A DNA stretch of 64,000 nt from Prolixibacteraceae bacterium (GTDB taxonomy: Bacteria > Bacteroidota > Bacteroidia > Bacteroidales > Prolixibacteraceae), in contig JAIBEY010000008.1 in assembly GCA_019459525.1 (NCBI GenBank), positions 25,526-89,525 of the forward strand, read 5' to 3'. The position numbers and the translations under genes were made by a program. The first letter of the stretch is position 1, and every line of letters begins with the position of its first letter. The notes under the pieces were generated by a model that saw nothing but the letters and a program-made list of their open reading frames with translations, had not been told where the DNA came from and made no database searches. This document shows, piece by piece, positions 1 through 64,000 of this stretch.

Positions 1-285
1 AAGTATTATTTCTCGTATTCGACTGGCGATACGCATCTATTGTGCTACGCTACCGGCGATAATCCTTACGGACCGTTTACTTATCAGGGCGTAATCCTTA
101 CTCCGGTAGTCGGTTGGACTACCCATCATGCTATTGCAGAGTTCAAAGGAAAATGGTACCTGTTTCATCACGACAGTGTTCCTTCAGGAGGAAGAACCTG
201 GTTGCGTAGCCTGAAAGTAGTAGAACTGGAATATAATGAGGATGGAACGATTAAGACCATTGAAGGTGGTGGCGATAAGAGCTGA
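1..285 (+). CDS. Glycoside hydrolase family 43-like protein, C-terminal part (5' truncated by window)
   Basis: Frame open from base 1 (KYYFSYSTGDTHLLCYATGDNPYGPFTYQG...GWTTHHAIAEFKGKWYLFHHD), typical GH43 C-terminal motifs. Confidence 0.8.
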   Translation, partial: KYYFSYSTGDTHLLCYATGDNPYGPFTYQGVILTPVVGWTTHHAIAEFKGKWYLFHHDSVPSGGRTWLRSLKVVELEYNEDGTIKTIEGGGDKS

Positions 286-301
286 TTTGTTATGAAAACC
301 A

Positions 302-541
302 TTAAATGCAATGTTTTTTTTGAAATCTCGCTTCTTTGAATACCGAAAGATATAAATTGATGTTGGTTGAATCCAGTGCAAAAACAAGAATGTTGATATC
401 AAGATCAAAATCATTATCCTTGCAATAAAGAGGTTTGGCTAGTTCGATCTGATGAGTTGCAAGAGCAGAATAGATATGCCAATCTCTGTTTTCATCAGCT
501 TTTATCAAAATCGAATACGAAACCACTTTGGTAATATCCAA
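302..541 (-). pseudogene. IS4-family transposase fragment, truncated at both ends
   Basis: ENRDWHIYSALATHQIELAKPLY...VFALDSTNINLYLSVFKEARFQKKH resembles the IS4 DDE-region pattern (ALDSTTIDLCLSLFPWAxFRK). Confidence 0.75.
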
Positions 542-705
542 ATCATAAACCTACATACGTTTATGTGCATTAAAACGTCTGTAATGATCTAATAATTAAT
601 TCTTACAACATTCATGAACCAAATATAAAAACTAAAAAGGTCACCGGATAGTTCACATACCGACTGATTTATATTGTTTTATTTTGATATGATAGAAACA
701 GAGAG

Positions 706-763
706 GCCACAAAATCAATGATTTGTGGCTTCTTTATTGGGTTTGGAACCCCATTTTGTCGGG
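706..763. repeat. 58-bp direct repeat, copy 1 (terminator-like hairpin plus tRNA-3'-end-like sequence)
   Basis: GCCACAAAATCAATGATTTGTGGCTTCTTTATTGGGTTTGGAACCCCATTTTGTCGGG; 56/58 identical to 36040-36097. Confidence 0.9.
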
Positions 764-946
764 ATTGAATGATTTGAACCCTATTTTTAGATTTCCACTA
801 TCACATTTGCCAATTTAAAGCACTTCCCCAGATTGAAAATTAAGTTAGATAGGAGTTTTTTGAAATTTAACAAATTGTCAGAAGTGAATAATTATTCATT
901 TTCAACCCAAATTTACTACTTTTAGCTGCTACTAATTATTCAACTG

Positions 947-3745
947 ATGAACCGGTTTCGGGAACTGATACTAATACTCTTTTTGTGCTCCATTCAACTT
1001 ATCAGTTTGGGAAATGGTCTCTCATTTTCAAAGCTTTCTGTTGAGAATGGTTTGTCGAATAATCTGGTTAATGTTATTTATAAAGATTCATACGGGTTTA
1101 TATGGTTTGGCACTTTGGAAGGACTGGATCGGTATGATGGGGTAGAAATCAGGCCATATTCGTCAAAATTTCCCGAAACGGTAGAGAATGTTTATACAAT
1201 TACGGAGGATTACAGTAAGCACCTTTGGGTCGGAACCGCAACCGGGCTTTTCAGCTACAACAGTTTATTCGACAAGTTTGAAAGAATTAATATTGACAGC
1301 ACAAATATCATTGTAAAGGCTTTGTCCATATTACCCGACAGCAGTCTCTGTGTTGGCACAACAAATGGGTTATACATTGTCAATACAAAAACAAGACAAT
1401 CCGAACATTTTCTTTTGGATGATCTCAAGAACGATAAGTCAAACAGTATAACCGGTATTTTCGTTGATAATCATGGAAGTTGCTGGTTATCTACGCTTTC
1501 AGGGCTTGTGAAATATGCTGTCAGCAATAAAAAAAACGATCATTTTATCTATAAGACAGATAACGAAGATGGGTTCAACTCATTTACCTCTATTTGCAAC
1601 ATAGGTAACAAAATTTATTTGGGTACAAGTTTTAACGGTATTGTTGAATTCGATCTTTTATCAAGAACATTCTCAACAGGAATAAACATAGGTAGCAAAA
1701 TTATTCTAACGTTGCGCAGCGATAACAAGGAACGATTATTTGTTGGCACTGACGGCGGTGGATTAAAAGTGATTAATGTCCGGACTCGTATTGTTGAGAG
1801 CATCGAAACGCAGGAGAATAATCTGTCCTCCATCAGTTCTAATTCAATTTACTCCTTTTATCTCGACGAAAATAACCGGTATTGGATCGGTACTTATTCC
1901 AGCGGGGTTAATTTTGCTAAAAGTATAGCTGGAAATTTTAAACTCCATCCAATTGCTTCAGCTTATTCTGAAGCCAATAAAAGCATCCGTTCGTTTTATT
2001 TTGCTCCTGATGGCACTCAATATTTCGGAACCAGAAACGGATTTATTCAGATTAAAAAAAATGGTGTCGCCAAATTTTATCATTCGGACCTGAATGATAA
2101 AAACGGACTAAGATCAAACATTATTCTAGCTGTGTATCCATTCATGGGAGATATTTTGATTGGTACTTATGGAGGCGGTATTAGCCGGTTTTCATTAGCA
2201 GAACAACGTATTAAACCTTTTTTTGACAGCGCAACCTTTTTGCAGGGCAATGCTTATGCGTTCGATACCGATGTAAACGGGAATCTATGGATTGCAACTT
2301 TTAATGGTGTTTACAAATATTCTCCATCAGACAAAAGCATAGTTAATTTTAACAAGCAAGACAGCAGCTTGATTTGTGATGAGATATTTGAAATTTCTTT
2401 TGATTCCAAAGGCCGGTTGTGGATGGGAACCATGTTTGGAATATCTGTCGTAAATATAAAAAACGACCTGCTTGAAAAAGTTGAACTGCCCAAAACTGCT
2501 GTGAATAATTTCAAAATAAATTATGTTTATGAAGATCAGGCCGGGAATATCTGGATCTGTACTGAAAGGGGTGGGTTGATTATGGTTGATTCAGAACTGA
2601 CAATGAGCAAAACTTACCACGATACGGACGGACTTCCCGACAATTCAGTTTGTGCAATCATTGAAAGCAGTGCGGGAGAATATTGGATAAGCACATTGAA
2701 AGGGTTTTGCAAGTTAAATTCGCAGTCGCATAAATTCACAAAGTTTTCATTGTCCGATGGACTTCCAAGTCTTGCATTTACACCCGCATCTGCCTATTTA
2801 TCACAGGATGGGACACTTTATTTCGGCAATGAAAAGGGCTTGGTTTATTTTATGCCTTCTGATGCTGTAGGTACCGGCCAGAATTCAAAAATAAGGTTAA
2901 CCGATTTTTATCTTTTCGGCAAAGTTGTTAATCCAGGACCGGAATCAACATTAAAACAGGCCATTGAGGCGACCGATGAAATCCGGTTGAATGATCGTTC
3001 TAACAGTATAGGTTTTCGTTTTACAGCGCTTAATTACATCAATCCAGATGATAATGACTATCAGTACAAGTTAGAAGGATTTGACAATGAATGGCGAAAT
3101 AATGGAAGTAATAATACGGTGTTTTATGAAAAGCTGCAACCCGGCAGTTATACCTTCATGGTAAGAAACACCAATGATACTGAAATACACTCACCCAATA
3201 ATGTTGAGTTGCCAATTCTCATCCATCGATCATTGTTTAAGTCTCCTTTATTTTATGGGTTACTTATACTATTGACTTTTGTCGGCGCTTATTTAGTGAT
3301 CAATTACATTAAAAAGCTTCAGAAAGCCGGAAAAAGTATTGTTGAGGTACCACAGAAATTTGAAAAATATGGGGGCACAAAAATTCCTGAAGTCCTGAGT
3401 TCATCTATCATTAATGATTTAAAACGATATATGGATGAAAAGAAACCCTACCTGAATTCAGAATTGAAATTAGCCGATCTTGCAACTGAGATAAATTATC
3501 CGATTCATGATATTTCACAAGTACTGAATCAGGATCTAAATCATAGCTTTTCTGATTTTGTGAACAAATACCGCGTTGAAGAAGTAAAACGACGCATGGA
3601 GGATAAAGACTATCAGAAATTTACTCTCTTAGCTATTGCAGAGCAGTGCGGTTTTAACTCGAAAACATCTTTCTACCGAATCTTTAAAAATGTGACTGGC
3701 AAAACTCCTGCCGATTATCAAAAAGAGCTCAAACAATCCGAATAA
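947..3745 (+). CDS. Membrane-spanning one-component regulator: beta-propeller sensor, Y_Y_Y domain, TM, AraC-type HTH
   Basis: Signal peptide, repeated WFGT/LWVGT/WIGT propeller motifs, YQYKLEGFDNEWRNNG (Y_Y_Y), TM FYGLLILLTFVGAYLVINYI, C-terminal AraC HTH; no HisKA, HATPase or receiver motifs. Confidence 0.88.
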   Translation: MNRFRELILILFLCSIQLISLGNGLSFSKLSVENGLSNNLVNVIYKDSYGFIWFGTLEGLDRYDGVEIRPYSSKFPETVENVYTITEDYSKHLWVGTATGLFSYNSLFDKFERINIDSTNIIVKALSILPDSSLCVGTTNGLYIVNTKTRQSEHFLLDDLKNDKSNSITGIFVDNHGSCWLSTLSGLVKYAVSNKKNDHFIYKTDNEDGFNSFTSICNIGNKIYLGTSFNGIVEFDLLSRTFSTGINIGSKIILTLRSDNKERLFVGTDGGGLKVINVRTRIVESIETQENNLSSISSNSIYSFYLDENNRYWIGTYSSGVNFAKSIAGNFKLHPIASAYSEANKSIRSFYFAPDGTQYFGTRNGFIQIKKNGVAKFYHSDLNDKNGLRSNIILAVYPFMGDILIGTYGGGISRFSLAEQRIKPFFDSATFLQGNAYAFDTDVNGNLWIATFNGVYKYSPSDKSIVNFNKQDSSLICDEIFEISFDSKGRLWMGTMFGISVVNIKNDLLEKVELPKTAVNNFKINYVYEDQAGNIWICTERGGLIMVDSELTMSKTYHDTDGLPDNSVCAIIESSAGEYWISTLKGFCKLNSQSHKFTKFSLSDGLPSLAFTPASAYLSQDGTLYFGNEKGLVYFMPSDAVGTGQNSKIRLTDFYLFGKVVNPGPESTLKQAIEATDEIRLNDRSNSIGFRFTALNYINPDDNDYQYKLEGFDNEWRNNGSNNTVFYEKLQPGSYTFMVRNTNDTEIHSPNNVELPILIHRSLFKSPLFYGLLILLTFVGAYLVINYIKKLQKAGKSIVEVPQKFEKYGGTKIPEVLSSSIINDLKRYMDEKKPYLNSELKLADLATEINYPIHDISQVLNQDLNHSFSDFVNKYRVEEVKRRMEDKDYQKFTLLAIAEQCGFNSKTSFYRIFKNVTGKTPADYQKELKQSE

Positions 3746-3977
3746 CAGAAACCCCCTGAATCCCAAATCAAAGTATTACGCAAAGAAATCTGATATTTCT
3801 GGATACAAGGGTAACCGCCAAGTCAACAAATTGGTAGTTCCAACCATTAGATTGAAAAAAATCCGTCAAAATCGAAAGTTTTTAGGTGCCAAAAAAAAAT
3901 GGAACCAACATTTTTTAACACCTCCGCTGAATGAAGTTTAAATATTTGATTGTTAGATATTTGATCTTATTAGACTC

Positions 3978-4010
3978 AAAGTGCCAATTTATAAATTGGC
4001 ACTTTTTTAG
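3978..4010 (+). terminator. Rho-independent terminator-like palindrome after the PUL1 regulator
   Basis: AAAGTGCCAATTTATAAATTGGCACTTT perfect 28-nt palindrome followed by T run. Confidence 0.8.
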
Positions 4011-4174
4011 TGTTTATTAACGCTGAAGTCACGCTGGTTTAACCTTAAATTTACATTGTGCAAAGGGAACAATTCCGCTTAAAATGTAAAACTTCAAATA
4101 AAGTCAATTTTTGTTTGAAGGTAACCGATCTAAAAAATTACGAATCTAATGTTTAACATTTACAATTAAAATTT

Positions 4175-7100
4175 ATGAAAAAAAATCTGTATGAATGCCC
4201 CGACGGGAATAGCCAAAAACTAAGAAAGCTGTTTTCAACGTTGGGCACGATTGTTTTGATTGTTATGCTCGCGTTTTCTCAGGTTTTTGCCCAACAAGGC
4301 AAAACGATAAAGGGTAAAGTTATTGATAGTAGCGGATTGCCACTTCCAGGCGTTTCGGTCTCGGTAAAAGGAACTACTGTCGGAACAATTTCCAGCGGCG
4401 AAGGCACCTATACGATTAGCGTACCTGAAACTGCCAAGGTTTTGATATTTTCATTTGTAGGAATGAAAACGACAGAAGCCGTCATTGGCAATCAAACGCA
4501 AATGGATGTAACACTCTCCGAAGAAGCCATTGGGTTGGAGGAAGTGGTTGCAGTAGGTTATGGAACTCAGAAAAAAGCGACACTTTCCGGTTCTGTAGCT
4601 CAGGTGAAAGGTGAAGAGGTTTTAAAAGGTAAAGCCACAACCAACATCGCTTCTGCACTACAGGGTACTATTCCTGGTCTGACAATCACCCGTACTTCTT
4701 CCCGCCCAGGGAATGAAGGTACTGAGATTTCACTTCGAGGAGGAATCTCGGTAAATAAAACGAACCCGATGATTATTGTTGATGGTTTGGAAGCATACGA
4801 TTGGGAACTTTCACAAATTAACCCCAATGATGTGGAAAGTGTTTCTGTACTTAAGGATGCAGCGGCTGCAATCTATGGAACCAAAGCTGGTGGTGGTGTT
4901 ATTATTGTTACTACTAAAAGGGGTAAAGAAGGAAAAACCAAAATTACATATTCAGGAAGTGCGCATCTTAATTATATCGGGAATGAATTTCCTGTTGCAG
5001 ACGGCGCTACCTGGGGACAGATGTTCATCCATGCAACTGAAAATGACGCTTATGCTTTATTGAAAGATGGTCAGCCACAATATAGTTGGTGGATGTGGAG
5101 CGAGGCTGCATGGCGCTCACTCGCTGCTGGCGAGGTTTATGAAGGTGTTGAAGGTGGTAAATGGCGTCATCTAGATCCAAGTGTCGATCAGTTTGAGGAA
5201 GTTTATGGCAATACCTGGGGGCAATCTCACAACATTACACTTAGTGGCGGTACAGGAGACCTGAAGGTGATGACATCTTTGGGGTATGCCAACGACCGTT
5301 CTTTGGTTGATGTAGTTTATGATGGTCAGAAAAAATACAATTTCAGGACCAATGTTGACTATAAAGTCAATGATTGGATCAAAACTGAGTTCAATGTTTC
5401 ATTTGACAACCGTACCGTAAGTACCCCTAATAAAGGTATTGGCGAAGGAATACAGGATTTTTATGTTTTCCCGATGTATAATCCATACGGACAATTCTAC
5501 GATACTTTCGGAAGCAATAATATTTTGTCGAGATTAATTGAAGGTGGAAGGAACAATGACACCGAACAATTTATCAGACTGGGTGGAAAAGTGACATTGA
5601 ATTTAGACCAGATTACTAAAGGACTTTCGGTCAATGGAAGCGCGAATGTTCGCATCAGAAATCACAAAAAAATTGATCGTTCTACTGCTGTTACCATGTA
5701 CGACTGGTCGGGCGAAACTGTAGGTTCAACATCTGCCCCTGATTATACCCGAACTTCCGGCGCAATAAGTAAAGTAACAAGTCCGAGCGATTGCTGGGTG
5801 AAGAACACCAATGAAGATGTGCTCTTCCAATCATACAATGCCTTTGTTAATTACAGCCGTAATTTTGCTGGCCACAACGTTGGAGTAATGGCGGGTATGA
5901 CTGCCGAACAGAATGATTACCATAAATATTATGGTTTCCGTAAGAATTTGCTGGTTAATGAGTTGGATGATATCAATCTGGGAGATGCTACAACAGCTGA
6001 ATCTACCGGAGGTAGTAATCAGGAAGGACTAATTTCATATTTAACCCGATTGAATTATGACTACAAGGGAATTTATCTTTTGGAAGGTCAATTCCGCCGC
6101 GATGGTTCATCTCGTTTTAATGTCGATAACCGATGGGCTAATTTTACTGGTATTTCGGGAGGTATTCGTATTTCGGAATATGCGCCTGTAAAAAATATGG
6201 GCATTTTTAGCAACCTGAAATTACGTGCTTCGTATGGCGAAACCGGTTCTCAAACCGGAATTGGTCAATACGATTATATTTCCGGAATTTCTCAAGGTAC
6301 TACTGTTTTTGGTTTTAATGGAACGAAGATCAATACAGCATGGATCTCATCCATGACCTCCAATGAACGTACCTGGGAGCGCGTGGCAACCAAGAATTTA
6401 GGTCTAGATTTCGCTGTGTTGAATAACCGTTTAAGCGGCACATTTGAGCTCTATAACCGTGAGAATATCGGGATGTTGATTTCAATGACTTATCCTTCAG
6501 TATTGGGGACTTCTGCCCCTAAAACAAACAATGGGAACTTTGTGGCCAAAGGCTGGGAATTGGAACTGAACTGGGACGATGAAATTGGTTCTGATTTTAG
6601 TTATCGGGTTGGGGTATCATTATCTGATGCAAAAACTGAAATTACTAATTATACAGGAGCTATTGCTATTGGCTATGGGGTTAACAATAAAGTAGGTGGA
6701 AACTCATTTATAGAAGGCAAGCCGTTGAATGCAATTTACGTGTACAAAACGGATGGTTATCTTCAAACAACAGAAGAAGTGAACGCCTATTATACTGAAA
6801 TTACAAAATTGGCTGGAGGTATTCATCCAGCGCAAGGAACAGCAAACCAATTGACTCCAGGTTGTGTGAAAAAGGTTGATACAAGCGGTGATGGCAGAAT
6901 TACAACCGATGATCTAAACTATTATGGCGATGCCAATCCTCATTATTTATTTGGTGCTAATTTGAGCGCTAAGTATAAAAATTTCGATTTTTCTATGTTC
7001 TTTCAAGGAGTGGGCCAACAGTATATTATACGCGAAGGTCTTTTGTCGGCACCATTCTTTGCCATTTACACCAACCAGAATAGCACGTATTGGGGTAAAA

Positions 7101-7438
7101 CCTGGACACCGGAAAATACCAACGCACGTTACCCTATTATGTCAGGTTGGAAAGGCGGTTCCCGGACGACCTGGAACTATAAACAATACAACGATATCAA
7201 TGTAAACAACTGCTGGTATGCAAGAGCCAAGAGTATTGTTTTAGGTTATACATTGCCTAAGTCGTTATTAGATAGAGTTAATATTGAGAAACTCAGATTG
7301 TATGTATCCGGAGAAAATCTTTTCGAAATCTCGAATGTGAAGGATGGCTTTGATCCGGAAAGCAAGTCAGCATCAGGACAGGGAAATGTTGACGTATATA
7401 GCCGCACGCTCTCTTTTGGTATTGATTTGACCTTTTAA
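4175..7438 (+). CDS. SusC/RagA family TonB-linked outer membrane protein (PUL1)
   Basis: CarboxypepD_reg-like N-terminus (GKVIDSSGLPLPGVSVSVKGT), plug motifs (VVAVGYGTQKK, IRG/VDG), C-terminal barrel. Confidence 0.97.
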   Translation: MKKNLYECPDGNSQKLRKLFSTLGTIVLIVMLAFSQVFAQQGKTIKGKVIDSSGLPLPGVSVSVKGTTVGTISSGEGTYTISVPETAKVLIFSFVGMKTTEAVIGNQTQMDVTLSEEAIGLEEVVAVGYGTQKKATLSGSVAQVKGEEVLKGKATTNIASALQGTIPGLTITRTSSRPGNEGTEISLRGGISVNKTNPMIIVDGLEAYDWELSQINPNDVESVSVLKDAAAAIYGTKAGGGVIIVTTKRGKEGKTKITYSGSAHLNYIGNEFPVADGATWGQMFIHATENDAYALLKDGQPQYSWWMWSEAAWRSLAAGEVYEGVEGGKWRHLDPSVDQFEEVYGNTWGQSHNITLSGGTGDLKVMTSLGYANDRSLVDVVYDGQKKYNFRTNVDYKVNDWIKTEFNVSFDNRTVSTPNKGIGEGIQDFYVFPMYNPYGQFYDTFGSNNILSRLIEGGRNNDTEQFIRLGGKVTLNLDQITKGLSVNGSANVRIRNHKKIDRSTAVTMYDWSGETVGSTSAPDYTRTSGAISKVTSPSDCWVKNTNEDVLFQSYNAFVNYSRNFAGHNVGVMAGMTAEQNDYHKYYGFRKNLLVNELDDINLGDATTAESTGGSNQEGLISYLTRLNYDYKGIYLLEGQFRRDGSSRFNVDNRWANFTGISGGIRISEYAPVKNMGIFSNLKLRASYGETGSQTGIGQYDYISGISQGTTVFGFNGTKINTAWISSMTSNERTWERVATKNLGLDFAVLNNRLSGTFELYNRENIGMLISMTYPSVLGTSAPKTNNGNFVAKGWELELNWDDEIGSDFSYRVGVSLSDAKTEITNYTGAIAIGYGVNNKVGGNSFIEGKPLNAIYVYKTDGYLQTTEEVNAYYTEITKLAGGIHPAQGTANQLTPGCVKKVDTSGDGRITTDDLNYYGDANPHYLFGANLSAKYKNFDFSMFFQGVGQQYIIREGLLSAPFFAIYTNQNSTYWGKTWTPENTNARYPIMSGWKGGSRTTWNYKQYNDINVNNCWYARAKSIVLGYTLPKSLLDRVNIEKLRLYVSGENLFEISNVKDGFDPESKSASGQGNVDVYSRTLSFGIDLTF

Positions 7439-7464
7439 TGTGTAATAAATTAATATAGAATAAT

Positions 7465-7556
7465 ATGAAACGAGTCATGAGAGATACTCTTACACTGAAG
7501 GATGATTATCCATGGCGAGTTCCATCTGACAATTAAAAACAAATTATAAACAGATG
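7465..7556 (+). repeat. Intergenic repeat element, copy A
   Basis: ATGAAACGAGTCATGAGAGA...TGGCGAGTTCCATCTGACAATTAAAAACAAATTATAAACAGATGAAA, shared with copy B. Confidence 0.85.
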
Positions 7557-9485
7557 AAAACAAATAAAATCATATATGCCCTGTTCACGGGAGTTTTATT
7601 GCTAATTGGTTGTGAAGATAAATTTCTGGATCTGAAACCAACAGATTTTGAGTCCGAAGCTATCTATTTTGATAAATTATCAGATTTTGAGTATGCTGCC
7701 AACAACCTGCATACAAATGTTTATGCCTTCAATGGAAATACAACCTACCCAATTAATCATGATTGGGGTACCGATATTGTATCCGCTGGGAATGCTGAGG
7801 TTGATGGAACCAATGCTGCCGGTACTGCCGATCAATATTGGGATACGCCTTACAAATGGTTGCGCACGATCAATCAGGTTATTGAAAAAGGTGAAGCTTA
7901 TAGTAAACCAGACGAAATTGCCGGTCCCATTGGGCAAGCCTATTTTTTTAGGGCATGGCAGCATTTCTTTTTATTGAAGCGTTTTGGCGGAGTTCCAATT
8001 GCAATTAAAGTAACCCAGCTCAATGACGAAATTGTGTTGGGAAAACGAAACTCACGTTACGAAGTTATAAAACAGATTGTTGACGACCTTGATGTGGCCA
8101 TTGCTAAATTGGCTAAAATAACAGTTGTTTCTACGGGCAATGATGGACATGTTACCTTGGAAGCTGCTAAAGCATTCAAGGCCAGGGTTTGTTTGTATGC
8201 CGGTACCTGGGACAAATATGTAGGTACCAAAACTGATGGTGATGGAACATCGGCTGGAGCGGGCAGTACTAAGCCAAGTGGCTATCCATCAGTTACTGAG
8301 TTTTTGACCATGGCTAAAAATCTCTCCAAAGAGATTATCGACGGCAACCAGTTTGCACTTTGGATGGGGGTGGAAGATGTCAGCAGCAAAATTTCAGTGA
8401 AAAATCCTGAAATGTATGCTCACAACAGTTATTATTACTTATTTAACCTTGAAGGTGCCACATCAAATCCTGCTGGCTTAACCAAAGCATCAAACAAAGA
8501 ATCTATTTACAGAAGCGTTTACGATGCTGTTAATCGGAAGACTGCTACCAATTTAACTCACACATGGCCTGCGTCAATGACACAAAAACTGGCTGACATG
8601 TATCTTTGTACTGATGGTTTACCTGTACATATCTCACCTTTATTTAAAGGATACACCGATATGAATGCTGAACTAAAAAACCGCGACTACAGATATACTG
8701 CAATGGTAAATCCGGTGTTGGGATATGTATGGGGATGGGGAATGTACGGAACAGGAGCTCAGTATGATGTGGATATTACGACTTTATCGAAAGCATCCTA
8801 TTTGAATGTTCCAAATTACAGAACTTATTCTGGCGCCAGTGCCGGAGGACGGAAATTCCGTAGTGAGTTGGCTTCTGTAAAAACAGCTGGTGATGAAGGG
8901 ATGGATTTCATGCATATTCGTCTTCCTGAAGTTTATTTAATTTTTGCTGAAGCAACTTGCGAATTGGGGAACGGATCTATTTCAGATGCTGATCTTGATT
9001 ATTCGGTAAATAAAGTTCGTGCCCGTGGCGGTGTGGCTCCGTTAAATGCTGCACTTGTCGCTAAAGCTGCCAGTCTGGGTGTGCAATTGACAATGCTTGG
9101 TGAAATTCGCCGCGAACGTGCGATAGAACTTTATGGCGAAGGACAACGCTTGGCCGACCTTTGCCGATGGGGCATTGCAGTTGAAGAACTTGCAGGACAG
9201 CCTAAGTGCGGTGGATACCTTGTATCCAATGGCGTTGACTCATATATTAAGACATTAATCAATCCTCTTGACAACAAACCTGTCTATACCGAGTCAGCTT
9301 TTGCAACTCATATACTTTCTAAAGATATAGTTTACTCTTATCCGGGTTTTGCACCCACAAAAGTTGGTGCTGTAATTGCTGATGAGGCTACCAACCGGAA
9401 ATTCAGTTTGAAGAATTATTTACAACCAATTCCTACCGATCAGATTAAACTAAATCCGGAATTAAAACAGAATCCAAGTTGGTAA
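7554..9485 (+). CDS. SusD/RagB family nutrient-binding outer membrane lipoprotein (PUL1)
   Basis: Lipoprotein signal (LLIGCEDKFLDLKPTD), RAWQHFFLLKRFGGVPI, IRRERAIELYGEGQRLADLCRWG, PIPTDQIKLNPELKQNPSW. Confidence 0.97.
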   Translation: MKTNKIIYALFTGVLLLIGCEDKFLDLKPTDFESEAIYFDKLSDFEYAANNLHTNVYAFNGNTTYPINHDWGTDIVSAGNAEVDGTNAAGTADQYWDTPYKWLRTINQVIEKGEAYSKPDEIAGPIGQAYFFRAWQHFFLLKRFGGVPIAIKVTQLNDEIVLGKRNSRYEVIKQIVDDLDVAIAKLAKITVVSTGNDGHVTLEAAKAFKARVCLYAGTWDKYVGTKTDGDGTSAGAGSTKPSGYPSVTEFLTMAKNLSKEIIDGNQFALWMGVEDVSSKISVKNPEMYAHNSYYYLFNLEGATSNPAGLTKASNKESIYRSVYDAVNRKTATNLTHTWPASMTQKLADMYLCTDGLPVHISPLFKGYTDMNAELKNRDYRYTAMVNPVLGYVWGWGMYGTGAQYDVDITTLSKASYLNVPNYRTYSGASAGGRKFRSELASVKTAGDEGMDFMHIRLPEVYLIFAEATCELGNGSISDADLDYSVNKVRARGGVAPLNAALVAKAASLGVQLTMLGEIRRERAIELYGEGQRLADLCRWGIAVEELAGQPKCGGYLVSNGVDSYIKTLINPLDNKPVYTESAFATHILSKDIVYSYPGFAPTKVGAVIADEATNRKFSLKNYLQPIPTDQIKLNPELKQNPSW

Positions 9486-9525
9486 TCGAATATAATTCTG
9501 AATTTTATTGAATATTAATCATTTA

Positions 9526-9571
9526 AGCAGCCGACAGTCAATTTAAAGATGTTGCTGTCGGCTGCTTTTTC
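9526..9571 (+). terminator. Terminator hairpin after susD
   Basis: AGCAGCCGACAG...CTGTCGGCTGCT followed by TTTT. Confidence 0.85.
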
Positions 9572-9586
9572 AACAAATAACCAACC

Positions 9587-11473
9587 ATGAACCGATTACT
9601 ACTTATAACCTTGCTGTTTTTATCAGGTATTGTATTCTCATTACCGATTCTTGCTGAAAATTTTGAGGTAAAATCTCCTGATGGAAACTATTCAGTTGCT
9701 TTTTCAACCCTGAAAACGAATGATAATTTGCAACTGTTTTACAGTGTCAGTTACAAAAACAAACCAATTGTCGAAAAGTCAGAACTGGACATTGTGCTCG
9801 ATAACCATGTTTCCGAATTGGCCATGGCTATCAAACCCGATGCGGATTACCACTTTGTGGGCAACATGGATTTTGTTTCACAGAAAGATACTTCGGTAGT
9901 TACCCGTTGGCGCAATGCTTTTGGAGAACGAAGTTCTGTTCCTGATCATTATAACCAATCCTCTTTTCTTTTTGAAAAGCGAGACAAAAAAGGGTATCAG
10001 CTTCAGATAGAAATCCGTGCCTACAACGAAGGCGTAGCTTTTCGCTACCATTTCCCGTTAAATCCGAAAGGCTTGTATTATCGCGTATTTCAGGAAAACA
10101 GTGAGTTTGTGATGCCACAAGGGACCAAAGCCTGGGTTCACCGCTGGGCACAAGCCCCTTACGATTTATTGCCGTTGGAAAACTGGATCGACGAGTCGGA
10201 ACGCCCGCTCACCTGCGAACTGCCAAATGGTTTATTTGTGGCGCTGGCTGAAGCGCAGATGATCGATTATAGCCGTGCTAAATTCAAGGTAAAGCCCGGA
10301 CAGCCAGGAACTTTGATCACTTCACTCTGGACTCCGGTGGATGCGATTACTCCTTTCAGCACTCCCTGGCGCGTAATTATGGCTGCCGAAAAACCAGGAC
10401 AGTTGATCGAAAATAATTTCATTCTGCTAAACCTGAACGAACCCTCTAAAATTGCGAATACCGACTGGATCAAACCGGGCAAAATTATGCGCGAGATTGC
10501 CCAAACCAAAGAAAACACAAAAGCATGTATCGACTTTGCCTCAGAGAATGGGCTGCAATACATTCTTTACGACTGGAAATGGTATGGCCCGGCTTTCGAT
10601 TTTAATTCGGATGCTTCGAAAGTGGCGATCGATCTCGACCTTCAAAAATGGATTGCCTACGGAAGAGAGCGCGGCGTGGGTGTCTGGCTATATGTGAACC
10701 AACAGGCACTGCTGAAACAAATGCGTGAAATTTTCCCGATTTACAAAAAATGGGGAATTGCCGGCGTGAAATTCGGCTTTGTTCAGGTTGGTTCACATCG
10801 CTGGACTAGCTGGCTGCATGAAGCCATTCAGTTGGCAGCCGATAACCATTTGATGGTTAACATTCACGATGATTTTCGCACCACCGGCGAAAACCGTACC
10901 TGGCCCAATATGGTTACAGTAGAAGGAATCCGCGGCAACGAAGAATTTCCCGATGCAACCCACAATACAGTTCTTCCTTTTACCCGCTACGTTGGAGGAA
11001 TCGGAGATTACACAATTTGTTATATGGACAAACGACTGAAAACTACCCATGCTCATCAATTGGCGCTCGGAGTGGTTTATTTCAGTCCGCTTCAAACACT
11101 TTACTGGTACGATAAACCTGAAATACTTGCTGGCATTCCTGAAACTGTTTTTTTCAGAAACCTGCCAACCGTTTGGGATGAGACAAAAGTTCTTTCAGGC
11201 GAAATTGGCAAATATGCTGTTGTAGCGCGCCGCAATGATAAGCAGTGGTTTGTAGGCGCCATCACCAATATTGACACAAGAAAATTGTCACTTTCATTTG
11301 ATTTTCTCCCCAAAGACAAAAAATACAAGGCACAAGTTTATTCCGACGATCCTACTTTGCGAACGAAAACTCAGGTGAAAATTGAGTCTCTAATAATTTC
11401 ATCTAAAACAGTATTACAACCCGAGCTATTGCCATCAGGCGGTTTGGCAATCTGGTTAGAACCAATATTATGA
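9587..11473 (+). CDS. Glycoside hydrolase family 97 protein
   Basis: SPDGNYSVAFS, YRYHFPL-like region, (beta/alpha)8 domain with VKFGFVQVG..., MVTVEGIRGNEEFPDATHNTVLPFTRYVGG. Confidence 0.92.
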   Translation: MNRLLLITLLFLSGIVFSLPILAENFEVKSPDGNYSVAFSTLKTNDNLQLFYSVSYKNKPIVEKSELDIVLDNHVSELAMAIKPDADYHFVGNMDFVSQKDTSVVTRWRNAFGERSSVPDHYNQSSFLFEKRDKKGYQLQIEIRAYNEGVAFRYHFPLNPKGLYYRVFQENSEFVMPQGTKAWVHRWAQAPYDLLPLENWIDESERPLTCELPNGLFVALAEAQMIDYSRAKFKVKPGQPGTLITSLWTPVDAITPFSTPWRVIMAAEKPGQLIENNFILLNLNEPSKIANTDWIKPGKIMREIAQTKENTKACIDFASENGLQYILYDWKWYGPAFDFNSDASKVAIDLDLQKWIAYGRERGVGVWLYVNQQALLKQMREIFPIYKKWGIAGVKFGFVQVGSHRWTSWLHEAIQLAADNHLMVNIHDDFRTTGENRTWPNMVTVEGIRGNEEFPDATHNTVLPFTRYVGGIGDYTICYMDKRLKTTHAHQLALGVVYFSPLQTLYWYDKPEILAGIPETVFFRNLPTVWDETKVLSGEIGKYAVVARRNDKQWFVGAITNIDTRKLSLSFDFLPKDKKYKAQVYSDDPTLRTKTQVKIESLIISSKTVLQPELLPSGGLAIWLEPIL

Positions 11474-11562
11474 AACGAGCCATGAGAGATAACCACACAC
11501 AGGAGTATGACTATGATGGCGAGTTCCATCTGGCAATTAAAAAACAAATTATAGACAGATGA
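11470..11562 (+). repeat. Intergenic repeat element, copy B
   Basis: ATGAAACGAGCCATGAGAGATAACC...GATGGCGAGTTCCATCTGGCAATTAAAAAACAAATTATAGACAGATGAAA. Confidence 0.85.
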
Positions 11563-14387
11563 AAAAAATATTTACAATACTCATCTTGCTCTTTGCCGGC
11601 TTCACCTTGCTGAATGCCCAAACAGTTATCCCTTTGCCGCAAAATTTGCCGCAAGGTCATCCACGTTTATTGGTAAAAAACTCAGAAAAAGTAAACCTGC
11701 AGCAGCAGATTAAAACCGAAGTCTGGGCAAAAGAAGTCATGCAGGGAATTAACAACCGGATCGACCACTATGTGAATCAACACGTAACCGATCCAACCTG
11801 GATGCCCTCGCGCCTGATGATGTACTGGAAAAGTAAAGCCACCAACGTTTACATCAAAGGTGGGGTGTATTCTCATGCCGACGGGGAAGCGCCTGTTCCG
11901 ACCGTTCGTTTTGGCAGTACGCGCGGGTTAGCTTCGGTTTACAGTCGCCCTAAACTCGAGGATATTATTCCTTATATGGACGATACCAAAGGCGTGTATT
12001 TTCACAATACGAAGAAAGAAGGAAAACCGCTGGAGTGGGGCGAACAGGCCAATGCTTCGGGCATCGAAAGTATTAACGAGCAGATCATGGGTTTGGGAAA
12101 AGATGCAGCGTTTGTGTATTGGCTGACTGGTGACGAAAAATATGCCCGCTTCGCCTTTGATTTGTTCGATACCTACATGGTGGGAATGTACTACCGCAAC
12201 GAACCGATCGACCTGAACAACAGCCACAACCAGACTTTGGTCGGACTCTCCACTTTTGAAGTTATTCAGGAGCGGATACTCAATGAGTTGGCATATCTGT
12301 ATGATTTCCTTCAACCGTATATTCAGAAAAATCATTCGGGTAAAACTGAAATCTATGCGGAAACCTTTAAAAAATGGATCGATATCACCATAAAAAACGG
12401 AGTTCCTCAAAATAACTGGAACCTTCATCAGGCAAAATTTATTCTGAAAGTGGCAATGGTGCTGGAAGACAACAAAACCTATGCTGATGGCAAAGGACGT
12501 GAATATTACATCGATTATATCCTGAACAAAAATTCTACCCGGCAATGGTCGCTAACCAAATTCATGAAATACGGTTACGATCCAAATACGGGGGTATGGG
12601 CAGAATGCCCTGGCTATTCGCAAGGGGTAACCAAAGACCTGACCAACTTTATCCGCGATTACGATAATACGTTTACTCAGAACCTGATACCATATACGCC
12701 GGTGATGCAGAAAGCAGTGAAAATGTTGCCGCAGTATCTTTTCCCCAACAATAGGATCACGGCTTTTGGCGATACCTATTACGGTGAAATTAATACCGAG
12801 GCTTTTAGCGATATGATTCGCATGGCTCAGAAGCATGGAAATAAAGAGGACGAAACGCTGTTTACCCGCATGTACAAGCTGTTTGAGCCAGATGCGGAAC
12901 AAAGCGAAGCCTCGCAAAAGCTGGCACCTCAAATCAGCTCTTTCTTTACCGGCAAGCCGCTCGAACTGGATAAAACGATTGGAAAAGGGAACTTGAAAGA
13001 TTACCTCACCCAAACATTTTATGCACCCAATGTGAGCTGGTTTGTTCAGCGAAACGGATACGATAACAAGGAAAATGGCCTGATGATTTCGCAGGTGGCA
13101 TCGCTCGGAAACCATGCCCATGCCAACGGAGTTTCAATCGAACTTTATGGCAAAGGTTATGTGCTGGGCGCCGAATCGGGCATCGGTTCTACCTATTTTC
13201 AGGCTCCTTATTTGGAATACTACTCGCAATTTCCGGCACACAATACCGTGATGGTCGATGGCATTTCGAAGTATCCTGAAATGTTGAGTAATCATCCGTT
13301 TGATTTGCTGAGCTGTTATCCGCAATCAGGACAAAAAGAAGGCTTTTATCCTGATATTACTTTTTCTGAGGTTTATTTTCTGGAACCGGAAAGCCAAAGC
13401 GATCAAAACCGTTTTCTGAGTATTGTCCGGACAGGCGAAAAAACTGGTTATTACATCGATGTTTTCCGCTCGAAAAAGCAACGAAAAGACGATAAATACC
13501 ACGATTATTTTTACCACAATCTGGGGCAGGAACTCATTATCCATGATGCGAAAGGGCAACCGTTCGACCTGAAACCCAGCAATGATATGGCATTTGTCGG
13601 TGGTCACCTGTTCGCCCTGGATTATCTATGGGACAAGAAATCGGTAAAAACCGACAAGGATTATCAGGCTGTTTGGAAAATGGCGATGCCCGACGGAAAC
13701 CACATATCCATGAATTTATGGATGAAAGGTTATCCCGATCGGGAGGTTTTTTCAATCAAAGCCCCACCAGCCAAATCGTTTCGCGGCAATCACAAACTTC
13801 CATACAAAGTGGACGAAGAACCTTTCCTGACGATAGCAGCCCGCCAGCACGGAGAAGCATGGAACCGCCCGTTTGTCTCGGTTTTCGAACCTACAACAGA
13901 AAAAGAAGGTCAGTCAATCCGCTCGATAGTAGCTTTTGAAGTAAATAATGTTTCACTTGATTTTGTTGGCTTGATTGTGGAAAGTAAATCAGGCCGGAAA
14001 GACTATGTTTTTTCTTCATCAAAAGAAGAAAAAGTTACTTACAACGCCATGTCGGCCAGCGCCACTTATGCTGTAATCAGCGAAACTGACAAAGATTTTA
14101 GCCTTTTTATGGGCAACGGAACCTTGATTTCGGCCAAAGGTTTTACAATCGAAAGCAAAGAAAATACTTCTTCAGCAATAGCCCTGGAAGGCAGCAAATT
14201 AAGCTTTACCTCAGAAGCTCCGGTTAAACTGTCTGTTCCAGACCTATATTCCTCTGGAAAAATAATTCTGACAGCCGGAGATATCAAAATAATAGGCAAA
14301 AGATCAAAAGTTGGTACACAACAAATCATTGAGTTCGAATTACCTGCGCTCCCTTATCAATCCATAAAAATTAACACCGAAAAATAG
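11559..14387 (+). CDS. Heparinase II/III-like polysaccharide lyase family protein
   Basis: Signal peptide; alpha-toroid region; QVASLGNHAHANGVSIELYGKGYVLGAESGIGSTYF...QFPAHNTVMVDG typical of Hepar_II_III domains. Confidence 0.82.
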   Translation: MKKIFTILILLFAGFTLLNAQTVIPLPQNLPQGHPRLLVKNSEKVNLQQQIKTEVWAKEVMQGINNRIDHYVNQHVTDPTWMPSRLMMYWKSKATNVYIKGGVYSHADGEAPVPTVRFGSTRGLASVYSRPKLEDIIPYMDDTKGVYFHNTKKEGKPLEWGEQANASGIESINEQIMGLGKDAAFVYWLTGDEKYARFAFDLFDTYMVGMYYRNEPIDLNNSHNQTLVGLSTFEVIQERILNELAYLYDFLQPYIQKNHSGKTEIYAETFKKWIDITIKNGVPQNNWNLHQAKFILKVAMVLEDNKTYADGKGREYYIDYILNKNSTRQWSLTKFMKYGYDPNTGVWAECPGYSQGVTKDLTNFIRDYDNTFTQNLIPYTPVMQKAVKMLPQYLFPNNRITAFGDTYYGEINTEAFSDMIRMAQKHGNKEDETLFTRMYKLFEPDAEQSEASQKLAPQISSFFTGKPLELDKTIGKGNLKDYLTQTFYAPNVSWFVQRNGYDNKENGLMISQVASLGNHAHANGVSIELYGKGYVLGAESGIGSTYFQAPYLEYYSQFPAHNTVMVDGISKYPEMLSNHPFDLLSCYPQSGQKEGFYPDITFSEVYFLEPESQSDQNRFLSIVRTGEKTGYYIDVFRSKKQRKDDKYHDYFYHNLGQELIIHDAKGQPFDLKPSNDMAFVGGHLFALDYLWDKKSVKTDKDYQAVWKMAMPDGNHISMNLWMKGYPDREVFSIKAPPAKSFRGNHKLPYKVDEEPFLTIAARQHGEAWNRPFVSVFEPTTEKEGQSIRSIVAFEVNNVSLDFVGLIVESKSGRKDYVFSSSKEEKVTYNAMSASATYAVISETDKDFSLFMGNGTLISAKGFTIESKENTSSAIALEGSKLSFTSEAPVKLSVPDLYSSGKIILTAGDIKIIGKRSKVGTQQIIEFELPALPYQSIKINTEK

Positions 14388-14392
14388 GAATC

Positions 14393-15595
14393 ATGAAGAT
14401 CGTTAAATTGACCGTAATAGCTTTGGCAACAGTGATTGCAGTTGCTTCGTGCAGCACGGGGAAGAAAAATGCAAAAGCGATTGATACAAGAAAAATGCTG
14501 GATTACTGTGTCGCAAAAACAGTAGCCACAATGAATAGTTTGACCGCAGCCGACAGTCTGCCCCGAAATATTTACCCTGGACAAACCCGGTGGAACAAAG
14601 TTGGGATCCATGATTGGACCAGCGGTTTTTGGCCAGGCATTTTATGGTACGCTTTTGAAGCATCAGGTGATTCTTCTATTTTAGAAAATGCCCAAAAATT
14701 TACCGGACCATTGCATAGCGTATTGGATGTACCAGTTGATAATCATGATCTTGGCTTTATATTCTATTGTAGTTATGGCAATGGTAATCGCCTGAAACCA
14801 GATTCAGCGTATCACAAGGTTTTGCTCGCGGCGGCCGATTCGCTGATAACGTTATTCAATCCCCAAGTCGGTACTATTCTTTCATGGCCGGCCATGCGTG
14901 CTAAGATGAACTGGCCGCACAATACGATTATCGATAACTTGATCAACCTCGAATTATTATTCTGGGCCTCGAAAAACGGAGGCACGCAAAATCATTACGA
15001 CATTGCGGTGAAACATGCAGAAACCTGCATAAAAACGCTCGTTCGTCCGGATTATACTACTTTTCATGTGGCAGTTTTCGACACGGTTGACGGGCATTTC
15101 ATCAAAGGGGTTACCCATCAGGGATGTGCCGACAGCTCGATGTGGGCGCGTGGCCAGGCCTGGGGGATTTATGGTTATTCGATGTGTTTTCGCGAAACAG
15201 GCAAACCCGAATTTCTGGAAACCGCTCAAAAACTGGCCGATAAATTCATTGAGCGACTGCCTGAAGATGGGATTCCATATTGGGATTTTGATGATCCGGC
15301 TATTACAAATACATCCAAAGATGCCTCGGCTGCGGCTATTGCAGCTTCAGGAATGTTGGAACTTTCAGGATTGGTAAGAGATGAAGTAGCTAAAGCCAAA
15401 TATAAAAATGCTGCTGTAACTTTGCTGGCAAAACTTTCAACTCCTGAATATTTAAGCGGCGACAAAAACCAGGCTTTTCTACTGCATTCAACTGGCCACC
15501 GGCCCAACGGAACGGAAATCGATGCCTCGATCAATTACGCCGATTATTATTATCTTGAGGCTTTGTTGCGATTGAAAAAGATGGTGAATAGATAG
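14393..15595 (+). CDS. Unsaturated uronyl hydrolase (GH88/GH105-type), lipoprotein
   Basis: HDWTSGFWPGILWYAFEASGD, NHDLGFIFYCSYGNGNRL, WARGQAWGIYGYSMCFRETG, DASAAAIAASGMLEL. Confidence 0.88.
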   Translation: MKIVKLTVIALATVIAVASCSTGKKNAKAIDTRKMLDYCVAKTVATMNSLTAADSLPRNIYPGQTRWNKVGIHDWTSGFWPGILWYAFEASGDSSILENAQKFTGPLHSVLDVPVDNHDLGFIFYCSYGNGNRLKPDSAYHKVLLAAADSLITLFNPQVGTILSWPAMRAKMNWPHNTIIDNLINLELLFWASKNGGTQNHYDIAVKHAETCIKTLVRPDYTTFHVAVFDTVDGHFIKGVTHQGCADSSMWARGQAWGIYGYSMCFRETGKPEFLETAQKLADKFIERLPEDGIPYWDFDDPAITNTSKDASAAAIAASGMLELSGLVRDEVAKAKYKNAAVTLLAKLSTPEYLSGDKNQAFLLHSTGHRPNGTEIDASINYADYYYLEALLRLKKMVNR

Positions 15596-15615
15596 GGGCT
15601 GGATACGAAATGAAA

Positions 15616-15646
15616 GTCAGGGCTTTACGTGCCGTGAAGCCCTGAC
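15616..15646. other. Intergenic hairpin GTCAGGGCTT/AAGCCCTGAC
   Basis: 10-bp perfect arms; no T run. Confidence 0.6.
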
Positions 15647-15682
15647 TCCCTCATAACCCTGACTGAAAAAATAAAACTACCT

Positions 15683-17128
15683 ATGAATGATCAACTAAAA
15701 AAGCGATTAATGAGAACAATCACAATCCTATCAGCATTATTTCTCTTACTTAATTCCGCCTATTCCAACAATAAGCTAGTCGTTTATCCGGCTCCTGAAG
15801 GGGCTCCGCTGAACAGCGATTTTACAGTGAAAGTCCGTATTCCCGGCGAAGAATGGAACGACCTGGCGGAATACTTGGTAAAAGTTGACGAAGTGCGGGG
15901 AACCAAACATGTGATCGAAAACTCGTCGATGAGTTATTTCGATTTTTCGGGAGAAGTGGAAGTTTCTGTCACCAGTAACAAAGGTGCTATTCAAACTGCG
16001 CGTATCAGGCCGTTATCCTACGGAATATCTCCAGAAATAAAGGGCAATACGCTAAGCTTTAAACTTTCGCAACCACGCAATCTTTCTGTAGAAGTAAACG
16101 GCGATATTTTTCACAATCTGCAATTATTTGCCAATCCTATTGATGAGTTTATTCCGGATAAAAAAGATACCAGTCTGATCTATTTCGGACCTGGAATTCA
16201 CAAGCTGGAAAACGGTAAAATTAATGTTCCGTCCGGCAAAACAGTTTATCTGGCTGGTGGAGCGATTTTAATGGGACAGGTTCTTTTTGAAGGAGTCAAC
16301 AATGCCAAACTGCTGGGTCGCGGAATGATTGACCATTCCGTAAAAATGGGTGTGATGATTGCCAACTCGAAAAACATTACGGTGGAAGGAATTTTTTGCA
16401 CTCAGTGTGCCACTGGAGGTTCCGACAGCGTGACCATCCGCAATGTTAAAAGCATCAGTTATTACGGATGGGGCGATGGCATGAATGTGTTTGCCAGCAA
16501 CAACGTGTTGTTCGATGGTGTTTTTTGCCGCAATTCCGATGATTGTACCACGGTTTACGCTACCCGCAAAGGGTTTGAAGGTGGATGCCGCAATATTACC
16601 ATGAAAAACTCGACTTTATGGGCCGATGTGGCTCATCCTATTCTGATAGGAACGCATGGCAATACGCCCAAACCTGATGTAATTGAAGACATCCGTTATT
16701 CGAATATCGATATTCTTGATCATCGCGAGGTTCAGGTTGATTATCAGGGTTGCCTGAGTATTAATGCCGGAGATAACAACCTGATTCGGAACGTGGTTTT
16801 CGAAGACATTCGGGTTGAAGATTTCAGGCAGGGGCAGTTGGTAAACCTCCGCGTTTTTTACAACAGCAAATATTGCACATCGCCGGGTCGTGGAATTGAA
16901 AATGTCTTATTCAAAAACATTACCTACAATGGAAAAAACTCCGAGATCTCGATCATTTCGGGCTACAACGAAGAACGCAAAGTGAAAAATGTGGTTTTCG
17001 AGAATCTGGTCATCAATGGGAAACTAATTACCGACAATATGCCTGACAAGCCCAAATGGTTTAGGACTGCCGACATGGCCCGTATTCTCGTGGGTGAACA
17101 TGTTGAAGGGATTGTGTTCAAAAAATAA
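15683..17128 (+). CDS. GH28-like right-handed beta-helix protein (polygalacturonase-like)
   Basis: YFGPGIHKLENGKINVPSGKTVYLAGGAILMGQV, repeated NVVFEDIRVEDF/NVLFKNITYNG beta-helix rungs, NSDDCTTVYATRKG. Confidence 0.78.
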   Translation: MNDQLKKRLMRTITILSALFLLLNSAYSNNKLVVYPAPEGAPLNSDFTVKVRIPGEEWNDLAEYLVKVDEVRGTKHVIENSSMSYFDFSGEVEVSVTSNKGAIQTARIRPLSYGISPEIKGNTLSFKLSQPRNLSVEVNGDIFHNLQLFANPIDEFIPDKKDTSLIYFGPGIHKLENGKINVPSGKTVYLAGGAILMGQVLFEGVNNAKLLGRGMIDHSVKMGVMIANSKNITVEGIFCTQCATGGSDSVTIRNVKSISYYGWGDGMNVFASNNVLFDGVFCRNSDDCTTVYATRKGFEGGCRNITMKNSTLWADVAHPILIGTHGNTPKPDVIEDIRYSNIDILDHREVQVDYQGCLSINAGDNNLIRNVVFEDIRVEDFRQGQLVNLRVFYNSKYCTSPGRGIENVLFKNITYNGKNSEISIISGYNEERKVKNVVFENLVINGKLITDNMPDKPKWFRTADMARILVGEHVEGIVFKK

Positions 17129-17158
17129 TTCGTATTGATTGACTTGAAAATATTTAAG

Positions 17159-18256
17159 ATGCAAATAACCTTACCAGCTATTTTTGTTTGTTTTCTGATG
17201 GCAGTTGCCTGTACCGGAAAGAAAACTCAGATCAACAAAAACTACGATTTTTCTACGGTTGACCGGAAAATTCAATCATGGATCGATAGCGGTTATTACC
17301 ACGGTGCCGGATTGATCATTGCCAGAGACAATCAGGTTATTCACAATAAATTCTACGGAAATTACACCCCTGATTCAGTAGTTTATATTGCTTCCGCCGG
17401 AAAGTGGCTGGTTGCAGCTACAATTGCTGCTGTGGTTGACGAAGGAAAACTTTCATGGAACGATCCGGTAAATAAGCGGTTGCCTGAATTTACCGATGTA
17501 AAAGGAACCGCAACTTTGCGACAATTGCTTTCGCATACGTCCGGTTATCCCGATTACCAGCCTGAAGGCGCTCACCGCGACGATTATCAAACGTTGAAAG
17601 AATCGGTTGCACAAATAGTCGGGTTACCAGCAAAAGCAGTTCCCGGCACCGAATTCTATTATGGCGGTTTGGCCATGCAGGTTGGAGGACGAATGGCAGA
17701 GCTGGCAACCGGCAAAGACTGGGAAACCCTTTTTCAGGAAAAAATTGCCCAACCACTTGGCATGAAAAATACCCATTTCACGCCGGTTCATCAGGGCGGT
17801 GGACATAGTCCGATGCTGGGTGGTGGTGCAAGAACCGTATTGCATGACTATGCCAACTTTCTGAATATGATTTTCAACAACGGGGAGTTCTTTGGGAAGC
17901 AGGTTTTGTCTGAAGCGGCTATTAAAGAAATGCAAACCGATCAGATTGGAGAAGCGAAGGTGACCGAACACGAATTTGTGGAAGGAGTAAGGGCTGAAAT
18001 GCACAATGGAATCTATGGTTTAGGCGAATGGCGTGAAGAACTGGATTCTGTTGGAAATGCGGTGCTGATCAGCAGTCCGGGTTGGGCAGGCGCCTATCCG
18101 TGGATCGACAAAACAACGAATTCGTATGGGTTTTTCATTACCCATGTAAATGTAGAAAAGGCAAATCAGGAAGGTTTCTCATCGTTTTACAGCAGTCCCG
18201 TTTTACCAATGATGGTGCGTGAAGTATATGAGAACAGCAATCTCAAAAACAATTGA
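17159..18256 (+). CDS. Serine hydrolase of the beta-lactamase/PBP (class C) family
   Basis: SAGK (SxxK) nucleophile motif in VYIASAGKWLVAATIAA, LRQLLSHTSGYPDY; ATG at 17159 preferred over TTG at 17135. Confidence 0.88.
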   Translation: MQITLPAIFVCFLMAVACTGKKTQINKNYDFSTVDRKIQSWIDSGYYHGAGLIIARDNQVIHNKFYGNYTPDSVVYIASAGKWLVAATIAAVVDEGKLSWNDPVNKRLPEFTDVKGTATLRQLLSHTSGYPDYQPEGAHRDDYQTLKESVAQIVGLPAKAVPGTEFYYGGLAMQVGGRMAELATGKDWETLFQEKIAQPLGMKNTHFTPVHQGGGHSPMLGGGARTVLHDYANFLNMIFNNGEFFGKQVLSEAAIKEMQTDQIGEAKVTEHEFVEGVRAEMHNGIYGLGEWREELDSVGNAVLISSPGWAGAYPWIDKTTNSYGFFITHVNVEKANQEGFSSFYSSPVLPMMVREVYENSNLKNN

Positions 18257-18271
18257 CAGGTAAAAAAAGAG

Positions 18272-19942
18272 ATGATCAATTTTTTTTCAATATTGAAATA
18301 TTCGGTTGGGTTCTGTGTGCTGATGGAATCTTGTTCTCCACAATCACAAAAATCAGGAACAGTCGAAAAACGCACCTTTATTTCGCAGGTTTGGACTGCC
18401 GATAACGGCGATGGAACCTACAAAAATCCAATTCTGCATGCCGATTATTCAGATCCCGATGTAGTCAGGGTTGGAGATGACTTTTTTATGACTGCTTCCA
18501 GTTTCAACTGCTCTCCGGGTTTACCGATTCTGCATTCCAAAGATTTGGTCAATTGGCAAATCATAAATTATGCCCTGAAACGAAATTTTCCAGATGAGAT
18601 TTTCAGTATTCCGCAACACGGGAAAGGTGTTTGGGCGCCTTGCATCAAGTTTCACAAAGGTGAATTCTACATTTATTGGGGTGATCCTGATTTTGGTATT
18701 TACATGGTGAAAACCAGAGACCCTTTCGCCCAATGGGAAGAACCGGTTCTGGTAATGCCCGGAGAAGGAATTATTGATCCTAGTCCGCTTTGGGACGAAG
18801 ACGGTAAAACTTATCTGATTACCGCCTGGGCTGCAAGTCGTTCGGGAATAAACAGCCTGCTAACGGTTTGGCCAATGAATCAGGAAGGAACAAAGGTTAC
18901 GGGAGAAGGCAAGCATGTGTTCGATGGCCACGATGCCCACAAAACAGTTGAAGGCCCCAAATTCTATAAAAAAGACGGTTACTATTATATTTTTGCCCCT
19001 GCAGGTGGCGTTACGCAAGGTTGGCAACTGGTGTTGCGATCGAAGAATATTTATGGGCCTTATGAAGAAAAAGTCGTTTTGGCACATGGAAATACAAATA
19101 TCAACGGTCCGCATCAGGGAGCCTGGGTTGAAACACAAACCGAAGAGTCGTGGTTTGTACACTTTCAGGACAAAGGCGCTTATGGTCGCATCATTCATTT
19201 GCAGCCCATTAACTGGAAAGAAGGTTGGCCGGTAATGGGCATCGATGAAGACGGTGATGGTTGTGGTGAGCCAGTTTCAAGCTACAAAAAACCGAATGTA
19301 GGTAAAATCTGGCCGGTTAGTTCGCCGCATGAAAGCGATGAATTTAACAGCGATACCCTTGGATTACAGTGGCAATGGGCAGCAAACGAGCGAATCAATT
19401 GGTATGTACTCCTGAGGGGAAAAGGCTATTTGCGTTTATTCGCATATCCTAAAAGCAAAGAAAATGAACCGCTTTGGAATGTTCCAAACCTACTGATGCA
19501 AAAATTTCCGGCGCCAGATTTTACAGCAACTACCAAAGTGAAACTGACGATTGAATGGGATGTCTGGCAAGGCAAACAAGCCGGACTTATCGTAAATGGA
19601 AATGATTACAGTTATCTGGCTATTTCGAAAGATGAAGCTGGTTATAAGGTGGATCAGATCATCTGCAAAAACGCGGATCAAGGTGGTTTGGAGCAAAAAG
19701 TAGCTACCGCCCGTTTGTTAGGAAGCGAAGTTTTTCTTCGGGTCCAGGTTTCTTCTCCGGATGCGCTTTGCCGGTTTTCATACAGCGAAAACGGTACAGA
19801 TTTTACGACAATAGGCGATGTTCATCAGGCAAAAAATGAGTTGTGGATTGGCTCAAAAGTGGGATTGTTCTGCACAGCCGAACCCGGCATCCGCAAAGGC
19901 AGTTATGCCGATTTTGACTGGTTCAGAATTGAAAATAAGTGA
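18272..19942 (+). CDS. Glycoside hydrolase family 43 protein with C-terminal beta-sandwich
   Basis: YKNPILHADYSDPDVVRVGDDFFMTASSFNCSPGLPILHSKDLVNW, IDPSPLWDEDGKTYL, VEGPKFYKKDGYYYIFAPAGG. Confidence 0.95.
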   Translation: MINFFSILKYSVGFCVLMESCSPQSQKSGTVEKRTFISQVWTADNGDGTYKNPILHADYSDPDVVRVGDDFFMTASSFNCSPGLPILHSKDLVNWQIINYALKRNFPDEIFSIPQHGKGVWAPCIKFHKGEFYIYWGDPDFGIYMVKTRDPFAQWEEPVLVMPGEGIIDPSPLWDEDGKTYLITAWAASRSGINSLLTVWPMNQEGTKVTGEGKHVFDGHDAHKTVEGPKFYKKDGYYYIFAPAGGVTQGWQLVLRSKNIYGPYEEKVVLAHGNTNINGPHQGAWVETQTEESWFVHFQDKGAYGRIIHLQPINWKEGWPVMGIDEDGDGCGEPVSSYKKPNVGKIWPVSSPHESDEFNSDTLGLQWQWAANERINWYVLLRGKGYLRLFAYPKSKENEPLWNVPNLLMQKFPAPDFTATTKVKLTIEWDVWQGKQAGLIVNGNDYSYLAISKDEAGYKVDQIICKNADQGGLEQKVATARLLGSEVFLRVQVSSPDALCRFSYSENGTDFTTIGDVHQAKNELWIGSKVGLFCTAEPGIRKGSYADFDWFRIENK

Positions 19943-19980
19943 TAATATTCACCTGTTGTGTAGGCAATACCATATAACGT

Positions 19981-21603
19981 ATGCGATTTAAAGTAACACC
20001 TGTTTTTTTTCTGCTAATATTCATGGGTAGTGCCATGCTGTCGGCAGGAGCAGTCTGGCAATGGTCGGTTGAAGTAACTTCATTGGTTACCAGCGAAACA
20101 AATGCACACCCCCGGGCATTCCTTTGGATTCCTGAAAATTGCAAACAGGTGCGGGCGGTTATTGTTGGTCAGCATAATATGTCGGAGGAAAATATTTTTG
20201 AGCACCCACGGTTCCGCAAAACAATGGCTGAACTGGGCATAGCCGAGGTTTGGGTTACACCGGCTATCGACATGGTGTTTGATTTTAATAAAGATGCTGG
20301 TGGAAAATTGGAAGGAATATTGAAAGCACTGGCTGAAGAATCTGGGTACAGTGAATTGGAGTTTGCTCCGGTTATTCCTATTGGTCATTCGGCTTGTGCC
20401 AGTTATCCGTGGAATTTCGCTGCCTGGAATCCTGAAAGAACTTTGGCTGTACTTTCCATTCATGGCGATGCCCCGTTGACCAAGCTCACCGGAAGTGGCC
20501 GACCAAATCCAAACTGGGGAAACCGTACTATCGACGGCGTTCCTGGTTTAATGGTTGAAGGCGAATACGAATGGTGGGAGGACAGGGTTCAGCCTGCGCT
20601 AAATTTTCAACAAAGGTTTCCAAAGTCCACAATCTCATTCTTTTGCGATGCCGGTCGCGGCCATTTCGATGTATCCGATCAGTTGGTTGATTACCTGTCG
20701 CTTTTTCTGAAAAAGGCAGTTCAATACCGGATGCCAATGGAAAGCCCGATTGATCGACCTGTTAAACTTATTCCTGTTGATCCTGAAAAAGGTTGGCTGA
20801 AAGAGCGATGGAAAAAAGATGAAAAACCGTCGGTGTCTGAAGCTCGATACAATGAATATAAAGGCGATAGAAAAGCTGCATTCTGGTACTTCGACAAGGA
20901 AATGGCCGAAACTACCGAGAAATTTTATGCGCAGGTTCGTGGTAAGGAAGAGCAGTACCTCGGGTTTAGTCAGAATAGGCAACTTCTGCCGTTTAATCAA
21001 AAACAACATGCACGGATTATTGGCAAGTTTGAACCGGGAGCCGAGGGACTGACTTTTCATCTTCGCGCTGAATTCACAGATACTTTACGCTCGGTTCTAT
21101 CAGCCAATCATGGAAAAGGGAAACCAGCTATTAGCCGGATATGCGGCCCCGTTGAAAAGCTGAACGACACCACTTTTTCGGTTCGCTTTTATCGTATGGG
21201 AATGAACAACGAACGTCGCACCGGCGAAATCTGGCTGTTGGCAAGTCATCCGGGGGATAAAAAATATAAAAGTTCGGTTCAGCAATTCACCATGCGAATT
21301 CCGCTTTGTAACAACGAGGGAATCGATCAGCAAATCACGTTCGGATCACTTCCGAATATAAAACAAGGAACAAAATCGGTTACGATATCGGCTTCGTCCA
21401 ATAGCGGAATGCCGGTTTATTTCTACGTTCAGGAAGGATCTGCCGAAGTGAAAAATGGGAAACTGAAATTTACCAAAATCCCTCCGCGAAGCAAATTTCC
21501 GGTAAAAGTAACAGTAGTGGCTTGGCAGTACGGACGAGCAGTTGAACCGAAAGTCAAAACAGCGGAACCGGTTGTGCAGAGTTTTTGGATCGAAAAGAAA
21601 TAA
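19981..21603 (+). CDS. Secreted alpha/beta-hydrolase-like protein (candidate carbohydrate esterase)
   Basis: Signal peptide, VIPIGHSACASYPWNFAAWNP (G-x-S-x-x nucleophile elbow-like), GRGHFDVSDQLVDYL (His). Confidence 0.6.
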   Translation: MRFKVTPVFFLLIFMGSAMLSAGAVWQWSVEVTSLVTSETNAHPRAFLWIPENCKQVRAVIVGQHNMSEENIFEHPRFRKTMAELGIAEVWVTPAIDMVFDFNKDAGGKLEGILKALAEESGYSELEFAPVIPIGHSACASYPWNFAAWNPERTLAVLSIHGDAPLTKLTGSGRPNPNWGNRTIDGVPGLMVEGEYEWWEDRVQPALNFQQRFPKSTISFFCDAGRGHFDVSDQLVDYLSLFLKKAVQYRMPMESPIDRPVKLIPVDPEKGWLKERWKKDEKPSVSEARYNEYKGDRKAAFWYFDKEMAETTEKFYAQVRGKEEQYLGFSQNRQLLPFNQKQHARIIGKFEPGAEGLTFHLRAEFTDTLRSVLSANHGKGKPAISRICGPVEKLNDTTFSVRFYRMGMNNERRTGEIWLLASHPGDKKYKSSVQQFTMRIPLCNNEGIDQQITFGSLPNIKQGTKSVTISASSNSGMPVYFYVQEGSAEVKNGKLKFTKIPPRSKFPVKVTVVAWQYGRAVEPKVKTAEPVVQSFWIEKK

Positions 21604-21790
21604 GTAATGGTCAAACCATAATGTCGTATTTTAAACTCGCTCACCCCAGGCCCAAAGAGTCGGACTTCCGAGGCCATCTCAAATGAGTTCAGCAATTGAT
21701 ACCCATGCCCAATTTATCCAAAATCAGCGAGTAGAAACCCTGTTTAATAAATTTTCGTGGCACCAGATTTAAAAACTTTTTCGGCAGACT

Positions 21791-24331
21791 TTACTTCACA
21801 TTCTTCAAATATTTTGCTGCAATTTTAATTAGTTCCGGATAAAGGGTGCTATAATCTTCGCCCTGTAACTTCTTATACCTGAGAATATAACTGTTGTAGT
21901 GTTTTTTCGCAGAAGATTCATCTCCTAAGCGCAAATAGGAATTGATAATATAATAAAATGCACATTCGTTTAATTCGTCAACACTATAAAGCACCGATCC
22001 CATTGCAATTGTTTTGGCATATTCGTTTTTCGAAAAATAGTGATTCAAAACATCTGGTACGAGAATCAATATCTGATCTGCTAAATCCCGTTTATACACA
22101 TCGAAATATTCATTGTCGCCTGATTGCAGAAATTCACCCCTTGAAGTTATCTCAATGAATTGTTCGTTGTTATGTTCATCTATTTCAGAAGAAATTGATG
22201 GATATAAAGATCTTAAATGGAAGTAATCACAATAAAACGAATCATTTATTTGAAACCTGAAGTGTTGATTTTCAAGTATAAGTTCAATTCCATCGATATC
22301 ACTTAAAATGGTACGTAATTTATTAATGGTTACGCCCTTCAGGTTTTTCGCATTTTTAGCTGGTTTATCGGGCCACATCAGACTATAAATTTCTTCTGAA
22401 CTAATGCCAGCTTCACCTTTATTGCTGCGAAGAAGAATCAGCAAAAAAAGTTGTTTTATTTGCGGGCTGAAAAGATGGGTGCTAATTTGCCCGCTTCGGT
22501 TAAAAACAGTGAATAATCCAAAGATATACACCGCATTCTTTTTGGGTTGCAAAGTATGTTCTGATCGTTTTTCCTGATTTCCAACAATGGTCTGGCGATC
22601 TTTAAGTAAACGTTTTTTTCTTGAAATTGACATCCAAAATAAAACGACAGCTAAAAAACCAACAATAAATAAAATTCCTATCCCCCAATAAATTAGTTTT
22701 TTATTGTTTCGAGGATTTACATATAATTCATCAGTTGAAATCGGAGGATTATCAATGGAATATATGCTCAGCTTCGAATTTCCTTTGCTCACTTCATGTA
22801 TTACACAATAGAGTTCTTTTGTACTGGAATTTAAATACAAATTGGCATTGGTCTGAATTTCTTCCGAAATAATTGGAATCGAATCGCCCAGAATTGTGTG
22901 TTCGCCTGTTTTGATGTCGTATTTATAAAGCTTAATGAAAGTTTTAGGGATGTATTCAGGATAACAAAGCGCATAAAAAGAAGAATTGTCGCCGGAAATG
23001 ACTAAGCTTCTGGCTGAAACCAATTTTTCATCACCCCGGTTTACCTCCCATAGTTTCGTGATTTTTCTATTTTGCAAGTCAACAGAATAGCAGTCGAAAT
23101 AGTATGTTTTCCCGATGCTTTGATCTCCGGTTTTGTTACCAACGCCTCCAAATAGTAACAATTTATTATTTTGTATTCCCATTCCGGCGAAAAAACGGGG
23201 GGTGATTACATCTCCGGTGAAATCTAATTTATTCCATGAGTTTTCAGCAAGGTTGTACTTGTAAAAAGTGTTGGACAGGCGGTTATTCCCAAATCCGCCA
23301 AAGATAAGTAGCTGCTGGTTTAGCGGATTAAAATAAGCATTGTGATGATGTAATTGTTGATCCAGTCTCAAATCGCTATTGTTTTCCCAGGTATAGCTTG
23401 ACAGGTCTAATGATGCAATTGTTGGACATTCGTCGGGCGTATTATTTACCTCGTAAACAAATAGCTTTCCATGAGAAAAAAAACTTGTTCCCAGCCTTAT
23501 TGGTACAGGTAGTTTATTGGTATAAGCCTTCTTTTCAAAAGTATTTTTTACGATGTCATAAGAAGCGAGTGAATCTTTCCCGATAATCCGAATTTTCATC
23601 TCTGTACTGTCGTAATTGACCGCGAAAACTTCATTGGCCGAATATGTAAAACGTTGCCTCCAGTGGTATGAATCATTGATTAACCAAACTGGATTTTCAA
23701 CCAGACCAATTGCATTTCCTTGTTGGTCATGAACCTCATTCCCGGTGTATTCTTTGAATTTGAAATCGAATTTTTCTTTTGAATTACTAACCGTTAGATT
23801 TCGAATTGCAAAAGAAGGAACATCTATTATGTTCCCATTTTTTCCGAAAAATATTTGAGCGTGGATCAAATCGTTTAAGTCGAACCTTTTTACCTCATAT
23901 TTATCGGTACCTAAAGCCATTTCGATACGATTTTCTTTTAGGTTGAACGACAGTCCTACCTTAATCCATTTTCCCTTGCCAAGTAGCGACGATTGAATCG
24001 GTATTGTTAACAGGTTTTCCTCTCCTTTGAGGTTTAACTTTAAGTGAGAAAACTTTGAATCAGCTTTTATATAGGCCAGAGAATAATCTTTATTGGAATC
24101 TTCGGCATCAACAACGCAGATAAATCCAAATGAATTGGGATCAAGAATAGATAATTCGAATGAAATAATAAGTTCGGTTTGAATTTTTGGTACTCGTTCG
24201 GCAAAAACCGTATATGAAGTTCTGCTTTCTATATGACTTTGTTCTGTTGACCGGAATCCAAGACCTTGAGAAATTGCATGACCTGATATGGATGCCAATA
24301 CAACGCAAAGCAAAAATTGGATAATTTTCAT
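21791..24331 (-). CDS. Membrane-anchored regulator: N-terminal sandwich domain, kelch-like propeller, TM, SARP/OmpR-type winged helix
   Basis: Kelch motifs (NPLNQQLLIFGGFGNNRLSNTFYKYNLAENSW; NNKLLLFGGVGNKTGD), TM LIYWGIGILFIVGFLAVVLFWMSI, C-terminal VYIFGLFTVFNRSG...EEIYSLMWPDKPAKNAKNLKGVTINKLRTILSDIDGIEL. Confidence 0.75.
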   Translation of the reverse strand: MKIIQFLLCVVLASISGHAISQGLGFRSTEQSHIESRTSYTVFAERVPKIQTELIISFELSILDPNSFGFICVVDAEDSNKDYSLAYIKADSKFSHLKLNLKGEENLLTIPIQSSLLGKGKWIKVGLSFNLKENRIEMALGTDKYEVKRFDLNDLIHAQIFFGKNGNIIDVPSFAIRNLTVSNSKEKFDFKFKEYTGNEVHDQQGNAIGLVENPVWLINDSYHWRQRFTYSANEVFAVNYDSTEMKIRIIGKDSLASYDIVKNTFEKKAYTNKLPVPIRLGTSFFSHGKLFVYEVNNTPDECPTIASLDLSSYTWENNSDLRLDQQLHHHNAYFNPLNQQLLIFGGFGNNRLSNTFYKYNLAENSWNKLDFTGDVITPRFFAGMGIQNNKLLLFGGVGNKTGDQSIGKTYYFDCYSVDLQNRKITKLWEVNRGDEKLVSARSLVISGDNSSFYALCYPEYIPKTFIKLYKYDIKTGEHTILGDSIPIISEEIQTNANLYLNSSTKELYCVIHEVSKGNSKLSIYSIDNPPISTDELYVNPRNNKKLIYWGIGILFIVGFLAVVLFWMSISRKKRLLKDRQTIVGNQEKRSEHTLQPKKNAVYIFGLFTVFNRSGQISTHLFSPQIKQLFLLILLRSNKGEAGISSEEIYSLMWPDKPAKNAKNLKGVTINKLRTILSDIDGIELILENQHFRFQINDSFYCDYFHLRSLYPSISSEIDEHNNEQFIEITSRGEFLQSGDNEYFDVYKRDLADQILILVPDVLNHYFSKNEYAKTIAMGSVLYSVDELNECAFYYIINSYLRLGDESSAKKHYNSYILRYKKLQGEDYSTLYPELIKIAAKYLKNVK

Positions 24332-24352
24332 AAACTCTTTTAATCTGTATTT

Positions 24353-24428
24353 TTTGCCACATGGAACTCGCCATTCGCCAGCTTGCTGATCTTCGGTGTG
24401 CTGGAAGTTTGGTCATGGCTCGTTTCAC
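24353..24428 (-). repeat. Intergenic repeat element, copy C
   Basis: Minus-strand GTGAAACGAGCCATGACC...CGAATGGCGAGTTCCATGTGGCA just upstream of the kelch/SARP gene. Confidence 0.75.
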
Positions 24429-24732
24429 CTTTCGTAAATCTGATTTTCAAACTTATAAATATAGATAATTAATCAAAGTACAGCAGAACCTCAGAATAAA
24501 AATCAGAACCACTTAAAATTTAGCCATTCTTGTTCTCCGAAAGTTGTATTTGTAATTCGTTTAACTATAGTGTTTTATGTTTTTATTAGTGTTTTTTTTA
24601 TAAAATTAACCGCTTATTAATTCTTCATTAATGCCGGTGTTAATCGCACAAAACTACTATTGCCCGAAATTTCATTGCGTAGAGTTCTATTTATGAAATT
24701 ACAGGTCTGTACCCGAATACAGATCGAACCTA

Positions 24733-27700
24733 ATGTTAAACAAACTATACAAATTCATGAAAAAAAACAATTTAAGTCGTTCTTTCCGAAGAATGATGGT
24801 GAAGTATTTTATTGTTTTCAAGGCAATTTGGATTATTTGCATTGTCTTAGTTACACATTTGAATGTTGCCGGAGCTGATTCCCAGTTTTTTGGCAAAGAG
24901 TTTCCAAGCTCCTCTTCAGGAGGAAAGAATAACCCAACTCAATTGGAGTTACTCGACTCAAAGGTGTCCGATAGAACGATCACTACCCAAACAGAAGAAG
25001 TTGCTCTGACTCTGCAAAATCTTGTAAAAGGAACTGTTGTTGACAAAAACGGAAGTCCGCTTCCCGGAACTACAGTAACAATTCAAGGAGTGTCGGGGGG
25101 GGCAATTACCGATTCTGATGGAAATTTCTCAATTAAGGCAAGCGTTGGCGACAAGATTGTAGTCTCATTTGTAGGTATGCAGTCGCAGGTTGTAACCTAT
25201 ACCGGACAACGTGACTTAAAGATTACCCTGCTCGAACAGGTTGACGAGCTCGAAGAAGTTTCGGTTGTTGCTTTTGGAAAGCAAAAGAAGGAAAGCGTGA
25301 TTGCTGCCATTTCTACGGTGAGGCCAGCAGATTTGAAAATTCCGGCCAGCAACCTAACCTCCGCATTGGCCGGACGTATTCCCGGAATAATTTCCTATCA
25401 GCGTAGTGGCGAACCAGGTAAAGATAATGCTGAGTTTTTTGTTCGTGGGGTAACAACGTTTGGGTATAAGAAGTCTCCATTGATTTTGATCGATGGAATT
25501 GAATTATCAACTACGGATCTTGCCCGTTTACAGCCCGACGATATCGCTAGTTTCTCTATAATGAAAGATGCTACTGCAACTGCCTTGTATGGCGCTCGTG
25601 GGGCAAACGGAGTTATATTAGTTACGACGAAAGAAGGAAAGGAGGGTGCCGCATCGTTAAATATTCGGTACGAAAAATCAGCATCATTACCTACCCGTAT
25701 GCTGGATATTGCTGATCCGGTAACTTATATGAAGATGCACAACGAAGCAATTTTAACCAGAGATCCACTTGGTGGACGGGCTTACTCCTTAGAGAAAATA
25801 AGAATGACAGAGCAGACAGGCAGGAATACATTTGCTTATCCGGCGGTTAACTGGTTTGATGAGATGTTTGCCACACAAGCAATAAACGACAGGCTCAATT
25901 TCAACCTGAGCGGTGGAGGTAAAATCGCACGGTATTATCTGGCAACTACTATAAATACCGACAATGGAATTCTTAAAGTTGACAAACGAAACAACTTTAA
26001 TAACAACGTAAAGCTTAATCGGTTATCGTTGCGTTCGAATGTGAACATTAATGTAACCAAGAGTACTGAGATTATCGTTCGGTTCAATGGCAACTTTGAT
26101 GACTACAACGGACCGCTTGACGGAGGAGAAACCTTATTTCGGAAAGCTTTGCAGACGAATCCTGTTCTATATCCAAAATATTTTGAACCGGATGCAGCAA
26201 ATGAATTCTCGCAACATATTCTTTTTGGTAATGCCGGTCAATATGGTGATTATCTTAATCCTTATGCCGATATGGTAAAAGGCTATAAAGACGAAAGTCG
26301 AAGTAATATTCTTGCAGTTATCGAATTAAAACAAGACCTGAGTTTTATTACAAAAGGTTTATCCATGCGTGGGTTGGGAAACACTACCAGAGAATCTTTC
26401 TTTAATGTGAACCGGTCGTATTCGCCATTCTACTATTCTCTTTCGAGTTACGATGCAGGTATTGATAAATATTCCTTATTTGAACTTAATCCGAGTGGAG
26501 GAACTGAATACCTGCAGTATAACGAGGGGAACAAAACAATTACAACTTCATTTTACTTTGAGGGAGCAATGAATTACAACCGTACATTTAATGAAAAACA
26601 TACGGTTACAGGTATGCTTGTAGGAATTATGCGCGAAATGAAGCTTGCGAATGCCGGTAGTTTGCAGAAATCGCTTCCATACCGGAATATTGGACTCTCA
26701 GGTCGTTTTACTTATGCTTACGATAGCCGCTATTTTGTAGAAGCAAACTTTGGGTATAATGGATCAGAAAGATTTGCAGCAAAGGAACGTTTTGGTTTAT
26801 TCCCTTCGATGGGGATTGGCTGGATTGCATCAAACGAAAAGTTTTGGTTACCCATGAGCAAAGTTGTCAATAAACTAAAGTTTAAAGCTACTCACGGGCT
26901 GGTTGGTAACGATGCTATTGGAAGCGAAGACGATCGCTTCTTCTATATTTCGCAGGTAAACATGAATAACGGTGGTCTTGGAACAACTTTTGGACAAAAC
27001 TATCTCAACGGTATTTCGGGAATAAGTATCGATAGGTACAGTAACAATCAGATTTCGTGGGAAAAAGCCCGAATGACTGATCTTGGGATTGAAATGGGCC
27101 TATTTAATAAGTTTGAAATCCAAGCGGATTACTTCTATGAATATCGTTCGAATATTCTTATGGATCGCTCACAGGTTCCGAGTTCAATGGGATTGCAGGT
27201 TCCTCTAAAAGCAAATATTGGAGAGGCTTCGTCAAGAGGTTTTGAGGCATCTGTTGATTTCAACCACAGCTTTTCAAATGGACTTTGGGTGATGGCTCGT
27301 GGTAATGTGACTTACGCAACCAGTAAATTTGAGGTTTACGAAGAACTTAATTACGTTGGGGCAGGTTTGCCTTGGAAATCCAGATTAGGCAACTCGCTAA
27401 ATCAACAGTATGGATACATTGCCGAACGACTTTTTGTTGATGAGGCTGATATTGCTAACTCTCCTCTTCAAACTTTTGGAAAGTATATGGCTGGTGATAT
27501 CAAATACAAGGACATCAATGAGGATGGACGTATTGATGAAAATGATATTGTGCCTATCGGCTATCCTACTGATCCTGAAGTGATATATGGTTTTGGTTCT
27601 TCGGCCGGATACAAAGGGTTCGACTTCTCTTTCTTCTTTCAGGGTTCGGCCCGGTCTTCTTTCTTTATTGATACATATAAGACCGCACCTTTTATTGACA

Positions 27701-28098
27701 TTAACGATGATTCTCAAGGTGATGATTGGAACAATAAAATTGGAAATAATGCTTTGTTGACAGTATGGGCAAATGATCATTGGTCGGAAGATAACCGAAA
27801 TTTATACGCTGCATGGCCACGTTTTTCAGACCAGGTTATAGAAAATAACCGCCAAACAAGTACATGGTTTATGCGCGATGGTGCTTTTTTAAGACTAAAG
27901 TCTGTTGAAATCGGATACACTATCCCCCAAGATACCTTCGTGAAAAAAGTTGGAATTTCCTCGATGAGGTTCTATCTGAGCGGTACTAACTTGCTTACAA
28001 TAAGTAAATTCAAGCTGTGGGATGTTGAGATGGGTGGAAATGGTTTAGGTTACCCAATTCAAAAAGTGTTCAACCTTGGCGTAAATGTAAACTTCTAA
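24733..28098 (+). CDS. SusC/RagA family TonB-linked outer membrane protein (PUL2)
   Basis: GTVVDKNGSPLPGTTVTIQG, VSVVAFGKQKKESV, ATALYGARGANGVILVTTKEGKEG; start may be ATG 24757. Confidence 0.96.
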   Translation: MLNKLYKFMKKNNLSRSFRRMMVKYFIVFKAIWIICIVLVTHLNVAGADSQFFGKEFPSSSSGGKNNPTQLELLDSKVSDRTITTQTEEVALTLQNLVKGTVVDKNGSPLPGTTVTIQGVSGGAITDSDGNFSIKASVGDKIVVSFVGMQSQVVTYTGQRDLKITLLEQVDELEEVSVVAFGKQKKESVIAAISTVRPADLKIPASNLTSALAGRIPGIISYQRSGEPGKDNAEFFVRGVTTFGYKKSPLILIDGIELSTTDLARLQPDDIASFSIMKDATATALYGARGANGVILVTTKEGKEGAASLNIRYEKSASLPTRMLDIADPVTYMKMHNEAILTRDPLGGRAYSLEKIRMTEQTGRNTFAYPAVNWFDEMFATQAINDRLNFNLSGGGKIARYYLATTINTDNGILKVDKRNNFNNNVKLNRLSLRSNVNINVTKSTEIIVRFNGNFDDYNGPLDGGETLFRKALQTNPVLYPKYFEPDAANEFSQHILFGNAGQYGDYLNPYADMVKGYKDESRSNILAVIELKQDLSFITKGLSMRGLGNTTRESFFNVNRSYSPFYYSLSSYDAGIDKYSLFELNPSGGTEYLQYNEGNKTITTSFYFEGAMNYNRTFNEKHTVTGMLVGIMREMKLANAGSLQKSLPYRNIGLSGRFTYAYDSRYFVEANFGYNGSERFAAKERFGLFPSMGIGWIASNEKFWLPMSKVVNKLKFKATHGLVGNDAIGSEDDRFFYISQVNMNNGGLGTTFGQNYLNGISGISIDRYSNNQISWEKARMTDLGIEMGLFNKFEIQADYFYEYRSNILMDRSQVPSSMGLQVPLKANIGEASSRGFEASVDFNHSFSNGLWVMARGNVTYATSKFEVYEELNYVGAGLPWKSRLGNSLNQQYGYIAERLFVDEADIANSPLQTFGKYMAGDIKYKDINEDGRIDENDIVPIGYPTDPEVIYGFGSSAGYKGFDFSFFFQGSARSSFFIDTYKTAPFIDINDDSQGDDWNNKIGNNALLTVWANDHWSEDNRNLYAAWPRFSDQVIENNRQTSTWFMRDGAFLRLKSVEIGYTIPQDTFVKKVGISSMRFYLSGTNLLTISKFKLWDVEMGGNGLGYPIQKVFNLGVNVNF

Positions 28099-28107
28099 AA
28101 TAAAGTT

Positions 28108-30036
28108 ATGAAACGATATATTTTAATCTTACTGGTGTTTTTCCTATTTGGTTGCAACTCATATCTGGATATCGTACCCGATAATATTGCAACAGTCGAA
28201 ATCGCTTTTAACACGAGAGCATCTGCACAAAAATATTTAGCAACTATCTACAGCTATATTCCGGAACAAGCAAATCCAGTGCAAAATTTTGCAATGGTGG
28301 CTGGTGACGAAATCTGGTATTATGGCGAAAAAGATTTTTATATGAACAATGAAACCAGCCTGCGTTTGGCAAAAGGGATGCAAAACTCAATCGACCCCTA
28401 TTTGAATTTTTGGGAAGGAAAACGGGGAGCATACAACTTGTTTGTAAGTCTGCGCGATTGTAATATTTTCCTTGAAAACCTGCGAGATATTCCAGGACTG
28501 GATTTAAACGAAAAAAACAGGTGGATTGCTGAAGCAAAAACCTTAAAAGCCTACTATCACTTTTTGCTGATGCAAATGTATGGCCCAATTCCAATTGTGG
28601 ATAAAAATGTTTCTGTTGATGCTAGTTCTGCCGAAACACACGTGGAGCGTAAAACGGTAGATGAAGTGGTAAATTACATCGTTTCGTTACTTGATGAAGC
28701 CATTAAAAGTGGTGACCTACCTGATAAAATCAGGTTTATCCACACCGAAAATGGCCGACTTACGTTACCTGCCGCTAAAGCTATCAAAGCAAAAGTATTG
28801 ATGTTGGCAGCAAGTCCGTTATTCAACGGAAATGATGATTTTGTTGGATTTTTGAATAAGGAAGGCAAAAATCTGATAAACCCCACTTATGATGAAGCAA
28901 AATGGGTTGCAGCAAAAGATGCTTGTCTTGATGCTATCCAAACCGCTGAAGCTGCCGGGCATGGGTTATATTCCTTTACCGATCTGCTGCCAATAGGTGC
29001 AATTAGTCCAATTGTCAGAGAAGAACTTACCTTAAGGGCAACAATTACCGATCGGTATAACAAAGAGACAATTTTTGGTGTAGGTCCGAACTGGACTACT
29101 GCATTACAGGAATGGTGTCAACCTCGCTGGACAGGCGATCATAGTGCCGAATTTGGTTCAACAAAAAAATCGCATGCACCGACCCTCAACATGGTCGAAG
29201 ATTTTTATTCCGTTAATGGAGTGCCAATTAACGAAGATAAAACCTGGGATTATGCAAATCGATATAGTCTGGTTGAGGTGAAAGACGGAATGGCCGACGA
29301 TCACAAGTATTATTTGCAAAATTATTACACTACAGCTAAGCTTCATACTTACCGAGAACCCCGTTTTTATGCTTATGTCGGTTTTGATGGAGGCAAATGG
29401 TTCTCGATGGAAACAACAAATACAGAAGATATCCCTTTTCTTAATGCCAAAGCCGGGCAAACATCAGGCAAGAGTGGTACTGAGATTTATTCAATTACCG
29501 GATATTTTACAAAAAAACTTGTTAATTATGAGAATATTATAACGCGTACAACAAGAACAATCGAAGCTTACACCTTCCCGATTATCAGGTTAAGTGATTT
29601 ATATTTGATGTATGCCGAAGCCTTAAACGAGGTGAAAAATGCTCCCGATGCAGAGGTTTACGAATACATCCAAAGGGTAAGAACCAAAGCTGGATTAGAC
29701 AAGGGTTCAGACTTGGTAAGTACTTGGGCTCAATTTTCAAAACAAGCAGATAAGCCAAAATCGAAAGAGGGCATGCGCGAAATTATTCAGCGGGAAAGAA
29801 TGATCGAACTAGCTTTCGAAGGACATCGCTACTGGGACCTGCGCAGATGGAAATTAGCTGGTGACTATTTTAACCGGCCTATTCGTGGATGGAATATTTA
29901 TGCTGCTGACACAAAAGGCTTTTATCAGGTAAAAAATATTTATTACAGAGATTTTCTTACCAAAGATTATTTATGGCCTATCAGTCAAAATGAAATGCTG
30001 CGTAATCCGAATCTGATACAAAGTATGGGATGGTAG
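28108..30036 (+). CDS. SusD/RagB family nutrient-binding lipoprotein (PUL2)
   Basis: LFGCNSYLDIVPDNIATVE, AEAKTLKAYYHFLLMQMYGPIPI, IQRERMIELAFEGHRYWDLRRWK. Confidence 0.97.
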   Translation: MKRYILILLVFFLFGCNSYLDIVPDNIATVEIAFNTRASAQKYLATIYSYIPEQANPVQNFAMVAGDEIWYYGEKDFYMNNETSLRLAKGMQNSIDPYLNFWEGKRGAYNLFVSLRDCNIFLENLRDIPGLDLNEKNRWIAEAKTLKAYYHFLLMQMYGPIPIVDKNVSVDASSAETHVERKTVDEVVNYIVSLLDEAIKSGDLPDKIRFIHTENGRLTLPAAKAIKAKVLMLAASPLFNGNDDFVGFLNKEGKNLINPTYDEAKWVAAKDACLDAIQTAEAAGHGLYSFTDLLPIGAISPIVREELTLRATITDRYNKETIFGVGPNWTTALQEWCQPRWTGDHSAEFGSTKKSHAPTLNMVEDFYSVNGVPINEDKTWDYANRYSLVEVKDGMADDHKYYLQNYYTTAKLHTYREPRFYAYVGFDGGKWFSMETTNTEDIPFLNAKAGQTSGKSGTEIYSITGYFTKKLVNYENIITRTTRTIEAYTFPIIRLSDLYLMYAEALNEVKNAPDAEVYEYIQRVRTKAGLDKGSDLVSTWAQFSKQADKPKSKEGMREIIQRERMIELAFEGHRYWDLRRWKLAGDYFNRPIRGWNIYAADTKGFYQVKNIYYRDFLTKDYLWPISQNEMLRNPNLIQSMGW

Positions 30037-30082
30037 TTATTTGATTTCTATACGAACTATTTTATAAATTAAACCTTGCAAA

Positions 30083-30142
30083 ATGGAACGAGTCATGAAT
30101 GGTAATCAAGATTGTCTTTTGGCTAGTTAAATCTGACAAATG
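30083..30142 (+). repeat. Intergenic repeat element, copy D (most diverged)
   Basis: ATGGAACGAGTCATGAATGG...TTGGCTAGTTAAATCTGACAAATGAA. Confidence 0.6.
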
Positions 30143-30207
30143 AAGACTTAATTGAAAAACAATAGTTAATACGAAAATTACACGATCAATATTGAAAAAA
30201 TAAACAC

Positions 30208-31416
30208 ATGAAATATATAATTTTCTTATCAATAATGAGTAGCGTTCTGCTATTTGCTGGATGTCAGGAGGATAAGCATAATGCTTATGGATCTGATGGT
30301 GTTGCACCCGGGCTGGTAACTGTTAATCGGATTGACAATAAACCTGGAGGTGCGGTGATTTATTATACTGCGCCCTCTGATGTTGATGTTCTTTATGTGA
30401 AAGCTATTTTTACTGACAGCAATGGGAAACAGCGTGAAGTAAAGGCTTCTGCGGTTATCGACTCTCTGTCAATTCAAGGTATTGGAGTTATGGGAGAATA
30501 TCCTGTTGAGCTTTATGCCGTTGACCGCGGTGAAAACGTATCACAGGCAACCAAAACCACAATATCGCCTTTATTGCCACCAGTTCAGCAAATACTTCCA
30601 AGTATTAAAGGTGAAGTCGATTACGGCGGTATAAAAGTGTCATATGCTAATCCATTACGAGCTGAAGTTTCGATCAATATTTTGGCGTACGATTCTATCC
30701 AGGGGAAAATGGTTTTTAGAGAATCATTTTTTACCAGCCAAAAATCAGGTGTGTATAGTTTTCGCGGATATAAAAGTAAAAAAACCAAGTTTGGTGTATA
30801 TGTTGAAGACCGCTGGGGAAACCAATCAGAAACAGTAAATTTTGAGGTCACGCCAATTCCTGATGATTTTCTGGATAAATCATTGTTCTCTATTTTTAAA
30901 CTAACAAACGACATGAGTTTTGATGAATATGGATTTAATGCACGTCAGATGTGGGATAACCGATGGAGCGATCAATGGAATTGCGGACACACTAGTTTTA
31001 AACCACTTCCTCATTTTCTGACTATCGACTTAGGTTCAACTGCCAAATTGAGTCGATTTAAGCTTTACCAACGTGGCGGATACGAATTGTATAAACACGG
31101 AAATCCAAAGCATTTCAAAATCTACGGAACCTTGGACATTAATAAGCTACCTCCATACGATTCGGCAAATCCGAATGCCGGATGGACACTTTTAAAAGAT
31201 TGTCATTCATTTAAACCGTCAGGATTGCCAATTGGGCAAGTGAGCTCCGAAGATATTGAGTTTCAGAATAAGGGTGAGGACTTCGAATTTGATGTCAATA
31301 ATCTCGTGGAAGTTCGCTTTATCCGGATTGAGAATATCGAAACCTGGGGCGAGCAAGAAGTATCGGTAATCGGAGAACTCTCTTTCTGGGGCGAAATTAC
31401 AAAAACAGAATTATAG
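30208..31416 (+). CDS. DUF4959/DUF5000-type surface lipoprotein with discoidin-like C-terminus
   Basis: LFAGCQEDKHNAYGSDGVAPGLVTVNRIDNKPGGAVIYYTAPSD; HFLTIDLGSTAKLSRFKLYQRG. Confidence 0.85.
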   Translation: MKYIIFLSIMSSVLLFAGCQEDKHNAYGSDGVAPGLVTVNRIDNKPGGAVIYYTAPSDVDVLYVKAIFTDSNGKQREVKASAVIDSLSIQGIGVMGEYPVELYAVDRGENVSQATKTTISPLLPPVQQILPSIKGEVDYGGIKVSYANPLRAEVSINILAYDSIQGKMVFRESFFTSQKSGVYSFRGYKSKKTKFGVYVEDRWGNQSETVNFEVTPIPDDFLDKSLFSIFKLTNDMSFDEYGFNARQMWDNRWSDQWNCGHTSFKPLPHFLTIDLGSTAKLSRFKLYQRGGYELYKHGNPKHFKIYGTLDINKLPPYDSANPNAGWTLLKDCHSFKPSGLPIGQVSSEDIEFQNKGEDFEFDVNNLVEVRFIRIENIETWGEQEVSVIGELSFWGEITKTEL

Positions 31417-31464
31417 TAAAAGCCATATTTGTGGTCTGATTTTAAATGTAAAAATTAGAATATT

Positions 31465-33165
31465 ATGCAAACAAAATTTTTAAATATATTCCCATTTGTA
31501 ATTATTCTCCTCATTACCGCATTTGGATGCAGCGACATGGAGTCGAATTACTCGCAATACCTGCAAGGGGAAAAAGTTTATGCAGGCAAACTCGATTCAT
31601 TAGAGGTTTTTAGTGGATATAAAAGGGTGAAAATAACTGGAATGACCCGCTTTTTGGGTAATTCGAAAGAGTGTATTGTTGAGTGGGAGGACCAATCGAG
31701 AACCTTTACCATTGACAAACTCGGAAAGGAAAGATTCGAAATGATTGTTGATAATCTGCAAGAACGTTCTTACGAGTTTAAAGTCTATACAAAAGATATC
31801 AATGGGAATAAGTCGGTTTTACAAACCGCAAGAGGAAGGTCGGTTGGTGATATTTTTAAATCAACACAACAAACCCGACGGGTTATCGGAGTGACAGTGG
31901 AGGATGGTGATGCAGTTGTTAATTGGGCTGATAAGGCCGAATCAGAATATGTTATTTTTACAGAACTTTCCTATGATAATAACAAAAATGAAGTAACCAA
32001 AGTGGTAATAAGTCCTGACGATCTGAAAACCTCCTTAATCAATTGGAAACCTCTGGGTAAAATGGAACGAATTTCGGCTATCCGGTCCGGAGTTATGGGA
32101 TTTGATACTATTTATCTCGAAAAAGTTGAAAGTGAACTTCCGGCGCCACCTTTCGATCAGCTTAATAAAAGTTTATTTTCTCTTGAGAGGATGTCTGATG
32201 ATAATCCGGGAACTTCTTATGGAGCCGATCCTGTTAAATATCTTTTTGATGGTGATGGTAGCTGGTCGGGTAACGATGCTTTTGGTTATCATTCAGGTGA
32301 GAATGCTATTCCTCATCACTTTACTATTGATTTGGGAGTTACTGCTCAAATTCGCAAATGCCGGCTCGATTTAAGAGATCCGAAAAACTTTGCAGGAAAC
32401 AATCCAACAGAAGTTGAGTTGTGGGGTATTATGGATATTACCAATGCTGAAACCTCGGAAAGCAGTGCTACCGAATTTGAAGCAAAAGGATGGAAATTGC
32501 TTTACCAAGGATCGGTTGATGGTGCTAACAGCCAAAGTGTTGAATTTGACGTTGCCACCGGACCTGATGTCCGCTATTTAAGATACCGGGTAACAAAAAC
32601 GGTTGGTGGAAAAGGTGCTCAATTAACCGAGATGACTTTCTGGGGACAGAATATACAGCCTCTGGCACTGAACAAAAGCCTTTTTAAACTAGTGGGGATG
32701 TCAGGCGATAATCCAGGAACATCGTATGGAGCCGATCCGGTGAAATATCTTTTTGATGGTGATGGAAGCTGGTCGGGTAGCGATGCTTATGGATACCATT
32801 CAGGAGAAAATGCCGTCCCTCATCACTTTACTATCGATTTGGGTGTTGTTGCACAAATTCAAAAGTGTCGTCTCGATTTGCGGGATCCTAAGAATTTTGC
32901 AGGAAATAACCCAACATTGGTTGAACTATGGGGGATTATGGACATTACCAATGCCGAAACCTCAGCAAGTACTGCCACCGAATTTGAAGCAAAAGGATGG
33001 AAGCTGTTATTTCGGGGCCCGGTTGATGGAGCCAATAAGCAAAGTGTTGAATTCAATGTTGAAGCTGGCCCGAATATTCGCTACTTGAGATATAGGGTTG
33101 TTGAAACTGTTGGTGGAAAGGGTGCTCAGTTAACTGAGATGACATTCTACGGGCAGGTAGAATAA
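31465..33165 (+). CDS. DUF4998-like surface lipoprotein with two tandem discoidin/DUF5000-like domains
   Basis: ITAFGCSDMESNY lipobox; near-identical 169-aa-offset domains (LNKSLFxLxxMSxDNPGTSYGADPVKYLFDGDGSWSG...). Confidence 0.85.
   Translation: MQTKFLNIFPFVIILLITAFGCSDMESNYSQYLQGEKVYAGKLDSLEVFSGYKRVKITGMTRFLGNSKECIVEWEDQSRTFTIDKLGKERFEMIVDNLQERSYEFKVYTKDINGNKSVLQTARGRSVGDIFKSTQQTRRVIGVTVEDGDAVVNWADKAESEYVIFTELSYDNNKNEVTKVVISPDDLKTSLINWKPLGKMERISAIRSGVMGFDTIYLEKVESELPAPPFDQLNKSLFSLERMSDDNPGTSYGADPVKYLFDGDGSWSGNDAFGYHSGENAIPHHFTIDLGVTAQIRKCRLDLRDPKNFAGNNPTEVELWGIMDITNAETSESSATEFEAKGWKLLYQGSVDGANSQSVEFDVATGPDVRYLRYRVTKTVGGKGAQLTEMTFWGQNIQPLALNKSLFKLVGMSGDNPGTSYGADPVKYLFDGDGSWSGSDAYGYHSGENAVPHHFTIDLGVVAQIQKCRLDLRDPKNFAGNNPTLVELWGIMDITNAETSASTATEFEAKGWKLLFRGPVDGANKQSVEFNVEAGPNIRYLRYRVVETVGGKGAQLTEMTFYGQVE
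32161..33162 (+). repeat. Tandem duplication of a discoidin-like domain (period 507 bp)
   Basis: Unit 1 starts 32161, unit 2 starts 32668; high amino-acid and nucleotide identity. Confidence 0.95.
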
Positions 33166-33239
33166 CGCTGTAAGCTTGTTGCCCGAACTCAGATTTTTTG
33201 AGACTCCCCACATCAACGAATTTTTTACTTTTAATTGAT

Positions 33240-33271
33240 TAGATGAGCTTCGATATATCGAAGCTCATCTA
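33240..33271 (+). terminator. Perfect 32-nt palindrome between the DUF5000-like gene and GH92 (terminator-like)
   Basis: TAGATGAGCTTCGATATATCGAAGCTCATCTA. Confidence 0.6.
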
Positions 33272-33471
33272 TTGTTGTCGTTATAATTTTTTGCGAATAA
33301 AGTCTCTTTTAAAGAGCAGCTCAGACGGAAAATGATGAATCAAAAGAATAAGGAAATTTTAGCTGTAAGTAAACAAAATTCGAACGAATCTTCAGAAAAA
33401 GCTTGTTGCAAGACTCGTTGTCGTTTGTTTTATTCAAGGACACCTAAAGTTTTTCTTCAAAAAAAACAAAG

Positions 33472-35574
33472 ATGAAAAAAAAGGTTTTTGGCATTTTAAC
33501 AGTGCTTTTACTCTTAAATAGTTCGTTAATCGCACAGGAATACGCCAAGCTTGTTGATCCCAGAATCGGAAGTGAAGGAAACGGCCTGGGCTGCGGATAT
33601 TCGTACATTGGAGCAACGTACCCATTTGGAATGGTTCAGTTTTCGCCCGGGTTTTTTACCCAGCAACGGGGATTTTCAATTACACAGTTAAGTGGAGCCG
33701 GGTGTGCCAATATGGGCAATTTTCCGGTGCTTCCTCTATCCGGAGAGTTACATTCGTCACCTAACGAAATGAATGGGTTTAAACCTTATCAAACGATTAA
33801 TGAAGCTTATGCCGGATATCTTTCGGTAACAATGCCTGATGGCACCGTTGCTGAGCTTACCGTTAATAAACGATCGGGTATCGCGAAATTTAGCTATCCT
33901 GCTGATGAGGGAACCGTATTGATTGGTTCGGGTGTTAGTTCAACATTTGTAAACAATGCCCGTGTTGAAATAACTTCGCTTTCAACCTGCGAAGGGTTTA
34001 GTTCTGGAGGTGATTTTTGTGGCAGTGAAACACGCTATCAGATTTTTTTTGCTGCCGAATTCGATCGTCCGGCCAAAAATACAGGGACATGGATCAAAGG
34101 CGCTTTGCTTGATTCGGCAAGGTTGGCTTATGGGAAAAATTCCGGTGCCTACTTTACTTTCGACACAAAAAATAATAAAGAGGTGAATTACCGCATTGCC
34201 ATTTCGTTTGTTTCGATTGAGAATGCCAAAGAGAACCTGAAACAAAGCAAAACATACAATAGCTTCGAGGCCTACAAATTGAACGCAATAAAAGTGTGGA
34301 ACGAAAATCTTGGTAAGATTAAAGTTAAAAGCGATAATACTGATCGCAAGATTCAGTTTTATACACATTTATACCATTCGTTAATTCACCCGAATATTGT
34401 AAGCGATTGCAACGGCGAATACTTTGGCGCTGATTTTAAAGTTCACAAAACTCAGAAAGGGCACGACTATTATAGTTCTTTTAGTGTTTGGGACACTTAC
34501 CGCACACAGGCACAACTGGTAGCGATGCTATACCCAAAAGAAGCCAGCGATATGATGCAGTCATTGGTTGAATTTGCATCACAATCCGGTGGATATGGAC
34601 GATGGGTGCTGGCAAATATCGAAACCGGGATTATGCAGGGAGATCCAACCCCAATACTTATTGCCAATTCGTACGCGTTTGGAGCTACTGATTTTGATGT
34701 AAAAAAAGCCTTCTCGTACATGAAAAGTGGGGCTACTATTCCGCATCTTCGTTCGCAGGATCAGGAAATTCGTCCCTATCTGACCGAATATATTAAATAT
34801 GGTTTGGCACCGGCATCCATGTTGCTCGAATATGCTTCTGCCGATTTTGCTATCGGGCAGTTTGCCAGGCAAGCTTTAAAAAACAATGTCGATGCATCGT
34901 TTTTTATTAACCGCTCGCAGAGCTGGAAAAACCTTTACAATCCTCAGTTAAACTGGTTGTGTTCCCGGCATTCCAATGGCAATTGGAAAGATATAACCCA
35001 TGACTGGCGCGAAGCTACCTACAAAAACTATTTTTGGATGGTGCCACATAATTTGGAAACACTGATCGATACAATTGGAGGTAAAGTTGTTGCTGAAAAA
35101 AGGCTCGACGAACTTTTTGTCAAACTCAATGCGTCTTATGATGATGATTGGTTTGCAGCAGGAAACGAACCCGATTTTCAGGTGCCATGGATTTACAACT
35201 GGACCAATTCGCCCAATAAAACGTCAGAGGTCATTCACCGCATTTTTAATGAGGTTTACAACAGTAGTCCATCAGGGCTTCCCGGAAATGATGATTTAGG
35301 GTCAATGGGAGCATGGTACGTGTTTGCTTCCATGGGTTTGTATCCAATGACTCCGGGAATAGCCGGATTTTCTATCAATTGTCCTCAGTTTGAGCAAATA
35401 GAAATCGAGCTTTCCAAGGGCAGATTAATTATTGCCGGTGGTTCTTCAAAACAGTATGGTATCCAATCATTAAAACTAAACAATAATGCCTATAGCTCGA
35501 ACTGGATTGATTGGAACGCAATAAAGAATGGAGGAATACTGGAATTTAAAACTTTTAATGATGATGAATTTTAA
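33472..35574 (+). CDS. GH92 family alpha-mannosidase-like protein
   Basis: VDPRIGSEGNGLGCGYSYIGATYPFGMVQFSPGF, FSVWDTYRTQAQL, NEPDFQVPWIYNWTNSPNKTSEVIHRIFNEVYNSSPSGLPGNDDLGSMGAWYVFASMGLYPMTPG. Confidence 0.96.
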   Translation: MKKKVFGILTVLLLLNSSLIAQEYAKLVDPRIGSEGNGLGCGYSYIGATYPFGMVQFSPGFFTQQRGFSITQLSGAGCANMGNFPVLPLSGELHSSPNEMNGFKPYQTINEAYAGYLSVTMPDGTVAELTVNKRSGIAKFSYPADEGTVLIGSGVSSTFVNNARVEITSLSTCEGFSSGGDFCGSETRYQIFFAAEFDRPAKNTGTWIKGALLDSARLAYGKNSGAYFTFDTKNNKEVNYRIAISFVSIENAKENLKQSKTYNSFEAYKLNAIKVWNENLGKIKVKSDNTDRKIQFYTHLYHSLIHPNIVSDCNGEYFGADFKVHKTQKGHDYYSSFSVWDTYRTQAQLVAMLYPKEASDMMQSLVEFASQSGGYGRWVLANIETGIMQGDPTPILIANSYAFGATDFDVKKAFSYMKSGATIPHLRSQDQEIRPYLTEYIKYGLAPASMLLEYASADFAIGQFARQALKNNVDASFFINRSQSWKNLYNPQLNWLCSRHSNGNWKDITHDWREATYKNYFWMVPHNLETLIDTIGGKVVAEKRLDELFVKLNASYDDDWFAAGNEPDFQVPWIYNWTNSPNKTSEVIHRIFNEVYNSSPSGLPGNDDLGSMGAWYVFASMGLYPMTPGIAGFSINCPQFEQIEIELSKGRLIIAGGSSKQYGIQSLKLNNNAYSSNWIDWNAIKNGGILEFKTFNDDEF

Positions 35575-35607
35575 TCCATTAAATGTCCTTGCCTTGAAAA
35601 TGATTTT

Positions 35608-35907
35608 CCCATCAATCAAAAGATTTACTTTCTCTGATGGATAAACACTTAGTTTAGGAGGAGAAGATAAGTACTCATGAAAGAAGCGCTTTAAAGTGCG
35701 GGAAGAATAACCACTATTTGCTGAAATAACTTCCAATGTTTGTTTCTGAAGAATCCATTACTTAAACCATACAACCCGGTTTGATTGCGTGACTCCTTTG
35801 TTGATCCGGCTAAATAAAATCCCACAAGATTTACAACAATAACGCTGCTTCCCTTTTTGAATGCACCAACCTATTACATCCATACTGTGACAGGCGGCCC
35901 AACATGA
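35608..35907 (-). pseudogene. Truncated transposase remnant (IS256-like, Zn-binding variant) with in-frame nonsense codon
   Basis: Conceptual minus-strand KTSCWAACHSMDVIGWCIQKGKQRYCCKSCGILFSRINKGVTQSNRVVWFK*WILQKQTLEVISANSGYSSRTLKRFFHEYLSSPPKLSVYPSEKVNLLIDG. Confidence 0.75.
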
Positions 35908-36039
35908 CGTTTTTTATCATCTTTTTGACAACAAAAAAAGTTAATTGAAACGCATTTCAATTAACTCCCTTCTGAGTATTGTAAAACCTACCTTCCCAGA
36001 GGTTTTTACCAACTAATTTTGTCTATTGTATCCAAAAAA

Positions 36040-36097
36040 GCCACAAAATCAATGATTTGTGGCTTTTTGATTGGGTTTGGAACCCCATTTTGTCGGG
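36040..36097. repeat. 58-bp direct repeat, copy 2 (terminator-like hairpin plus tRNA-3'-end-like sequence)
   Basis: GCCACAAAATCAATGATTTGTGGCTTTTTGATTGGGTTTGGAACCCCATTTTGTCGGG; adjacent GTGACAAGATT extends the tRNA 3'-like stub. Confidence 0.9.
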
Positions 36098-36379
36098 GTG
36101 ACAAGATTATATTTTTAAGCCGCAAATGTCATTGAATCAGTAGTTTACACTTGAAGTTTTTATCAAGGTCACCTAATGGTTCACAAACGGAAGAACGACG
36201 TGTTAACATTCACATATTGATGCAATTATAATCAAATTTTAGGATTTCAGGAACTAATCCTGAAAATATTGTGGGCTCTCATCTTTTTTTTCAAATTTTG
36301 AAGTAGATAAACAACGATGCAGTAGGTTAAAATAATCTGGATATCGTTGTTTCTTTAAAAATATTATGATATTTGTACT

Positions 36380-37015
36380 GTGGGTACGAATAATGAAATA
36401 AAATTAAAGAAATTGCTGGATTTGCATGTTCAGGGAACTATAATGCTAGCTTCATGGCTTGATGCAAATGGATTCTCACATGAACTTCAGCAAAGGTACC
36501 GGAAAAGTGGCTGGCTTGAATCGGTTGAAGTTGGTGCATTCAAACGCCCAAATGAAGTTGTCGGTTGGCAAGGTGCACTTTATTCTGTGCAAGAACAAGC
36601 TAATCTGACTGTTCACATTGGTGGTCCAACGGCTTTATCCATGTTGGGATTTTCGCATTATATTCGCACCGGAGCCGAAACTGTTTATTTATTCTCTTTA
36701 TTGAATGCGAGATTGCCAGCATGGTTTAAACAATATTCATGGAATGAAGCAGTAAACCACGTCAAAACATCATTTCTTTCAGAAGAAATTGGGGTAGCTG
36801 AATATCAGGAAACTCAATTCCAGTTAATGATAGCATCAGCCGAGCGAGCAATATTCGAATGTCTTTATCTAACTCCGGAAAAGATAACAATCGAAACTAC
36901 TATACAAACCTCTAAGATTAGTTATAGCCTCTTACTTGCTAGGAAGAAAGCAGTTGTTTTAGTTGAAAATGTCATTTGTTTTGATATTGAAAATTCCTCC
37001 TTTCCTGAACTATGA
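36380..37015 (+). pseudogene. AbiEi-like antitoxin (type IV TA), C-terminally truncated and without an AbiEii partner
   Basis: NEIKLKKLLDLHVQGTIMLASWLDANGFSHELQQRYRKSGWLESVEVGAFKRPNEVVGWQGALYSVQEQANLTVHIGGPTALSMLGFSHYIRTGAETVYLFS; diverges after ERAIFECLYLTPE. Confidence 0.72.
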
Positions 37016-38142
37016 AATATTTCTTTTTAATAGCAGCTTTCAATGCCTTCTTTTTTGCTGTTTTACTTTTTCAAAAAAAACCGAAGGCGGTACACGATAA
37101 GATACTTATTTTCTGGTTAGCTTTTTTAGGCTTATATACAGGCGTATATGGCCTTTTTTCAAAAGAATTGTTCATGCGCTTTCCACTTTTGTCGGCCAGT
37201 TTTATTTCACTACTTTTATTACATGGCCCTTTTCTGTATTTCTATATTTCCTCCCTGATAGTTAACCCAAATAAATTTAGAACTAAAGATTTGCTCCATT
37301 TTACCCCATTTCTCCTGTTTAACCTTTATCTGATCATTGTATCTTATTTACCGAGAGTATTGGAGCGGATCAGTTTAAGCCATGTAGCAAGCGAACATGA
37401 ATCGCCCTTATTGTTTCAGCTGTTTTTAATGCTGGTTGTTTTATCGGGTCCTGTATATTTTGTGTTTTCAATCTGGCTATTTAAAGGCCTGGATATTCAA
37501 ATTTTTAATAATTTTTCAAGTGCTGAAAATATAAATCTCGACTGGCTTCGGAAGTTGGTTTACATATTTGGTTCTGTATGGACTTTATTGATGATTGTTG
37601 CTACCATCCACCACGTGTTCCATTTGTTTTCGTGGATTTTTTGCACTGATGGAATTTCGCTTTCATTGTCGATTTTTATCATCCTTATCGGTTATTATGG
37701 GTTAAAACAGAAAGAACTATTTTCATTTCCCGAAAAGGAATCTTTTATTCTGGAACAGAAACCTGAAAAGTATTCAGGCTCAAGGCTAAAAGAGTCTGAA
37801 GCCAGATTATATCTGGAGAAACTAAACCGTTTCATGGAAGAAGAAAAGCCTTACCTAAGTCCTGATTTGAATCTTCCACAATTGGCTAAAGAAGTAGATA
37901 TCCCATCACATTATTTATCACAGGTAATTAATGAGAATATTGGACTGAATTTCTTCGATTTTATTAACCGTCAACGGGTGGAAGACGTGAAATCCAAAAT
38001 ATCAGATCCACGATACAATAACTTTTCAATCCTGGGGATTGCCTTTGAATCCGGATTCAATTCCAAGTCGGCTTTTAATCGTGTTTTTAAAAATATTACC
38101 GGACTAACTCCCAGCGAATATAAGAAGTCCTGTTCGGTTTAG
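37012..38142 (+). CDS. Multi-TM membrane protein with C-terminal AraC-type HTH
   Basis: About 7 hydrophobic helices, then KPYLSPDLNLPQLAKEVDIPSHYLSQVINENIGLNFFDFINRQRVEDVKS...ESGFNSKSAFNRVFKNITGLTPSEYKK. Confidence 0.88.
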   Translation: MKYFFLIAAFNAFFFAVLLFQKKPKAVHDKILIFWLAFLGLYTGVYGLFSKELFMRFPLLSASFISLLLLHGPFLYFYISSLIVNPNKFRTKDLLHFTPFLLFNLYLIIVSYLPRVLERISLSHVASEHESPLLFQLFLMLVVLSGPVYFVFSIWLFKGLDIQIFNNFSSAENINLDWLRKLVYIFGSVWTLLMIVATIHHVFHLFSWIFCTDGISLSLSIFIILIGYYGLKQKELFSFPEKESFILEQKPEKYSGSRLKESEARLYLEKLNRFMEEEKPYLSPDLNLPQLAKEVDIPSHYLSQVINENIGLNFFDFINRQRVEDVKSKISDPRYNNFSILGIAFESGFNSKSAFNRVFKNITGLTPSEYKKSCSV

Positions 38143-38304
38143 ATTTCAGTAATTCCTTTCCCCTTTTACGTATTGTTTTATAAGCTGGGACCTCCTGATG
38201 CAATAAAATGAGTGCTACTTTAGAAAGTAGGTCGCACAGGTTATTTGCTACCCGTATTTTTGTTTCAGAAATAAATTTTTATTAATCATTTAAAAATCAA
38301 AAAA

Positions 38305-38943
38305 ATGAAAAACACAGAAAAAAATGTTGAGCAGAAAAACAGGGGAATAGAAAACACCATTAAGGTAGCAGGTACCTTTTTCCTTTTATTAATGTTAAGT
38401 GTATTCACGAGTATGCAGGCTTCGGCTCATTGCGATTCGTATGATGGCCCTGTTATTGAGGATGCTGTTAAGGCGCTTGAAACCAACAATGTCAATTTAG
38501 TTCTGAAATGGGTTACTACAGAACAGGAAAAGGAAATTATTCCGTTATTCAACAAAACCAATCAGCTTAAGAGTGGTGATAAAGAGGTTTACGCAATTGT
38601 TGAAAAACATTTCTTCGAAACTTTGGTTCGTTTGCATCGCGAAACAGAAGGCGCACCCTACACCGGGTTAAAACCTGCCGGAACCACAAAACAAATTATC
38701 CAAATGACTGATAAAGCCCTTAAAGAAGGAAATGTGGAGGATTTTTTGGTAAAATTAAATAGCCATATCGATAAGGGGGTTCGTGAAAAATATCAGAAGG
38801 TGTCGGAACTTAATAAAGTAAAAGATAATTCAACAGAACAAGGCCGGGAATTCGTGGAAGCCTATGTTGATTACACACATACTGTTGAAGCATTGCACGA
38901 TGTTATTGAACACGGCGGTGGACACGCAGGTCATAAGGAGTAA
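38305..38943 (+). CDS. DUF6448-like periplasmic protein
   Basis: ASAHCDSYDGPVIEDAVKALETNNVNLVLKWV...VEALHDVIEHGGGHAGHKE. Confidence 0.75.
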   Translation: MKNTEKNVEQKNRGIENTIKVAGTFFLLLMLSVFTSMQASAHCDSYDGPVIEDAVKALETNNVNLVLKWVTTEQEKEIIPLFNKTNQLKSGDKEVYAIVEKHFFETLVRLHRETEGAPYTGLKPAGTTKQIIQMTDKALKEGNVEDFLVKLNSHIDKGVREKYQKVSELNKVKDNSTEQGREFVEAYVDYTHTVEALHDVIEHGGGHAGHKE

Positions 38944-38991
38944 TATAATACAATCCTTTTGAAGTAGCTGAATCTCTTAGGAAACAGACAT

Positions 38992-39153
38992 TGTATGAGT
39001 CCATATTGCATATGCTCACATACAAAGCAGGCGATGAGGAAAGGAGCAAGCAAGGAAGAAATTATTGAAGTGATATGGATTGCTTCCGAAATGCGAGAAG
39101 TAGCAGCATCTGAACACGCTGCTATTGCTCTGGACGAAATGATATACTATTAA
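38992..39153 (+). pseudogene. Carboxymuconolactone decarboxylase (CMD) family fragment, C-terminal half only
   Basis: CMSPYCICSHTKQAMRKGASKEEIIEVIWIASEMREVAASEHAAIALDEMIYY* matches the C-terminus of the intact CMD protein at 53077-53415. Confidence 0.85.
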
Positions 39154-39157
39154 AATC

Positions 39158-39607
39158 ATGGAAGAAAGATTAAACTATTCAATGGTGGCTCCTGATGCCA
39201 TAAAAGCCATGTATGAACTCGAGAAATATGTACATGATTCGGGGCTCGAACGCTCGCTTTACGAGTTGGTGAAAACCAGGGCATCCCAAATAAACGGCTG
39301 TGCCTATTGCATCGACATGCACACAAAGGATGCCCGCAAGGCAGGCGAGACAGAACAACGTTTGTATGCCTTAAATGCCTGGCGGGAAACTCCATTTTAT
39401 ACTAAACGGGAGCGGGCTGCATTGGCTTGGACAGAAGCATTAACATTGATTTCTGAAAATGATGTGTCTGATTCATTATATGAATCTGCCCGGAAACATT
39501 TTGATGAAAAAGAAATGGTAGCGCTCACCATGGCTATAGTTGCTATTAACGGATGGAATCGTTTGGCAATTGGATTTCGTGCTGTTCCTGGCAGTTATGA
39601 ATCATAA
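39158..39607 (+). CDS. Carboxymuconolactone decarboxylase/AhpD-like family protein
   Basis: LVKTRASQINGCAYCIDMHTKDARKAGETEQRLYALNAWRETPFYTKRERAALAWTEALT. Confidence 0.93.
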   Translation: MEERLNYSMVAPDAIKAMYELEKYVHDSGLERSLYELVKTRASQINGCAYCIDMHTKDARKAGETEQRLYALNAWRETPFYTKRERAALAWTEALTLISENDVSDSLYESARKHFDEKEMVALTMAIVAINGWNRLAIGFRAVPGSYES

Positions 39608-39664
39608 TTAATATCAGTAGCAAAGGAATTGTCAGGGTTGTATCTATAAAAATTGCCTCCTTTT

Positions 39665-39704
39665 ATATTCTATAAAAAGACATCAAAGTCTTTTTATAGA
39701 ATAT
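39665..39704. promoter_or_regulatory. Operator-like palindrome upstream of the DUF2249 gene (could also terminate the upstream gene)
   Basis: ATATTCTATAAAAAGAC-ATCAAA-GTCTTTTTATAGAATAT, perfect 17-bp arms; core shared with 61117-61144. Confidence 0.65.
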
Positions 39705-39755
39705 TTTTATATATTTGAAGTATTAAAAGATTTAAAAACCTTTAAATATTAAATT

Positions 39756-39986
39756 ATGAAAACGTTAGATGCAACGAAAATTGAAGCTAGGTACAAACAC
39801 CCCACTATCTTTCAAGCCTACGAAGATTTGGCTGTAGGAGAATCTTTTATCCTTCATAACGACCATGATCCAAAACCGCTTTACTATCAGTTTACCGCTG
39901 AAAAAGGGAAAGAATTTGGTTGGGAATACCTTCAACAAGGTCCAGATGTGTGGGAGGTAAAAATCAGTAAAATGAAAGTTGAATAA
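39756..39986 (+). CDS. DUF2249 domain protein
   Basis: TIFQAYEDLAVGESFILHNDHDPKPLYYQFTAEKGKEFGWEYLQQGPDVWEVKISK. Confidence 0.88.
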   Translation: MKTLDATKIEARYKHPTIFQAYEDLAVGESFILHNDHDPKPLYYQFTAEKGKEFGWEYLQQGPDVWEVKISKMKVE

Positions 39987-40067
39987 AGTTTGTGGATTGG
40001 ATCAACTGGCGCTTGATCATTCAAATTTCATAATTTCTGAAACAATCCTAATGCATTAGTAAATCGT

Positions 40068-40544
40068 ATGACAACAAATTATTTGATATCGATTTTTATA
40101 CATGTGATTTGTGCAGCATTTTGGATAGGCGGTATGCTGTTTATCCCCCTTGTTTTAGTGCCAGGCATAAAAAATCAACCCAACCGTGTGTTGTTACTCC
40201 ATAAAACCGGAATTTAATTCCGGTTTTATGGTTGGCTTTCCGTTATAATCCTGATTATAACCGGATTTTTAAACATACATTTCAGGGGACTACCATTTAC
40301 AATTGAATTTTTCATGAACACAAGCTATGGAAAGTTACTAAGCATAAAATTGTCTCTTTTCGTAATAATGTTGCTGGTAGGTGGAATCCATGATTTTTAT
40401 ATTGGCATGAAATCGATTGTTGAAATGCAACAAACCTCTGGGAATAAGTTCAAAATGTTAGCGAGGTGGACCGGAATGCTCAATCTGCTGCTGGCCTTAA
40501 TTATTGCCTTTCTGGGCGTTGCGATATCGCGAGGCGGATTTTGA
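40068..40544 (+). pseudogene. CopD-like integral membrane protein interrupted by one in-frame TAA (40215-40217)
   Basis: MTTNYLISIFIHVICAAFWIGGMLFIPLVLVPGIKNQPNRVLLLHKTGI*FRFYGWLSVIILIITGFLNIHFRGLPFTIEFFMNTSYGKLLSIKLSLF...; frame intact on both sides of the stop. Confidence 0.8.
40199..40231. repeat. Perfect 33-nt palindrome (16-bp arms, 1-nt centre) inside the CopD-like gene
   Basis: CCATAAAACCGGAATT-T-AATTCCGGTTTTATGG. Confidence 0.97.
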
Positions 40545-40569
40545 AATTTTGATAACTAAATTCTGGAAA

Positions 40570-41385
40570 ATGAAAATTAACAGTCAAACAAAAATATCAG
40601 TTCTAATAAAAGATAACCCCAACACGATTGAGGCAATCGTTTCTGTCAACCCACATTTTAGCAAATTGAGAAATCCATTGCTCCGTGGAATATTAGCCTC
40701 AAGAACCAGTATTGGAGATGCTGCCCGAATCGGAAAATGTGATATCAAGGTTCTTTTTAAATCACTTGCTGATATAGGTTTCGAGATTGAAAAGGATGCG
40801 ATTTTGAAAGAAGAGGAAATAGCTCAACCAGCAAATTCTGAAATTTTAAACGCCATTAAATTATCAAAAGTCACCTCGTTGGATGTCAGGCCAACTTTGG
40901 AAAGAGGCGGAGATCCATTTAATGAAATAATGGGTGAATTAATGAGGCTCCAGGATGGATACACATTGGAAGTTATTAATACATTTGAACCAACGCCGCT
41001 GATTAAAATAGCGAATACCAGGGGTTATGCGAGTAGGATCGAAACAAAAGAAGATGCCGTTTACACTTATTTCTTTAAAGTGGCCGAAGCTAAAGAAGAA
41101 GCCCGCTCCAATAACCTGGTCTTCCGGGTTTCTGTGTCAGAGCATGAAGAAAGAAGGGCTAACTGCAACAAAGAAATTCATGAAATTGATGTTCGCGACT
41201 TAGAGATGCCATTACCCATGGTCACTATTTTAAAAGAGTTGGAAGAGTTGAAAGAAAACGAGGCTCTCTATGTACATCATAAAAAAGTGCCCCAATATTT
41301 ATTACCCGAATTGGCTGAACGGAATTTTAAAACCTGGATTGCCGAGGTGGACGAAAACAACGTTAAACTTTTAATTCATAAATAA
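40570..41385 (+). CDS. DUF1858/DUF2249 domain protein
   Basis: KISVLIKDNPNTIEAIVSVNPHFSKLRNPLLRGILASRTSIGDAARIGKCDIKVLF; LDVRPTLERGGDPFNEIMGELMRLQDGYTLEVINTFEPTPLIKI. Confidence 0.85.
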   Translation: MKINSQTKISVLIKDNPNTIEAIVSVNPHFSKLRNPLLRGILASRTSIGDAARIGKCDIKVLFKSLADIGFEIEKDAILKEEEIAQPANSEILNAIKLSKVTSLDVRPTLERGGDPFNEIMGELMRLQDGYTLEVINTFEPTPLIKIANTRGYASRIETKEDAVYTYFFKVAEAKEEARSNNLVFRVSVSEHEERRANCNKEIHEIDVRDLEMPLPMVTILKELEELKENEALYVHHKKVPQYLLPELAERNFKTWIAEVDENNVKLLIHK

Positions 41386-42663
41386 ATGAACCAGATAGCC
41401 AGCCAAAACGCGCCATCACCAAAGGTAGTTATTCCCCATTATGCTTTCGGGGGACTGACCTGGCTCGTGGTAACCCTGCTAATCGTATTTAATCCTGAAG
41501 CTTTCACACAACATTTTTTTAATCCTGAATTACTTGCCATAACCCACTTGTTGGTGTTGGGTTGGATTACCATGATTATTTTTGGAGCCTTGTACCAGTT
41601 GCTTCCGGTCATTATGGAAGTGAAATTATACAGCGAGCCATTTGCAATAGCTTCATTTATCTTGCTGGGCTTGGGTACTATTTTGCTGGCTTTCTCTTTC
41701 TGGCAATTTTCATTTGGTGCCATCATGTTTGTTGCGGCAACATGTGTTGTTGTGGCTGTTGGATTTTTTGTTGCCAATGTATTGTTTACTGCACATTCTT
41801 CCACTAAAAAAGTGATTGAAAGAACCTTCATCATTACTTCAGTAATATGGCTGTTATTCACGGTGTTGGCCGGTTTAGCCCTGGCCATTAACCAGGTTCA
41901 CCCGTTTTTGAAAACTTCGCAAATCGAACTTTTGAAACTGCATGCCCATGCCGGGATTGTTGGATGGTTTATTCAGTTGATTATTGGTGTCAGCAGTAAA
42001 TTGTTACCTATGTTTATGGTATCACACCATGTAAATACCAAAAAGTTAAATGTTGCTTATTACGCTATTAATATTGGGCTGATTGCAGGACTTTTGTCGT
42101 TGTTTCTACAGATAAAATTTGGTATCGTAATGAGTGCGATCATCATAGTGTCAGGTATTTTTAGTTACCTGTCATTTATTTATAAAGCCTATACAAAAAG
42201 GGTGAAAAAACAACTTGATATCGGGATGAAACAAACGGCCTTTTCCTTTTTGATACTGGTTATTCCTTTTTTCCTGATTTTCTCACTTTTGTTTAATTTC
42301 AAATTCCTGAACAGCCTCACGCTACCCCTTTCAGTGGCTTATGGAAGTGCAATTGTAATTGGGTTTATTACTTCACTTGTGATGGGGCAAACATACAAAA
42401 CATTGCCTTTTATTGTCTGGCTGAAAGTCTATCGAGGGCGGATTGGGAAAGTGGTATTGCCCTTACCGAAAGACCTTTATTTTGAAAAGATTGCCATTGC
42501 CCAGTTATGGCTTTTTGCTGCCGGTTTCGTTTTATTGCTTCTCGGAATTTCCACAACTATCGTTAATTTGTTGATTTTTAGCGGTATTGTTCTGTTTTTG
42601 TCGGCGGCACTCTATAACTTTAATCTATTCAAAATCATATTTCATAAACCAAAAAATAAATAG
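41386..42663 (+). CDS. Multi-TM heme-copper oxidase subunit I/NnrS-like membrane protein
   Basis: THLLVLGWITMIIFGALYQLLPVIM, LKLHAHAGIVGWFIQLIIGVSSKLLPMF; conserved His in TM context. Confidence 0.7.
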   Translation: MNQIASQNAPSPKVVIPHYAFGGLTWLVVTLLIVFNPEAFTQHFFNPELLAITHLLVLGWITMIIFGALYQLLPVIMEVKLYSEPFAIASFILLGLGTILLAFSFWQFSFGAIMFVAATCVVVAVGFFVANVLFTAHSSTKKVIERTFIITSVIWLLFTVLAGLALAINQVHPFLKTSQIELLKLHAHAGIVGWFIQLIIGVSSKLLPMFMVSHHVNTKKLNVAYYAINIGLIAGLLSLFLQIKFGIVMSAIIIVSGIFSYLSFIYKAYTKRVKKQLDIGMKQTAFSFLILVIPFFLIFSLLFNFKFLNSLTLPLSVAYGSAIVIGFITSLVMGQTYKTLPFIVWLKVYRGRIGKVVLPLPKDLYFEKIAIAQLWLFAAGFVLLLLGISTTIVNLLIFSGIVLFLSAALYNFNLFKIIFHKPKNK

Positions 42664-42670
42664 TTTCATT

Positions 42671-42979
42671 ATGAATACGGAGGAAAAAAATATTTTTGAA
42701 TTGCTCAAAGGAGTTGTTGATCCGGAATTAATGGTAAACATTATTGATCTGGGATTAATTTATGGCGTGACTTATAATGAGCCGGAGCATAAAATTGATA
42801 TAGATTTAACGCTTACCTCGCCCGGATGCCCGATGGGTGGCTTAATCATTGAAGATGCCCAACAGTTAATCGAATCCAGTTATCCCAATTTTGAAGTCAA
42901 TATTAATCTTGTTTGGGAACCAATGTGGTCGGTCGAAAATCTTACAGAGGCAGGTAAAGAAGCTTTAGGCCAGATATAA
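42671..42979 (+). CDS. Metal-sulfur cluster assembly factor (MIP18/DUF59 family)
   Basis: LLKGVVDPELMVNIIDLGLIYGVTYNEPEHKIDIDLTLTSPGCPMGGLI. Confidence 0.92.
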   Translation: MNTEEKNIFELLKGVVDPELMVNIIDLGLIYGVTYNEPEHKIDIDLTLTSPGCPMGGLIIEDAQQLIESSYPNFEVNINLVWEPMWSVENLTEAGKEALGQI

Positions 42980-42985
42980 GATGCT

Positions 42986-43681
42986 TCAGGCTGGCCGCTT
43001 TATAAATCCGCGCCTTACCAGTTGATAACCCGATCTGAAAAAATAAGCAACCGGCATTACAAACATGTGCATGAGTTTCGTGTAGGGGAAAATCATAAAA
43101 ATGAAAAGTCCCGTTACGATGTGCAATTTGTAAATAAGGCTGTGTCCTGCAATTACTACACCTGCATCTGGTTGAAAAGTAATAACCTTTTGCGCCCATT
43201 CACCTAAAGCGGCATAGTTTTCAACGGAAGATCCGGCAGAAATGGCTACAGAGATCAACCCCAGTCCCATTTCAAATAAAAGCAAAGCGATCAAGAGGAT
43301 ATCCGCAATTGAACTGTTTATTCTGATCCGTTGGTCCTTGAGTCGCCTGACGAGGAGTATCGTTATTCCGACCACGGCGGCGGTGCCAAAAACAGACCCC
43401 ATTATAACTGCCAATATCTTTTTTGTTGCAGTGGTCATAAACAGGTGATAGAAATGTTCAGGAGTAAAAAGGCCCATAAAGTGTCCGATAAAAACCAGGA
43501 TAATGCCATAATGAAACAAATTGCCTCCCCATCGCTGGCCTTTCTTCGAGAGAAACTGGCTCGATTCAGCTTGTAATGATTTTGATGTTTTTACTATTCG
43601 AGTGATAACACCAAACCAGAAAAGAGTCATGGCGATGTGTGGCAAATAGGTGAATAACAGGTTGTTGATATAATTATCCAT
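42986..43681 (-). CDS. narI: Respiratory nitrate reductase gamma subunit
   Basis: HIAMTLFWFGVITRI, FHYGIILVFIGHFMGLFTP, HIVTGLFIFMIFPYTKLMHMFVMPVAYFFRSGYQLVRR; operon context. Confidence 0.93.
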   Translation of the reverse strand: MDNYINNLLFTYLPHIAMTLFWFGVITRIVKTSKSLQAESSQFLSKKGQRWGGNLFHYGIILVFIGHFMGLFTPEHFYHLFMTTATKKILAVIMGSVFGTAAVVGITILLVRRLKDQRIRINSSIADILLIALLLFEMGLGLISVAISAGSSVENYAALGEWAQKVITFQPDAGVVIAGHSLIYKLHIVTGLFIFMIFPYTKLMHMFVMPVAYFFRSGYQLVRRGFIKRPA

Positions 43682-43686
43682 AATCG

Positions 43687-44316
43687 TTATGATTTACAAT
43701 TTAAACAAGCATTTTCGTCTCCGAATGTTACGGGCTCTTCTTCGTAAGCTTCATCAATACTGATTTCAGGCATTTCTATTTCCATTTTTTCAATCCGGGC
43801 TTCAGCGGGTTTGCGGCCAGATAATTGGATGATGGCAGATAAAAGATATTTATATGGATTGTCCTTATCTTCCAGCTTTTTGTGAATAAAGCCTACAATG
43901 TCAATAATCTCAGAAAGATAATCCATAGCCTTTGATTGCGCTTGCATGGCAAGGAATTCGAGAAATACAGGCAGATAATCAGGTAATTCCGGACGATTTA
44001 TATTTAATCCATTTTCATTGTAAAGATCGATCAGGTCAACCATGGCCTGACCGCGGTCTTTTGAATCGCCATGTACATGCTCAAACAGGTAAAGAGAAAC
44101 CGAGCGCGAATAATCGAACAGTTGAACATAGTGCTCTTGCCAGAATGTCAGTGGCTTTTTTGCAAAAAAGTCAACAAAAATTTCTATTCCAGAAATGGCT
44201 TCGGTGTTCAATAGATTCTCATCCTTAAGTGAAGCATTTACCTGAGGTAAAAAGTCATAAATTTCCTTGTTGGGATAGGTCATCAACAGCGAAATTATTT
44301 TATAAGTTTTCAGCAT
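43687..44316 (-). CDS. narJ: Nitrate reductase molybdenum cofactor assembly chaperone
   Basis: YKIISLLMTYPNKEIYDFLPQV, YVQLFDYSRSVSLYLFEHVHGDSKDRGQAMVDLIDLY, LPDYLPVFLEFLA. Confidence 0.93.
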   Translation of the reverse strand: MLKTYKIISLLMTYPNKEIYDFLPQVNASLKDENLLNTEAISGIEIFVDFFAKKPLTFWQEHYVQLFDYSRSVSLYLFEHVHGDSKDRGQAMVDLIDLYNENGLNINRPELPDYLPVFLEFLAMQAQSKAMDYLSEIIDIVGFIHKKLEDKDNPYKYLLSAIIQLSGRKPAEARIEKMEIEMPEISIDEAYEEEPVTFGDENACLNCKS

Positions 44317-44317
44317 T

Positions 44318-45808
44318 TTACATTCCTCCAAACAAGTTTTTCAAACGACTTTCCATGCTGCCGCAACCTTCGCCGTCGCTAAAGCCGCATCCGGCCTTAT
44401 CGCCAAAGGCATCAAAGGCATATTCCTTATGTGATACGGGAATTACAAAGCGGTCTTCGTAATCGGCAATGGCCATGTAGCGGTACATTTCTTCAACCAT
44501 TTCAGCCGTCAGGCCTGTACCTGACAATACCGCTTCATCTTCACTATTTTCAACAGTTTTACCCCTCATGAACGCACGCATGGCCAGCATCTTTACCAAG
44601 GCTTCCCTTACCGGCTTTTCATCGCCTGCAGTGAACATATTGGCCAGATACTTAACAGGGATACGCAGCATATCTACATCCGGAATAATGCCATTGAACC
44701 CGAGTTTCCCGCTTTCGACTTCTTCCTGAATGGGGGAGAGTGGGGGTGTGTACCAAACCATCGATAAAGTGCGATATTCGGGATGAAGCGGGAATGCCAC
44801 TTTCCATTCTACAGCCATTTTGTAAACAGGCGATTTTTGGGCGGCATCAATAAAATTATCTGGAATTCCCTGTTTGCGGGCTTCTGCTATAATTTCTGGA
44901 TTATTGGGATCAAGAAAAATATCGAGATGGGATTGATACAGATCAACCGGATTTTCGGATGATGCCGATTCCTTGATTTTTTCGGCATCGTAAAGCATTA
45001 CGCCGATATACCTGATTCTTCCCACGCAGGTTTCGCTACAGATAGTTGGTTCGCCGTTTTCAATCTTCGGATAACACAGCGTGCATTTCTCAGAACGTTT
45101 GGTTTTCCAGTTGAAATAGATTTTTTTGTATGGGCAGGCACTGACGCACTGGCGCCATCCCCGACAACGATCCTGGTCGATGAGCACAACGCCATCATCT
45201 TCGCGCTTGTAAATGGCACCTGAAGGGCAGGCCGCCACACAGGTCGGATTGAGGCAATGTTCGCACAGGCGCGGCAAATACATCATGAATGCGTTCTCGA
45301 ACTTGCTGTATATCTCTTTGTCAATATCATCAAAGTTCTTTTCTTTACTGCGTTCTTCAAATGCGCCCCCCAAATCGTCTTCCCAGTTTGGACCTTTCTC
45401 AATCTTCTCCATCGGAAGTCCGGTAATCATTGAATGTGGTCTGGCAGAAGGTGGGGTAACAAACTTTGCCGATGAATGTAAAATACTGTAGTTGAAGGTA
45501 AATGGTTCGTAATAGTCATCGATCTGAGGTAAGTACGGATTTGAAAAAATATTTTTCATGATACCTGCCTTATTCCCCATACGCGGACGAAGCTTCGATT
45601 TATCGAGTACCCAGCCACCCTTCCATTTATCCTGATTTTCCCAGTCGGTGGGATAACCTTGTCCTGGTTTAGTTTCAACATTATTAAACCAGGCATATTC
45701 CATCCCTTTGCGGGTTGTCCACACGTTTTTACAGGTAACCGAACAAGTATGACAGCCAATACATTTGTCGAGGTTTAATACCATTGCAATTTGAGCCTGT
45801 ATTTTCAT
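44318..45808 (-). CDS. narH: Respiratory nitrate reductase beta subunit
   Basis: CIGCHTCSVTCKNVWTTRKGMEYAWFNNVETKPGQGYPTDWEN; Fe-S motifs including CRGWRQCVSACPYKKIYFNWKTKRSEKCTLC. Confidence 0.98.
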   Translation of the reverse strand: MKIQAQIAMVLNLDKCIGCHTCSVTCKNVWTTRKGMEYAWFNNVETKPGQGYPTDWENQDKWKGGWVLDKSKLRPRMGNKAGIMKNIFSNPYLPQIDDYYEPFTFNYSILHSSAKFVTPPSARPHSMITGLPMEKIEKGPNWEDDLGGAFEERSKEKNFDDIDKEIYSKFENAFMMYLPRLCEHCLNPTCVAACPSGAIYKREDDGVVLIDQDRCRGWRQCVSACPYKKIYFNWKTKRSEKCTLCYPKIENGEPTICSETCVGRIRYIGVMLYDAEKIKESASSENPVDLYQSHLDIFLDPNNPEIIAEARKQGIPDNFIDAAQKSPVYKMAVEWKVAFPLHPEYRTLSMVWYTPPLSPIQEEVESGKLGFNGIIPDVDMLRIPVKYLANMFTAGDEKPVREALVKMLAMRAFMRGKTVENSEDEAVLSGTGLTAEMVEEMYRYMAIADYEDRFVIPVSHKEYAFDAFGDKAGCGFSDGEGCGSMESRLKNLFGGM

Positions 45809-45830
45809 AATCTGATGAGTATTAAACGTG

Positions 45831-48800
45831 TTAATGTTTCACTTCTTCGTCTTTCCATTCCACTTTCTTCAGTTTGCGAACCACTACAAACTCGTCACGG
45901 TTTGATCCGATAGTTCCGTAATAATTGAATCCATAAGACAACTGAGCATATCCGCCAATCATGTGTGTTGGCTTCAGACACAAGCGTTCCATGGAGTTAT
46001 GCACACCACCGCGATTACCCGTTAACTGACTAACCGGCATGTTTACAGTTCGTTCCTGGTTATGATACATGATCAGAGCACCGACAGGAATCCGCTGAGA
46101 TACAATCAGCCGGGCTACGGATGCTCCGTTGCTGTTAAAGACTTCAATCCAGTCATTGTCTTTAAGTCCAATGCTGGCGGCATCTGTTTCGCTCATCCAG
46201 GCTACCGGACCTCCCCGGCCAAGTGTGAGCATGACTAAATTGTCAGACCACGAAGAATGTATGGTCCATTTATTATGAGGTGTCATAATGTTTATGACCA
46301 TGTACTCGTCCTCCTTGTCCGCTTTACCTAGTACTTCAAGAATTGATTTGGTGTTGATAGGCGGTTTGTAAGTGACCATATTCTCACCAAAGGCAATCAT
46401 CCACGGATGATCCTGATAAAGGGTTTGCCGTCCGGTGAGTGTTCGCCACGGGATCAGTTCATGTACATTGGTATAACCGGCATTGTACGATACCTTTTCG
46501 GAATCGATGCCGCTCCATATAGGAGAAGTGATGATCTTTCGAGGTTGCGAAAGCAAGTCGCGGTAACGTATTTTTTCCTCCTCGCGGCCTAAAGCCAGAT
46601 GCGTGTGCTTGCGTCCTGTAATTGCTTCCAGTGCTTTCCAGGCTTTCATGGCAACCGCACCATTGGTCTCAGGAGCCAGAGAAAGAATAACCTCAGCAGC
46701 CTGAATGTCCGTTTCAATCTTCGGAAGACCTTTGGTTTCACCTTCTTCACTTTTGGTATTATTAAGGAGTGCAAGCAGGTCTATTTCGGCCTCTGTGTTC
46801 CAGTTAATTCCTTTACCGCCATTGCCCAGAGTCTTCATCAGTGGCCCAAGACTGGTGAACCGATTGTAAGTTTCCGGATAATTACGTTTCAGAGTGATTA
46901 TTTTTGAGAAGTTGATTCCGGGCTTTATTTCTAAATCCGAATTTTTCCAATCTTTTGCATCGGTAGTCTCCGATAATTCCATTGGTGAATCGTGTTGTAA
47001 CGGAAATAGCACGATGTCTGTTTCATTTTCCAGATGCCCTTTTGCCAAAATTGAAAATTTTTCTGCCAACCCTTTAAATATATCCCAATCTGTTCGGGAT
47101 TCCCATACAGGATCAACTGCCCGCGAAAATGGATGTATAAATGGATGCATGTCGCTGGTACTCAGATCGTTTTTTTCGTACCATGAAGCGGCCGGAAGCA
47201 AAATGTCTGAATGCAATCCGGTCGTTGACATTCTGAAATCGAGGGTTATCAGCAAATCAAGCTTTCCTTCCGGGGCATCGTCGTACCATTTGACTTCGGA
47301 AGGTAAAGTATGGCCAAGTTCTTTGAGGTCATTTCCCTGAATGCTATTTTGTGCTCCCAGCAAGTGCTTCATAAAATATTCCATTCCTTTCGCGCTTGAC
47401 CCCAACAGGTTCGATCTCCAAACAAAAAGGTTGCGCGGGAAGTTGGCTGGATTGTCGGGGTCTTCGGAAGCGATATTCAATTGGCCATTCTTTAGTTGCG
47501 AAACCACATATTCCTCTGAAGTCATGCCGGCAGCTTCGGCGTCTTTAGCTATGGTTAAGGGATTTTTGCTTAATTGAGGAGCACTGGGCAGCCAGCCCAT
47601 TCGTTCAGCGCGAACATTGCAATCGATGAGTGAAAGGCTTTCCCATTCAGATTTATCGGTAAGAGGAGAAAGCAATTCGTTTAGCTTCACTTTCTCATAC
47701 CTCCACTGATCCGTGTGCATATACATGAACGACGTGGTGTTCATGTGTCGAGGCGGACGGTTCCAGTCGAGGGCAAACGCCAATGGCAACCAACCTGTCT
47801 GAGGCCTGAGTTTTTCCTGGCCAACGTAATGAGACCAACCACCGCCTGACTGGCCGACACAACCACAAAATACCAGCATGTTGATTGCGCTCCGGTAAAT
47901 CATATCGGTATGATACCAGTGGTTAACTCCGGCCCCGATAATTATCATTGACTTTCCTTCGGTAGCCGCCGCATTCTCAGCAAATTGCCTGGCGGTAGAG
48001 ATGATGTGTTGAGCCGGGACTCCGGTGATTTTCTCTTGCCATTTTGGAGTAAAAGGCAGGTCCTCATCATAGCTTTTTGCTGAATTCGGATCATCAAAAC
48101 CCCTGTCAATTCCATAGTTGGTAACCATCAGGTCAAATACGGTGCAGGTATAAATTTCGCCCTGAATGGTTTTTATTTTCCTGACCGGTACTTTGCGTTC
48201 AATAATATCGCCATGCTCGGTCGCCGAAAAATGTTCGTGTTTAAAAGTAGTACCGCCAAAATATGGGAACTGTACATTTATCACTTCATCATGCTGTTCG
48301 ATCATAGAAAGTTTTGGCAAAATATCAGCGCCCGTTTTACAATCCTTTAGCTCTAAGTTCCACTTTTGTTTTTTCTCCCATCGCGATCCAATAGTTCCGT
48401 TTGGAACTACATAGTTTCCTGATATTTCATCTAATAAGACGGGCTTCCATTCCGGTTTTTCACCAGCTTCAAGGTTATTTTCAAGATCACTGGCCCGTAG
48501 AATAGTTCCGCCGAAATATTTCCCGTCTTTCTCCCCGATTTTTACAAGGAAAGGTAAATCTGAATATTGCCGGGCATATTTCTCAAAATAGGGTGTTTTT
48601 TTATCCAGATAAAACTCCTTCAGGATTACATGACCCATAGCCATGCCCAGAGCTGCATCTGTTCCCTGCCGGGGTTTCATCCACAAATCGGCAAACTTAA
48701 CGGCATCGCTGTAATCAGGGGCAATGACTACTGATTTTGTCCCTTTATAGCGCACCTGCGTATAGAAAGGTGAATCAGGTGTACGTGTGAGCGGAACATT

Positions 48801-49562
48801 TGAGCCCCATAACATCAGAAATGATGAGTTATACCAATCGGCACTTTCAGGTACATCGGTTTGCTCTCCCCATGTTTGTGGTGATGCCGGTGGCAGGTCG
48901 CAATAAAAATCATAGAAACTGAGCACTGTTCCTCCGATCAGGCTCAGGTAGCGCGTGCCTGCCGCATAGGATACCATTGACATGGCAGGAATAGGGGAGA
49001 ACCCTGCAAGTCGATCGGGACCATAAGTTTTTATTGTATAAATATTTGCCGCTGCAATGATTTCGTTTACCTCGTCCCATTCGGCGCGAATAAAACCTCC
49101 CAGTCCACGTGCTGCTTTATACTGCTTTGAAATTACCGGGTCGCTGACTACTGCTTCCCAGGCTTTTACCGGGTCGGAGAGGCGGGCTTTGGCTTCCTTA
49201 TATGCAGTTAGCAATTCTCCGCGGATCATTGGATACTTAACCCGGTTGGCGCTATAGAGATACCATGAATAACTTGCACCCCGAGGACAACCGCGCGGTT
49301 CGTGATTGGGCATTCCCGGCCGTGTACGTGGATAGTCGGTTTGTTGGGTCTCCCAGGTCACAAGCCCATTCTTAACAAATATTTTCCACGAGCAGGATCC
49401 TGTACAGTTAACCCCATGGGTAGAACGGACAACCTTATCGTGCTGCCAGCGGTTGCGGTACATACGCTCCCAATCGCGATTTTCACTTGTAATTGCGAGG
49501 TGTTTGTCTTTGGTTTTTTCTACTTCTTTGCTGAAATAAAAAAGTTTATTTAACAGGCTCAT
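45831..49562 (-). CDS. narG: Respiratory nitrate reductase alpha subunit
   Basis: STHGVNCTGSCSWKIFVKNGLVTWETQQTDYPRTRPGMPNHEPRGCPRGASYSWYLYSANRVKYPM; full-length 1243 aa. Confidence 0.98.
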   Translation of the reverse strand: MSLLNKLFYFSKEVEKTKDKHLAITSENRDWERMYRNRWQHDKVVRSTHGVNCTGSCSWKIFVKNGLVTWETQQTDYPRTRPGMPNHEPRGCPRGASYSWYLYSANRVKYPMIRGELLTAYKEAKARLSDPVKAWEAVVSDPVISKQYKAARGLGGFIRAEWDEVNEIIAAANIYTIKTYGPDRLAGFSPIPAMSMVSYAAGTRYLSLIGGTVLSFYDFYCDLPPASPQTWGEQTDVPESADWYNSSFLMLWGSNVPLTRTPDSPFYTQVRYKGTKSVVIAPDYSDAVKFADLWMKPRQGTDAALGMAMGHVILKEFYLDKKTPYFEKYARQYSDLPFLVKIGEKDGKYFGGTILRASDLENNLEAGEKPEWKPVLLDEISGNYVVPNGTIGSRWEKKQKWNLELKDCKTGADILPKLSMIEQHDEVINVQFPYFGGTTFKHEHFSATEHGDIIERKVPVRKIKTIQGEIYTCTVFDLMVTNYGIDRGFDDPNSAKSYDEDLPFTPKWQEKITGVPAQHIISTARQFAENAAATEGKSMIIIGAGVNHWYHTDMIYRSAINMLVFCGCVGQSGGGWSHYVGQEKLRPQTGWLPLAFALDWNRPPRHMNTTSFMYMHTDQWRYEKVKLNELLSPLTDKSEWESLSLIDCNVRAERMGWLPSAPQLSKNPLTIAKDAEAAGMTSEEYVVSQLKNGQLNIASEDPDNPANFPRNLFVWRSNLLGSSAKGMEYFMKHLLGAQNSIQGNDLKELGHTLPSEVKWYDDAPEGKLDLLITLDFRMSTTGLHSDILLPAASWYEKNDLSTSDMHPFIHPFSRAVDPVWESRTDWDIFKGLAEKFSILAKGHLENETDIVLFPLQHDSPMELSETTDAKDWKNSDLEIKPGINFSKIITLKRNYPETYNRFTSLGPLMKTLGNGGKGINWNTEAEIDLLALLNNTKSEEGETKGLPKIETDIQAAEVILSLAPETNGAVAMKAWKALEAITGRKHTHLALGREEEKIRYRDLLSQPRKIITSPIWSGIDSEKVSYNAGYTNVHELIPWRTLTGRQTLYQDHPWMIAFGENMVTYKPPINTKSILEVLGKADKEDEYMVINIMTPHNKWTIHSSWSDNLVMLTLGRGGPVAWMSETDAASIGLKDNDWIEVFNSNGASVARLIVSQRIPVGALIMYHNQERTVNMPVSQLTGNRGGVHNSMERLCLKPTHMIGGYAQLSYGFNYYGTIGSNRDEFVVVRKLKKVEWKDEEVKH

Positions 49563-49633
49563 GATGGTAGTTATAAATGAAATAATTATAAACCGAATCT
49601 TTGACCATACTAATGTACAAAAACCCTATCTGA

Positions 49634-50698
49634 CTACGAATGTATTTTTACAGGAATATAATCCCGGATGATTGCATAAAACATACCTATTGTACATATA
49701 CTCCATGTAACAAGTGCAACGTAAACAAAAACAGAGGGAATCTTCATCAAGAAAGGTAGGTCAAGCGCCTGCGAAAGTCTGTAAGTGCATACGGTGTACA
49801 TACCCAAAGGGAAGATCATTCCCCAGTATTGTGGATGATATTTAATAGGAAAATGTTTAAATATATGACGCCAGATACCTAAGATGACTATAAGCGGAAT
49901 CCACCAGGTACCTATTGCCCAGAAGAAGAGAGTGAATCCCTTTAAAAATGGAAGTATAGAGGTTAGAAAATTCATTTTGTAAGCATTTAAAATAAGCATC
50001 GATCCTGCCAGTGTTGATATGGCCACGGCTCCCATGTTAATCCAGTAAGGAGGAGCAAACTCTTCGGCTTTCATTTTGAAAAACGACATCCGATAAACAA
50101 TCAGTGTTATCACGATGATATAAAACATACAGCCACAAAGAAACATGACAAGTGAGAAAAAGAATACTTCTTCATACCCAAACGGCAGATGACCTGCCAG
50201 TTGGGTCCCCAAAATAGAAATTGATTGTGTGGATACAATGAATAACAGCCACACCCCGCTGATTGCATCGTTGATAGCAGGTTTTCCTCCATTGACGGTA
50301 ATAATAGTGAATATTAGATACATGAGAATGAACCAAGCAACGGTACCCGTATAATACAAAAGAGAAGCAATGTGCAGATTACCTGAGATCAGTACAAATT
50401 GGGTCCCGAGAACACAACTACCGGCTACAAAAGTAAGTAAACCCGGACCTTTTGCATGGTCACTGGTATCGGCCTTAAACTCTGTGAAATAGATGATTAT
50501 CCTCAATAAGTACATGATGCAAAGAAAAATGTAGGCCGCCATATTGAAGTAAAAGAGCAGCTTGGCAATGAGATGGAAACTAAATAGATGAGCAGCAATA
50601 GAAACAATACCCGTAGCCATTACAAGTGCGAAATATGCAATATGCATGTTCTTTAAGCCGGATAGAAATGTATTGGTAAAAGGCGTAGTTTTATTCAA
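49634..50698 (-). CDS. TDT/TehA/SLAC1-family membrane protein
   Basis: About 10 TM helices; [21 protein letters not shown]; ...[35 protein letters not shown]. Confidence 0.85.
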
Positions 50699-50741
50699 TT
50701 TGAAAAATTTGATTAAAAGTGGATGTATTGATTAACTGTGT

Positions 50742-51176
50742 TTATATCAACTTAAGATTTTTCAAAAGATCCATCTGATATTTTTCTTTGAGATCAGCAA
50801 ATGTTGTATTTGTGAGAGTCTCAATCATTTTTGAACGTGCTTCCATCCATGGTTCATGCATAATACATGGTTTATCAACAATACAGCAACTGAAGCCAAG
50901 AATACAGTTACATATTGCATCAATTCCTTCCAGTTTATTAATCACAAGGGCCAGATTTATTTCCTTCAACTCCTGGGCAAAAACAAAACCACCATTTCGT
51001 CCTGATGAACTTTTAAGAAATCCATGCTTCGATAAATCGGTTAACAAGCTTCTGAGATAGCGACGAGGAATATTTAATTGCTGGTGAAGGTATTCTGCAG
51101 AATACATATTATCATTCCGGGTTGCCATAAACCCGAGAACAGTAAGTGCATACTCTGTGGTTTTATTAAGAATCAT
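50742..51176 (-). CDS. Rrf2 family transcriptional regulator with Cys-rich putative Fe-S site
   Basis: NKTTEYALTVLGFMATR...LHQQLNIPRRYLRSLLTDLSKHGFLKSSSGRNGGFVFA; AICNCILGFSCCIVDKPCIMHEPW. Confidence 0.93.
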   Translation of the reverse strand: MILNKTTEYALTVLGFMATRNDNMYSAEYLHQQLNIPRRYLRSLLTDLSKHGFLKSSSGRNGGFVFAQELKEINLALVINKLEGIDAICNCILGFSCCIVDKPCIMHEPWMEARSKMIETLTNTTFADLKEKYQMDLLKNLKLI

Positions 51177-51540
51177 ATATTACTATCTTTTTATAGTATT
51201 TAATTCAAAGTTAAAAATAAAAAGGTATCGATGGATTTATTTAACCAATAAATTCAACCAATTCTAATAGCAGCTCTGCTTTCAGATCTCCAGTTGTAGC
51301 TTATTTAACGGATGGAAATAAATTATATTAAAGATATCTGCAATTGCGACATGCGAGTTATTCGCTATTCTATACTTATTATTTTCTTTTGCGATGCATC
51401 GAAGTTGCTTAAGCTACCTTTTTTATCATTTATCGATTGTCTAAGAAGAGGTCGGTAACGATTCTTTTTCACAACCAACCAAAAGAAATAGAACAAATTA
51501 TAGTTGGTAAGTATTTACTAATACAAGCAGGTGAGATTTC

Positions 51541-51939
51541 TTATAATTCCTTTTTTCTATTTTTTATAGTCGTGAAATATGCAAAAAAGGTAAAAATCAA
51601 GGTTATGGTTATTCTGAAAATCATTGCACCCAAGGTTTTAGTTTCGTATTTGCCTCCTGTTTTCACGTGAATCAGGAATCCAATGAATGTAAGGATAAGT
51701 ATCAGGACTGAAATTCCTAAGGCCAGCACTGTCCATTTTTTAGCTTTTATAAATCCAAAAACAGCAGACAAATAGAGTAGGCTGCTTACGAAATTTGTCC
51801 AAACAACGAATAAGACATAGTTTCCCTCTTTTGCACGTATGCCAAAAAAATCAAATATTATTGAACTACTTAGAAATAAGGTTAGTAATCCAAAGGCGGC
51901 TAAAACTAATGCCAATAAATAGGGAAGTGCTTGTTTCAT
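51541..51939 (-). CDS. Small hypothetical membrane protein (4 TM)
   Basis: 132-aa ORF with regularly spaced hydrophobic segments. Confidence 0.55.
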   Translation of the reverse strand: MKQALPYLLALVLAAFGLLTLFLSSSIIFDFFGIRAKEGNYVLFVVWTNFVSSLLYLSAVFGFIKAKKWTVLALGISVLILILTFIGFLIHVKTGGKYETKTLGAMIFRITITLIFTFFAYFTTIKNRKKEL

Positions 51940-51996
51940 GATTAATTGATTTTAATTAATGTGAGATTTGATTGTGGCTTTTTTGTTTCATTTCAA

Positions 51997-52576
51997 TCAA
52001 ATCTGTTTATGCCGAACGCTATAGCTAATGCCAAATAGCAATAACAGCGCGATGATTGCTGGCAGCGCCAGAAAAAGCAATCCTAATCCGGGAGTATTTT
52101 TACCCGTTTCAGGATTGTAATTAAAACAGGACAATAATTGATTCTTATTTGGCAACCGATATGAAGGAGAAAAAACATCGTTGACACTCCTGATCAATAA
52201 TTCAAGATCTGATTTATTTTTTATGCCTATCAGTTTTTTGTAATATACGCTTCTTTATTAATGCCTACCAGAAGGGCGTCATGATCATACTGGCTCCGGA
52301 TACTGTTCCACGAAGAGCTGAACCCAACCGATAGATTCAGTTTTTCAATGCAGTACAGAAATATAAAATCGGCAACATAAACCTTATTGTCAAAGGTCTT
52401 CCGGTAACCACTGTACTGTCCTGACTTAAAAATGTGAATGGTTTAATCGTAGAATATAAAGTATCGTGGCCTGTAATGGTTGGGTGCCCAATGATTGGCA
52501 ATTTTTTGCCGGTATTCGCACAGCCAACATATTCAGGATATTTTTCACGATTATTTAACTGAAAGAATATAGTCAA
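51997..52576 (-). pseudogene. Mosaic remnant: SCO1/SenC-like N-terminal piece with frameshifts joined to an unrelated membrane-protein C-terminus
   Basis: GKKLPIIGHPTITGHDTLYSTIKPFTFLSQDSTVVT then frameshift to KTFDNKVYVADFIFLYC; later frame change to YYKKLIGIKNKSDLELLIRSVNDVF...GLGLLFLALPAIIALLLLFGISYSVRHKQI. Confidence 0.6.
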
Positions 52577-52979
52577 CTATTGCGTCCAATTCTTCAGCAG
52601 GCAATGCTTTTGTAATGGCTATTTGTGGTTGCATCACGCTTGCCTGAGATGGATCAACAATGGATTTGCCTTCGCCTTTCAAATACGCTGTTAACCCCGC
52701 TTTGTTTCCTGAATAGGCTGCTGCAATATCTTTTACTGAAGGGCCAACCAGTTTCGTATTCAATTGGTGGCAAACCAGGCAACCTTTATCTTTATACAGT
52801 TTTTGTCCGGAACCAACAGTTTCAGAAGCTACCTGAGTATTTTTTTCTTCAGGTATTGCTTGTTTCGGGTTGCTTGTTTCCACTGTTTCGGTACTTTTTT
52901 GATTATCCTTTTTCGGCGCGCTGCACGACGCGACCATTATCAAAGCCAAACTAATTACGATAAATGTTATCTTTTTCAT
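52551..52979 (-). CDS. Lipoprotein cytochrome c (single CxxCH heme site)
   Basis: LIMVASCSAPKK lipobox; GSGQKLYKDKGCLVCHQLNTKLVGPSVKDIAAAY...QPQIAITKALPAEELDAIVDYILSVK. Confidence 0.92.
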   Translation of the reverse strand: MKKITFIVISLALIMVASCSAPKKDNQKSTETVETSNPKQAIPEEKNTQVASETVGSGQKLYKDKGCLVCHQLNTKLVGPSVKDIAAAYSGNKAGLTAYLKGEGKSIVDPSQASVMQPQIAITKALPAEELDAIVDYILSVK

Positions 52980-53076
52980 GATGCTAATTTTAAATTGTTT
53001 TATACTTTTTTGATTCGTTGCCCGGAGGAAAACGTCATCAGGTACTTGTAAATAAAAATTTGTCAATTTCTGTCTA

Positions 53077-53415
53077 CTATGGATTAATTGATTCCATTTC
53101 ATCTATCGCCAATGCAGCATGAGCATAAGCGGCCCCTGCCCGCATTTCCGAAGCTACCCAAATGGCTTCCATAACTTCTTCTTTGCTGGCTCCTTTTCTC
53201 AAAGCCAATTTTGTGTGGCTGCGTATGCAATACGGGCACTGGGTTACATGTGCCACTGCTACGGCAATAAGCTGTTTTGTTTTCTCAGACAGTGCACCTT
53301 CTTTAAAAACCGCTTTCCCGAAATTGTGGAATGCTTCTGACATTTCAGGCGCCAAAGCCACTCTTTTGTCGTAAATCTCTTTTGTTGTTTCAGGATAGAG
53401 CTGATTCCTTTTCAT
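53077..53415 (-). CDS. Carboxymuconolactone decarboxylase family protein
   Basis: VAVAHVTQCPYCIRSHTKLALRKGASKEEVMEAIWVASEMRAGAAYAHAALAIDEM. Confidence 0.95.
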   Translation of the reverse strand: MKRNQLYPETTKEIYDKRVALAPEMSEAFHNFGKAVFKEGALSEKTKQLIAVAVAHVTQCPYCIRSHTKLALRKGASKEEVMEAIWVASEMRAGAAYAHAALAIDEMESINP

Positions 53416-53480
53416 GGTACTTTATTTTATTGTGTTTAAATAACTGTGCATAAGAATTTCCGCACCAGATCATGGAAATG

Positions 53481-53822
53481 TTAGCGGCTAAAGAGTTCTT
53501 TAAGAACAAGCGCTTCATTGTGCTCTTCATCTTTTGCACCAAAAATCAGGGTCCCAACTCCATTTGTTAGCTGTTCTTTCAGCATTGCAACTGACTTTTT
53601 GTTTACGTTGAGTTCAGCCAGATAGCGTTTTTTGAACTCATTCCATTTCTCAGGGTCATGATTAAACCATTTCCGAAGTCCGGTACTTGGAGCGATATCC
53701 TTCAACCATAGATCAACGCTTGCTTTTTCTTTGGTTAATCCACGTGGCCAAAGTCGATCAACAAGGATTCGTATGCCATCTTCGCTTTCCGGCTTTTTAT
53801 ATACTCTTTTGATTTTAATTAT
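53481..53822 (-). CDS. DUF488 family protein (start codon apparently ATA; no ATG/GTG/TTG at the expected start)
   Basis: Conceptual (ATA)IKIKRVYKKPESEDGIRILVDRLWPRGLTKEKASVDLWLKDIAPSTGLRKWFNHDPEKWNEFKKRYLAEL... Confidence 0.75.
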   Translation of the reverse strand: MIKIKRVYKKPESEDGIRILVDRLWPRGLTKEKASVDLWLKDIAPSTGLRKWFNHDPEKWNEFKKRYLAELNVNKKSVAMLKEQLTNGVGTLIFGAKDEEHNEALVLKELFSR

Positions 53823-53846
53823 TTTAGATAGATTTTTTTTGTCTTG

Positions 53847-54173
53847 CTAACCCTTGATCATAGTCAACAACATTTTGAACTGTTCAACAGCCTGCAAGGC
53901 ATGTGATACATTTGCCGGCATAATAATGGATTCGCCCTTTCGCACTAAATTGGGATTTCCTCCGATAGTGATTTGTGCTTCGCCATCCAATACCTGCACA
54001 ATGGCATCAAACGGTGCGGTGTGTTCAGTCAGACCCTGCCCTTTATCAAAGGAGAAGAGGGTGATATTTCCGGACTGACTTTTCAACACCTGCTTGCTTA
54101 TGACTCCTCCGGATGAATATTCTACCATTTCTTCCAGATTCAGTACTTTTCTCTTACCAAATAGTTCTTGCAT
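53847..54173 (-). CDS. Cupin domain protein
   Basis: GNITLFSFDKGQGLTEHTAPFDAIVQVLDGEAQITIGGNPNLVRKGESIIMPANVSHALQAVEQFKMLL. Confidence 0.9.
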   Translation of the reverse strand: MQELFGKRKVLNLEEMVEYSSGGVISKQVLKSQSGNITLFSFDKGQGLTEHTAPFDAIVQVLDGEAQITIGGNPNLVRKGESIIMPANVSHALQAVEQFKMLLTMIKG

Positions 54174-54219
54174 AATAGTATGTTTTATAGTATTTAATAT
54201 TGATTTTTCAGTTGAATAT

Positions 54220-55164
54220 CTAATTCGATAATTCAAACATTCTCAGGATCGGCATTCTTGCTTTTTCCATGAGTTCAGGATCCAAATTCACTTCAAATTT
54301 TTCCTCATTCAGGCTGTCGTATATTTTTTGCAAATCATGGAGTTTCATAAACCGACAATCGTTGCATCCACATGTTGAATCAATGGGTGGCCCCGGAATA
54401 AATGTTTTGTGCGGGCTCTGTTTCTTCATTTGATGAAGTATGCCCGATTCGGTGGCTACAATGTATTCACTTCCAGAGTCTGTTTCGGTAAACCTTAGAA
54501 GGGCTGATGTTGAGCCAACGAAATCGGCAGCGATCAGAACTGGTCTTTGACATTCCGGATGAGCTATTAACTTGGCTTTTGGATACATTTTAAGTAGCGC
54601 CAACATCTTATCCAACGAAAACTCCTCATGGACATGACAAGCTCCATCCCATAGAACCATTTCTCTTCCTGTAATACTGTTCAGGTAATTTCCTAAATTC
54701 CGATCGGGCGCGAATATTATTTTTTGATCTTTTGGAATGCTTTCGATTATCCGAACAGCGTTGGTGGAGGTGCAGGTAATATCAGTCATTGCCTTAATTT
54801 CCGCTGTGGTATTCACATAGGATACCACGATATGATCGGGATATTTTTCCCTGAATTCCATAAATTTGTCCGCAGGGCATGATTCCGCAAGCGAACATCC
54901 GGCATTCACATCCGGAATGAAAACTCTTTTTTGAGGTGACAATATCTTGGCGGTTTCTGCCATAAAGTTAACCCCTGCAAATACGATAATATCAGCCTTT
55001 GTTTCAGCCGATTTCCTTGACAGATCAAGGCTGTCTCCAACAAAATCAGCAATCTCCTGTATTTCAGGAATCTGGTAATAATGTGCCAGGATAACTGCGT
55101 TTTTTGCTTTCCTGATTGTATTGATTTTATTGACCAGAATGTTATGATTTTTCATATTGATCAA
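54220..55164 (-). CDS. nadA: Quinolinate synthase
   Basis: AVILAHYYQIPEIQEIADFVGDSLDLSR, GVNFMAETAKILSPQKRVFIPDVNAGCSLAESCP, CTSTNAV, HPECQRPVL, CGCNDCRFMKLHDL. Confidence 0.97.
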   Translation of the reverse strand: MINMKNHNILVNKINTIRKAKNAVILAHYYQIPEIQEIADFVGDSLDLSRKSAETKADIIVFAGVNFMAETAKILSPQKRVFIPDVNAGCSLAESCPADKFMEFREKYPDHIVVSYVNTTAEIKAMTDITCTSTNAVRIIESIPKDQKIIFAPDRNLGNYLNSITGREMVLWDGACHVHEEFSLDKMLALLKMYPKAKLIAHPECQRPVLIAADFVGSTSALLRFTETDSGSEYIVATESGILHQMKKQSPHKTFIPGPPIDSTCGCNDCRFMKLHDLQKIYDSLNEEKFEVNLDPELMEKARMPILRMFELSN

Positions 55165-55168
55165 ACTT

Positions 55169-56326
55169 TTACTTTGGTGTTTTCATTAATTGTATTGGTT
55201 CTGGTGCTTTAATTTGTTTCATCAAATTATCGTTCCAATCGCCCTCAACCTTAATTTGAGCCACGGCACCAAAGGCAAGTGCCTCTATAAGGTTATGATT
55301 CAAATAAGTGTAAATTCCTGGTTGCCGGAATTGATACAGCGCTGCAACCGCAGAACCGCCAACAACTGACCATGATTCATAATTTGTTGCCGGTGCATCA
55401 TTGAACGAGCCTCCCAGCCAAACAAGGTCGGCATGACCGCCAATGAGGTGCATCCGGGTGTCGCGGTTGGCCTGTGAGGTGATGAACAAAACCTTCTCAC
55501 CAACTTTTGCATCCAGTGCATTGCTTCCTGTCAGTGCATTCAGTTTTCCATTGAACAAGATGTGCGAGGGCAGGAGTTTTTTCATCGAAGTAATCAGATC
55601 AGGAAAGCCTTCGGCAGGAGAAGCATATTGTTTGTAATTGCCGTTTTGGTCTGTTGGAACATAGTAGTCTTGTTCAGCGATATAGAATGCTTTGTCGTAA
55701 CGTACCGGATTGCCCAGTTCGTCTTTCAGTCCGTCTCTCGGAAGCACCATGATAGCCCCATTCATTCCTGAAACAACATGTAGAGGAACCATAATGCCAC
55801 CGGGAGCACAATGGTAAACAAAAACCCCTGCTTTGGTGGCTTTAAACCTGAACGTGACTTGTTGACCCGGAGCCACAATGCTGATGTCTCCACCTCCCAT
55901 TGCTCCGGTAGCTGCATGAAAATCAATGTTATGCACCATTGAGTTCGTTGCAGCATTGACAAGCGTCAACTGTACGTAGTCGTTTTGATGGACCACGATC
56001 ATCGGCCCCGGTACCGTTCCGTTAAATGTGAGGACCCAGGTTTTTACCCCGGGGGCAATTTCCATCTCCTTTTCTTCAACAAAAAAGGTGACTTCAACCA
56101 CAACAGGATCACTTTCTGCAACCTGTTCATGTTTTGGCAATGTCGGTGGAGAAACCATCTCCTGCTTAATATGCGTTAAATTATCGGCATCAAAGAAAGG
56201 AGCTTCTGTAAAAACAGACTCTTTAGAATTATTGGGTGACAGGTTGCAAGAGGTCAATACACTTACCAAGATCAGAAGTGGTATGGTATAACTCATTATT
56301 TTGTTTTTCATCTTTTTAATCTCCAA
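55169..56326 (-). CDS. nirK: Copper-containing nitrite reductase (lipoprotein)
   Basis: Lipobox VLTSCNLS; TFNGTVPGPMIVVHQNDYVQLTLVNAATNSMVHNIDFHAATGAMGGG; FVYHCAPGGIMVPLHVVSGMNGAIMVLPRDG; second cupredoxin domain. Confidence 0.95.
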   Translation of the reverse strand: MEIKKMKNKIMSYTIPLLILVSVLTSCNLSPNNSKESVFTEAPFFDADNLTHIKQEMVSPPTLPKHEQVAESDPVVVEVTFFVEEKEMEIAPGVKTWVLTFNGTVPGPMIVVHQNDYVQLTLVNAATNSMVHNIDFHAATGAMGGGDISIVAPGQQVTFRFKATKAGVFVYHCAPGGIMVPLHVVSGMNGAIMVLPRDGLKDELGNPVRYDKAFYIAEQDYYVPTDQNGNYKQYASPAEGFPDLITSMKKLLPSHILFNGKLNALTGSNALDAKVGEKVLFITSQANRDTRMHLIGGHADLVWLGGSFNDAPATNYESWSVVGGSAVAALYQFRQPGIYTYLNHNLIEALAFGAVAQIKVEGDWNDNLMKQIKAPEPIQLMKTPK

Positions 56327-56400
56327 TAGTGTTAATTTAATAAACAGCTGTCAAAATTTCAGGCTGACAAAATTCAAATTTTTGAAACTTAAATCTGTTT

Positions 56401-56697
56401 TCAGTCGGTCTGCACGTTGCAATTGAGACAGGCCAGAGCAAACGCATCATATTCATCATACGCCGGCCCGGGTTTCCCATTTATTGAGATAATACGATCG
56501 ATACGGACTTCTTCTCCCGAATCGAAAACCAAATATTCCTCAATACTCCCTTTCTTAATTAAACCATTGATTTTACCTTTTGCCTCTTCCACTTCGGTTC
56601 CCTTTCCGAAATAAAACACTTTGCTAAATTCCTTTTCCTGTTCTTCTGAAAACACTTCGTAATAAACAGGATAGACAGGACTAAAATCTGTTTTCAT
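56401..56697 (-). CDS. Hypothetical protein
   Basis: 98-aa ORF beginning MKTDFSPVYPVYYEVFSEEQEKEF in the operon-like run. Confidence 0.6.
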   Translation of the reverse strand: MKTDFSPVYPVYYEVFSEEQEKEFSKVFYFGKGTEVEEAKGKINGLIKKGSIEEYLVFDSGEEVRIDRIISINGKPGPAYDEYDAFALACLNCNVQTD

Positions 56698-56756
56698 ATT
56701 TCGTTTGTTATCTATTTTTATCTCAGATCAAAATTGTTGACGAATTTCTGCTCCAG

Positions 56757-57422
56757 CTAATAACTTATATTTATCATGTCTTTATCGATGCCCAGATCCA
56801 GTAATTGATCACGGATCTGTTCAGCAAAATTACCTGGGCCACAGATGTAAAATGGTTGATTGGGCCTCGAAATCTGATCTTTCAGGACTTCGGGATTAAT
56901 ATGTCCATATAAAAAGTTATTCTTTTTCTCGCGCGATAAAATATTGATGAAATTTTTGCCAAGCATCAGGCTGAGTTCTTCATAAAGAAAAATATCCTTT
57001 TCAGTTTTATTGGCAAAAAGCAATTTGCTGTCTGCCAGCCTGTTTTCGATATTCAATTGGCGCAGCAAAGCAACGCATGGTGTAATCCCGGTGCCACCAG
57101 CAATGAACATTCCGGGTCCAAGGTTTATATACGAATTCCATGCATCTCCTATCATTAGCTGATCACCTTGCTTTAATTTTGATATTTCAAGAGTCATCCC
57201 GTTGTGCCCGGCATAAACTTTCAAAATCAATTCGAGGTATTGCTCGCTACTTAATCCGGTTAAGGTGAAGGGGGCATTCTCTCCCTGAAAACGTGGATTC
57301 TCAAGCGAAACTTCGATGGCTTGTCCGGCATAAAATGAATAATTCAATGGTTTCTCCAGCCGCAGGCAAAGTATGTCGTGGGTTAACCAGCTCTTTTCAA
57401 TTATTTTAACAGTGTGTTGCAT
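56757..57422 (-). CDS. Ferredoxin-NADP reductase-like FAD-binding oxidoreductase
   Basis: INLGPGMFIAGGTGITPCVALLRQL, LLFANKTEKDIFLYEEL, PFYICGPGNFAEQI. Confidence 0.9.
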   Translation of the reverse strand: MQHTVKIIEKSWLTHDILCLRLEKPLNYSFYAGQAIEVSLENPRFQGENAPFTLTGLSSEQYLELILKVYAGHNGMTLEISKLKQGDQLMIGDAWNSYINLGPGMFIAGGTGITPCVALLRQLNIENRLADSKLLFANKTEKDIFLYEELSLMLGKNFINILSREKKNNFLYGHINPEVLKDQISRPNQPFYICGPGNFAEQIRDQLLDLGIDKDMINISY

Positions 57423-57476
57423 TTCACATCTTATTTTTAATTATCCATATAATTACAAGCCATTTTGAATAGTATG

Positions 57477-58871
57477 TCACTTTCCCGGGATGGCGCTGAA
57501 TCCAGATGCTAAATCACGAATGATGGTATCCGGATCTTCAGTGCCTACAGATAGCCTCATGAGGTATCGCTTTAATCCCATTTCAGCCAGTGTTACGTTA
57601 TTGTCATGGTAGTGCGTAATCAGAGAATAGGGCATTAACATTGTTTCTTCAAATCCCATGCTTGGCCCCTTAATTAGTATGGTACAATTATCATAGAATA
57701 CTTCAGCGGTCTCATAGCTGTCGTTTATAAGCTCGAAACTTACTACATGTCCGGTCCCATGTTTTAATCCGGTGGGGTAATACACCTTTGCGACACTGGA
57801 ATTAGAAATGAGATATTCTACAATTTTTTCTGCATTTTCAGCCATCTTCTTTATTCTTTCAGGGAAACTTCGAAGATTTTCTGAAAGTACAATTCTTTCA
57901 TCATCATCCATTTCTAATGGAAAGTGCAGAATCTTTTTTGCAAGTTCAGGATTTTGAGGATTGACAAATAAAACTCCACCAATATGGTTGTTTTTACCAC
58001 TTAATGACTTTGAAGTGCTATGAATAATTATATCAACATCAAAATCAAAAGGCGAAAAATGAAATGGTGATGCAATTGTGCTGTCAACAATAACAACCGC
58101 TCCTTTTGCATGAGCCTGTTGTACAATACTTGCCAAATTTTCTATCTTAAGTAAAGGATTCGTCGGGATTTCAAGAAATACGATACTTGCTGAATCCGGA
58201 ACGTGAATCTGGCTTCCACTTTCAATGAAGATAGTCGGGTTGTAAGGAAACCTTATTGGTAGATTTTTAAACAATTTCAGGGTATCAACATAGGCGTTCC
58301 CAATTACTACAGCACCAGTTTCCTTTTTTAGAAAGCCACTTACAGCGCTATAAATTGCAGCCATGCCACTGGTGAAAAGAAAGGTTAGTTCCGGGCTGGA
58401 ACCAGCTTCTAATTTACTTAGCAAATACGGAAGTTCATCGCTTTTTTTACCGGAAGCACTATTTTCGAGTATTCGTTGAGCTTTTCTGGAATTAAGAATA
58501 ACTCCTGCATTCGTTACACTATCGCGTGCTGATTTAGCGTATTCTTTACTTACATAAATCAGCCCATATCTCTCTTTCCCGTTATTACCTATTTTTATTT
58601 CAGAATGTTCGCGGGTATGGGCATCAAAGTAGTTCGAATGGACAAAACTGGCAGCCTCCAGAGTTTGAATGGCAATAACTTCATAGCCTTCCTTCCGGTG
58701 TTTTTCCTGAACTGCAACGACAAAAGGGTGAGGGATAAACCTGGGGTAGCCCTGTTCAGGAATTCTTCTTTGCTCCTCGTAATCGACAATGTCGCGCAGA
58801 CGTGGAAAAATGCAGGTCAGCCCATGTGTTCCGCCAACCATCTCCGCTTTGTATATTTCTTTATTTTTCAT
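57477..58871 (-). CDS. PLP-dependent trans-sulfuration (Cys/Met metabolism) family enzyme
   Basis: TSGMAAIYSAVSGFLKKETGAVVIGNAYVDTLKLF, VVIVDSTIASPFHFSPFDFDVDIIIHSTSKSLSGKNNHIGGVLF. Confidence 0.88.
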   Translation of the reverse strand: MKNKEIYKAEMVGGTHGLTCIFPRLRDIVDYEEQRRIPEQGYPRFIPHPFVVAVQEKHRKEGYEVIAIQTLEAASFVHSNYFDAHTREHSEIKIGNNGKERYGLIYVSKEYAKSARDSVTNAGVILNSRKAQRILENSASGKKSDELPYLLSKLEAGSSPELTFLFTSGMAAIYSAVSGFLKKETGAVVIGNAYVDTLKLFKNLPIRFPYNPTIFIESGSQIHVPDSASIVFLEIPTNPLLKIENLASIVQQAHAKGAVVIVDSTIASPFHFSPFDFDVDIIIHSTSKSLSGKNNHIGGVLFVNPQNPELAKKILHFPLEMDDDERIVLSENLRSFPERIKKMAENAEKIVEYLISNSSVAKVYYPTGLKHGTGHVVSFELINDSYETAEVFYDNCTILIKGPSMGFEETMLMPYSLITHYHDNNVTLAEMGLKRYLMRLSVGTEDPDTIIRDLASGFSAIPGK

Positions 58872-58875
58872 GGTA

Positions 58876-59577
58876 TTATGAATTTTCGCGACAATACTTT
58901 GCAATTGATTCGACATGGATTTTTGTTGTGTTTAAAACAGGGATCCCGGCATAAGTTTCATCGGTCAGGATTAAAGGGAACTCTGTGCAACCCAGAATCA
59001 GCGAGTCGATATGTTGTTCCCTGACCATCTTTTCTATGATCCCGACCAGGATTTCGCGTGTTTCGTCTTTAAAAATGCCTAATTCGATCTCACTGAATAG
59101 TTTGTAATTGATTACTTCTTTGTCACGCATATCGGGCATGATCACATCAATACCTTGCTTTTTAAATACATCAGGAAAAAAAGATGCTTCCATGGTAAAT
59201 TCCGTCCCAAACAATCCGGCACGCTTTAGCCCTCTTGTTTTAGCTTCGTCACAGGTAGCTTCAACAATGCTGATCAACGGGATTCCGGACCTTTTTTTTA
59301 ATTGGTCAAATAACTGGTGTGGCGTATTTGCACTGAGGACAGCAAAATCAGCACCGGCTTGTTTCAACCCTTCTATTTTTTCAGAAATATATACTGTGGC
59401 CTGTTCATACTTCTTTTCTCTCATCAGCCCGATGAAATGTGCCATATTCACACTATAAATGATAATTTCAGGATAATTTAAATCTCCATTCCCGATTTTA
59501 AAGGCATTGATGATTTCTTTGTAATAATCAACGGTTGCCTCGGGTCCTAATCCTCCAATAATTCCGATTCGTTTCAT
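58876..59577 (-). CDS. Aspartate/glutamate racemase family protein
   Basis: IGIIGGLGPEATVDYYKEI, DFAVLSANTPHQLFDQL, LILGCTEFPLIL. Confidence 0.94.
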   Translation of the reverse strand: MKRIGIIGGLGPEATVDYYKEIINAFKIGNGDLNYPEIIIYSVNMAHFIGLMREKKYEQATVYISEKIEGLKQAGADFAVLSANTPHQLFDQLKKRSGIPLISIVEATCDEAKTRGLKRAGLFGTEFTMEASFFPDVFKKQGIDVIMPDMRDKEVINYKLFSEIELGIFKDETREILVGIIEKMVREQHIDSLILGCTEFPLILTDETYAGIPVLNTTKIHVESIAKYCRENS

Positions 59578-59590
59578 CTGTCAATCTTAT

Positions 59591-60025
59591 TTATAATCTG
59601 TTTAGTGTAGCCTCGCGTTTGTTAATTTTATTTGCAAGCGACTGTATAGTCTTTTCATTAACCATTTTAAAGAATGAATCTCTTACATGGGCATAATCAT
59701 CATGTAATGGACAAGGATTATTGGCATCGCAGCGTTTTAACCCGAAACCACATTTTGAAAAATACTCTTTACCTTCTATTGCTTCTATCACTTTAAATAA
59801 TGTTATCGGGTTTGTCGGCTCGTTAAAGAAAAAGCCACCCCCCCGACCTTTCATGGACGACACTAATTCGGCACGTGCTAAGTTTTGCAGAACTTTTCCT
59901 GTAAATTGTTCCGGTGAATCGATCATCTTAGCAATTTCCTTAAACCCAGGCCTTTCCCTTTCCATATTTTGAATATAGATATAGACCAAAGCCCTTATTG
60001 CATATTCAGTTGTTTTTCCAAGCAT
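59591..60025 (-). CDS. Rrf2 family transcriptional regulator (NsrR-like Cys motif)
   Basis: KTTEYAIRALVYIY..., MKGRGGGFFFNEP, YFSKCGFGLKRCDANNPCPLHDDY. Confidence 0.93.
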   Translation of the reverse strand: MLGKTTEYAIRALVYIYIQNMERERPGFKEIAKMIDSPEQFTGKVLQNLARAELVSSMKGRGGGFFFNEPTNPITLFKVIEAIEGKEYFSKCGFGLKRCDANNPCPLHDDYAHVRDSFFKMVNEKTIQSLANKINKREATLNRL

Positions 60026-60056
60026 AGCGTTTATATTCTCGATTTTAAGATGAAAT

Positions 60057-60353
60057 TTATTCTACAAATTCGATATCCGAATCCTTTGACATTATTACCA
60101 ACGCTTTGAATTTTGCTTTTACAGAAAGAGTATGGTTTTGATGAGCTGGAATGATAAACGTACTTCCTTCCTGAAGCATATGTTTTATTTCGTCAATTTT
60201 GAGTTGTGCAAAGCCTTCCTGAACGATAACTACCGCTTCTTTGGTGCTGTAATGCAATGGCATTTTCATGCCCGCCTGTCCGATTACCTGATAAACTTTG
60301 AATGATTCTCCAGTTTTCAGCGTAACCAATTTGGGTATATTTTGTGTATTCAT
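60057..60353 (-). CDS. Cupin domain protein
   Basis: HYSTKEAVVIVQEGFAQLKIDEIKHMLQEGSTFIIPAHQNHTLSVKAKFKALVIM. Confidence 0.9.
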   Translation of the reverse strand: MNTQNIPKLVTLKTGESFKVYQVIGQAGMKMPLHYSTKEAVVIVQEGFAQLKIDEIKHMLQEGSTFIIPAHQNHTLSVKAKFKALVIMSKDSDIEFVE

Positions 60354-61075
60354 TTTGTAATTTGTTTTTCGAGTTCAATGGCTTTTGGAAATAAAATATT
60401 GTTTTCCAGATGGATATGGCGATGCAAATCATTTTCAAAATCGCGGAGTTGCTTCAGGGTGAGTTCATAGGTTGTGCAGGCATCTTCGGGAGCTGTGTAT
60501 CTCTCGGTCAGTATTGAAATCTGATCAAAACGATCACCTTCCTGCTGGTGTTCAGCCAGCATGGCCGAGATCGGATTGGAAACCGGTCCAAACGGACTGT
60601 TGGGTAGGGATGTCCCATCTTTTGATGATATTTCCAGCCTGCGGATAAACGGGAACAGCATCAGTTCTTCCTTCTGCATGTGCATGATTAAATTACCTGA
60701 TGAATCTGTAAATAATCCGTTTATCTCGAAGAGCTCGGGATGATGTTCTCCATGAACCTGACAGATTTTTTCAAGATTCTTCTTAATTGCGGGGATATTT
60801 TCGCGGACATAGTTGTGATGCCTTTTAATGATGTAGGTGCTGAGTTCTTCCAGACTCAGATCATTGATGTATTGAGAATCAGCATCGATTTGTTCTGCGA
60901 TTGTTTCCAGTTGACCGATCAATTGATCAGTATCCAACCCTGCATTAGCACACGCTTCTGAAATGGTTTTGTCTCCGCCACAACAGAAGTCAATGTTATT
61001 TTTCTGAAAGATAGAAGCAGTCTTAAAATTCATCTTTACTACTTCTCCAACTGATGCATCCGGTGATATTTTCAT
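60350..61075 (-). CDS. ric: Iron-sulfur cluster repair di-iron protein (Ric/ScdA/DnrN family)
   Basis: ASVGEVVKMNFKTASIFQKNNIDFCCGGDKTISEAC, IIKRHHNYVRENIPAI, VHGEHHPELFEI, HMQKEELMLFPFI, DLHRHIHLENNILFPKAIELE. Confidence 0.95.
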   Translation of the reverse strand: MKISPDASVGEVVKMNFKTASIFQKNNIDFCCGGDKTISEACANAGLDTDQLIGQLETIAEQIDADSQYINDLSLEELSTYIIKRHHNYVRENIPAIKKNLEKICQVHGEHHPELFEINGLFTDSSGNLIMHMQKEELMLFPFIRRLEISSKDGTSLPNSPFGPVSNPISAMLAEHQQEGDRFDQISILTERYTAPEDACTTYELTLKQLRDFENDLHRHIHLENNILFPKAIELEKQITK

Positions 61076-61116
61076 GATGACAGTCTTAAAATTCTTTTGT
61101 AAAGATATAAATATTT

Positions 61117-61144
61117 TATAAAAAGACATAGAGGTCTTTTTATA
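61117..61144. promoter_or_regulatory. Operator-like palindrome in the divergent ric/metE promoter region
   Basis: TATAAAAAGAC-ATAGAG-GTCTTTTTATA, perfect 11-bp arms; same core as 39665-39704. Confidence 0.65.
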
Positions 61145-61196
61145 TTTTTAATTAGCTTTGTAATGTGATTTTAGTGTTAATTAATATTTGAAAAAA

Positions 61197-63509
61197 ATGA
61201 TAACACACAATTTAGGCTATCCGCGTATTGGTGATAACAGGGAACTTAAAAAAGCGGTTGAAGGATATTGGTCGGAGAGAATCAGTTATGAACAGCTCAT
61301 AGAGATTAGTTCGGCAATAAAGCAGAAAAACTGGCTGATGCAAAAGGAATTGGGCATTGATTTGATCCCGTCCAACGATTTCTCGCTTTATGACCATGTA
61401 TTGGATTTAGCGTTTGCACTTAGCGCAATTCCTGATCGTTATTCACAACTTCCCCGTAATTCTGATAAATCGAAACTGGATCTTTACTTTGCAATGGCGA
61501 GAGGTTGTCAAGATGGAGTAGCAGATATTACGGCCATGGAAATGACCAAATGGTTCGATACCAACTACCATTACATTGTTCCTGAATTTTACAAAAATCA
61601 AAAGTTCTGGTTGTCGAATTTCAAATTTATTGATGAATTTCAGGAAGCGAAGAAATTGGATATAATTACAAAACCTGTTATTCTGGGACCAGTTTCATTT
61701 TTACTGCTTGGCAAAGAAAAAGAGGAAGGATTCGATCGGATTGATTTATTGGGGAACCTCCTCGAGGCCTATTTCGAAATGATTTCACTGCTGGTGGATA
61801 ATGGTGTGGAATGGATACAATTTGATGAGCCTTTTTTGGCGTTGGATTTAACAACGGAACAAAAGGGTGCCTTCCAGATTGCATATTCACGAATCAGGAA
61901 AAATTTTCCTACCGTCAAACTTTTACTGGCTGTCTATTTTGGAGGATTGTCTGATAATGTGGAGTTGGTTGCCGGCTTGCCAGTGGATGCCATCCATCTT
62001 GATCTGGTGAGAGATCCGGCACAACTTGAGATCATGATCAATCTGGTTTCCGACGAAAAGAAATTATCGCTTGGGTTGGTGGACGGCCGAAACATCTGGA
62101 AAAATAATTACGAAAATTCGTTGAAACTAATCGGCAGGGCCATCGAAAAAATTGGACAAGAAAGGGTGATACTTGCACCTTCATGCTCATTAATACACGT
62201 ACCCTGTGATCTGGAATTGGAGACCAACGAAGAAGTTTTATCGGCTGAAATTAAACAATGGTTTGCTTTTGCGAAGCAAAAAGTGGAAGAGGTCGTGGTT
62301 CTAAAGCAATTGTCGATACACAAAGGAAATATATCATCCATACAACTTTTTAAAGAGAACCAGGAGACCATCCAAAGCAGAAAAATATCGAGTTTGATTC
62401 ATAATGACCTGGTTAAAGAGCGCATTGACTTCATCGAACAATTTGAAGAAATGAAAAGGCCGCCTTTTCCGCTTCGGAAAAAAGTACAGCAAGAGCGACT
62501 GGAACTGCCATCCTTTCCAACTACAACAATTGGTTCATTTCCGCAAACTGCTGATGTTAGAAGTTGGAGGGCAAAGTTGAAAAAGAAAGAAATTTCAAGC
62601 GATGAATACAATAGGCTCATTCAGAATGAAATTGAAAAAGCTATCCGCTGGCAGGAGAAGATCGGACTGGATGTGTTGGTACATGGTGAATTTGAGCGCA
62701 ACGATATGGTTGAATATTTTGGCGAGATGCTCGATGGTTTTGTATTTAGCACAAAAGGCTGGGTGCAGAGTTATGGATCGCGTTGCGTAAAACCTCCTAT
62801 TATTTTTGGCGATGTTCAGCGACCGGTTTCTATGACTGTTGACTGGATCACATATGCACAATCGCTCACTTCGAAGCCCGTTAAAGGAATGTTGACCGGA
62901 CCGGTTACTATTTTGAAATGGTCGTTTGTAAGAGACGACCAACCACTTTCCGTAACTTGCAATCAAATAGCTTTAGCGATCAGGGACGAAGTTCTTGATT
63001 TGGAAAAGGCTAATGTCAACATTATTCAGATTGACGAACCGGCGCTCCGGGAAGGATTGCCACTTCGGAAAAGTGAATGGAAGACTTATCTTGATTGGGC
63101 TGTAAACGCCTTTCGGCTTTCTTATGCCGGAGTAAAGGACGAGACCCAAATCCACACGCACATGTGTTATTCCGAGTTTAATGACATCATTGACAGTATT
63201 ACAGCCCTGGATGCCGATGTGATTACCATTGAATGCTCGAGGTCGCAAATGGAACTTCTGGATGTTTTTGGTGAATATAAATATCCAAATGACATTGGTC
63301 CTGGCGTGTATGATATTCATTCACCGCGTGTTCCTGCCGATACAGAAATGACTGATTTACTTAAAAAGGCGACAGCCGTTATCCCAACTGAAAATATTTG
63401 GGTTAATCCGGATTGTGGGTTAAAAACCCGAAAGTGGGAAGAAACAAAAGAAGCATTGGTTAAAATGGTTTCGGCAGCCAAAAATATTCGGGAAAGCGTT
63501 AATTCATAA
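61197..63509 (+). CDS. metE: Cobalamin-independent methionine synthase
   Basis: NLGYPRIGDNRELKKAVEGYW, TTTIGSFPQTADVRSWR, GMLTGPVTILKWSFVRDDQP, IHTHMCYSEFNDII, VNPDCGLKTRKWEE. Confidence 0.98.
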   Translation: MITHNLGYPRIGDNRELKKAVEGYWSERISYEQLIEISSAIKQKNWLMQKELGIDLIPSNDFSLYDHVLDLAFALSAIPDRYSQLPRNSDKSKLDLYFAMARGCQDGVADITAMEMTKWFDTNYHYIVPEFYKNQKFWLSNFKFIDEFQEAKKLDIITKPVILGPVSFLLLGKEKEEGFDRIDLLGNLLEAYFEMISLLVDNGVEWIQFDEPFLALDLTTEQKGAFQIAYSRIRKNFPTVKLLLAVYFGGLSDNVELVAGLPVDAIHLDLVRDPAQLEIMINLVSDEKKLSLGLVDGRNIWKNNYENSLKLIGRAIEKIGQERVILAPSCSLIHVPCDLELETNEEVLSAEIKQWFAFAKQKVEEVVVLKQLSIHKGNISSIQLFKENQETIQSRKISSLIHNDLVKERIDFIEQFEEMKRPPFPLRKKVQQERLELPSFPTTTIGSFPQTADVRSWRAKLKKKEISSDEYNRLIQNEIEKAIRWQEKIGLDVLVHGEFERNDMVEYFGEMLDGFVFSTKGWVQSYGSRCVKPPIIFGDVQRPVSMTVDWITYAQSLTSKPVKGMLTGPVTILKWSFVRDDQPLSVTCNQIALAIRDEVLDLEKANVNIIQIDEPALREGLPLRKSEWKTYLDWAVNAFRLSYAGVKDETQIHTHMCYSEFNDIIDSITALDADVITIECSRSQMELLDVFGEYKYPNDIGPGVYDIHSPRVPADTEMTDLLKKATAVIPTENIWVNPDCGLKTRKWEETKEALVKMVSAAKNIRESVNS

Positions 63510-63639
63510 AGGCTCTTTGGGTTGTTCTCCGGCGAAACACGGATAACTATTTGTACTTCCGGTTGTTTTATGGAAACACTTCAGAATAAATGCTGAGTGT
63601 CCCTGTGTGGATTAAAAAACAGATAAAAATTAAGCTGTA

Positions 63640-64000
63640 ATGGATGATTTTCTTGCCGCGAGGCTACAAATGACTGTTTCGTTTGTGTTTCACATTGTAT
63701 TTGCCTGTATCGGGATGACGATGCCCTGGTTAATGTTTGTAGCCGAATTAAAATGGATAAAAACAGGACGTAAAGTATATCTGGACCTGTCGAAGGCATG
63801 GGCTCGGGGAGTGGCTATTTTCTTTGCCGTCGGTGCAGTTTCGGGTACTGTTTTGTCGTTCGAACTTGGACTGCTTTGGCCAAAATTTATGGAACATGCC
63901 GGAGCCATTATTGGGATGCCTTTTAGCTGGGAGGGAACGGCTTTCTTTCTCGAAGCAATTGCTTTAGGGGTATTCCTTTATGGTCGGGACCGTGTAAACA
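63640..64000 (+). CDS. cydA: Cytochrome bd ubiquinol oxidase subunit I, N-terminal part (3' truncated by window)
   Basis: MDDFLAARLQMTVSFVFHIVFACIGMTMPWLMFVAE...WARGVAIFFAVGAVSGTVLSFELGLLWPKFMEHAGAIIGMPFSWEGTAFFLEAIALGVFLYGRDRV. Confidence 0.93.
   Translation, partial: MDDFLAARLQMTVSFVFHIVFACIGMTMPWLMFVAELKWIKTGRKVYLDLSKAWARGVAIFFAVGAVSGTVLSFELGLLWPKFMEHAGAIIGMPFSWEGTAFFLEAIALGVFLYGRDRVN

Follow-up and report, generated by a model that had tools for sequence, protein, structure and literature searches.

The stop codon that interrupts this CopD-family gene is probably a recent loss-of-function mutation, generated by a template switch that the surrounding palindrome drove, and is most likely a by-product of that process rather than an evolved switch. 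The window, meaning the whole 64,000-nt stretch of DNA analysed (G000:C58:25526-89525), belongs to a draft genome of 5.54 Mb in 116 contigs. The features on which the argument depends are as follows.

40068-40544, plus strand: CopD-family membrane protein gene of 158 codons, interrupted at codon 50 (Pfam PF05425)
40215-40217, plus strand: in-frame TAA at codon 50 (AAA, Lys, in G018, G012 and G016; AAG in G006)
40199-40231: perfect 33-nt palindrome with 16-bp arms and a 1-nt centre (sequence and comparison with relatives)
40215, plus strand: palindrome centre, T in G000 and A in G018 and other relatives, with T derived
39665-39704: intergenic hairpin with 17-bp arms and the 6-nt loop ATCAAA (comparison with G018 and G012)
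37487-40940: tract of 3454 bp near-identical with G018 (alignment, 12 differing positions)

In the preliminary description, an in-frame TAA beginning with the centre T splits an otherwise intact gene, and this is confirmed. When the TAA is read as X, a single open frame of 158 residues runs from 40068 to 40544 and carries no second lesion. The read-through frame matches the Pfam CopD profile PF05425 with 41.4 bits, above the cut-off of 32.1. Its match to the NCBIfam copper homeostasis protein CopD equivalog NF033808 scores 63 bits, below the cut-off of 195, and spans only model positions 149-289 of 295. The stop leaves 49 of the 158 residues, from which we infer that function would be lost. 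A single base thus decides between stop and Lys, a genetic change at one locus such as the definition of phase-variable genes describes (PMC11868660).

The coordinates given earlier for the palindrome, its arms and its centre were all borne out on recheck. Its sequence, CCATAAAACCGGAATT-T-AATTCCGGTTTTATGG, forms a single-strand DNA hairpin of -15.7 kcal/mol (z -8.3), and at this base composition a window should contain only 5e-5 perfect palindromes whose arms are 16 or longer and whose centre is 0 or 1. Some quasi-palindromy is already present in the encoded peptide, HKTGIKFRFYG, for which random synonymous codons give about 10/16 pairs. The arms, paired at 16/16, go far beyond what the peptide needs (P = 6.5e-5 for such pairing, given the peptide and local codon usage). 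Two candidate identities for the palindrome were set aside. A repeated element is rejected because, among the 23 genus genomes searched, the 21-nt core is present only in G000, G018 and G013, at one copy per genome; no copies of the palindrome were found on viral contigs. A conserved functional DNA element is unsupported, since synonymous conservation within the palindrome is only mild (between G000 and G016, 2 of 11 codons are changed inside it versus 45 of 122) and the palindrome becomes degenerate in homologues beyond the family. The copy of the core in G013 (G013:C59:60775-60811) lies in an unrelated place, where a palindrome of AAAACCGGAATTTAATTCCGGTTTT with centre T precedes a run of T and, from its sequence, resembles a terminator. 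The window also holds two perfect spacerless palindromes outside long open frames, at 33240-33271 (32 nt) and 3978-4005 (28 nt), with arms so long that far fewer than one such palindrome would be expected in a window.

Reverse-complementing the whole palindrome alters the centre base alone, from T to A, as the preliminary description stated; this is formally true of an odd palindrome. Since an A/T exchange at such a centre is formally identical to inversion of the whole, the sequence alone cannot separate inversion from substitution. That distinction called for comparative data, which were collected. A search of 149 relatives gave matches in five same-genus genomes besides G000, of which the match in G004 is partial. 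The closest relative, the Prolixibacteraceae MAG G018 (contig JAQUIJ010000028.1), carries the identical palindrome (16/16 pairs) with centre A, and so an intact AAA codon for Lys. Beyond the centre, the 477-nt copD genes of the two genomes differ solely at 40098. Indeed, the alternative state that had been predicted, centre A with Lys, is present in a sister genome on an almost identical gene. The arms are unchanged and the centre is reverse-complemented, as in a spacer inversion, although one base is weaker evidence than a multi-base spacer would be.

The polarity of the change is likewise observed directly. G006, G012, G016 and the outer homologues have centre A or are otherwise open at codon 50, and a stop at this codon is absent from all other homologues compared, the near ones having Lys or Arg. 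The T is therefore derived in G000. Alignment of homologues, which had been proposed as a check on whether residue and palindrome are conserved together, supports the first and not the second: Lys or Arg is kept in the near homologues, and the perfect palindrome falls to 15/16 pairs in G006, G012 and G016 and to 2-13 pairs of 16 outside the family.

Independent evidence comes from a second inverted repeat in the same tract. Between G000 and G018, the 12 differences across 37487-40940 comprise the palindrome centre, seven ordinary substitutions and four positions (39682, 39684, 39685 and 39687) that belong to one loop inversion. The loop of the hairpin at 39665-39704, at 39682-39687, reads ATCAAA in G000 and TTTGAT in G018, its exact reverse complement. 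In G012 the loop is ATCAAT, with a paired change in the arms. Because this is the G000 orientation, the hairpin loop flipped on the G018 side, whereas the palindrome centre flipped on the G000 side. The sequences thus indicate that inversion between the arms of inverted repeats happens in these genomes, here about 0.5 kb from the palindrome. The palindrome was chosen for its stop, so the hairpin, which formed no part of the original finding, is the only independent case, and a single one. A hairpin at 61117-61144, TATAAAAAGAC-ATAGAG-GTCTTTTTATA, has arms in common with it and falls inside a minus-strand open frame of 798 nt. The block at 36884-51228, which G018 (97.4%) and G012 (93.7%) also carry, has a mosaic structure in which near-identical tracts (37487-40940 and about 44100-46700) alternate with stretches diverged by 5-10% or more, a pattern that suggests repeated recombination.

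A census of inverted repeats with spacers of 1-14 nt was taken over a 421-kb alignment of G018 with G012 (90.8% identity). In the class with arms of at least 14 bp, where raw counts are small (n = 11), there is one exact loop inversion, and two repeats are inversion-like, three otherwise changed and five unchanged; one of the two inversion-like cases is the window's own hairpin, and two cases are ambiguous. Repeats with arms of 9-13 bp in the same alignment show no loop inversion (0/48). The trend, on these few raw counts, fits template switching that depends on arm length. The exact case, at G018:C51:349591-349622, is a further inversion seen directly, in which a 4-nt loop changes from aaac to gttt relative to G012 between 14-bp arms, outside long open frames. 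A hairpin with 27-bp arms at G018:C51:200494-200550, covered by a 351-nt open frame, shows a possible, ambiguous single-base flip of its centre relative to G012; as an exact inversion (cga versus tca) it was rejected because an arm base also differs.

We hypothesize the following course of events. During replication or repair, the nascent strand would copy one arm and then switch to the complementary strand by way of the identical other arm, the centre would be copied as its reverse complement (A to T), and the strand would then switch back. With a 1-nt centre, exactly one base would change, turning AAA (Lys) into TAA (stop). The palindrome survives such an event, which makes reversal possible in principle. 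Routes through a cruciform or through recombination would yield the same product. The arms themselves were probably homogenised earlier by the same process, starting from the naturally quasi-palindromic protein motif. On the protein tree, the residue before KTG became His twice independently, in Prolixibacteraceae and in L018, and the outer arms CCATAAAACCGG/CCGGTTTTATGG are common to both His lineages; the combination of Tyr to His with near-perfect outer arms thus arose at least twice. If the left arm were overwritten with a copy of the right, both the His codon and the pairing would result, which makes homogenisation by template switching the simplest account. The earlier suggestion of inversion or template switching at the palindrome accordingly survives in part. 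Centre A in G018 and the neighbouring loop inversion speak for the event itself, and the idea that it switches the gene on and off is unsupported.

For the focal site considered alone, the one-base change is also compatible with an ordinary A-to-T transversion, a random mutation that struck a dispensable gene and fell at the palindrome centre by chance. Only one base differs, and unrelated lesions of copD in relatives fit such an account. G016 has a TAA at Tyr111, where inspection by eye found no similar palindrome evident. In G004 a deletion of about 245 bp begins directly behind the stop of the DUF2249 gene and ends 2 bp past the palindrome, and the position of that endpoint may mark another palindrome-associated event, as one case. 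G012 carries a second, diverged copy of window positions 40339-45000 (G012:C1:4766737-4771396) in which the CopD-like gene is represented by its 3' part alone. With these three lesions the gene looks dispensable in the genus, which also weakens any regulatory claim for the stop. Nevertheless, ordinary mutation is an unlikely explanation, since with 7 ordinary differences in 3454 bp a complementary change exactly at the centre is improbable, and the neighbouring long-armed repeat flipped outright.

Might the stop instead be one setting of a phase switch, in which the centre flips within the population, the CopD-like protein goes on and off, and both states are selected? The frame is otherwise intact, without a second lesion, and flips are reversible in principle. 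In addition, the flip rate can be placed crudely at about 430 times the per-site substitution level, with an interval of 11-2400 that reflects a single independent repeat. This figure assumes 8 substitutions in the tract and one flip per repeat, and the strict count of 7 raises it slightly. It overlaps the 100-10000 times basal rate given for simple-repeat phase variation (PMC11868660), and so crude an interval spans values from unremarkable through switch-like. However, the palindrome is imperfect or absent in other relatives, the OFF copy made by a centre flip is found in G000 only among the homologues compared, and the gene is irreversibly lost elsewhere, in G004. A profile search of contig C58 for recombinases of the PF00589 and PF00239 families gave no match. 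The phase switch put forward in the preliminary description is not supported by these observations, and we judge it quite improbable. Just as doubtful is a recombinase-free, one-nucleotide contingency locus, whose centre would flip hundreds-fold above ordinary mutation to toggle Lys and stop in natural populations. Most likely, the event is a mutational by-product rather than an evolved switch.

Hairpins as strong as this one can disturb library preparation and sequencing. A consensus or assembly error, by which the organism has A and the T stems from palindrome-confused reads or assembly or from mixed strains, would suit a draft of 116 contigs but is the least probable account and very improbable, given that the T path occurs in a de Bruijn graph of the A sequence alone for k up to 17, that at k of 19 or more, where an artefact is rejected, the graph is unbranched and lacks this path, and that the hairpin loop at 39682-39687 gives the same dependence on k.

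The template switching proposed for the palindrome has close counterparts in known systems. In coding DNA of Saccharomyces cerevisiae, template-switch spacer inversions occur only at arms over 9 bp and are reported to be recurrent and reversible (PMC8604942). As there, arms over 9 bp are unchanged between sisters, the spacer is reverse-complemented and the coding sequence is affected. The present case differs in lying in a bacterial gene, in having a 1-base spacer where 2-5 bases change in yeast, and in producing a stop where yeast shows amino-acid replacement; the reported recurrence is that of yeast. Loop inversion by template switching has also been described for rRNA and microRNA hairpins, bacterial rRNA included (PMC8794818). 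The hairpin at 39665-39704, with its loop inverted and its stem kept, resembles these, whereas the focal palindrome sits within protein-coding sequence and its centre is a single nucleotide. By analogy, the best reading of the focal event is that it would be of the same kind as the inversions in yeast genes (PMC8604942) and rRNA hairpins (PMC8794818).

In Escherichia coli, quasipalindrome-associated template switching makes an inverted repeat more perfect (PMC7202029). This fits the arm homogenisation proposed above, but the E. coli mutations alter the arms, whereas in the present palindrome these are perfect to begin with and it is the centre that is altered. Invertons are phase-variable inversions driven by invertases (PMC11892184, PMC11868660). 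The palindrome shares with them inverted repeats within the 10-40 nt range and an inversion that would alter whether a gene is expressed, and it differs in the absence of an invertase from contig C58 and of a multi-base segment between the repeats. No one-base spacer inversion in a bacterial coding sequence was found among the best-ranked open-licence literature.

The locus offers a compact natural case, from a bacterium known through metagenomes, in which a palindrome has apparently caused a mutation in itself and the effect on the coding sequence is plain. The case suggests that, within genes, perfect palindromes are reversible hotspots at which the next mutation is predictable from sequence. 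Should the crude flip rate hold, tools for finding invertible DNA overlook its smallest members, those with spacers of 1-6 nt, and nonsense mutations that look like single-base changes at the centre of a palindrome merit testing as inversions.

The genes around copD are the following.

39756-39986, plus strand: DUF2249 gene, upstream of copD (profile match; the G004 deletion joins its stop to copD)
40540-41385: DUF1858/DUF2249 fusion, downstream (profile match)
41386-42663, plus strand: COX1-like membrane protein, downstream (profile match), which we take to be NnrS-like
42986-43681, minus strand: nitrate reductase gamma subunit NarI, downstream (profile match)

The COX1 assignment of the third gene derives from the profile, and its NnrS label is presumed. 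The neighbours of copD from 40540 to 43681 form a context related to nitrate and NO.
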